Part shown: piece after piece, positions 1 to 31,147 of the stretch
Layout of the letters: every line of letters starts with the position of its first letter
Position numbering within the stretch: the first letter of the stretch is position 1
DNA from: a virus
Length of the DNA: 31,147 nucleotides
Virus record (IMG/VR): IMGVR_UViG_3300009104_000076
Span: 1 to 31,147 of that record
Strand: one strand, 5' to 3'
Position numbers and translations under genes: made by a program
The notes under the pieces: generated by a model
The model's database searches: none
What the model was told of the DNA's origin: nothing
Seen by the model: only the letters and a program-made list of their open reading frames with translations

Positions 1-345
1 ATGGCATCAACAATATGGAATCAAGACATTAACGCTGGTGAGAATTGGAACGCTGAGATTGTTCTTGCATTTTCTACTGGTGCGCCTCGTGATCTTACTG
101 GACATACCTTAGCATCAGGAATAAAGAGACATTACAAATCCGTAGGACATAAAGAAACTATGGGTATAACAGTATTGGATGCGGTCAACGGAAAAATAAA
201 ATTTCATTTAACAAATGCACAAACTTCTAATTTAAAATCTGGAAAATATTTGTATGATGTAGAATTAACTAATGATGCAACAACAGAAAAAGAAAGAGTA
301 ATTGAAGGAACGATAACAGTTAGACCAGAGGTTACAATCACATGA
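1..345 (+). CDS. BppU-N-like baseplate/fibre-associated protein
   Basis: A 114-residue protein whose ATG is the first base of the window, so a longer upstream start cannot be excluded. The pattern is a predicted beta-sandwich: an N-terminal strand after a 'G-E-N-W' turn, a central 'DLTGHTLASGIK' segment, then 'LKSGKYLYDVELT' and a C-terminal 'EGTITVRPEVT' strand. This layout is common in small phage proteins related to the N-terminal domain of baseplate upper proteins (BppU-like), usually encoded beside tail fibres. It overlaps the next gene by 4 bp (ATGA), which suggests translational coupling. The family call rests on sequence pattern and context only; the fold is inferred. Confidence 0.5.
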   Translation: MASTIWNQDINAGENWNAEIVLAFSTGAPRDLTGHTLASGIKRHYKSVGHKETMGITVLDAVNGKIKFHLTNAQTSNLKSGKYLYDVELTNDATTEKERVIEGTITVRPEVTIT

Positions 346-608
346 TTACGATAATAAGTAACACATCAGGTATTACTTTCTCATCACCTCAAGAAGGCGG
401 TGTACAACTAGACCCTGAGCTTGATGAGACTACTTCAACACTTACTGCAGCTGAGACACCTATATCTGATATTAATATGGTTGACTTAGCAGACGTTAAT
501 CCTACTAGTTTAAATCATAATGACGTATTAGTTTTTGATGCTGTAAATGGTAAATTTAAACCTATTGATATAGATGAAATAAACAACAATGATGGTGGTA
601 CATTTTAA
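342..608 (+). CDS. Small virion-associated protein sharing a module with the tail fibre
   Basis: An 88-residue acidic protein of unknown function, starting at an ATG that overlaps the previous stop by 4 bp. Its second half has the pattern 'MVDLADVNPTSLNHNDVLVF' followed by a D-A-x-N-G-K-F segment. The downstream fibre protein carries a related pattern (ISDATVASETDADLLVW, then N-D-S-N-S-A-W-E-N-K). Such 'Dlsdv...dDvLvwd' modules occur repeatedly in marine phage fibre proteins. It ends in GGTF, while the fibre ends in AGTF. It is probably a short structural or fibre-accessory protein. Confidence 0.5.
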   Translation: MITIISNTSGITFSSPQEGGVQLDPELDETTSTLTAAETPISDINMVDLADVNPTSLNHNDVLVFDAVNGKFKPIDIDEINNNDGGTF

Positions 609-637
609 AAAGTTTTTCAAATGAGGTACATTTTAAA
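597..637 (+). repeat. 13-base direct repeat at the end of the small fibre-associated gene
   Basis: GGTACATTTTAAA occurs at 597-609, covering the stop codon of the preceding gene, and again at 625-637 in the noncoding gap. A shorter repeat, GCGAGTA, occurs at 654-660 and 683-689. The gap 609-734 holds no gene that I can support. The repeats may be the remnant of a small tandem duplication of the 3' end of the preceding gene. Confidence 0.6.
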
Positions 638-734
638 CAATGACCAAAACAAAGCGAGTATATTGAATTTAATGTTGACAATGCGAGTAAATGACTAAAC
701 TCAATTATAATAAAAGTTAAAAAAGGAAACAATA

Positions 735-1997
735 ATGGCTAATAACAGAATTCAAATTAAAAGGAATGACGGGCAAGCGACCCCTTCTGGATTGCTTGCT
801 GGTGAACTTGCATGGTCTGATAATAACGCATCAACAGGCGGTGGTGGAGCAGCTGGTTATTTGTATATTGGTGATGTTCGCTCTGTAGCGAATGGTGGTA
901 CTGCTATACACAAAATCGGTGGCCCAGGTTGGGGTACAGAACTTCTAACCGACACAACTCTATTGGGAACTCCCCTGATAACAACTACGCCGGCAGCAGA
1001 TGATAACTCTCTCAAAATTGCGAGTACAGCGTATGTTGATAGACAGGTTTCAAATGCAGCTCCTGCTATGAATGATATTTCTGATGCTACCGTAGCTTCA
1101 GAAACTGATGCAGATTTGCTCGTATGGAATGATAGTAATTCCGCATGGGAAAACAAAGCGTTGTCAGGACACGTTGCTATTACTGCAGCTGGTGTTGCAA
1201 CGGTTTCTAATGTTGCAGATGGTATCGTAACTCTCGGAACAAAGACATCTGGTGCTTATGTTTCTACAGTTGCTGCTGGTGATAACATTACTATTACTGG
1301 TGCTGGTGGTGAAGGTTCTACACCAAGTATCGCATTGTCAAACAATGTAACAATCGCTGGTAACTTGACAGTTAGTGGTACAACTACAACAGTTGAATCA
1401 TCAACCGTTTCTGTTTCTGATCCAGTATTCGTAGTTGGTGGAGATGTTATCAACGATACTACTGATCGTGGTATTTCTTTCAAATGGAATGATGACGATT
1501 CTACTGCAAATGCAGGCGCTGGTAATACCAAAGAAGGTTTCTTTGGATATGACAAAACAGATGGTAAATTCAAATATATCATGGATGCTAGTAACAGTTC
1601 TGAACAGTTTTCTGGCACATTGGGTGATGCTGCTTTCGGAGATATCGAAGGTACATTGACAACTGCTAGTCAACCAAACATTACTGGTGTTGGTACAATC
1701 GCAACTGGTGTGTGGAATGGTACTGCTATTCCTCAAACTCACGGTGGTACTGGTGGAGATTCTTCTAGTGCTTCTGGTGTTGCTGTTGTAACTACTGGTA
1801 ACTGGACGTATGAATCTAATCTGGATGTTGGATTTGGTGGTACTGGTCTTTCTACCATCGAAGCAAATGCAATCGTTCTTGGTAACGGTGCAGGCAACAT
1901 GACAGTTGTTTCATCTACAGGTAACAATGGTAAGGTTCTCCGAGTTGAATCTGGCGTACCTACATGGTCTGATACAATAGATGCTGGTACTTTCTAA
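735..1997 (+). CDS. Tail fibre / structural protein with GGTG modules
   Basis: A 420-residue protein rich in Gly, Ser, Thr, Asn and Ala with very few Cys, typical of trimeric phage fibres. The N-terminus (MANNRIQIKRNDGQATPSGL, then LAGELAWSDN) is the usual opening of marine T4-like fibre or structural proteins. The centre has a 'VTIAGNLTVSGTTTTVES' strand module followed by SDPVFVVGGD. The C-terminal third has two 'HGGTGG'/'GFGGTG' turns (about residues 335 and 367) that occur in many tail fibre proteins. A purine-rich RBS (AAAAAAGGAAAC) precedes the ATG. A strong terminator follows, so this gene ends a transcription unit. No chaperone or peptidase domain is visible at the C-terminus. The host receptor cannot be inferred. 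Confidence 0.75.
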   Translation: MANNRIQIKRNDGQATPSGLLAGELAWSDNNASTGGGGAAGYLYIGDVRSVANGGTAIHKIGGPGWGTELLTDTTLLGTPLITTTPAADDNSLKIASTAYVDRQVSNAAPAMNDISDATVASETDADLLVWNDSNSAWENKALSGHVAITAAGVATVSNVADGIVTLGTKTSGAYVSTVAAGDNITITGAGGEGSTPSIALSNNVTIAGNLTVSGTTTTVESSTVSVSDPVFVVGGDVINDTTDRGISFKWNDDDSTANAGAGNTKEGFFGYDKTDGKFKYIMDASNSSEQFSGTLGDAAFGDIEGTLTTASQPNITGVGTIATGVWNGTAIPQTHGGTGGDSSSASGVAVVTTGNWTYESNLDVGFGGTGLSTIEANAIVLGNGAGNMTVVSSTGNNGKVLRVESGVPTWSDTIDAGTF

Positions 1998-2037
1998 TCT
2001 TAGTATTTTGAAAGTTCTAAAAGCATTTTGAAACAGA

Positions 2038-2072
2038 GGGGGATGAGGCTTAGTCCTTATCCCCCTTTTTTT
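2038..2072 (+). terminator. Rho-independent terminator after the fibre gene
   Basis: An 11-bp stem GGGGGATGAGG / CCTTATCCCCC (one G-T pair) with the 6-base loop CTTAGT is followed by seven T residues. It separates the fibre genes from the late promoter at 2078. Confidence 0.9.
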
Positions 2073-2077
2073 CTTTG

Positions 2078-2085
2078 TATAAATA
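2078..2085 (+). promoter_or_regulatory. T4-type late promoter box TATAAATA
   Basis: An exact TATAAATA lies just downstream of a terminator and 22 nt before the next ATG. In T4 this motif is recognised by gp55-loaded RNA polymerase, and a gp55 gene is present at 19901. It probably drives the neck/terminase/tail block. Confidence 0.7.
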
Positions 2086-2106
2086 CATTTAAAGATAGGT
2101 GTAAAA

Positions 2107-2400
2107 ATGGAATTCGACCAAACCGCAGAACTAATTGAAAAGTTAGGGATGCCGATTGTTGGTTTATTATTGGTAGGGTGGGGTTTCTGGAAAGTTGTTA
2201 AGTGGTTACAAGAATCTATGACAGGAAAAATAAGTTATCAAACCGATATACTTATACAACTTATAGATAGAATTCGTGTATTGCAAACAGACATTTTAAA
2301 ATTAGATACTATGATAAGAACTCGCTATGGTTTGGATGCAGATGAAGAAAGAATCGCAAGAGCAGATGAAGTTAGAAGAAAAAATAAAAGAACTAAATAA
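2107..2400 (+). CDS. Small single-span membrane protein, function unknown
   Basis: A 97-residue protein with one hydrophobic helix at about residues 13-33 (GMPIVGLLLVGWGFWKVV), followed by an amphipathic, charged tail rich in Arg and Lys. It is the first gene behind a late promoter and lies directly before the neck genes. The topology (short N-terminus, one membrane helix, charged cytoplasmic tail) would suit a holin-like or other lysis-related protein, but nothing specific proves this. No gene of this type sits at this place in T4 itself. Confidence 0.55.
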   Translation: MEFDQTAELIEKLGMPIVGLLLVGWGFWKVVKWLQESMTGKISYQTDILIQLIDRIRVLQTDILKLDTMIRTRYGLDADEERIARADEVRRKNKRTK

Positions 2401-2426
2401 TAATTTTATATTAAGGAGTATGTGAA

Positions 2427-2672
2427 ATGAATGAAGAAGCGAAAGTGGAAGAAGAAATAAGTGCAGAAGAGCAGGTAATCCAACTAACGGGCAAATTAAA
2501 ATATGCACAAAAATTGATTACCAATTTACAAACAAAATTGAATGAACAACTTGGTATTATTATTCAGCTTGAAGCAAAACTTCAACTTGCTGAAGAAGAT
2601 CATCAAGGAATTACCAAACAGCTGGAAGAATATGGCCTTAATGCACAGAAGGGCGTAGCTGCAAAAAAATAA
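2427..2672 (+). CDS. Small coiled-coil protein, function unknown
   Basis: An 81-residue, mostly helical protein. Residues about 15-65 show heptad-like spacing of Leu/Ile (QLTGKLKYAQKLITNLQTKL onward), predicting a coiled coil, flanked by an acidic N-terminus and a Lys-rich end. A good RBS (AAGGAG) lies 9 nt before the ATG. It sits between the membrane protein and neck gene 13, in the late operon. A role as a small structural or accessory protein is possible but not shown. Confidence 0.6.
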   Translation: MNEEAKVEEEISAEEQVIQLTGKLKYAQKLITNLQTKLNEQLGIIIQLEAKLQLAEEDHQGITKQLEEYGLNAQKGVAAKK

Positions 2673-2686
2673 AGGAATAAATTACT

Positions 2687-3433
2687 ATGGCTAGTGTAAC
2701 CTCAAGACAAGGACTGATAGATTATTGTTTACGAAGATTGGGTCAGCCCGTTGTTGAAATCAATGTGGATGAAGATCAATTAGAAGAAAGAATTGATGAC
2801 GCTATTGCCTTTTTCCAAGAATATCATTTTGACGGAGTAGAAAAGGTATTTAACAAGCACGTATTAACGCAATCTAACATAGATAATGAATATGTTAGTA
2901 TTGATAATACAGTTATTAGTGTAGTTAGAGTTTTGCCAGTTCCTAGTTTTGATTCATTTCAAGGTGGTTTCTTCAATGAAGAATATCAAATGCGTTTAAA
3001 TGATTTGAATAATTTTTCTGGTTCATCTTTAATTCAATGGAGTATGAAGTTAAGAAATTTCGCTCAAATTGAACAATTATTTTCTATTGCACCACAAATG
3101 ATGTTTAATAGAAAACAAGATAGACTTTACTTAGAAACTGATTGGGCGGATAAATTTAATGTTGGAAGTATTTTAATAGTTGAGGCGTATCGTGCTTTAA
3201 ATGCTGAAACTTGGCCACAAGTATATAATGATTTATTCTTGAAACAGTATGCAACTGCTTTAATAAAAAGACAATGGGGAGAAAACATTAAGAAGTTTGC
3301 TGGTGTCGTATTACCAGGCGGTATTACTCTTGATGGTAAAACAATCTATGACGAAGCGGTAGAAGAAATAAGACTTATAGAAGAACAAATGAGTCTTAAA
3401 TATGAACTTCCTATTGATGGATATATGGGTTAA
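2687..3433 (+). CDS. 13: Neck protein gp13
   Basis: A 248-residue protein matching the head-completion neck protein gp13 of T4-like phages (309 residues in T4, so shorter here). Recognisable parts are the N-terminal 'LIDYCLRRLGQPVVEINVDE' helix-turn and the C-terminal 'ETWPQVYNDLFLKQYATALI' segment followed by KRQWGENI and 'LPGGITLDG'. With gp14 it forms the collar that seals the filled head and accepts the tail. The order 13-14-15-16-17 downstream confirms the assignment. RBS AAAGGA lies 10 nt upstream. Confidence 0.93.
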   Translation: MASVTSRQGLIDYCLRRLGQPVVEINVDEDQLEERIDDAIAFFQEYHFDGVEKVFNKHVLTQSNIDNEYVSIDNTVISVVRVLPVPSFDSFQGGFFNEEYQMRLNDLNNFSGSSLIQWSMKLRNFAQIEQLFSIAPQMMFNRKQDRLYLETDWADKFNVGSILIVEAYRALNAETWPQVYNDLFLKQYATALIKRQWGENIKKFAGVVLPGGITLDGKTIYDEAVEEIRLIEEQMSLKYELPIDGYMG

Positions 3434-3436
3434 GAT

Positions 3437-4303
3437 ATGCCAACTAATCAATATTTTCAGAATTTTAATTCCTTACCACAACAACAGTTAGTTGATGATA
3501 TTGCTAAGGAAGTAATAAAAATAAATGGAACGGATGTACTTTATCTTCCTAGAAATTTAGTTAGAAGGGATGATGTTTTAAATGAAGCTCCTATTTCTGT
3601 TTTTGAAACAGCATTTGAAGTTGAAGCATATATTCAGAATACAGATGCTTTTTCTGGACAGGGAGATATTATTGGAAAGTTTGGTTTAAATGTCGAAGAT
3701 GAAATAATATTTGTAGTACATAAAGAAAGATTCAAAGAAGAAACAAAATTAGTTTCACCTAAAGAGGGTGATTTAATTTATCTTTATATGTCTAAAAGTT
3801 TATTTCAAATTTCATTTGTTGAACATGAAAAACCATTTTATTCAATGGGAAAAAATCAAGTGTTTGAAATTACTTGTGAGAAGTTCACATACAGTAATGA
3901 AAAATTCCTGATACCAGCTGCACAGATGGGATCATTGTTTGATGGGTTTGAAAGAGAGTATGCAATTAAAACAGCATTAACATTAGCAGACGTTGAAGGT
4001 AATTATACAATAGGTGAAGTAGTATCACAAACAAGTCTAAGTACAACAGTAAGCGGTGTTGTATCATCATTCGATCCACTTACGCATAAAATTTATCTTT
4101 ACAATGTGGTTGGTGGAGAATTTACTACTGGTGAAAATTTAATTGGTGCTAATAGTGCAACAACAAAAAATGTAATTGCTGTGAACGATCAAGAATTATC
4201 TGCTAAGGCAGATTCCTATGATGAGAATATTACTTTTGAAACAGAAGGTGATAACATATTAGACTTTAGTGAAATTGATCCGTGGGCTGAAGGAGACTTA
4301 TAA
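3437..4303 (+). CDS. 14: Neck protein gp14
   Basis: A 288-residue neck protein, partner of gp13 in head completion and slightly longer than T4 gp14 (256 residues). The segment 'INGTDVLYLPRNLVRRDDVL' followed by 'FETAFEVEAYI' is characteristic of this family. The region 'FGLNVEDEIIFVVHKERF' also fits. A 'YTIGEVVSQ' ... 'FTTGENLIG' stretch at about residues 190-240 looks like a small inserted beta domain and may account for the extra length. It starts 4 nt after the gp13 stop and ends directly against the gp15 start. Confidence 0.92.
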   Translation: MPTNQYFQNFNSLPQQQLVDDIAKEVIKINGTDVLYLPRNLVRRDDVLNEAPISVFETAFEVEAYIQNTDAFSGQGDIIGKFGLNVEDEIIFVVHKERFKEETKLVSPKEGDLIYLYMSKSLFQISFVEHEKPFYSMGKNQVFEITCEKFTYSNEKFLIPAAQMGSLFDGFEREYAIKTALTLADVEGNYTIGEVVSQTSLSTTVSGVVSSFDPLTHKIYLYNVVGGEFTTGENLIGANSATTKNVIAVNDQELSAKADSYDENITFETEGDNILDFSEIDPWAEGDL

Positions 4304-5062
4304 ATGTTTGGTAAACATTTTTATAATAAAAATATTAGAAATATCATTATTGTTTTTGGTACAATATTTAACGATATTACAATCGTAAGACAAAACCTCG
4401 CTGGTGGTGCAGATCAAAGATTTAAAGTACCTATTGCTTACGGGCCGACAGAAAAATGGTTAGCGAGAGTAGATCAAAGAAGAATAGATGGTAAAGATAA
4501 TTTGGCTATTACATTACCACGAATGTCATTTGAAATTACAGCGATGACATATGATACCCAAAGAAAATTACAAAAAACAAAAAGAATTAAAAAAGATATA
4601 GCTGCTGATAATACGAAATTGTTAACAGCATATACGCCTGTTCCATATACTTTCGATATTGAATTGAATGTATTAGTCAAGAATAGTGATGATGGTGCTC
4701 AGATACTTGAACAAATCATGCCATTCTTTACACCAGAATTTCATGTTACCATGAATGAAATGAGTAATTTGGATGTTAAAAGAGACATCCCAATTATTAT
4801 GACTTCAATCGTTACTAGTGATAGTTACGAAGGTGATATGATAACAAGACGTGCTTTAATACATACCTTGAATTTTCAAGTTTTGGGTTTTGTTTATGGG
4901 CCAACATCTCAAGTAAGTTTGATAAGGGAAGTGGATGTTAATCTTGGAGCGCAGATACCAGACCCCGAAGAATTTGATAGAAATGTTGATATTAAACCTA
5001 ATCCAGCAGATGCTGGGCCAGAAGATGATTTTGGATTTTCCACAACTATTAGTGATGTATAA
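4304..5062 (+). CDS. 15: Tail sheath stabiliser / completion protein gp15
   Basis: A 252-residue protein matching gp15 (272 residues in T4), the hexameric ring that caps the contractile tail and joins it to the neck. Diagnostic segments are 'MFGKHFYNKNIRNIIIVFGT', 'FKVPIAYGPTEKWLARVDQ' and 'VPYTFDIELNVLVKN'. The ATG follows the gp14 stop immediately (TAA-ATG), so translation is probably coupled. The C-terminal tail (after about residue 225) is acidic and low in complexity. Confidence 0.93.
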   Translation: MFGKHFYNKNIRNIIIVFGTIFNDITIVRQNLAGGADQRFKVPIAYGPTEKWLARVDQRRIDGKDNLAITLPRMSFEITAMTYDTQRKLQKTKRIKKDIAADNTKLLTAYTPVPYTFDIELNVLVKNSDDGAQILEQIMPFFTPEFHVTMNEMSNLDVKRDIPIIMTSIVTSDSYEGDMITRRALIHTLNFQVLGFVYGPTSQVSLIREVDVNLGAQIPDPEEFDRNVDIKPNPADAGPEDDFGFSTTISDV

Positions 5063-5067
5063 AATGT

Positions 5068-5484
5068 ATGAAGAAAGAGACTATACAAAAATTAAATGAT
5101 GTCTTAGATATTGCTGATGATATTATTGATGTTGAAGAACCTACAGAAATTGTAAAGAAATCACCAACTGTAGATGTTAACACTACAGACTTAACTGCTG
5201 ATTATCAATTTTCAAGAGATCAATATCAAACATTAATTGAAAAAGGTAATGACGCCCTTGAAGAACTCTTAACGATTGCAAAAGAGGGTGAACAACCTAG
5301 AGCATTTGAAGTTGCGACTCAATTAATAAATTCATTAACAGCAACAACTAAAGAACTTTTGCAGTTACAAAAAACAAAAGGAGAGATTGAAAAGAAGGAT
5401 AAATCTGTTGCTAAAACAGAAAACAATCTTTTCATTGGAAGTACAAAAGAACTGCAAGAGTTGTTAGAACAAAAGAAAAAATAA
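5068..5484 (+). CDS. 16: Terminase small subunit gp16
   Basis: A 138-residue helical protein at the position of gp16 (164 residues in T4). The core 'FSRDQYQTLIEKGNDALEEL' followed by LTIAKEGEQPRAFEVATQL is the conserved helical-hairpin oligomerisation region of T4-like small terminases. The C-terminus ends in a Lys-rich tail after 'FIGSTKELQELL'. It regulates cutting and packaging by gp17. The start is the ATG at 5068; another ATG 4 nt upstream is out of frame. No strong RBS is seen, so coupling to gp15 is likely. Confidence 0.9.
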   Translation: MKKETIQKLNDVLDIADDIIDVEEPTEIVKKSPTVDVNTTDLTADYQFSRDQYQTLIEKGNDALEELLTIAKEGEQPRAFEVATQLINSLTATTKELLQLQKTKGEIEKKDKSVAKTENNLFIGSTKELQELLEQKKK

Positions 5485-5485
5485 T

Positions 5486-7102
5486 ATGGCAGATGATAAT
5501 TCTTATTTAGGTAATAACCTTTTAAAAGGTTTGAACGTACCGCATAAGTTTACTAAAAAAGAAGTAGAGGAATATGTTAAGTGCCACGATGATCCTATCT
5601 ACTTTTTGGAAAACTATGTCAAAATTGTCCACGTTGACGAAGGACTTGTACCTTTTAAGATGTACCCCTTTCAAAGAAATTTGGTTGAAGCAATAATTGA
5701 AAACAGAAATGTTATCGTAAAAACTGGTAGGCAGGTTGGTAAAACAACTACAACTATTGGTTGGTTATTACATTATATTCTTTTTAATAAAGAAAAAATT
5801 GTAGGTATTCTTGCGAATAAAGCTATCACCGCTCGAGAAATTCTTAGTCGAGTTCAAACATCCTATCAACATCTCCCCAAGTTTCTCCAACAAGGATTAA
5901 GAGAATGGAATAAAGGTTCTATGGAACTTGAGAACGGAAGTAAGGTTATTGCTTCTTCTACATCCTCAAGTGCAATTCGTGGATTTTCATTTTCTTGTAT
6001 TCTCTTAGATGAGTTTGCCCATGTTCAAAGACATATTGCAAATGAGTTTATTCGTTCAGTTTATCCTACGATTTCATCTGGTAAAGAAACGAAAGTTATT
6101 ATAGTATCTACTCCAAACGGATTTAATTTGTTTTACAAGTTCTGGAATGATGCTGAAAACAAAAATAATACATTTTATCCATTCAAGGTACATTGGTCTA
6201 ATGTGCCAGGCAGAGATGATGCTTGGTATAAACGAACTGTCTCAACTATTGGTGAGGATTCTTTCAGACAAGAGTACGAAGCAGAGTTTTTGGGCTCTAC
6301 GAATACTCTGATTTCGACTGAAAAATTACAAGAAATGTCTTACAATGATCCGATCTTTTCTAGAGAAGGATTGGATGTCCATGAAGAACCCAAAGAAGGA
6401 CACAGTTATACTATTACAGTTGACGTGGCAAGGGGGCAGGGAAACGATTATTCGGCCTTCTCGGTTTTCGATACTACTGAAATTCCGTACAAAATAGTTG
6501 CAAAATACCGCAATAACACAGTGGCACCCCTACACTTTCCCAATATTATAAATACTATAGGTAAGAGATATAATTATGCGTATATTTTAGTAGAAATAAA
6601 TGACATTGGATCACAAGTTGCTGACGTGCTTCACCATGATTTAGAATATGAGCATCTATTTTCGACATCATGGTATGGTAGGCATGGACAGCAAATAAGT
6701 AGTGGTGCAAAGAAGGAATCTTCTTTTGGTGTTAGAACAACTAAATCTATGAAGAAAATAGGTTGTTCAAATTTAAAATCACTTATAGAAGAAAACAAAC
6801 TTCTGTTTACTGATTATGATATCATATCAGAACTAACAACATTTATTGCTACTGGTGAAACCTATTCGGGAGAAGATGGAACAAATGATGATTTAGTAAT
6901 TACAATGGTATTATTTGCATGGTTGGTAGATCAACAATATTTTAAAGATTTAGTTAATCAAAATATAAGAGATAATTTATACCAAAACAACTTAGCAAAT
7001 TTAGAAGATCATCTAACGCCATTTGGAATTATTAATGATGGTTTAAATCAAGATAAATATGAAATAGACTCGGATGGTACAATTTGGGAAAAAGTATCTT
7101 AA
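5486..7102 (+). CDS. 17: Terminase large subunit gp17
   Basis: A 538-residue DNA-packaging motor and headful nuclease (610 residues in T4). The N-terminal ATPase domain has Walker A 'GRQVGKTT' at 81-88 and Walker B 'CILLDEFAHV' with D175-E176, followed by the coupling-like 'VSTPNG' motif III. The C-terminal RNase H-like nuclease starts with 'TVDVARGQGNDYSAF' (D313 as a catalytic acid), and later acidic residues lie in 'LVEINDIGSQVADVL' and 'TNDDLVITMVLFAW'. The gene starts 2 nt after the gp16 stop. All motifs are intact. Confidence 0.97.
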   Translation: MADDNSYLGNNLLKGLNVPHKFTKKEVEEYVKCHDDPIYFLENYVKIVHVDEGLVPFKMYPFQRNLVEAIIENRNVIVKTGRQVGKTTTTIGWLLHYILFNKEKIVGILANKAITAREILSRVQTSYQHLPKFLQQGLREWNKGSMELENGSKVIASSTSSSAIRGFSFSCILLDEFAHVQRHIANEFIRSVYPTISSGKETKVIIVSTPNGFNLFYKFWNDAENKNNTFYPFKVHWSNVPGRDDAWYKRTVSTIGEDSFRQEYEAEFLGSTNTLISTEKLQEMSYNDPIFSREGLDVHEEPKEGHSYTITVDVARGQGNDYSAFSVFDTTEIPYKIVAKYRNNTVAPLHFPNIINTIGKRYNYAYILVEINDIGSQVADVLHHDLEYEHLFSTSWYGRHGQQISSGAKKESSFGVRTTKSMKKIGCSNLKSLIEENKLLFTDYDIISELTTFIATGETYSGEDGTNDDLVITMVLFAWLVDQQYFKDLVNQNIRDNLYQNNLANLEDHLTPFGIINDGLNQDKYEIDSDGTIWEKVS

Positions 7103-7138
7103 AATAATTAAATTATGCATTTGATGAAAATATATTAA

Positions 7139-7146
7139 TATAAAAA
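7139..7146 (+). promoter_or_regulatory. Possible late promoter (TATAAAAA) before the sheath gene
   Basis: TATAAAAA differs from the T4 late box by one base and lies in the 71-base gap between genes 17 and 18, 28 nt before the gp18 ATG and its strong RBS (AAAGGAG, 7161-7167). The AT-rich setting makes a chance match possible. Confidence 0.35.
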
Positions 7147-7173
7147 ATGTAATTAATTGTAAAGGAGATTAAA

Positions 7174-8907
7174 ATGCCATTTCAAGTATCGCCGGGAGTT
7201 AATATTTCCGAAACCGATTTAACTACGATTGTACCAAATGTTGCGACAAGTATTGGTGCAATGGCTGGATCTTTTCAATGGGGCCCAGTATTAGAAAGAA
7301 CACAGATAACAACAGAAGGTGAATTGGTTAAAGTATTTGGAGAACCAAATGATAGCACCTTTAAAAGTTGGTATGTCGCATCTAATTATCTTTCATATTC
7401 TAACAACTTGCTTGTTGTTCGTAACGTACTTGATAGTGCAAGGAATGCTACAGTTGGTTCAGTTGGAACTCCAATCCTTGTAGAGAACGCTACAGAGTAT
7501 GATGCAAAAACATTTACCAATCAAATGTTTGTTGCTAAGTATCCAGGCTTACTTGGAAATAGTTTGAAAGTTCATGCTATTGATAGTGTAGCGTGGACTA
7601 ACGCAGTTGCTGCTGGTGCAGAAACAACTCTGCGAAATTTATTCAGATCAAACTTTGATCGTGCCCCTGGCACATCTCAAGACGTTGCTAACTCTGGTGG
7701 TGCAAATGATGAAATGCACATTTTAGTTATTGACGAAGATGGTTTATGGACAGGAACTCCAGGCGAAGTTCTGGAAACACACGCTTATGTAAGTAAAGCA
7801 TCTGATGCAAAACGTGTTGATGGTTCATCCAACTATGTTAAAAATGTTTTGCGTAACGAATCTGCATATGTTTGGTTGGGATTACCTGCTGAATTAACTG
7901 CTGATTCAGTTGCAGCTGGTGCAGACGCTGGTTCAGATAAAACAAGTACATTTAAAAACTTTGATAGTGCAACTGATGGTGAAAAAATGCCAGGCGGTTC
8001 ACTTGCTGGTGCTGTTGATGGTGATACAATTACAGATGGTGAATATCAAACTGCTTATGATCTGTATAAAGAACCACAAGTAGTTGACTTCAATTTGATT
8101 ATGCAAGGAGCGGGTAGTACAACTGTTGGTGCATATATCAATGACAACATCGCTGAAACACGAAAAGATTGTGTCGCTCTACTTTCTCCTAATCAGTCAT
8201 CCGTTGTTAATGCTGGTGCTAACCAACAACTGACTGCTTTGGAAACTGACAAAACAACTTTGAGTGCTTCAAGTTATGCTATCATGGATAGTGTATATAA
8301 ATATCAGTACGACAAGTATAATGATGTTTTCCGTTTTGTTCCAATGAACGGTGATATGGCTGGTTTATGTGCAAGAACAGATTTTACGCATGATTCATGG
8401 TGGAGTCCTGCTGGTTTAACAAGAGGTGTTATTAAGAATGTTGTAAAACTTTCTTGGGAGCCTTCAAAAGCAGATCGTGATAAAATGTATCAGTTGGGAA
8501 TCAACCCAATTATTACTCAAAGAGGTAGTGGTGTAGTTCTTTGGGGAGATAAAACGTGTCAAACAATTCCGAGTGCATTTGATCGAATCAATGTACGAAG
8601 ATTGTTTATCATTCTTGAGAAAGCAATTAGTATTGTTGCAAAATCTATGTTGTTTGAATTCAATGACGAGTTTACTCGCTCACAATTCATCAACCTTGTT
8701 TCTCCATTTTTGAGAGAAGTTCAAGGACGTAGAGGTATTACAGACTTCAAAGTAGTTTGTGATTCATCTAATAATACAGGACAAATAGTTGACTCTAATC
8801 AGTTTGTTGGTGATATTTTTGTCAAACCGACACGATCAATTAACTATATCCAGTTGAACTTTATTGCCGCTCGATCAGATGTATCTTTTACAGAAATCGG
8901 TGGTTAA
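7174..8907 (+). CDS. 18: Contractile tail sheath protein gp18
   Basis: A 577-residue tail sheath monomer (659 in T4). The N-terminal segment 'VSPGVNISETDLTTIVP' followed by 'AGSFQWGPV' and the C-terminal domain ('INVRRLFIILEKAISIVAKS', 'FEFNDEFTR', 'GRRGITDFKVVCD', 'FVKPTRSINYIQLNFIAARS') are the conserved parts that form the contractile core. The central part (about residues 90-330) is variable and Gly/Ala/Thr-rich, as expected for the outer protruding domain. A very strong RBS and a dedicated upstream gap fit a highly expressed late gene. Confidence 0.96.
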   Translation: MPFQVSPGVNISETDLTTIVPNVATSIGAMAGSFQWGPVLERTQITTEGELVKVFGEPNDSTFKSWYVASNYLSYSNNLLVVRNVLDSARNATVGSVGTPILVENATEYDAKTFTNQMFVAKYPGLLGNSLKVHAIDSVAWTNAVAAGAETTLRNLFRSNFDRAPGTSQDVANSGGANDEMHILVIDEDGLWTGTPGEVLETHAYVSKASDAKRVDGSSNYVKNVLRNESAYVWLGLPAELTADSVAAGADAGSDKTSTFKNFDSATDGEKMPGGSLAGAVDGDTITDGEYQTAYDLYKEPQVVDFNLIMQGAGSTTVGAYINDNIAETRKDCVALLSPNQSSVVNAGANQQLTALETDKTTLSASSYAIMDSVYKYQYDKYNDVFRFVPMNGDMAGLCARTDFTHDSWWSPAGLTRGVIKNVVKLSWEPSKADRDKMYQLGINPIITQRGSGVVLWGDKTCQTIPSAFDRINVRRLFIILEKAISIVAKSMLFEFNDEFTRSQFINLVSPFLREVQGRRGITDFKVVCDSSNNTGQIVDSNQFVGDIFVKPTRSINYIQLNFIAARSDVSFTEIGG

Positions 8908-8911
8908 GTCT

Positions 8912-8919
8912 TATAAATA
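8912..8919 (+). promoter_or_regulatory. T4-type late promoter box TATAAATA before tail tube gene
   Basis: An exact TATAAATA lies in the 37-base gap between genes 18 and 19, about 25 nt before the gp19 ATG, with an AAGGAG RBS between. This would allow separate late expression of the tube protein. Confidence 0.65.
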
Positions 8920-8944
8920 TACGAAAATAAAGGAGTAATAAAAA

Positions 8945-9535
8945 ATGGCAACAATATCAGATTTTAAGAATAACTTTAGAGGTGGTGTTCGACCAAACTT
9001 ATTTCAAGTTGTAATCACTGCTCCAATATTTGGGTCAATGAACTTGGAATTTCTTGGAAAAACCACAAGTCTCCCTTCTTCTACTGTAGCTCAGTTTCCA
9101 GTAGATTATCGTGGACGACAACTAAAAGTTCCAGGCGATAGAACTTTCGCTGATTGGGCGGTTACAATTTTGAACGATCCCGAATGGGAAAATCGAACAA
9201 AGATTGAACAATGGATGAACGCTATTACAGCACACTCCCAAAATCTTAGTACAATTTCAAATGCTAATATTTATGGTAGTGCAGCTGTTTCTCAATTAAG
9301 TCGAGAAGGAAATGTATTGCGTACATATCGTATGCTAGACATTTTCCCTGTTGAATGTGCGGCTATTGAGTTGGGTATGGGTTCTAATGATACGGTTGAA
9401 GAATTCGCCGTAACATTTGCAGTTAACAACTACACCATTGATGGAAATGGCCCAGACGGTAGTGCTACTGGTCTTGGTATTGATATTTCTCTGAATGGTA
9501 GAACTAATATCGGTGGTTTATCAATTAATATCTAA
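8945..9535 (+). CDS. 19: Tail tube protein gp19
   Basis: A 196-residue major tail tube protein (163 in T4). Features are 'GGVRPNLFQVVI', 'FLGKTTSLPSSTVAQFPVDY', 'VPGDRTFADWAVTILND' and 'IEQWMNAI', followed by 'RTYRMLDIFPVECAAIEL'. It stacks as hexameric rings inside the sheath and forms the DNA channel. The C-terminus is about 30 residues longer than in T4 and ends in a Gly/Asn-rich segment. It directly follows the sheath gene, as in T4, and is closed by a hairpin at 9544. Confidence 0.95.
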   Translation: MATISDFKNNFRGGVRPNLFQVVITAPIFGSMNLEFLGKTTSLPSSTVAQFPVDYRGRQLKVPGDRTFADWAVTILNDPEWENRTKIEQWMNAITAHSQNLSTISNANIYGSAAVSQLSREGNVLRTYRMLDIFPVECAAIELGMGSNDTVEEFAVTFAVNNYTIDGNGPDGSATGLGIDISLNGRTNIGGLSINI

Positions 9536-9543
9536 TTGATAGA

Positions 9544-9564
9544 GGGGGGAATTTTCCCCCCTTT
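9544..9564 (+). terminator. Hairpin terminator after the tail tube gene
   Basis: Six G (9544-9549) pair with six C (9556-9561) around the loop AATTTT, followed by TTTACTTTC. The stem is strong but the T tract is short, so termination may be partial. It separates tail genes 18-19 from head genes 20-23. Confidence 0.75.
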
Positions 9565-9592
9565 ACTTTCATAATGAAAAGAGGATACTTTT

Positions 9593-11113
9593 ATGGCATT
9601 TGAATTATTTGGATTCACGTTTGATAAAAAAAAGAAAGATACTGGAAGTTTTATAACTCCGCAAAAAGATGATGGAGCCCTTACTTATATAGAGGGTGGC
9701 GGATTTGTAGGAACATATCTCAATACGGATGTTGATGCAAAAGATGAAAATCTTTTAATTCAAAAATATCGTGAGATGGCTATGACTCAAGAAGTTGATC
9801 TTGCATTAACTGACGTTGTTAATGAAGCTGTTTTACACGGCGGAGATCATGGTAGAGATGCGGTTGCAATTTCTTTAGAGAATTTAGATTTAAGCGAATC
9901 TATAAAAACAAAAATTTCTACGGAATTTCAATCAGTTCTAAAGTTATTAGACTTCAATCATAATGGTTCTGATCTTTTTAGAAAATGGTATGTTGATGGA
10001 AAACTTTATCATCATATTATTATTGATGACGAAAATCCAAGAAAGGGAATTAAGCATTTAGTTCCTGTTGATGCATTAGATATCAAAAAAGTTCGTGAGA
10101 TTCAAAAAGAAAAAGACCCTGTAACAAATATTGAATTTATCACAAACATAGAAGAATATTTTATTTACAAACCAGATCAGTTGTCTGGACAGTTTTATCC
10201 TCATGGAAGATATCAAGAGGAAATAAAAGTTTCTGCTGATTCAATTTCCTATGTTCATTCTGGAATGATTGATTCTCAGAAACAAGTTGTTATAGGTTAT
10301 CTATATAAGTCAATTAAACCTTATAACCAATTAAGGATGATTGAGGATTCTTTAGTTATCTATCGCTTGGCAAGAGCACCAGAACGAAGAATTTTTTATA
10401 TAGATGTTGGTAACTTGCCGAAATTAAAAGCAGAACAATACTTACGTTCTGTTATGGACAAGTATAAACAAAAGGTTGTTTATAACGCAACTACTGGTGA
10501 AGTAGAAGATCAGAAAAAGCAGATGTCAATGCTAGAAGATTTCTGGTTGCCACGAAGGGAAGGCGGTAGAGGTACAGAGATTAATACCTTACCTAGTGGA
10601 CAGAATCTTGGTGAGATCGAAGATATAGAATATTTTAGAAAGAAACTATATCAAGCATTGAATGTTCCTATCTCTAGAATAGAGGGAACGGAACAAACTG
10701 CATTTAATCTTGGAAGAACATCCGAGATTAATAGAGATGAAATTAAGTTTTCAAAATTTATTACGAAAATACGATATAAATTTTCATCTTTATTTTCAGA
10801 ATTATTGCGAGTGCAACTTCTTCTTAAAGGAATTATTAGTGAAGATGATTGGCACCAGATTAAAGACGGATTAGATTATATATGGACTAAAGATTCACAC
10901 TATGTTGAATTAAAAGAGAATGAAATTTATAGAGAAAGATTTGAAATTCTCCAGCAAATGGATGAATATATTGGAAAATATATTTCTAATGAATGGGTAA
11001 GAAAGAGTGTTTTACGACAATCAGAACAAGATATAAAAGATATTGATGCCCAGATTGCGAAAGAAAAACCAGAAGAAGAAGAAACTGATTCTGGTGATGA
11101 TGATGAATTTTAA
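9593..11113 (+). CDS. 20: Portal vertex protein gp20
   Basis: A 506-residue dodecameric portal protein (524 in T4). Conserved segments include 'REMAMTQEVDLALTDVVNEA', 'FRKWYVDGKLYHHIIID', 'LVPVDALDIKKVREI', 'YRLARAPERRIFYIDVGNLP' and 'NVPISRIEG', with the C-terminal crown ending in an acidic tail. It is the site of head assembly initiation, DNA entry and neck attachment. It starts a new block behind the hairpin at 9544, with GAGG before the ATG. Confidence 0.97.
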   Translation: MAFELFGFTFDKKKKDTGSFITPQKDDGALTYIEGGGFVGTYLNTDVDAKDENLLIQKYREMAMTQEVDLALTDVVNEAVLHGGDHGRDAVAISLENLDLSESIKTKISTEFQSVLKLLDFNHNGSDLFRKWYVDGKLYHHIIIDDENPRKGIKHLVPVDALDIKKVREIQKEKDPVTNIEFITNIEEYFIYKPDQLSGQFYPHGRYQEEIKVSADSISYVHSGMIDSQKQVVIGYLYKSIKPYNQLRMIEDSLVIYRLARAPERRIFYIDVGNLPKLKAEQYLRSVMDKYKQKVVYNATTGEVEDQKKQMSMLEDFWLPRREGGRGTEINTLPSGQNLGEIEDIEYFRKKLYQALNVPISRIEGTEQTAFNLGRTSEINRDEIKFSKFITKIRYKFSSLFSELLRVQLLLKGIISEDDWHQIKDGLDYIWTKDSHYVELKENEIYRERFEILQQMDEYIGKYISNEWVRKSVLRQSEQDIKDIDAQIAKEKPEEEETDSGDDDEF

Positions 11114-11126
11114 TCCATAATTAAAT

Positions 11127-11366
11127 ATGAAAATTTCTAAATCCAGTTTTATTGAAAATTATAAGAAGAAGGTTTCTGACTTGCCTGAAAAGGAAAGGAT
11201 ACAGGAAGCAATTTATTTTGCGTTTGATTTAACAGATCAATATGGTATCGTTAGAATTAATAAGGCGATTGCAGAATCCGCAATTAAGTTTAATATCAAC
11301 GAAGATATACTTAGAGAAAAAATTAACGACTCTGATTTTATTTTAAATGAAAGGAAAGCGAAATGA
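11127..11366 (+). CDS. Small protein of unknown function between portal and core genes
   Basis: A 79-residue, mostly helical, lysine- and isoleucine-rich protein. No family is recognised. It follows gp20 by 13 nt without a clear RBS and overlaps the next gene by 4 bp (ATGA), so it belongs to the prohead operon. Its location where T4 has gene 67 suggests a prohead role, but it lacks the acidic tail of T4 gp67. The segment 'YGIVRINKAIAESAIKFNIN' is helical and could be a small helix-turn-helix, which is speculative. Confidence 0.6.
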   Translation: MKISKSSFIENYKKKVSDLPEKERIQEAIYFAFDLTDQYGIVRINKAIAESAIKFNINEDILREKINDSDFILNERKAK

Positions 11367-11593
11367 GTGATGCAGATACAAGATCAACTAATGTTAGTTT
11401 TATAAAACAAATTGTAGATAAAAAATTTAGTAAATCAAATGTTACATTAGCCGATATGATGAAAAATAAGGCGATGTCAGTTATTGATGATTTCAAAAAT
11501 TCGTTTAAGTATGTTCCTAATGCTAGTTCACCAACAACAGAACCTAAAGGTGAGACAAGTACGGAAACAGAAACAGATAATACCACAGGATAA
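11363..11593 (+). CDS. Putative prohead core protein (gp67 position)
   Basis: A 76-residue protein in the gene 67 position between portal and protease. The helical core 'FIKQIVDKKFSKSNVTLADM' followed by 'MKNKAMSVIDDFKNSF' recalls the short helical core proteins of T4-like heads. The C-terminus is Ser/Thr/Glu-rich. It is coupled to its upstream neighbour by a 4-bp overlap. Assignment to gp67 is by position and general character only; similarity to T4 gp67 is not clear by eye. Confidence 0.5.
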   Translation: MSDADTRSTNVSFIKQIVDKKFSKSNVTLADMMKNKAMSVIDDFKNSFKYVPNASSPTTEPKGETSTETETDNTTG

Positions 11594-11597
11594 TAAA

Positions 11598-11942
11598 ATG
11601 GATGAAGCACTAACAATCTCTCAAAGATTGAAACGATCTAGAATAATGAAAATGAAGTCTGGTATTATTAAAAGAAAACGTGAGATCGCTTTAAACAAAA
11701 GAGCAAGTCCTGAGAAAATATTTAACAGAGCGATGAAAAAGGCTCGTGATATTCTTAGAAAAAAACATACAGCTGGTAAAAGTGCAAAAGACTTATCTAT
11801 GTCTCAAAAAGAAAAAGTTGAAAAGTTGTTAAGCAAGAAGAAAGGTATAATTAAAAAAATTGCTAAAAAATTATTTCCTAAAATGAAGTCTGCTGAAGGG
11901 GAGAGATTAAAAGCACGAAGGGCGAAAAAGGGAGAGAAATAA
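11598..11942 (+). CDS. 68: Putative prohead core protein (gp68-like), highly basic
   Basis: A 114-residue, strongly basic protein. The segments 'RLKRSRIMKMKSGIIKRKRE', 'KRASPEKIFNRAMKKARDIL' and 'KKGIIKKIAKKLFPKMKSAE' resemble basic proteins found between portal and protease in many marine T4-like phages and annotated as gp68-like. I chose ATG 11598 rather than upstream in-frame codons because those lie inside the preceding gene. The stop abuts the gp21 start exactly. Its opposite charge to the acidic scaffold gp22 fits an internal core role. The symbol is positional. Confidence 0.6.
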   Translation: MDEALTISQRLKRSRIMKMKSGIIKRKREIALNKRASPEKIFNRAMKKARDILRKKHTAGKSAKDLSMSQKEKVEKLLSKKKGIIKKIAKKLFPKMKSAEGERLKARRAKKGEK

Positions 11943-12572
11943 ATGAAACTAATAACAGAACATACCAGCGAAGTTGAATATATTGTTGAAGGTAAAGATA
12001 AACAACAATATATTAAAGGTATCTTTATGCAATCTGATATTAAGAATCAGAATGGTAGAGTTTATCCATATCCAGTTCTTAAAAAGCAGGTAAAGAAATT
12101 TAATGAGAACTTTGTAAAACAAGATAGAGCGTTGGGAGAGTTAGGACATCCAGACGGCCCAACCGTTAATCTTGATAGGGTTTCTCATATAATAACAGAA
12201 TTAAAAGAAGATGGAAAAAATTTCATTGGAAAAGCAAAGATAATCGATACACCGAATGGAAAGATTGTAAAAAATCTTCTTGAATCAGGTGTTCGTTTGG
12301 GAGTGAGTTCTAGAGGTCTTGGTTCAGTTAAGACAAATAAAGATGGTGTGAATGAAGTTCAAGATGACTTTGTTCTTTCTACTGTTGATATTGTTTCTGA
12401 CCCAAGTGCCCCTGACGCATTTGTTAATGGCATTATGGAAGGTAGAGAATTTAGTCTCACAGGAGAACTTGAGTATGATATTCGTAAAGAGATTAAGAGT
12501 ACAATATCCAAAAGACTAGATGAAAAGAAGATAAAACTATTTCAAAGTTTTATGAAAAAATTACAATCTTAA
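11943..12572 (+). CDS. 21: Prohead protease gp21
   Basis: A 209-residue serine protease of the T4 prohead (212 in T4). The conserved 'IFMQSDIKNQNGRVYPYPVL', 'LGELGHPDGPTVNLDRVSHI' (H69 as the likely catalytic His) and 'GVRLGVSSRGLGSV' (nucleophile S122 or S123) are present, with 'VDIVSDPSAPDAFVNGI' after them. It cleaves scaffold, core and capsid proteins after (L/I)-x-E during maturation. The length matches T4 gp21 and no motif is missing. The ATG follows the previous stop directly. Confidence 0.95.
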   Translation: MKLITEHTSEVEYIVEGKDKQQYIKGIFMQSDIKNQNGRVYPYPVLKKQVKKFNENFVKQDRALGELGHPDGPTVNLDRVSHIITELKEDGKNFIGKAKIIDTPNGKIVKNLLESGVRLGVSSRGLGSVKTNKDGVNEVQDDFVLSTVDIVSDPSAPDAFVNGIMEGREFSLTGELEYDIRKEIKSTISKRLDEKKIKLFQSFMKKLQS

Positions 12573-12599
12573 TTAGATATTTAAAAGGAGTAGTTAAAA

Positions 12600-13727
12600 A
12601 TGGCTAAACAAAATGGACAAACTGATGCAGAGATGATGGAAGATAGTGAGATCGAAAAAAAGATAAACGAAAAAGTAAAAGATTCTAACAAAGAAGCTGG
12701 ACTTCCTGAGATCGATCCAGATACAGGTCGAGATGAATCAGAGGAAGATGGAGAAGAAGGAACATCTAAAGCTTCCGAACCTAAAACTTCTAAGTCTCAC
12801 GCATCTGCAAAAGCAGAAGGTAAAAAAGTGAAAAAAGAGATGGATGACGAAGAAGAAGATGAAGAAGAATGGGAAGAATCCAAGAAATCTAAAAAAGAGG
12901 AATTCCCCCCTGCTGATGACGAAGATGAAGATGAAGAAGATGAGGATGAAGAAGAAGCAGAGGAATCTAAGAAAGCTAAGAAAGAAGAAATCGAAATTAA
13001 TGTAGATGAAGATGTAGCTGCATTGGTTGATGGTGAAGAACTTTCTGAAGAATTCAAAACTAAAGCTGCTACAATCTTTGAAGCCGCTGTTAAATCCAAA
13101 ATTGCAAAAGTTCGCAAACAGATTCGTGAAGAATCTAAGAAAGAACTTAATGAGCGTGTTGAGACAATTCAAACAGAGATGTCTGAAAATGTTGATAAAT
13201 ACCTCAACTATGCAACTGAAGAATGGATGAAAGAAAACAAACTTGTCGTAGAACAAGGTGTTCGTAACGAAGTTACGGAGAGTTTTATTGCTGGATTGAA
13301 AAAATTGTTTGAGGAACATTATATTGACGTTCCCGAAGAAAAAGAAGATGTATTTGAAAGTCTAGTTGTTGAAGTTGCAGAACTTGAACAGAAATTAGAC
13401 GAACAAACTGAGAAGCACATGGACACCGTGAAAGAGTTAAATACATATAAGGCTGCTTCTGTATTTAAGACCGTATCAGAAGGTATGGTTGACACAGACA
13501 TTGAAAAACTAAAAGAATTGACAGAGGATGTTGATTACGATACTGATGCTAAGTATGCGGAAAAACTGAACACTATCAAGAATAGTTATTTCAAATCTGA
13601 CAAGAAAGAAGTTGTGGACAATAAGAAAGCAACTGCTGGCACTAACAACCCTGTTGTAGATGGAACTGGTGATAGTCGTATGGATAGTGTTATGAGTGCA
13701 ATTTCTAATTTGTCAAAAAAACAATAA
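12600..13727 (+). CDS. 22: Prohead scaffold protein gp22 with long acidic N-terminal region
   Basis: A 375-residue main scaffold protein, about 100 residues longer than T4 gp22. Residues about 135-375 carry the recognisable gp22 part ('INVDEDVAALVDGEELSEEF', then a long helical, coiled-coil-prone region). The first 130 residues are a low-complexity Asp/Glu/Lys region containing the repeat EESKKSKKEE / EESKKAKKEE on both sides of a nearly pure Asp/Glu tract. It fills the prohead and is then degraded by gp21. RBS AAGGAG precedes the ATG. Antisense open frames here are composition artefacts. Confidence 0.9.
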   Translation: MAKQNGQTDAEMMEDSEIEKKINEKVKDSNKEAGLPEIDPDTGRDESEEDGEEGTSKASEPKTSKSHASAKAEGKKVKKEMDDEEEDEEEWEESKKSKKEEFPPADDEDEDEEDEDEEEAEESKKAKKEEIEINVDEDVAALVDGEELSEEFKTKAATIFEAAVKSKIAKVRKQIREESKKELNERVETIQTEMSENVDKYLNYATEEWMKENKLVVEQGVRNEVTESFIAGLKKLFEEHYIDVPEEKEDVFESLVVEVAELEQKLDEQTEKHMDTVKELNTYKAASVFKTVSEGMVDTDIEKLKELTEDVDYDTDAKYAEKLNTIKNSYFKSDKKEVVDNKKATAGTNNPVVDGTGDSRMDSVMSAISNLSKKQ

Positions 13728-13790
13728 TAATGGATTGACTGAATTTTAACATTAATTAATTAAACAAAATTATTTACAAGGAGTACAATT

Positions 13791-15059
13791 ATGTATTTAT
13801 CAGAAGATATTTCGGATAAGTGGAAGCCGGTAATGGAACACGGCGATCTTCCCGAAGTTAAAGATTCATATCGCAGAGATGTTACTTTGCGTTTGTTGGA
13901 AAACCAAGAGAACTTCTTAAAAGAAGCAGCACCCACTAATTCTACTGGTGGGAGCGTAGATAACTGGGATCCAATTTTAATTAGTCTTGTAAGACGTGCT
14001 ATGCCTCAAATGATTGCATATGACGTTGCAGGCGTTCAACCTATGACTGGGCCAACTGGTTTGATTTTCGCTATGAAATCAAAATACAATGCTCAGACAG
14101 GTGGATCAGGTGGAGTTGCTGGTGGTGAGAGTGTTGAAGCGTTCGGTGCAGCTGGTACAGGTGCAGACGAAGCAGATACTCAACATTCTGGTACTGGTAC
14201 ACATACCACAACCGACAATACCAATAATCCTTTTGGTGGCACATGGAATTATGGTACTGGTATGGCAACAGCTGACGCTGAAGATTTAGGCGCTGGTGGA
14301 ACTTTTGGCGAGATGGCTTTCACAATCGACAAAACTTCCGTAACCGCTAAATCACGTGCTCTTAAAGCTGAGTACTCTACGGAGTTGGCTCAAGACTTGA
14401 AAGCAGTACATGGTTTGGATGCAGAAACAGAATTGGCGAATATTCTTTCTACGGAAATCTTGCAAGAGATTAACCGTGAAGTTATCCGTACAATTTATGT
14501 AACTGCTAACGACGGTGCTTCTACAACTACATCAGCAGGTACATTCGATCTTGACCTTGATAGTTCTGGTCGTTGGTCTGTTGAAAAATTCAAAGGTTTG
14601 ATGTTCCAAATCGAGCGTGATCGAAATGAAATCGGTCATAACACTCGCCGAGGAAAAGGTAACTTTATGATCTGTTCCGCTGACGTTGCTTCTGCTATGT
14701 CAATGGGTGGTATGTTGGAATCAGGTCATGCGTTGAATGTAGATGATACAATGTCAACTTATGCTGGTATGATGAACGGCATGAAAGTTTATGTTGATCC
14801 TTACTACACATCAAACGCTGGTCAATTCTATGTAGTTGGTTATAAGGGTGCAAGTCCTTATGATGCTGGTCTTTTCTACTGTCCTTACGTTCCTCTACAG
14901 ATGGTACGTGCTATGGGTGAAAACACATTCCAACCAAAAATCGGATTTAAGACACGCTACGGCATGATTAAGAATCCTTTTGTTGGTGATGGTTCTCAAA
15001 CCATGACAGCAGACGAAAACCAATATTACAGAAAAGTGAAAGTCAATAACCTACTGTAA
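13791..15059 (+). CDS. 23: Major capsid protein gp23
   Basis: A 422-residue major capsid precursor (521 in T4), HK97-like fold. Conserved parts are 'NWDPILISLVRRAMPQMIAY', 'DVAGVQPMTGPTGLIFAMKS', 'VTAKSRALKAEYSTELAQDL', 'INREVIRTIYVTA', 'RRGKGNFMICSADVASAM' and 'FKTRYGMIKNPF'. A gp21-type cleavage site (L-x-E) fits at E45/A46 within 'ENFLKEAAPTNS', giving a mature protein of about 377 residues. The central Gly/Thr/Ala-rich region replaces part of the T4 insertion domain. RBS AAGGAG lies upstream and a perfect terminator follows. No late box is visible in the short upstream gap. Confidence 0.97.
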   Translation: MYLSEDISDKWKPVMEHGDLPEVKDSYRRDVTLRLLENQENFLKEAAPTNSTGGSVDNWDPILISLVRRAMPQMIAYDVAGVQPMTGPTGLIFAMKSKYNAQTGGSGGVAGGESVEAFGAAGTGADEADTQHSGTGTHTTTDNTNNPFGGTWNYGTGMATADAEDLGAGGTFGEMAFTIDKTSVTAKSRALKAEYSTELAQDLKAVHGLDAETELANILSTEILQEINREVIRTIYVTANDGASTTTSAGTFDLDLDSSGRWSVEKFKGLMFQIERDRNEIGHNTRRGKGNFMICSADVASAMSMGGMLESGHALNVDDTMSTYAGMMNGMKVYVDPYYTSNAGQFYVVGYKGASPYDAGLFYCPYVPLQMVRAMGENTFQPKIGFKTRYGMIKNPFVGDGSQTMTADENQYYRKVKVNNLL

Positions 15060-15082
15060 TTTTAGTTTGGTTTAAATCAAGA

Positions 15083-15115
15083 GGGGTAAGGGTTTTGCCC
15101 TTACCCCTTTTTTTT
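15083..15115 (+). terminator. Strong rho-independent terminator after the capsid gene
   Basis: A perfect 10-bp stem GGGGTAAGGG / CCCTTACCCC with loop TTTTG is followed by eight T residues. It closes the structural block 20-23. Confidence 0.95.
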
Positions 15116-15128
15116 ATGGAGTCTATTT

Positions 15129-15548
15129 ATGTATGAATACCGAGCTCGTGTTAAACGGATTATCGATGGCGATACTATTAGGTGTGATATTGATTTGGGG
15201 TTTGATTTGTTTCTTGCTAATCAAACTATACGATTACATGGCATAGATGCACCAGAGTCAAGGACGAAAGATAAAGAAGAAAAGTATTACGGAAACCTCG
15301 CAAAAGAGTTTTTAAATGATTATTGCCCTAAAGGTAGTGAAATAAAAATAAGAACTATTAAAGATGGAAAAGGAAAGTTTGGTAGAATATTAGGTGATAT
15401 TATAATGAACGGAGTTTCATTAAATGAACAAATGGTTGAAGAAAACCTTGCCGTATTCTATGACGGGCAATCTAAAGAAGATATACAGAAAGAACATCAA
15501 GTTAACAGAGTAGCATTAAATAGAAAAGGTTATAAATATATAACATAG
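15129..15548 (+). CDS. Staphylococcal-nuclease-like (thermonuclease) protein
   Basis: A 139-residue protein covering one full SNase domain. Key elements are 'VKRIIDGDTIRCDIDLGF' (DGDT calcium-site loop), 'IRLHGIDAPESR' (catalytic Arg and Glu region) and 'FGRILGDI' (second catalytic Arg), then 'LNEQMVEENLAVFYDG'. No signal peptide is visible, so it probably acts in the cytoplasm or is packaged. SNase family enzymes are Ca-dependent endo/exonucleases; a phage role could be host DNA degradation or DNA processing. A GGAG RBS follows the gp23 terminator directly. T4 has gene 24 here instead. Confidence 0.88.
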   Translation: MYEYRARVKRIIDGDTIRCDIDLGFDLFLANQTIRLHGIDAPESRTKDKEEKYYGNLAKEFLNDYCPKGSEIKIRTIKDGKGKFGRILGDIIMNGVSLNEQMVEENLAVFYDGQSKEDIQKEHQVNRVALNRKGYKYIT

Positions 15549-15552
15549 TTCC

Positions 15553-15581
15553 TTACATTGACTATTTTTTCATGGTAGGCT
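15553..15581 (+). promoter_or_regulatory. Early-type promoter of the TTCCTT family
   Basis: TTACAT, a 17-nt spacer, then TAGGCT, preceded by the family element TTCC. Predicted start is near 15588. It lies 24 nt before a late box, so the region 15549-15646 may carry both early and late starts. Confidence 0.55.
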
Positions 15582-15604
15582 TTGCTTGTCAGCTTGGTCA
15601 ATAG

Positions 15605-15612
15605 TATAAATA
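15605..15612 (+). promoter_or_regulatory. T4-type late promoter box TATAAATA before the tail-tube-like gene
   Basis: An exact TATAAATA in an intergenic gap, 35 nt before the ATG at 15647. It is consistent with late expression of a virion protein. Confidence 0.65.
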
Positions 15613-15646
15613 GATTTAATACACTTAACATAAAGCAATTAATAAT

Positions 15647-16180
15647 ATGCCATTTAATACACCAACTGAAATAAATTATCTTAATCCAGTATCTTTTGAA
15701 ACTAGTTTTCTAAGATTACCTGATGTTAGTTTTATGACTCAAGAAGTAACAATTCCTAGTGTAGCATTAGGTATAACTTCTTATGCTTCTTTCTTTAGTG
15801 ATTTACCTATCGAAGGCGATAAAATTAACTTTGAACAATTAAGTATTTCTTTTATAGTAGCAGAAGATTTATCTAATTATCTTGAAATATATAACTGGTT
15901 GTTAGCAATCGGATTTCCAGAAGATTTTGACCAATTTAAATTAAAAGAATCTATTGTTTCCACAGCATCAGGCACAGGCCTTGATACGCTTAAATCCGAT
16001 ATGTCTATTATAGTGAATACTAACAAATCAAATCCAAATTACGAAATCGTATTTCGTGATTCATTTCCTGTATCTCTATCCAGTATCTCATTCCAAGCAA
16101 ATGCTGCCGCTATAGAACCGATTATAGTTACTGCAAATTTCGCATATGCAGGGCAGTTCCAGATTAAAAAACTTACCTAA
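15647..16180 (+). CDS. Predicted virion protein with tail-tube-like pattern
   Basis: A 177-residue protein of a type common in marine T4-like phages. Its layout parallels gp19: an N-terminal strand pair, 'VTIPSVALG', 'LPIEGDKINFEQLSISFIV', then a helix 'NYLEIYNWLLAIGFPEDF', compared with 'TTSLPSSTVA', 'VPGDRTFADWAVTIL' and 'IEQWMNAI' in gp19. I infer a tube-fold protein of the baseplate or tail end, but it could be another minor tail protein. It stands alone behind a late box and ahead of the uvsY promoter. Confidence 0.6.
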   Translation: MPFNTPTEINYLNPVSFETSFLRLPDVSFMTQEVTIPSVALGITSYASFFSDLPIEGDKINFEQLSISFIVAEDLSNYLEIYNWLLAIGFPEDFDQFKLKESIVSTASGTGLDTLKSDMSIIVNTNKSNPNYEIVFRDSFPVSLSSISFQANAAAIEPIIVTANFAYAGQFQIKKLT

Positions 16181-16189
16181 ACTAATTCC

Positions 16190-16218
16190 TTGTATATGAA
16201 TTAATCCTTTGTTATACT
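16190..16218 (+). promoter_or_regulatory. Early/middle-type promoter directly before uvsY
   Basis: TTGTAT, a 17-nt spacer, then TATACT, preceded by ATTCC as in the other family members. The -10 box ends 6 nt before the uvsY ATG, so the predicted transcript starts at or next to the start codon. Confidence 0.6.
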
Positions 16219-16224
16219 TATATT

Positions 16225-16662
16225 ATGAATATTAATGATATCAAAGAAATGATTACGGAAGATTCTATCTTTTTTAAAGATGAGGCTAATATAGATATCG
16301 CATCTTTATCCGTGCCCGAGATGAGCGGAAAATACCATCAATTAATCGCTGACGAAACTATGGGTTTGCGATTACTTAAAAAAGATTATGATGTTCTTTA
16401 TAAAGAAAGATGGTTATTTTATTCTGGAAAAGCAGACCCCGAAGAATACGAAAAAGAAGAATTTGATTTAAAAATTCTTAAATCAGATATTGACAAATTT
16501 TTAAATTCAGATGAAGCGTTAAATAAATTAAAAGATAAGATTACGTTACAAGAAATCAAGATTAACTTGCTAACAGATTTTACTAAATCTATTACGTCAG
16601 CATCTTTTAATATTGGTAATGCAATTAAATGGAAGAAGTTTTTATCTGGTGAACTTGGATGA
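16225..16662 (+). CDS. uvsY: Recombination mediator UvsY
   Basis: A 145-residue protein similar in length and pattern to T4 UvsY (137 residues), which loads UvsX recombinase onto single-stranded DNA coated with gp32. The N-terminus 'MNINDIKEMITEDSIFF' lines up with the T4 start, and 'YKERWLFYSGKADPEEYEKE' matches the T4 'YYSGRGDGDEF' region. The C-terminus 'SFNIGNAIKWKKFLSG' also fits. No RBS is visible before the ATG, and the -10 box of the promoter ends 6 nt upstream, so the mRNA may be leaderless. It overlaps uvsW by 4 bp. UvsX itself is not in the window. Confidence 0.88.
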   Translation: MNINDIKEMITEDSIFFKDEANIDIASLSVPEMSGKYHQLIADETMGLRLLKKDYDVLYKERWLFYSGKADPEEYEKEEFDLKILKSDIDKFLNSDEALNKLKDKITLQEIKINLLTDFTKSITSASFNIGNAIKWKKFLSGELG

Positions 16663-18143
16663 TTGTTGTTGGTAAAGTTAATGAATCTTTCTTACAGATT
16701 TCTTGTGAGAGACATATCGCATATGAGCTTAATGAATACTTTAGTTTTAAAGTACCTAATGCTCAATTCCATCCTAAGTTTAAAGCGAAATTGTGGGATG
16801 GTAAGATACGTTTATTTAATATCAATACAGGAAAGATGTATCTAGGTTTATATCCTTATCTTAAAGAGTGGGCATCTAAACATAGTTACGAAATAAAAAC
16901 AGATATAATAGAAGTAAAAGGTCATAAGATTGATTATGATAACTGCAAGAAGTATATGGAATCATTAATGCCTCTTGTTAAGGGAAAGAAGATTATACCA
17001 AGAGATTATCAAGTTGAATCTTTTGTTGAGTGTATTAAACAAGAAAGAGCGTTGTTACTTTCCCCGACATCATCTGGAAAGAGTTTAGTTATCTATTCTT
17101 TAATAAGATGGCATCAACAATTTCTAGAGAGGGATAAGATTTTAATTCTTGTACCTACTACAAATCTTGTTACGCAAATGTACAATGATTTTAAAGATTA
17201 TTCTTCAAAATTAAAAGATTGGAATGTTGAAGAACAATGTCATGTAATTTATTCGGGTAAAGAAAAGGATTCAGAGAAACAGATATATATAAGCACATGG
17301 CAGTCGTTGTATCGATTAGGTGCTCCATACTTCCGCAAATTCGGAATGGTTGTAGGTGATGAAGCTCACCTATGTAATGCCCAAAGTCTTAAAGGTATTC
17401 TGGAAAAGATGATTAACACCAGATATCGTTTCGGAACTACTGGAACAATTACCGATTCTAAGACACATAAATTAGTATTAGAAGGTTTGTTTGGTAAAAC
17501 ATATACAGCGGTTACTTCAAAGAAATTGATGGAAGATAAACATATATCTGATTTACGGATTGATTGTTTAGTATTAAAATATAATGATGCAGAAAGAAAA
17601 CAATTAGCAAGAGCTTCTTATAAAGAAGAAATTGATTTTGTTGTACAACATAAATTAAGAAATCAGTTTATCCGTGATCTTGCTTTACTTAGAAAAGGTA
17701 ACGTGTTAATTCTTTTTAATTATGTTGAGAAACATGGTAAAGTATTACATAAGATGTTGCAACAAAAAAATAGTAAAGATAGAAATATCTTTTTTATAGC
17801 AGGTGAAACGTCTGTTGAAGATAGAGAGAAAATTCGTAGTTTAGCTGAAGTTGAGAATTCCATAATAGTCGCTTCGTCTGGTGTATTATCAACTGGTGTG
17901 AATATCAAGAATTTGCAGACTTTAATTTTTGCTCATCCTTATAAAGCGAAGATAAGAAATCTTCAATCAATAGGTAGGGTATTAAGATTAGATGATAAAG
18001 ATAATAAAGCAATTCTGTTTGATATTGTTGATGATCTTTCATGGAAAGCACACCAAAATTATGGTGTTAAACATTGGAAAGAACGTGTTAACACTTATCT
18101 AGCAGAACAATTTGACTATATATGTAAGGAAATCACTTTATGA
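16659..18143 (+). CDS. uvsW: Superfamily 2 DNA helicase UvsW
   Basis: A 494-residue helicase (503 in T4) that branch-migrates recombination intermediates, restarts forks and removes R-loops. The small N-terminal domain includes 'FSFKVPNAQFHPKFKAKLWD'. Helicase motifs are I 'SPTSSGKS' (135-142), II 'DEAH' (234-237), III-like 'FGTTGTI', and C-terminal 'VASSGVLSTGVNIKNLQTLI' and 'LQSIGRVLRL' (motif VI). It overlaps uvsY by 4 bp, as an early/middle operon. All motifs are intact. Confidence 0.95.
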   Translation: MIVVGKVNESFLQISCERHIAYELNEYFSFKVPNAQFHPKFKAKLWDGKIRLFNINTGKMYLGLYPYLKEWASKHSYEIKTDIIEVKGHKIDYDNCKKYMESLMPLVKGKKIIPRDYQVESFVECIKQERALLLSPTSSGKSLVIYSLIRWHQQFLERDKILILVPTTNLVTQMYNDFKDYSSKLKDWNVEEQCHVIYSGKEKDSEKQIYISTWQSLYRLGAPYFRKFGMVVGDEAHLCNAQSLKGILEKMINTRYRFGTTGTITDSKTHKLVLEGLFGKTYTAVTSKKLMEDKHISDLRIDCLVLKYNDAERKQLARASYKEEIDFVVQHKLRNQFIRDLALLRKGNVLILFNYVEKHGKVLHKMLQQKNSKDRNIFFIAGETSVEDREKIRSLAEVENSIIVASSGVLSTGVNIKNLQTLIFAHPYKAKIRNLQSIGRVLRLDDKDNKAILFDIVDDLSWKAHQNYGVKHWKERVNTYLAEQFDYICKEITL

Positions 18144-18152
18144 GGAAAAAAA

Positions 18153-18329
18153 ATGGGCAAGACATTTAAGAAATTTGTTAAGAATCGTTTTGAGAAAAAG
18201 AAGTTTAATCGTTACAAAAACAGAAAACGTAAATTTATGGAAGGGGTTAATGATGGACAAGAGGAACTGGACGAGGATGGCGAAGTGCGACAGGTGCAAA
18301 AAGAAAACGACACAAGAGAATCGGAGTGA
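18153..18329 (+). CDS. Small basic-then-acidic protein, unknown
   Basis: A 58-residue frame starting 9 nt after the uvsW stop, with a GAGG element upstream of ATG 18153. The first 30 residues are very basic (TFKKFVKNRFEKKKFNRYKN) and the last 28 acidic (GQEELDEDGE). T4 has a small gene, uvsW.1, in the same place, but I see no clear similarity. It overlaps the following zinc-ribbon frame by 77 nt in another phase, so at most part of the two frames is independently constrained. Reality is moderately supported by RBS, position and the sharp charge segregation. Confidence 0.45.
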   Translation: MGKTFKKFVKNRFEKKKFNRYKNRKRKFMEGVNDGQEELDEDGEVRQVQKENDTRESE

Positions 18330-18447
18330 GGGATTTGCTGGAAAAGTCTATTACGAAGATTGGTATTGTTTAGATTGTGATTGTATTATGTTAGAGAAAA
18401 AAAGAGGTAATCCCAAGTTTGAAACTGAATGGTGTATTAGCGGATGA
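18253..18447 (+). CDS. Small zinc-ribbon-like protein
   Basis: A 64-residue protein with paired cysteines C12-x2-C15 and C39-x2-C42 (plus C44 and C61), a likely zinc ribbon. I start it at ATG 18253, 6 nt after AAGGGG; the ATG at 18250 is equally in frame. The frame is open further upstream to 18112, but that part overlaps uvsW and the 58-residue frame and looks unlike a protein start. It overlaps the glycosyltransferase start by 4 bp (ATGA), which supports it as a real member of the operon. Function unknown; nucleic acid or protein binding is typical for such ribbons. Confidence 0.6.
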   Translation: MDKRNWTRMAKCDRCKKKTTQENRSEGFAGKVYYEDWYCLDCDCIMLEKKRGNPKFETEWCISG

Positions 18448-19463
18448 GAATTGTTTTACCATATAATATGCATTTTGGAAAATATAATACGGACATTATC
18501 GCTGGTGGAATTGAAAAGTTTTGCCATCAGATAGTTGAAACCTTTGATGATGTTCATGTTGTTAATATTGATAATGATGAGACAGCGAAAGATAATGCGA
18601 ATAAAATTATCGATTATTCCAGAAAGGTTGATGCGGATATTATAATATCAAACTGGTATCAAGCATCTTTTGCTGGTTCACATATATTAGATTCCGAGTT
18701 TCCTATTATGTTGATACTGCATGGGTGTATTGGGATGGGTTCTTTGTTGTCCACTATTAACAATCTTAGGGAAAAAGAACATTCATGTTTTATGGTGAGT
18801 GAATTTCAATTTGATTTTTATAAGAGTATGGCAGATAGATTTAGAACTAATGTTGCTATTGATGGTTATATTGATTCTAGTTATGTCAAGGGAAACAAAC
18901 CAGAATTATTAGAAATAGAATATGATTGCGTAACAATAGGGAGATGTTGTCCGCTTGAAAAAAGACCTTTTCTATTAAAGGAGTATTTAAAAGATACCGA
19001 TTATAAAACTGTTTTGATGTCAAATACTCCAAGAGATGAAAAGGAAAGGACATACTTAGAAAAGAATAAGAAGTATGATGGTGTTTTATTTGATCTAGAA
19101 CATAAAGAGGTTATGAAAACGCTTTCAAAATCTATGACTTACTTTTCTACATCTTGGCAAGAAACATGGGGTATTACTGCATTAGAAGCTTTATCGCATG
19201 GTGTTCCAGTAATATTAAACAGTAAAGATAACAAACATGGATCGACTATTATTCCTAGTCAGGATAATCATTATAGGATGATAGACCATGATCCTCACGA
19301 ACTTATAATGGCGATAGAAAGTTTAAGAGGTTGTGATAGAAAAGAAATCCAAGATAAAACTTGGGATAAACATAATCATAATAATTGGAAAAATAAATTT
19401 TCTAATATGATTGATAGTACAGTAGAAAAATATAAAAAACCAAACTTGGTTCAATTCATGTAA
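18444..19463 (+). CDS. GT-B glycosyltransferase, possible DNA alpha-glucosyltransferase relative
   Basis: A 339-residue protein with the GT-B layout. The N-terminal Rossmann-like half begins 'MRIVLPYNMHFGKYNTDIIA' with a Gly-Gly turn after it. The C-terminal donor-sugar half contains 'YDCVTIGRCCPLEKRPFLL' and 'FSTSWQETWGITALEALSHG', where E-x7-E matches the retaining GT4-type motif that binds the nucleotide sugar. T4 alpha-glucosyltransferase has the same fold and glucosylates hydroxymethyl-cytosine in phage DNA. Modification of DNA, a virion protein or a host glycan are all possible here. It sits among uvsW, dut and gene 55, so a nucleic acid role is reasonable but unproved. Confidence 0.75.
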   Translation: MRIVLPYNMHFGKYNTDIIAGGIEKFCHQIVETFDDVHVVNIDNDETAKDNANKIIDYSRKVDADIIISNWYQASFAGSHILDSEFPIMLILHGCIGMGSLLSTINNLREKEHSCFMVSEFQFDFYKSMADRFRTNVAIDGYIDSSYVKGNKPELLEIEYDCVTIGRCCPLEKRPFLLKEYLKDTDYKTVLMSNTPRDEKERTYLEKNKKYDGVLFDLEHKEVMKTLSKSMTYFSTSWQETWGITALEALSHGVPVILNSKDNKHGSTIIPSQDNHYRMIDHDPHELIMAIESLRGCDRKEIQDKTWDKHNHNNWKNKFSNMIDSTVEKYKKPNLVQFM

Positions 19464-19475
19464 AGGATGATTGCT

Positions 19476-19904
19476 ATGTTAAAAGTTAAAATGGTGAACA
19501 AGAGTGATAATGCATTACCTAAGTATGCAAAAGATGGTGATGCTGGTATGGATATATGCTCTCTGGAAGATGTTGAATTAGGGGCATTTCAATGGCAACC
19601 AATACCTACTGGAATATATATGGAACTTCCAGAAGGTTATGAATGTCAAATCAGGTCAAGGTCTGGTTTAGCGGCTAAAGAGGGTATTCAAGTTTTAAAT
19701 AGCCCAGGCACTATTGATTCTGGTTATCGTGGCGAGGTTAAAGTTATTTTAAAAAATAATGCATACGCTCCATATAAAATTAAAAAAGGTGATAGGATTG
19801 CACAAATGGTTTTTGCACCAGTAACAAATGTTGCTCCTGTTGAAGTTGAAGAACTTTCCGCATCTGATAGAGGTGAGGGTGGATTGGGGAGTACAGGAAC
19901 ATGA
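19476..19904 (+). CDS. dut: dUTPase (deoxyuridine triphosphatase)
   Basis: A 142-residue trimeric-type dUTPase that hydrolyses dUTP to dUMP and pyrophosphate, keeping uracil out of DNA and feeding dTMP synthesis. All five family motifs are present: 'DGDAGMDICS' (I), 'RSRSGLA' (II), 'GTIDSGYRGEVKVIL' (III, Tyr and Asp for uracil and catalysis), 'KKGDRIAQMVF' (IV) and 'SDRGEGGLGSTGT' (V, P-loop-like arm). I chose ATG 19476 because AAAGGA lies 8 nt upstream; ATG 19467 overlaps that RBS. It overlaps gene 55 by 4 bp. Confidence 0.96.
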   Translation: MLKVKMVNKSDNALPKYAKDGDAGMDICSLEDVELGAFQWQPIPTGIYMELPEGYECQIRSRSGLAAKEGIQVLNSPGTIDSGYRGEVKVILKNNAYAPYKIKKGDRIAQMVFAPVTNVAPVEVEELSASDRGEGGLGSTGT

Positions 19905-20425
19905 CAGATAAAAGAAAACACTATGTAGATAATGAGAAGTTTTTTGATGAAATGAAGAAATGGAAACAGCGGGTTTTAGATGCAAGGGAAGTTGACGAAC
20001 CTGATCCGCCTTCTACTGAATTTATGGGTGAATGTTTTTTAAAGATTTGTGAACATTTAATCATGCGCCCTAATTTTATTAATTACACATTCCGAGATGA
20101 TTTGATTTCTGATGGCATTGAGAATTGTTTGTTATACGCTCACAATTTCAATCCAGAAAAATCGAAGAATCCTTTTTCATATTTTACACAAATTATACAT
20201 CATGCATACGTTAGGAGAATTGTTAAAGAAAGAAAGTTAATGCATATTAAATATCTTTTTGTTGAAAGGTCTGGAATACTAGATGAATTAAATCCAGAGA
20301 ATGAGGACAATAAAAGGGTTACTAAGGTCTGGTTGGACTATCTAAAGACTCACGAAAAGTATGCTGTTAATCCAGATAAAAAGAAAAAGAAACCAAAACC
20401 TGATTTAGAATTGTACTTTAAATAG
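19901..20425 (+). CDS. 55: Late-transcription sigma factor gp55
   Basis: A 174-residue protein matching T4 gp55 (185 residues), the sigma-70-related factor that directs host RNA polymerase core to late TATAAATA promoters. The conserved region 'FRDDLISDGIENCLLYAHNF' followed by 'NPEKSKNPFSYFTQIIHHAY' and 'RRIVKERK' corresponds to sigma region 2. The C-terminus is Lys/Pro-rich and ends 'DLELYFK', the expected position of the clamp-binding tail. It overlaps dut by 4 bp and ends the uvsY-55 operon. Late boxes at 2078, 8912 and 15605 are its presumed targets. Confidence 0.95.
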   Translation: MTDKRKHYVDNEKFFDEMKKWKQRVLDAREVDEPDPPSTEFMGECFLKICEHLIMRPNFINYTFRDDLISDGIENCLLYAHNFNPEKSKNPFSYFTQIIHHAYVRRIVKERKLMHIKYLFVERSGILDELNPENEDNKRVTKVWLDYLKTHEKYAVNPDKKKKKPKPDLELYFK

Positions 20426-20443
20426 AGGATTCTACTTAATTCC

Positions 20444-20472
20444 TTACATTCCTATAACTTTTTTGATAGACT
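20444..20472 (+). promoter_or_regulatory. Early-type promoter before the 47/46 block
   Basis: TTACAT, a 17-nt spacer ending TTTTTTGA, then TAGACT, preceded by ATTCC. Predicted start is near 20479. It shares both the -35 extension and the TTTGA before the -10 box with the promoters at 27728 and 30322. Confidence 0.65.
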
Positions 20473-20484
20473 AAGGACTAAACA

Positions 20485-20733
20485 TTGGATTATCACGTTA
20501 TGATTTTTGAAGAATGTCAGAAGTGTAAACAATTTGAACCAGATCATTCATTTAAACATTGTTCATTTACAATGACTAAGTTAGATGATGGAAAAGCTCT
20601 ACAAGAGTTTGAATGTTCAAGATGTAATTTTAAATGGGAAAGAATATATGAAAGTAGCACTAATAACGGATCAACATTTCGGGGGGAAGCAAGACAGTCA
20701 GAACTTTTTGAATCACATAAGGAAATTTTATGA
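20485..20733 (+). CDS. Small zinc-ribbon protein overlapping gene 47
   Basis: An 82-residue frame with TTG start at 20485, 7 nt after AAGGA; ATG 20500 is the alternative. Cysteine pairs C11-x2-C14 and C44-x2-C47 with C26 between them indicate a zinc ribbon ('FECSRCNFKWERIYES'). It overlaps the gp47 start (20648) by 86 nt in another phase. The cysteine pairs lie outside the overlap, which supports a real protein. The function is unknown. The transcript from 20444 would begin at or just after the RBS, so translation of the TTG may depend on read-through from gene 55. Confidence 0.6.
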   Translation: MDYHVMIFEECQKCKQFEPDHSFKHCSFTMTKLDDGKALQEFECSRCNFKWERIYESSTNNGSTFRGEARQSELFESHKEIL

Positions 20734-21736
20734 AGAACAGTTTTTTCCATATTTGTTTGAACATAATATTAGTACTGTTATTGATCTTGGCGACACATTT
20801 GATCGCCGAAAGTACGTTAACTTTAATACATTAAATGAAGTTAAGAAATTTTACTTTGATGTATTCTATGAACGTGATATTCAACTACATTCTATTGTAG
20901 GTAATCATTCTACTTATTATAGAAATACAAATTCTGTTAACAGTTCTGAATTACTTTATGGACATTATGATAATATTGAAGTATATCCAGAAGCTAAAAC
21001 AATTCATGTGGGTGAATATGTAGATAGTGAAATTGCTATTGATTTAATTCCGTGGATTAATTCAGAAAATTATGATAAGACAATGAATTTTATCAAGAAT
21101 TCTAAATCACAAATTGCTCTTGGTCATTTAGAAGTAGCAGGGTTTGCTATGTACAAAGGATATAATTCAGAGGATGGAATATCTAAAACTACATTTAAAG
21201 GATATGAGTTAGTATGTTCTGGACATTATCATCATAAGTCAAGTGAGGATAACATTCATTATCTTGGAGCTCCTTATGAGATTACTTGGAATGATTATGA
21301 TGACCCTAGAGGGTTTCATGTATTAGATACAGAAACCAGAGAAATAGAGTTTATTCGTAATAAGTTTAGATTGTTTGAAAAGATATATTATGATGATAAT
21401 AAGTCCGATTATTCAAATGTTGATACAGCGGAATATAAAGATAAAATAGTTAAACTTATAGTTGAGAATAAAAAAGACACATCTACTTATGAAAATTTTA
21501 TTGATAAGTTGTATGCTTCTGATTTGGCAGACTTGACTATACTTGAGGATTTATCGGAATATAGTGCGAGGTATGAAGGTACACAGGAAGATGATATTGA
21601 GGTAGGAAATACATCTGATTTCCTAGATGAATATGTTGATAGTATGCCTTCTAATAGTGCAAAGATAGATGAACGAACAAAGATAAAGAAACTATTAAAA
21701 GTTATATATAATGAAGCACTTAACATGGAAGAATAA
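20648..21736 (+). CDS. 47: Recombination nuclease subunit gp47 (Mre11/SbcD-like)
   Basis: A 362-residue metallophosphoesterase (339 in T4) that with gp46 resects double-strand ends for recombination. Motifs are 'KVALITDQHFGG' (D8, H10), 'TVIDLGDTFDRRKYV', 'LHSIVGNHSTYY', 'IALGHLEVAGF' and 'LVCSGHYHHKS', the metal-binding set of the Mre11/SbcD family. I chose ATG 20648 because it lines up with the T4 N-terminus and has GGGAAAG upstream; an in-frame ATG at 20585 would add 21 residues with no match. Its stop shares one base with the gp46 start. Confidence 0.95.
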   Translation: MKVALITDQHFGGKQDSQNFLNHIRKFYEEQFFPYLFEHNISTVIDLGDTFDRRKYVNFNTLNEVKKFYFDVFYERDIQLHSIVGNHSTYYRNTNSVNSSELLYGHYDNIEVYPEAKTIHVGEYVDSEIAIDLIPWINSENYDKTMNFIKNSKSQIALGHLEVAGFAMYKGYNSEDGISKTTFKGYELVCSGHYHHKSSEDNIHYLGAPYEITWNDYDDPRGFHVLDTETREIEFIRNKFRLFEKIYYDDNKSDYSNVDTAEYKDKIVKLIVENKKDTSTYENFIDKLYASDLADLTILEDLSEYSARYEGTQEDDIEVGNTSDFLDEYVDSMPSNSAKIDERTKIKKLLKVIYNEALNMEE

Positions 21737-23436
21737 TGATTAGATTGAAAACTGTTAGGTGGAAGAACTTTCTATCTACTGGAAATAACTTTTTAGAAGT
21801 AAAGTTAAATAAAGAACCAATGACATTGATCGTTGGAAAGAATGGTGCTGGTAAATCAACATTGATTGACGCTATCACCTTTTCTTTGTTTGGTAAACCT
21901 TTTAAAAAGATCAATAAAAGTCAATTATTGAATACCGTGAACGAATGTGATCTTTTAACAGAGATTGAATTTTCTGTTGGGAATTCTGAATGGAAAATAG
22001 TTCGTGGCATTAAACCGAATTTATTTGAAATATATAATAATGGTAAACTGGTTAATCAAGATGCAAAGGCGATGGACTACCAAAAGTATCTTGAAGAAAA
22101 AGTATTAAAGTTAAACTTTAAATCGTTTACACAGATTGTTGTATTAGGGTCAGCATCATTTGTTCCCTTTATGCAATTATCTGCTAATGATAGAAGAATT
22201 ATTATTGAGGATATTCTGGATATAGGTATATTCTCTGTTATGAAGAATTTACTTAAAGATCGTTCAGTCATTCTTAAAGAAGAAATGAGTGAAGTTGATT
22301 ATGAGATTAAATTGCTTCAAGAGAAAATTAAACTACAAGAAAAACATTTAGAAGAACTAAAAGCGAAATCTGATTCAAAGAGAAAGTCTGATCTAGTTAA
22401 GATCAAGGAAACAGAAGGCGAGATTAAAAGACTTACAGAGGAAATAGAAAATCATCAAGATATGGTGGTGTCTTTGATGAGGTCTATTGTTGATGAAGAT
22501 ACGACACATAAAAAGAATAATGAACTTGATAAATATCGTTCACAGATAAATAAGAACTTAAAGAAACTTAATAAAGATAAAAAGTTTTTTGAAGAAAAAG
22601 AAAACTGTCCTACTTGTGAACAAGATATTGATGAGGTATTTAAGAAAAGCAAACTTAATGATATATCAGATGACATTGAGGAAATGGATGATGGTCTGGA
22701 AAAGATAGATGAAGAAATCCAGAGAGTATTTGAACGGTTGGATGAGATAACATCTGCCCATCAAGATATACAGAAACAAGAAAATGAAATTGTAGCAAAG
22801 AATGGTCATATAAAATCTCATAATGCTTTTATACAACATTTAAACGAAGAATTTGATAATAAAGTAGAAGATGCTGACGAAGGTAAGATAACAATATTAA
22901 CTAGCGAATTAGAAGAATCAAAGAAAAATAGAAATCAATATTCTGAGCAGAAAAGATATTATGATATTCTAGGTACAATATTAAATGATAAGGGAATTAA
23001 AACAAGGATTATCCGTAAGTATTTACCAGTTATTAATAACTATGTAAATCTTTATTTAAAGGATATGGATTTCTTTGTGAATTTCCAGCTGGATGAGAAC
23101 TTTCAAGAAACTATTAAGAGTCGCCACAGGGACGATTTTTCTTATTATTCTTTTTCAGAAGGTGAAAAGAAAAGAATTGATATTGCATTGTTATTGACTT
23201 GGAGACATATTGCATCCATGCGTAACTCTGTTAATGTCAACTTGTTAATACTAGATGAAGTTTTTGATGCAAGCCTGGATCAAGCAGGAGTAGATGATTT
23301 AATGAAGTTATTTGGTATTCTTGAAAAGACCAACTTGTTTATTATATCTCATAAGTTAGATATACTAGACGATAAATTTCCTGCTAAGATTACAGTAGAG
23401 AAACTTAAAAACTTTTCAACTATGGAGTATAGGTGA
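21736..23436 (+). CDS. 46: Recombination nuclease subunit gp46 (Rad50/SbcC-like ATPase)
   Basis: A 566-residue SMC-type ATPase (560 in T4). The N-terminal half contains Walker A 'VGKNGAGKST' (33-42). Two coiled-coil arms flank the zinc hook 'CPTC' at 291-294. The C-terminal lobe has the ABC signature 'YSFSEGEKKRIDIALLL' and Walker B 'LLILDEVFDASLD' (D507, E508), then the 'ISHKLDIL' His switch. It complexes with gp47 for ATP-dependent end resection. All elements are present. Confidence 0.96.
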   Translation: MIRLKTVRWKNFLSTGNNFLEVKLNKEPMTLIVGKNGAGKSTLIDAITFSLFGKPFKKINKSQLLNTVNECDLLTEIEFSVGNSEWKIVRGIKPNLFEIYNNGKLVNQDAKAMDYQKYLEEKVLKLNFKSFTQIVVLGSASFVPFMQLSANDRRIIIEDILDIGIFSVMKNLLKDRSVILKEEMSEVDYEIKLLQEKIKLQEKHLEELKAKSDSKRKSDLVKIKETEGEIKRLTEEIENHQDMVVSLMRSIVDEDTTHKKNNELDKYRSQINKNLKKLNKDKKFFEEKENCPTCEQDIDEVFKKSKLNDISDDIEEMDDGLEKIDEEIQRVFERLDEITSAHQDIQKQENEIVAKNGHIKSHNAFIQHLNEEFDNKVEDADEGKITILTSELEESKKNRNQYSEQKRYYDILGTILNDKGIKTRIIRKYLPVINNYVNLYLKDMDFFVNFQLDENFQETIKSRHRDDFSYYSFSEGEKKRIDIALLLTWRHIASMRNSVNVNLLILDEVFDASLDQAGVDDLMKLFGILEKTNLFIISHKLDILDDKFPAKITVEKLKNFSTMEYR

Positions 23437-23618
23437 AAATTATTGTGCTGATGTGGATACTTTCATTCAAGGATTTGTCTGGTGAGATTCATAAATTTAC
23501 AGGCAGCATGGATGAATGTATGTTAACATCACTTTCATTTAATCAGGTACACGAAGGACAAAAGTATTCTGGTTGTTTTGCTTTGTCTAAACATTACGAT
23601 TACGTTCCGAGGGATTAG
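23433..23618 (+). CDS. Small protein of unknown function with GTG start
   Basis: A 61-residue frame starting with GTG at 23433, which overlaps the gp46 stop by 4 bp (GTGA), with GGAG 5 nt upstream. The sequence has a hydrophobic start and a central 'GEIHKFTGSMDECMLTSLSF' segment. No family is recognised. RBS spacing and the stop 2 nt before the next gene support it as a member of the operon. Confidence 0.6.
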   Translation: MKIIVLMWILSFKDLSGEIHKFTGSMDECMLTSLSFNQVHEGQKYSGCFALSKHYDYVPRD

Positions 23619-23620
23619 AA

Positions 23621-23845
23621 ATGCCGTTTTATAGTTATCGTTGTAATCAATGTGGTTTTACTGATGAAGCATTTGTTGATGTAAATAAAAGAGATAAGAA
23701 ATGGCCTTGTGAACAAGAAGGTTGTACTGGTGTTATGGAAAGGGAAATTGATGCCCCATCATTTAAGTTGAAGGGTGATGGGTGGTATAAAGATGGTTAT
23801 AGTAAGAAACCTAAACCGAAACCAAAAGAGGAAAAGAAAGAATGA
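23621..23845 (+). CDS. FmdB-like zinc-ribbon protein
   Basis: A 74-residue protein whose N-terminus 'MPFYSYRCNQCGFTDEAF' is typical of the FmdB/'putative regulatory' zinc-ribbon family. C8-x2-C11 and C30-x4-C35 form the ribbon, followed by 'VMEREIDAPSFKLKGDGWYK' and a Lys/Pro tail. Members are small, often annotated as regulators, with poorly known roles; they occur in several phages. GAGG precedes the ATG. It overlaps the proline dehydrogenase start by 4 bp. Confidence 0.8.
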   Translation: MPFYSYRCNQCGFTDEAFVDVNKRDKKWPCEQEGCTGVMEREIDAPSFKLKGDGWYKDGYSKKPKPKPKEEKKE

Positions 23846-24762
23846 AACTCTTATATCCATTTGCAAAACGATTTATTGCTGGGCATGATTTTGATTCTGC
23901 TAAACCAGTAATTGATGATCTATTGCTTGATGGATTTGAAATTTCAATAGACTACTTAGGTGAATTAAGTAAGACTAAAGACGATTGTGAAAAAGCATAT
24001 AGACAATATACAAATATCATTTCTCATTATTCTAGAATTGGAAAAAAAATTGATCTATCTATTAAACCATCACAACTAGGTTTAAAACTAGATATAGGGT
24101 ATTGTCGAAAGATGATACAGAGTCTTGCTTTTCTAGCAGATCATAATGGTATGACAGTTAGATTGGATATGGAAGATTCTTCTTTAACACAAGATACTAT
24201 TGACTTGTGTTTTGAATTAAGAGATCATTCTAATAATGTTGGAATAGCATTACAAAGTAATTTATTTAGAACTGCAAAAGATATTCAGAATTTATTAGAT
24301 GCTAAGATTTCTTTAAGAATTGTTAAAGGTGCATATAAGGAAACTAATAAAGAAGCATATCAAAATAAAAAACAAATCAGGCAACTGTTTATAAAAAATA
24401 TATTTCAGATTATTACAAATAGGTGTCGATCATATTATCACTTTAAAGATATTACAACTCCTGTATCTGCTGTAGGTACACATGATGAATATGTATTAAT
24501 GGAAGTTGTAAAGAACATGAAGAAGTTTAATGTTTCAAAAGATGATATGGATTTTGAATTGCTGTACGGCATCCGTAGAGATTTAAGTAGGGAATTAATG
24601 AAGAAGGGGTATAAGGTTCGGTTATATGTTCCATTCGGAACTGAATGGTTGCCATACACTTTACGAAGATTAAGAGAGTATGATAATATGAAAATGGTAT
24701 TAGTTAACGTAATTAAGGAGCTATGGAATGGAAGAAAGACCGACAGATTTGAAATTGCATGA
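23842..24762 (+). CDS. Proline dehydrogenase (FAD-dependent), auxiliary metabolic gene
   Basis: A 306-residue protein matching monofunctional proline dehydrogenases (about 300 residues), which oxidise L-proline to pyrroline-5-carboxylate and pass electrons to the quinone pool. Along the beta/alpha barrel one sees 'RFIAGHDFDSA', 'GFEISIDYLGE', 'MTVRLDMEDSSLTQDTIDLC', 'VGIALQSNLFRTAKDIQNLL', 'LRIVKGAYKE' (K162, FAD contact), 'VGTHDEYV' (H214) and 'FELLYGIRRDL'. The C-terminal 'LPYTLRRLRE' (R275, R276) binds the proline carboxylate in known enzymes. It has no P5C dehydrogenase domain. It overlaps FmdB by 4 bp and the oxygenase gene by 35 bp, so it belongs to the 47/46 operon. Confidence 0.88.
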   Translation: MKLLYPFAKRFIAGHDFDSAKPVIDDLLLDGFEISIDYLGELSKTKDDCEKAYRQYTNIISHYSRIGKKIDLSIKPSQLGLKLDIGYCRKMIQSLAFLADHNGMTVRLDMEDSSLTQDTIDLCFELRDHSNNVGIALQSNLFRTAKDIQNLLDAKISLRIVKGAYKETNKEAYQNKKQIRQLFIKNIFQIITNRCRSYYHFKDITTPVSAVGTHDEYVLMEVVKNMKKFNVSKDDMDFELLYGIRRDLSRELMKKGYKVRLYVPFGTEWLPYTLRRLREYDNMKMVLVNVIKELWNGRKTDRFEIA

Positions 24763-25351
24763 ATTCCCTGATGCAAGTTTTATTCATGGCTGTTATATCA
24801 GGGAAGAAATTTGTGATGATTTAATTAATTATTTTGAAACGCATCCTACAAGACATGAATCTGGAAAGATATATGGAACGTGTGCTGAACATCTTGGTAG
24901 TTTAGTAGAAAATGATGAATTAAAGGTGAGCAAAGATATATACTTTTCACCTAAAAATGTTGCAGATGCTATGAGATTAAATAGTTATGTATTTGATTTA
25001 AACAAGTGTATAAGCGAGTATGAATATAAATATAAGAGAGCATACTATATGCAAAGTTATGGAGTATCTGAAAGTATTAACTTACAAAAGTATGAAAAGA
25101 ATGAAGGATTTAAAGCATGGCATTGTGAAAGAGATGGACACGCACAACAATCACGCTGTCTAGCATTTATGACTTACTTAAACACCGTACCAGCTGGGGG
25201 TACGGAATTTTTGTATCAAAAACTTACTGTCCCAGCGATTAAAGGTTTAACCGTGATTTGGCCGTCTGATTGGACTCATACCCATAGGGGAGAGATTTCT
25301 AAACACCATACTAAGTATGTTTTAACAGGATGGTTGAATTACCAATCTTAA
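24728..25351 (+). CDS. 2OG-Fe(II) oxygenase, prolyl-4-hydroxylase-like
   Basis: A 207-residue double-stranded beta-helix dioxygenase. Iron ligands are visible as 'AWHCERDG' (H132, E134, the H-x-E form common in marine phage members) and 'WTHTHRGE' (H184 or H186), with the 2-oxoglutarate side in 'KYVLTGWL'. 'AFMTYLNTVPAGGTEFLYQK' is the typical core. Such enzymes hydroxylate protein, nucleobase or small-molecule substrates; the target here is unknown. AAGGAG lies 7 nt before ATG 24728, inside the end of the proline dehydrogenase gene. Confidence 0.88.
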   Translation: MEERPTDLKLHEFPDASFIHGCYIREEICDDLINYFETHPTRHESGKIYGTCAEHLGSLVENDELKVSKDIYFSPKNVADAMRLNSYVFDLNKCISEYEYKYKRAYYMQSYGVSESINLQKYEKNEGFKAWHCERDGHAQQSRCLAFMTYLNTVPAGGTEFLYQKLTVPAIKGLTVIWPSDWTHTHRGEISKHHTKYVLTGWLNYQS

Positions 25352-25366
25352 AGGAGATGTGTTACA

Positions 25367-25615
25367 ATGGAAGAATGTAATAAAGTGTCAATGAGAGATC
25401 AGTATCTAGAAACTTTTAAAGCAGTTTGTAAAGGTAATCTGGACAAACATAGAATGAATATAGAGACAATGCTTAATAACGGTGTAGGTGTTGCTGAGCA
25501 TGGAGACTTTATGGGCACTATAACAAGTGAAATGGAAAATGTTGCCAAGTGGGATGAAATGCTTACAATGGCGGATAAACATTTTCTAATGGATAATAAC
25601 GTATATAATGGTTAA
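25367..25615 (+). CDS. Small conserved phage protein, unknown function
   Basis: An 82-residue helical protein. The pattern 'IETMLNNGVGVAEHGDFMGT' followed by an acidic/Lys helix recalls a small family seen in marine T4-like phages with 'NPVGVGEHPD' in the same place; no function is known to me. AAAGGAG lies 8 nt upstream. It ends the operon; an imperfect 11-bp hairpin without T tract covers its stop codon (25610-25634). Confidence 0.65.
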   Translation: MEECNKVSMRDQYLETFKAVCKGNLDKHRMNIETMLNNGVGVAEHGDFMGTITSEMENVAKWDEMLTMADKHFLMDNNVYNG

Positions 25616-25720
25616 TCTTTATAAAAGATTAATCAAAAACTAATATTATCCTAACACAAATCTAATTCTTTTTTTATAAGTATTAATGAATAATTAATAA
25701 ATAATAAAAAAGGAGATAAG

Positions 25721-25918
25721 ATGAGATTGACATTTTTAATATTGATAATGAGTATTACAATCGGCTGTGCTAGTGAACGAAGTACAAGAACTGCACAGCA
25801 AATATTAACACCAGATAAATTGAATATGCAGATTCATGTGAACCCCGATATTAGAAATGATATGAGGGATGATACTACAATACAGCAAGTTCGTTTAGGA
25901 TTAGATTGGAATTTATAA
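25721..25918 (+). CDS. Small predicted lipoprotein
   Basis: A 65-residue protein with a hydrophobic signal sequence (RLTFLILIMSITIGCASE) and a lipobox-like 'TIGC' that would lipidate C16; position -3 is Thr, not the preferred Leu, so processing is less certain. The remaining 49 residues are polar. A strong RBS (AAGGAG) precedes it. It ends 1 nt before the PiT-like permease, so the two are probably co-translated and may act together at the cell envelope. Function unknown. Confidence 0.65.
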   Translation: MRLTFLILIMSITIGCASERSTRTAQQILTPDKLNMQIHVNPDIRNDMRDDTTIQQVRLGLDWNL

Positions 25919-25919
25919 T

Positions 25920-26888
25920 ATGGATTTAACATTATGGGCTTTACTTGGTTTTATTTTTGCGGTTTATGCAGTAACAGCAAATGATAGTATTCAAACTTTA
26001 GGAACATATATTTCATCCAATGCCGATATTAAATGGTATTGGATGTTTGGTTATATGGGTACTATTTTTGTTGGTACAATGTTATATGGATTTGGAATTT
26101 ATGATCCAGCATTCGGTAGATTAGAGAAGTTCCCCACAGTAGAAGTTCAATGGTATCATGCCGTAGCACCTATGATACTAGTTGCACTTACTCGCCTAAA
26201 GATTCCTGTATCAACTACCTTTTTAGTTTTATCAGTATTTGCTTCATCCGTAGTAATGGAGAAAATGTTAATTAAAAGTTTTCTCGGTTATGCTGTATCT
26301 TTTGTTTTTGCGTTTGGTTCATGGTATCTTATAAGTAAGTATATCTTGAATGAAGGACAAAAGGGGCAGGATAAACATAACCTCTATTGGAGATATGGCC
26401 AATGGATTACTACTGGATGGTTATGGGCAACATGGTTACAACATGATATGGCGAACATCATGGTATTCCTTCCAAGATATCATCCAGCTGGAAATGGTAG
26501 TTACGAATTACTTGTTATCGGAGTAATGTTAGTTGGACTTGCTTTTATGTTTTGGGAACGTGGTGGAAGGATTCAAGAAATTGTATTATCTAAAACCAAT
26601 ACAAGATATGTTCGATCTGCAACATTGATTGATCTGGTTTATTGTTTCGTATTATATTTCTTTAAAGAATTAAACAATATTCCAATGTCAACAACATTTG
26701 TTTTTATGGGAATGTTAGCAGGAAGGGAAATGGGTATTTGGATGGACATGGGATATGGAAATCTAACATACACAAAACGACATAAGAAAGCAATATTTCC
26801 AATGCTGTACACAGACTTTTTAAGACTAATGCTGGGATTAGCTGTTAGTGTAACTATGGCATACGGAGTTTTTTATCTAAATAATTAA
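25920..26888 (+). CDS. PiT-family phosphate permease-like protein
   Basis: A 322-residue membrane protein with about eight to ten hydrophobic helices. It shows the internal duplication of the PiT/PHO4 family: 'TANDSIQTLGTY' (19-30) and 'LQHDMANIMVFLP' (173-185) correspond to the paired G-x-N-D signature loops, and 'IPVSTTF' (95-101) and 'IPMSTTF' (254-260) to the paired P-x-S-T-T-H loops. PiT proteins import phosphate with cations. It is shorter than cellular members (about 400-500 residues), lacking the long central loop. There is no own RBS; it follows the lipoprotein by one base. Confidence 0.8.
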   Translation: MDLTLWALLGFIFAVYAVTANDSIQTLGTYISSNADIKWYWMFGYMGTIFVGTMLYGFGIYDPAFGRLEKFPTVEVQWYHAVAPMILVALTRLKIPVSTTFLVLSVFASSVVMEKMLIKSFLGYAVSFVFAFGSWYLISKYILNEGQKGQDKHNLYWRYGQWITTGWLWATWLQHDMANIMVFLPRYHPAGNGSYELLVIGVMLVGLAFMFWERGGRIQEIVLSKTNTRYVRSATLIDLVYCFVLYFFKELNNIPMSTTFVFMGMLAGREMGIWMDMGYGNLTYTKRHKKAIFPMLYTDFLRLMLGLAVSVTMAYGVFYLNN

Positions 26889-26907
26889 CTTTTTTTTCAC
26901 CAAGACC

Positions 26908-26936
26908 TTGACATTTGAAATTTAGATGTTATTTAT
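26908..26936 (+). promoter_or_regulatory. Possible promoter before hsp20
   Basis: CCTTGACATT matches the -35 part of the early family exactly, but the -10 region (ATTTAT at 17 nt, TTTATA at 18) is poor. Predicted start is about 25 nt before the Hsp20 ATG. Confidence 0.35.
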
Positions 26937-26969
26937 ATAGTAACACTAATTTTACAAGGAGAAAGAAAG

Positions 26970-27392
26970 ATGACTTTTATGACTAAAAGAAAACCTTATA
27001 CATTTGATTCACTAAGTCCGTTTCCAAATTGGTTAGAATTTGATAGGTGGGATGATTGGTTCAATTCTGGACTTGAACAATATGAACGCCCGTTAAATAA
27101 ATATCGTTGGGATGAAACGGAAGAAGAATATCGAATTGATATGGTTATGCCAGGCATGACTAAAAAGGATATTGATATATCTTTTAAGAATGAAATGCTT
27201 ACTGTTAAATGCAAGAGAGAGGTTTCTGAAAAGGATCAAAAATTCTTTGGTATAAAAACCGAACAATCCTTTAAGAACTTTCCGAGTGGAATAGACTCAA
27301 GTAAAATTTCTGCGGAAATGGGTGATGGTATTTTAACTATTAAACTCCCAAAAAGAGAAGCAGATAAACCGAAGTACATTGACATTAAATAG
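26970..27392 (+). CDS. Small heat-shock protein Hsp20
   Basis: A 140-residue alpha-crystallin-domain chaperone. The domain runs from about residue 45 ('RWDETEEEYRIDMVMPGMTK') to 130, with 'FKNFPSGIDSSKISAEMGDG' followed by ILTIKLPK, the conserved end of the domain, and a C-terminal 'YIDIK' that carries an I-x-I-like oligomerisation motif. Hsp20 genes are frequent in marine T4-like phages and are thought to protect phage or host proteins during infection. AAGGAG lies 9 nt upstream. Confidence 0.92.
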   Translation: MTFMTKRKPYTFDSLSPFPNWLEFDRWDDWFNSGLEQYERPLNKYRWDETEEEYRIDMVMPGMTKKDIDISFKNEMLTVKCKREVSEKDQKFFGIKTEQSFKNFPSGIDSSKISAEMGDGILTIKLPKREADKPKYIDIK

Positions 27393-27400
27393 GAGTTGCT

Positions 27401-27592
27401 ATGGATGAAGAAAGTATTGAACTTGATTTTGATTCAAGTGATTTAAATAACGATTGGGTTGATTTTATATATTATGAAAATGGAGTGAAAGTTACCAGAC
27501 TACATCCATCATGGCATAAAGACCCCAATATTTTTGAAAATCCATTAAAAGGAAGGGCCCGCAAACCTAGTTTTGGGCCTAAAGACCCCTAA
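27401..27592 (+). CDS. Small acidic protein of unknown function
   Basis: A 63-residue protein with an acidic N-terminus (MDEESIELDFDSSDLNNDW) and a basic, Pro-rich C-terminus. GGAG lies 9 nt before the Hsp20-proximal ATG. No family is recognised. The pattern 'ENGVKVTRLHPSWHKDP' is distinctive and could be used in a search. Its stop codon touches the base of a large hairpin. Confidence 0.55.
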   Translation: MDEESIELDFDSSDLNNDWVDFIYYENGVKVTRLHPSWHKDPNIFENPLKGRARKPSFGPKDP

Positions 27593-27663
27593 CCCTATAT
27601 AACTAAAGGAGTTATAGTGAAAATCCCGTAACTCCTTTGTTTATAGGGGTTTATGTTTTTTTT
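27593..27663 (+). terminator. Large hairpin with T tract after the hsp20 unit
   Basis: CCCTATA (27593-27599), AAC (27601-27603) and AAAGGAGTTA (27605-27614) pair with TAACTCCTTT (27629-27638), GTT (27639-27641) and TATAGGG (27642-27648): 20 pairs with two single-base bulges and a 14-base loop. A run of eight T follows at 27656-27663. It is probably a terminator for the hsp20 transcript. The 12-mer ACCCCTAACCCT at 27585-27596 overlaps its base and recurs at 30155. The rest of the gap to 27786 holds the promoter at 27728. Confidence 0.75.
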
Positions 27664-27727
27664 GAAAACTTTTTTGTAAACCCTTTGTTTACAATGCTTT
27701 ACAGACCAACTTTTTTTCATTATTTCC

Positions 27728-27756
27728 TTGACATTATTCCCCTATTTTGATAGGCT
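27728..27756 (+). promoter_or_regulatory. Early-type promoter before the metallopeptidase gene
   Basis: TTGACA, 17 nt ending CTATTTTGA, then TAGGCT, preceded by TTTCC. It is the best member of the promoter family in the window. Predicted start is about 27763, just before the RBS GAGAGGA. Confidence 0.8.
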
Positions 27757-27786
27757 AGAGTTAACAAATTGAGAGGAACTTATTTT

Positions 27787-30129
27787 ATGACTGAAAAAAC
27801 TGTAAAGATTGAATCTAAAGAAAAACTCGCCAAACTCTTAGCGATGGAAGATTTAGACATTCAACATAAGCAAGTTCGTACTGCTATGTTTGATGTTAAA
27901 AACCGTTGCTTAGTCCTGCCCATTTGGAAGGACGTTTCCAATAACCTTTATGATCTATTAGTTGGACATGAAGTTGGACACGCTCTTTTCACTCCTAATA
28001 ATGAAGAAAAACTTAAAGGCTTAATAAAGAAATCTTCTAAACATTGTGTGAATGTTGTTGAAGATGCTCGCATTGAATCTTTAATGAAACGCAAGTATCC
28101 AGGCTTGGTTAAATCTTTCTATAAAGGTTATGGTGAATTAGTTAAGAAAGATTTTTTCGGTTTGAATGAAATGGATTTTGATAAAATTAATTTGTTGGAT
28201 AAACTTAATTTGCATTTTAAAATTCCTTCAGCAGTTGCTGGTTGTTTTGAGTTTAATAAAACTGAACAATCATTTGTTAATCGTATTGAGAAAATTAAGA
28301 AGTTTGAAGAACTTGAAAAGATTTGTGTAGATATTTGTAAGTACATTAAAGAGAATCGTACTGAAGAAGAAGAGCAAGAGTCAAAATATTTTGATAAAGA
28401 CTCTGAAAATTATTCAAATGATAATATTGAATTTGAAGATGAAGAAAATAATGAGTCTGGTGAAGATGCTGATTCTAATGAAGATACTGAGCAGGGTTCA
28501 TCTGATGAAGATAATGAGGAAGATGAATCCGAGGAAAGTGAATCAGAAAAAGAATCTGCTTCTGATGAAGATAATTTAGAAGTTGAATCCGAAAAAAAGG
28601 ATGCGATTGGTACAGCAACTAATAATGCTGACCATGAAGAAGATTTCGTACCCGAAGATTTAAAGTCAAAAACTCTTGAGAATGTTGAAAAAGAATTAGA
28701 AAAAATTACTGATAATAAATCTGATAATGAATATGTTACTTTGCCAAAAACTGTATTGGATAATAATATTAATGATTATAAAGATGCATGGAAACCTTTT
28801 AAGAAGTTTTATGATCTAGAGACATATCGCTCAGTTGCATCTCAAGGTTCTGAAGCAATTCGTAGAAATTATGATTGGTCTTTTGAAACTGAATCAAGGT
28901 TTTTAAATGATAAAGAAATGATCTTTAAATCAGCAAAGGAAACATTGGATAAGATTAAAAAAGAATCTTCTAAGAATGTTGCTCACATGGCTATGGAGTT
29001 TGAAAGAAAGAAGTCTGCTGATGTTTATAAAAGAACTTCATTCTCTAAAACTGGTGTTTTAGATACAAACAAAATGTTCTCTGCTAAATATAATGATGAT
29101 ATATTTAAAAAGAATATTCGCACGCCTGATGGTAAGAATCATGGTCTTTGTATGTTCGTAGATTGGTCTGGTTCAATGGCACCTAACATGGCGGGATGTA
29201 TCAAGCAGTTAATTGAATTGATGTTGTTCTGTAAGAAAGTTAATATCCCATTTGAAGTTTATTCTTTTACGGATGTAAGTGCGGATTCTAATAATAAAGC
29301 ACTTTCTTTCAAATATGGACATGGTGATTTAGTTTGCGATAAGAGAGTTACCTTGAATAATTACTTTTCAAGTCGAATGAGTACTAGAGACTTTAATGAT
29401 GCTCTTTTAAACATGACTGTTATTTCTAATTCCTTTCGAGGCGGATATCAGTACTACCCTATTCCAAGTGAAGATAGACTTGGTTATACACCTCTTAATG
29501 GTTCTATTATTGCTTCTGAGAAAATCATTCGGGAATTTAAATCAAGGAATTCACTTGATAAGGTTCATGGTGTTTGGATAACAGATGGCGAAGGTAATAA
29601 CTGTATTGCAAAAAAGGAACTTAATGAACATGGCATTCTGACAGATAAGGGTGTTAACAATTACTCAAATAATTTATATGTTCAAGATACTATTATGAAA
29701 AAGAATTATCGTGTTACAGGACGAAAATTGACCCCTACTCTTTTTAAGATTCTTAAAGATCGTTTGGGTTGTAATGTAGTAGGATTTTTCTTGGATGGTA
29801 ATTTTGGAAAGAAAAGTGGTATGATGAAATATTGGTATGATGCAATTCAGAGTAATACGCATCAATTTCCAAAAGAACAAAGATACCCAAATCGGATTGA
29901 CCAGAATGCTTGGTTACAAAAATGTAAGAAGGATGGATTCTTAATTAAATCATCTGCTGGTTATGATGAATATTATGTTATCAATAATGCCCCGATAGTA
30001 GATAAGACTGTTGACATTGAAGAAAAAATGACTGCTCGAAGAATGGCCACTCTATTCTCAGCGAAGTCAACTCAATTCAAAAAGTCTAGGGTTATATTGA
30101 GTAAGTTTATTGATCTAATAACCGTTTAA
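27787..30129 (+). CDS. HExxH metallopeptidase with VWA domain (CobT-like partner of AAA+ ATPase)
   Basis: A 780-residue protein. The N-terminal domain has the zinc motif 'HEVGH' (61-65) and the downstream 'NVVEDARIE' (E92-E97 region), giving a likely third zinc ligand. Residues about 190-290 form a very acidic, Asp/Glu/Ser-rich linker. The C-terminal third has a von Willebrand A domain: MIDAS 'VDWSGSM' at 458-464 and later 'GVWITDGEGNN'. VWA proteins with MoxR/CobS-type AAA+ partners act as ATP-driven chaperones or metal-insertion systems, and a CobS-like ATPase follows. I start at ATG 27787 (RBS GAGAGGA, 9 nt before); an in-frame TTG at 27769 overlaps that RBS. Confidence 0.85.
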   Translation: MTEKTVKIESKEKLAKLLAMEDLDIQHKQVRTAMFDVKNRCLVLPIWKDVSNNLYDLLVGHEVGHALFTPNNEEKLKGLIKKSSKHCVNVVEDARIESLMKRKYPGLVKSFYKGYGELVKKDFFGLNEMDFDKINLLDKLNLHFKIPSAVAGCFEFNKTEQSFVNRIEKIKKFEELEKICVDICKYIKENRTEEEEQESKYFDKDSENYSNDNIEFEDEENNESGEDADSNEDTEQGSSDEDNEEDESEESESEKESASDEDNLEVESEKKDAIGTATNNADHEEDFVPEDLKSKTLENVEKELEKITDNKSDNEYVTLPKTVLDNNINDYKDAWKPFKKFYDLETYRSVASQGSEAIRRNYDWSFETESRFLNDKEMIFKSAKETLDKIKKESSKNVAHMAMEFERKKSADVYKRTSFSKTGVLDTNKMFSAKYNDDIFKKNIRTPDGKNHGLCMFVDWSGSMAPNMAGCIKQLIELMLFCKKVNIPFEVYSFTDVSADSNNKALSFKYGHGDLVCDKRVTLNNYFSSRMSTRDFNDALLNMTVISNSFRGGYQYYPIPSEDRLGYTPLNGSIIASEKIIREFKSRNSLDKVHGVWITDGEGNNCIAKKELNEHGILTDKGVNNYSNNLYVQDTIMKKNYRVTGRKLTPTLFKILKDRLGCNVVGFFLDGNFGKKSGMMKYWYDAIQSNTHQFPKEQRYPNRIDQNAWLQKCKKDGFLIKSSAGYDEYYVINNAPIVDKTVDIEEKMTARRMATLFSAKSTQFKKSRVILSKFIDLITV

Positions 30130-30134
30130 TACAA

Positions 30135-30206
30135 GCGATTTTAAGCGGTTTTTAACCCCTAACCCTTACTCTGGTATGGGTTTTTAATAAAAACCGCTTA
30201 AATCGC
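30135..30206 (+). other. Long hairpin after the metallopeptidase gene
   Basis: GCGATTTTAAGCGGTTTTTA (30135-30154) pairs with the 19-base arm 30188-30206 (TAAAAACCGCTTAAATCGC) with one bulged T. The 33-base apical part contains a second short stem, AACCC (30161-30165) with GGGTT (30178-30182), and the 12-mer ACCCCTAACCCT (30155-30166). No good T tract follows on either strand, so simple termination is doubtful; mRNA end protection, processing or a DNA-level role are options. Confidence 0.75.
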
Positions 30207-30255
30207 ATTTCAGTTCGTTTTATAAACCTTTGTAAAATAAGGAGTTACAAACAAG

Positions 30256-30312
30256 ATGAAAACCTCTTTAAAATCAAGGACTTACAGACACAATTATTTT
30301 GCTATAAAGTAA
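30256..30312 (+). CDS. Possible 18-residue basic peptide
   Basis: ATG 30256 opens an 18-codon frame (MKTSLKSRTYRHNYFAIK) ended by TAA, with AAGGAG 11 nt upstream. It lies between the long hairpin and the next promoter. An RBS in an otherwise noncoding gap is the only support besides the basic composition. It could be a leader peptide, a decayed gene end or chance. Confidence 0.25.
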   Translation: MKTSLKSRTYRHNYFAIK

Positions 30313-30321
30313 AGATTTTCC

Positions 30322-30350
30322 TTGACAATTTGAGCATAATTTGATAAGCT
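30322..30350 (+). promoter_or_regulatory. Early-type promoter before the AAA+ ATPase gene
   Basis: TTGACA, 17 nt ending ATAATTTGA, then TAAGCT, preceded by TTTCC. Predicted start is about 30357, ahead of the RBS AGGAG near 30375. It closely matches the promoter at 27728. Confidence 0.78.
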
Positions 30351-30389
30351 GTATAAAGATAAAAATTAATTGATAGGAGCACATATATT

Positions 30390-31147
30390 ATGATTGACAT
30401 GAATAAGAATGAAACTCGCCAAACCTTTAAAGCAGAAATTGATAAACTGTATGGTGATGGCACTTTCACTACTGGACAAGCATATAAGGCTTGTATTTCT
30501 TCTGGCCTGCCTGAAAGTACTTGGTCTGGAATTTATGCTTTGTTGCGTAAACATTGTCGAACTGATGAGCGTGGCGTTTTAACTTTCAAAGACCGCTGTG
30601 GTACTGAAGCAAATGCTAAACCTTCAAAAGAAGTTATTAAGAAAAAGGTTAAGAAAAGTGTTGCTGATGATAGAGCACTTTTAAATGAATCTGTAGTTGC
30701 TCCAACTACTCCTAAAAAAGATTTAACAGTAAAGACTGCTTCAAATACTGTTATTAATCTTATTCCTAAAAAAGACCCCACTTATGTAACGTGGGGGCAT
30801 TTCAAAGATATTAAATCTGTTTTAGAATCTAAAATCTTTTATCCGATTTTTGTAACTGGTTTATCGGGTAATGGTAAAACTTCCATGATAAGAGAAGTTT
30901 GTGCTAAACTGAAACGTGATATGGTTCGGGTAAACATTACTGTTGAAACGGATGAAGATGATTTGCTCGGCGGTTTTCGTTTGGTAAATGGTGAAACAGT
31001 TTGGCAGGATGGCCCGTTGGTTGTTGCTATGAAAACTGGTGCTGTTGCATTGATTGATGAAGTTGATCTTGCATCCCATAAAATCATGTGTCTCCAACCT
31101 ATCATGGAAGGACAACCGATTTATCTGAAAAAGATTAATGAAGTTGT
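30390..31147 (+). CDS. cobS: CobS/MoxR-like AAA+ ATPase, truncated by the window end
   Basis: The first 252 residues of a protein that continues past the window. Residues 1-130 form an N-terminal region with a small helical 'TFTTGQAYKACISSGLPEST' segment and a Lys-rich linker. The AAA+ core has Walker A 'GLSGNGKT' (157-164), 'DEDDLLGGFRLVNGETVW' typical of the MoxR/CobS branch, and Walker B 'VALIDEVDLAS' (D223, E224), then 'LQPIMEGQPI'. Marine T4-like phages often carry such a gene annotated as cobaltochelatase subunit CobS; actual cobalt insertion is unproven. The VWA/metallopeptidase gene just upstream is its likely partner. The symbol is by phage convention. Confidence 0.88.
   Translation, partial: MIDMNKNETRQTFKAEIDKLYGDGTFTTGQAYKACISSGLPESTWSGIYALLRKHCRTDERGVLTFKDRCGTEANAKPSKEVIKKKVKKSVADDRALLNESVVAPTTPKKDLTVKTASNTVINLIPKKDPTYVTWGHFKDIKSVLESKIFYPIFVTGLSGNGKTSMIREVCAKLKRDMVRVNITVETDEDDLLGGFRLVNGETVWQDGPLVVAMKTGAVALIDEVDLASHKIMCLQPIMEGQPIYLKKINEV

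Follow-up and report, generated by a model that had tools for sequence, protein, structure and literature searches.

Two adjacent genes at the end of the window, the whole 31,147-nucleotide stretch of DNA from a marine T4-like virus analysed here, appear to encode a single ATP-driven machine, in which a AAA+ ATPase of the MoxR branch works together with a VWA protein that carries a putative zinc-peptidase N-domain. We put the probability of this reading, in which the pair is not a cobaltochelatase, at about 0.5. The preliminary description of the upstream gene as coding for 780 residues that include an HEVGH motif, an acidic linker and, at the C-terminus, a VWA domain whose MIDAS is intact is borne out by the reading frame, the motifs and a structure model of the whole protein (pLDDT 82.7, pTM 0.81):

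27787..30129, + strand: metallopeptidase-VWA gene (P0001), open reading frame from ATG, 780 aa
27808..28386, + strand: N-terminal zincin-like domain, residues 8-200 (model pLDDT 90.3, pTM 0.84)
27967..27981, + strand: HEVGH zinc-site motif, residues 61-65 (H61, E62 and H65 invariant, n = 114)
28051..28077, + strand: NVVEDARIE motif with E92 (N89, E92, D93 and R95 invariant, n = 114)
28390..28629, + strand: acidic disordered linker, residues 202-281 (model pLDDT <50)
29134..29796, + strand: VWA domain, residues ~450-670 (best PDB fold matches, NorD VWA)
29161..29178, + strand: MIDAS motif DWSGSM, residues 459-464 (D459, S461 and S463 invariant, n = 114)
29488 and 29584, + strand: T568 and D600, which complete the MIDAS (T568 in at least 90%, D600 invariant, n = 114)
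29608..29715, + strand: beta-hairpin insert after the MIDAS aspartate, residues 608-643 (strands in the model)

A profile search matched this protein to the phrog_459 'peptidase' family over residues 6-778 (E 5.5e-180), and its identity of about 33% to the Pelagibacter phage HTVC008M protein marks it as a divergent member. With the TTG at 27769 as the start codon, the protein would be 6 aa longer.

The gene that follows was correctly assigned from the outset to the MoxR/CobS branch of AAA+ ATPases. Its product shows the AAA_5 domain with Walker A and B motifs that places a protein in the MoxR branch:

30390..31147, + strand: MoxR/CobS-branch AAA+ ATPase gene (P0002; AAA_5, 60.4 bits; phrog_249, 6.2e-55)
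30858..30881, + strand: Walker A, GLSGNGKT (read in the sequence)
31047..31067, + strand: Walker B, ALIDEVD (read in the sequence)

Because this frame runs off the end of the contig, only 252 aa are readable, as against 406 aa in a full-length homologue (P0007). Sensor 1 and the arginine finger lie beyond the contig end and are seen in homologues only; the same applies to the C-terminus, where the syn9 homologue has a CbbQ_C domain (28.2 bits, cut-off 20.6).

We assessed conservation of the zinc site across relatives of the pair. A single-protein query found one relative locus, and an alignment query was required to collect the rest. In the VWA-baited and AAA-baited sets, which were gathered without use of the HExxH motif, the motif is kept in 72/72 and 44/44 T4-like proteins that include the N-terminus. 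It is also present in 26/26 proteins from genome contigs and in all 79 members of the motif-baited set, although the latter set on its own was discounted as evidence of conservation because its bait contained the motif. HExxH and the downstream NxxED(x)R glutamate are invariant across the T4-like homologues tested, and the zinc-site and MIDAS residues persist across 114 sequences, the most distant of which are 27% identical to the query. Loss of HExxH in most homologues, named beforehand as the observation that would count against a peptidase, was not seen in any T4-like homologue checked.

The two genes are also firmly linked in related phages. At 60 of the 61 informative AAA-baited loci the peptidase gene lies 5' of the ATPase gene on the same strand; at the remaining T4-like locus (L238) the ATPase has no partner in 4.7 kb of upstream sequence, the sole failure among loci with more than 1.2 kb upstream. 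Record counts for the two genes are equal in Synechococcus (365), Cyanophage (61) and Prochlorococcus phage (24). AAA+ genes of Staphylococcus, Listeria and Enterococcus phages, considered as further cases of the pair, were rejected after the loci were fetched, the next gene having neither HExxH nor a MIDAS. In most phage lineages examined the pair sits amid replication genes. For DSL-LC01 and CRP-810, a replication-module context is not clear.

The pair itself is not new. The T4-like cyanophage 'peptidase' and cobS genes were described earlier under the name of a viral 'cobST' cluster, which was proposed to hijack host CobN, with the 'peptidase' label called a mistaken annotation (Liu et al. 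2021, PMC8651126), and cobS is a known cyanophage core gene (Sullivan et al. 2010, PMC3037559). The published cluster (phrog_459 and phrog_249) and the window pair have the same families, gene order and T4-like neighbourhood, but the cobalt-chelation role assigned to it is hard to square with a zinc site that never varies and with the absence of CobN found here. Under that proposal (Liu et al. 2021, PMC8651126), viral CobST would replace host CobS and CobT and drive host CobN, or a mosaic CobN/Mg-chelatase, so that more cobalamin is available for nucleotide synthesis.

Several observations bear on this proposal. Chromosomal CobS-CobT resembles the window pair in having a AAA+ ring subunit and a partner in which an acidic linker joins the N-domain to a VWA domain with a MIDAS. 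Full-length phage ATPases match CobS in the PDB (7.6e-18), and they match the TIGR01650 CobS model, although at 59-95 bits for the full-length T4-like homologues and 20 bits for the truncated window ATPase against an equivalog cut-off of 558.55 bits. The window VWA protein likewise falls short of the Pfam CobT cut-off (14 bits versus 26.1) and has no match to CobT_C, whereas phage proteins that bridge the two groups exceed the Pfam CobT cut-offs, RHEph10 reaching 26.3 bits for CobT (cut-off 26.1) and 121.6 bits for CobT_C.

The missing large subunit weighs against a chelatase. A cobN-like gene in the same genome would have spoken for one; we found CobN in 0/13 complete phage genomes and 0/5 viral contigs. 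In favour of the proposal, CobN-family proteins are present in Synechococcus elongatus and Haloferax volcanii. Against it, the E. coli control genome gave no CobN match, and the pair nevertheless occurs in the Escherichia phages Cyrano and PhiR41_1 (host listed as E. coli K-12). Moreover, of 27 alphaproteobacterial genomes that encode CobT, 12 showed no CobN, which suggests that some chromosomal CobST pairs, too, do something other than chelation. The cobalamin proposal also leaves the invariant HExxH unexplained, and we consider it improbable. With the motif invariant and CobN absent from the phages tested, the better reading is that the pair does not serve cobalamin synthesis, as first suggested from the sequence.

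The zinc site is what separates the viral proteins from chromosomal CobT. HExxH occurs in 0/28 chromosomal CobT proteins, in contrast to the HEVGH of the window protein, and 28/28 have lost the glutamate as well as the two histidines. In an alignment through intermediates, the phage HExxH falls on an RGxxD-AxALR-like stretch of chromosomal CobT; an H[DN]xxxH motif that had been taken for its counterpart was withdrawn, the true counterpart lying a few residues earlier. The bridging phage CobT-like proteins have HExxH inside the Pfam CobT domain, and in profile comparisons they match both T4-like N-domains (E 1.5e-12) and chromosomal CobT (E 7e-10). Direct comparison of the T4-like N-domain with chromosomal CobT gives E 0.0035, which is borderline, and an earlier direct comparison was set aside as too weak to stand alone as proof. 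Homology of the two N-domains is thus supported through the intermediates and borderline when they are compared directly. As judged from sequence, chromosomal CobT is related to the viral protein but lacks its zinc site, and the window pair is probably not a cobaltochelatase. Because the true B12 subunit lacks the site, the viral pair is more likely to cut or reshape a protein than to make the vitamin. We tentatively suggest that the viral 'CobST' represents an ancestral, active AAA+-driven zinc protease, and that bacterial CobT descends from it as a dead protease, its motor-adaptor part having been taken over for metal insertion. A gene pair that is widespread in abundant ocean phages would then have been misread as vitamin B12 metabolism.

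In the model of the N-domain the HExxH helix follows a small sheet and is itself followed by a glutamate-bearing helix. Its top fold neighbours in the PDB are zincins, namely selecase (probability 0.99), jannalysin, ArdC, BlaR1, PprI, ZMPSTE24 and Wss1, and these matches to zinc metallopeptidases are weak (E 0.07 at best, TM-scores about 0.25-0.45). When a profile of the whole family was searched against PDB sequences, the only matches paired the acidic linker with acidic segments of unrelated proteins. The VWA domain gave its best Foldseek matches to the NorD VWA in NorQ-NorD complexes (E 1.8e-6). The idea of a metallopeptidase-like N-domain fused to a VWA domain agrees with the invariant HExxH, the zincin fold neighbours and the NorD-like VWA. 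Minigluzincins (selecase, jannalysin) and other zincins have the same arrangement of HExxH helix and glutamate helix; they are stand-alone proteins or occur in other contexts, and we know of no zincin fused to a VWA domain and driven by a AAA+ partner. DUF2201 (PF13203) proteins, putative metallopeptidases, also combine an HExxH domain with a VWA-like domain beside a AAA+ gene (L303), but they show no match to the window protein up to E 1 and differ in the sequence after HExxH.

NorQ-NorD and CbbQ-CbbO offer a working parallel, with a MoxR-branch ATPase, a VWA partner and a disordered linker as in the window pair. NorQD inserts iron by means of its MoxR ring and VWA partner (PMC13036017, PMC9976466), and the window pair could similarly be a chaperone without proteolysis, in which HExxH and the glutamate hold or sense metal for delivery to a metalloenzyme of phage or host (for example ribonucleotide reductase) or bind a structural zinc. 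The closeness of the window VWA fold to NorD would fit such a role. So would the existence of two phage lineages, Nickievirus and BUCTxx99, without the zinc site: the machine is apparently able to work without it, and its loss there and in CobT implies that the remodelling part can act alone. However, E62 is as strictly kept as the histidine ligands, although pure metal binding needs no such glutamate, and the nearest folds of the N-domain are peptidases. We regard a pure metal chaperone as possible but doubtful. The NorD N-terminal domain is described as target-specific and not conserved among VWA partners, and we found no mention of HExxH in the NorD paper (PMC9976466).

In the mechanism that we favour, an ATP-driven machine with a peptidase N-domain, the ATPase would form a hexameric ring, as do NorQ and CobS. 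By analogy with NorQD, the VWA domain of the partner would dock on this ring, probably with a finger in the pore as is likely common to the two systems; the hairpin at residues 608-643 is a candidate for this finger (compare the NorD finger, PMC9976466), and the MIDAS would grip the client protein. The N-domain is predicted to be a zincin-fold metallopeptidase that binds zinc through H61, H65 and probably E92 as the third ligand, with E62 as the putative catalytic residue. Twisting of the linked domains driven by ATP would then present a stretch of the client to the zinc site for selective cleavage. From sequence and model together, the peptidase site is retained and probably active. Because the pair lies amid replication genes in most lineages, a protein of the host or the phage that matters during DNA replication is the most likely client.

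A further alternative would make the N-domain an antirestriction or other anti-defence protease, with a DNA-bound host protein, extracted by the AAA+ ring, as its target. ArdC (antirestriction), PprI and Wss1 are among the fold neighbours, and the genes lie within the replication module. All three neighbours are simply zincins, though, with weak E-values, and the pair occurs across cyanophage genomes, in contrast to the patchy spread of most anti-defence genes. We consider this alternative unlikely.

The viral pair is filed in databases as a vitamin B12 enzyme and published as cobST (PMC8651126), and it is common practice to list cobS among auxiliary metabolic genes and to deduce from it that viruses control vitamin B12 in the ocean. 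Should the two genes instead encode a protease or remodelling machine, this deduction would no longer hold for hundreds of phage genomes (one collection has 463 records). A few point mutants would then suffice to test a function conserved among T4-like marine phages, and the origin of the CobT N-terminal domain would have a direct account. As read from sequence and models, our results argue against the published correction of the 'peptidase' annotation.

Finally, we analysed the sequences upstream of both genes, each of which was thought to have its own near-identical promoter:

27605..27638, + strand: hairpin AAAGGAGTTA...TAACTCCTTT, in the gap that separates the peptidase gene from the genes before it (read in the sequence)
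27728..27756, + strand: promoter-like box TTGACA-N15-GATAGGCT, 5' of the metallopeptidase-VWA gene
30322..30350, + strand: promoter-like box TTGACA-N15-GATAAGCT, 5' of the AAA+ ATPase gene

The pattern TTGACA-N15-GATARGCT has two matches in the window, just 5' of the two genes, where 0.01 would be expected by chance, and close relatives have consensus sigma-70 boxes at equivalent places. A generic promoter scan of the window showed no excess (16 found, 14.6 expected); only the specific box that both genes have and the promoters of the relatives are informative. The hairpin is overlapped by a stretch flagged in a terminator scan (27630-27651) and is a possible terminator.

By its gene content, the 31,147-base IMG/VR virus record that forms the window is a fragment of a T4-like myovirus, carrying T4-type terminase and UvsW domains, a recombination nuclease and tail- and capsid-type ORFs. 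The genes analysed here and the features of their products are as follows.

27787-30129, + strand: peptidase-VWA protein, 780 residues (ORF read in the window)
Residues 61-65 of this protein: HEVGH motif
Residues 202-281: acidic stretch, pLDDT <50 (structure model)
D459-W-S-G-S463, T568 and D600: VWA-domain MIDAS residues
Residues 608-643: beta-hairpin insert in the VWA domain (structure model)
From 30390, running off the contig end: AAA+ ATPase gene, 252 residues readable

ORF reading and modelling bear out the preliminary description of a protein joining an HEVGH motif, an acidic linker and a VWA domain with its MIDAS, followed by an AAA+ gene. A near-identical promoter had also been proposed before each gene, and a shared promoter-like box, TTGACA-N15-GATARGCT, indeed precedes both; these two are its sole matches in the window, where 0.01 would be expected. 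At both of these positions the closest relatives carry consensus sigma-70 boxes. Scores of 11 or 12 out of 12 were reached upstream of the peptidase gene in 31 of 196 cases and upstream of the ATPase gene in 34 of 183, compared with 1 of 379 shuffled sequences. An hsp20 gene (26970-27392, +; 66.9 bits) lies close upstream of the pair; in HTVC008M a heat shock protein gene is likewise nearby, 0.9 kb downstream of cobS. The window also encodes a 322-residue membrane protein (25920-26888, +) that resembles the PHO4 phosphate transporter family below threshold (24.8 bits, cut-off 33.7) and a proline dehydrogenase-like protein (23842-24762, +; PF01619, 100.9 bits, E 1.2e-28), unusual cargo for a T4-like phage.

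The system is already known as a gene pair. Its products match phrog_459 ('peptidase') and phrog_249 ('porphyrin biosynthesis'), and the 25 cyanophage core genes include cobS (PMC3037559). Relatives of the peptidase occur in 463 records of a phage collection, mostly cyanophages, with further carriers among Pelagibacter, Stenotrophomonas, Pseudoalteromonas and Ochrobactrum phages. Counts of the two genes by cyanophage name class are identical (365, 61 and 24). Only one ATPase-baited locus with several kilobases of upstream DNA, L238, has no peptidase-VWA gene nearby.

To avoid circularity, homologues were gathered with three baits: motif-bearing, VWA region only and ATPase. HExxH is present in 79/79, 72/72 (those having an N-terminus) and 44/44 of these proteins, respectively, and in 26/26 additional proteins from prokaryote contigs; homologues outside the stricter ED.RI pattern carry ED.RV. 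H61, E62, H65, N89, E92, D93, R95 and the MIDAS are among the residues invariant across 114 aligned proteins. As the loci used were the top scorers within larger sets, this invariance holds for T4-like relatives, among which the zinc-site motif, as read from sequence, is real and invariant. Modelled alone (pLDDT 90.3), the N-domain has HEVGH on a helix spanning residues 52-68 and E92 on another spanning 85-103. Its PDB fold neighbours, selecase, jannalysin, ArdC, BlaR1, PprI, ZMPSTE24 and Wss1, are all zincin-type metallopeptidases, at weak E-values of 0.07 or worse.

The window protein falls below the Pfam CobT cut-off (14 of 26.1 bits). The Rhizobium phage RHEph10 protein passes CobT and CobT_C, with DHEVAHVLFT inside its CobT domain, and the site recurs in Salmonella SSU5, Escherichia Cyrano, a Klebsiella phage, Roseobacter CRP-810 and phage T5S1. 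In Vibrio MJW the motif reads HECYH and the downstream E is replaced by D. A profile built from such intermediates matches the T4-like N-domains at an hhalign E-value of 1.5e-12 and chromosomal CobT at 7e-10, aligning chromosomal RG.ADA.ALR beneath phage RGFLDHEVAH; HExxH is absent from all 28 chromosomal CobT proteins examined. In the partner-ATPase tree, which requires at least three zinc-site changes, chromosomal CobS forms a single clade (support 98) adjoining the HExxH-bearing CRP-810/T5S1 phages. Loss of the site towards chromosomal CobT, not gain, is the simplest reading but not proof, since the tree is unrooted and some long branches leave deep joins unsure. The site is also lost, apparently separately from chromosomal CobT, in Nickievirus (DSEIAK) and Stenotrophomonas phage BUCTxx99 (DREVST), whose VWA proteins (loci L272, L311 and L305) lack the HExxH histidines.

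Liu et al. (PMC8651126) proposed that the viral pair, as a cobST cluster, would use host CobN, and regarded the name 'peptidase' as an annotation error; this published account is probably mistaken on one particular point that can be tested. No CobN-family gene was found in 13 complete phage genomes and five viral contigs, and the ATPases of T4-like phages reach 59-95 bits with the CobS equivalog model, whose cut-off is 558.6, upholding the early doubt about a cobalamin role. The pair occurs in Escherichia phages Cyrano and PhiR41_1, while the E. coli control genome has no CobN match. CobN was likewise not found in a Caulobacter vibrioides control or in 12 of 27 sampled CobT-bearing alphaproteobacterial genomes (loci L277-L302), some of which may be incomplete. 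It is therefore likely that CobST-like pairs serve other functions in bacteria too, and chromosomal CobST may act in a way that does not require CobN.

The nearest structures to the VWA part are NorD in NorQ-NorD complexes (E 1.8e-6), in which a finger of the VWA reaches into the pore of the ATPase, and ATP hydrolysis drives a linker-mediated twist of the VWA against the N-domain (PMC13036017; PMC9976466). The layout of the phage protein is comparable: N-domain, disordered linker and VWA with the hairpin insert. By analogy, the pair would perform the same motor action, to which the N-domain would add proteolysis. Conservation of the site, the order of domains, the pairing and the lack of CobN in the phages are observed; from these we infer an ATPase hexamer, a ring-partner complex, bound zinc, cleavage and a client. 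In T4-like phages, in DLP6, in the SSU5/RHEph10/Nickievirus group and in Zobellviridae, the pair has replication genes around it, which makes a replication-phase client plausible. At locus L303, from a gammaproteobacterial MAG, a DUF2201 putative metallopeptidase-VWA gene adjoins an AAA+ ATPase gene, an analogous HExxH-VWA-AAA+ arrangement.
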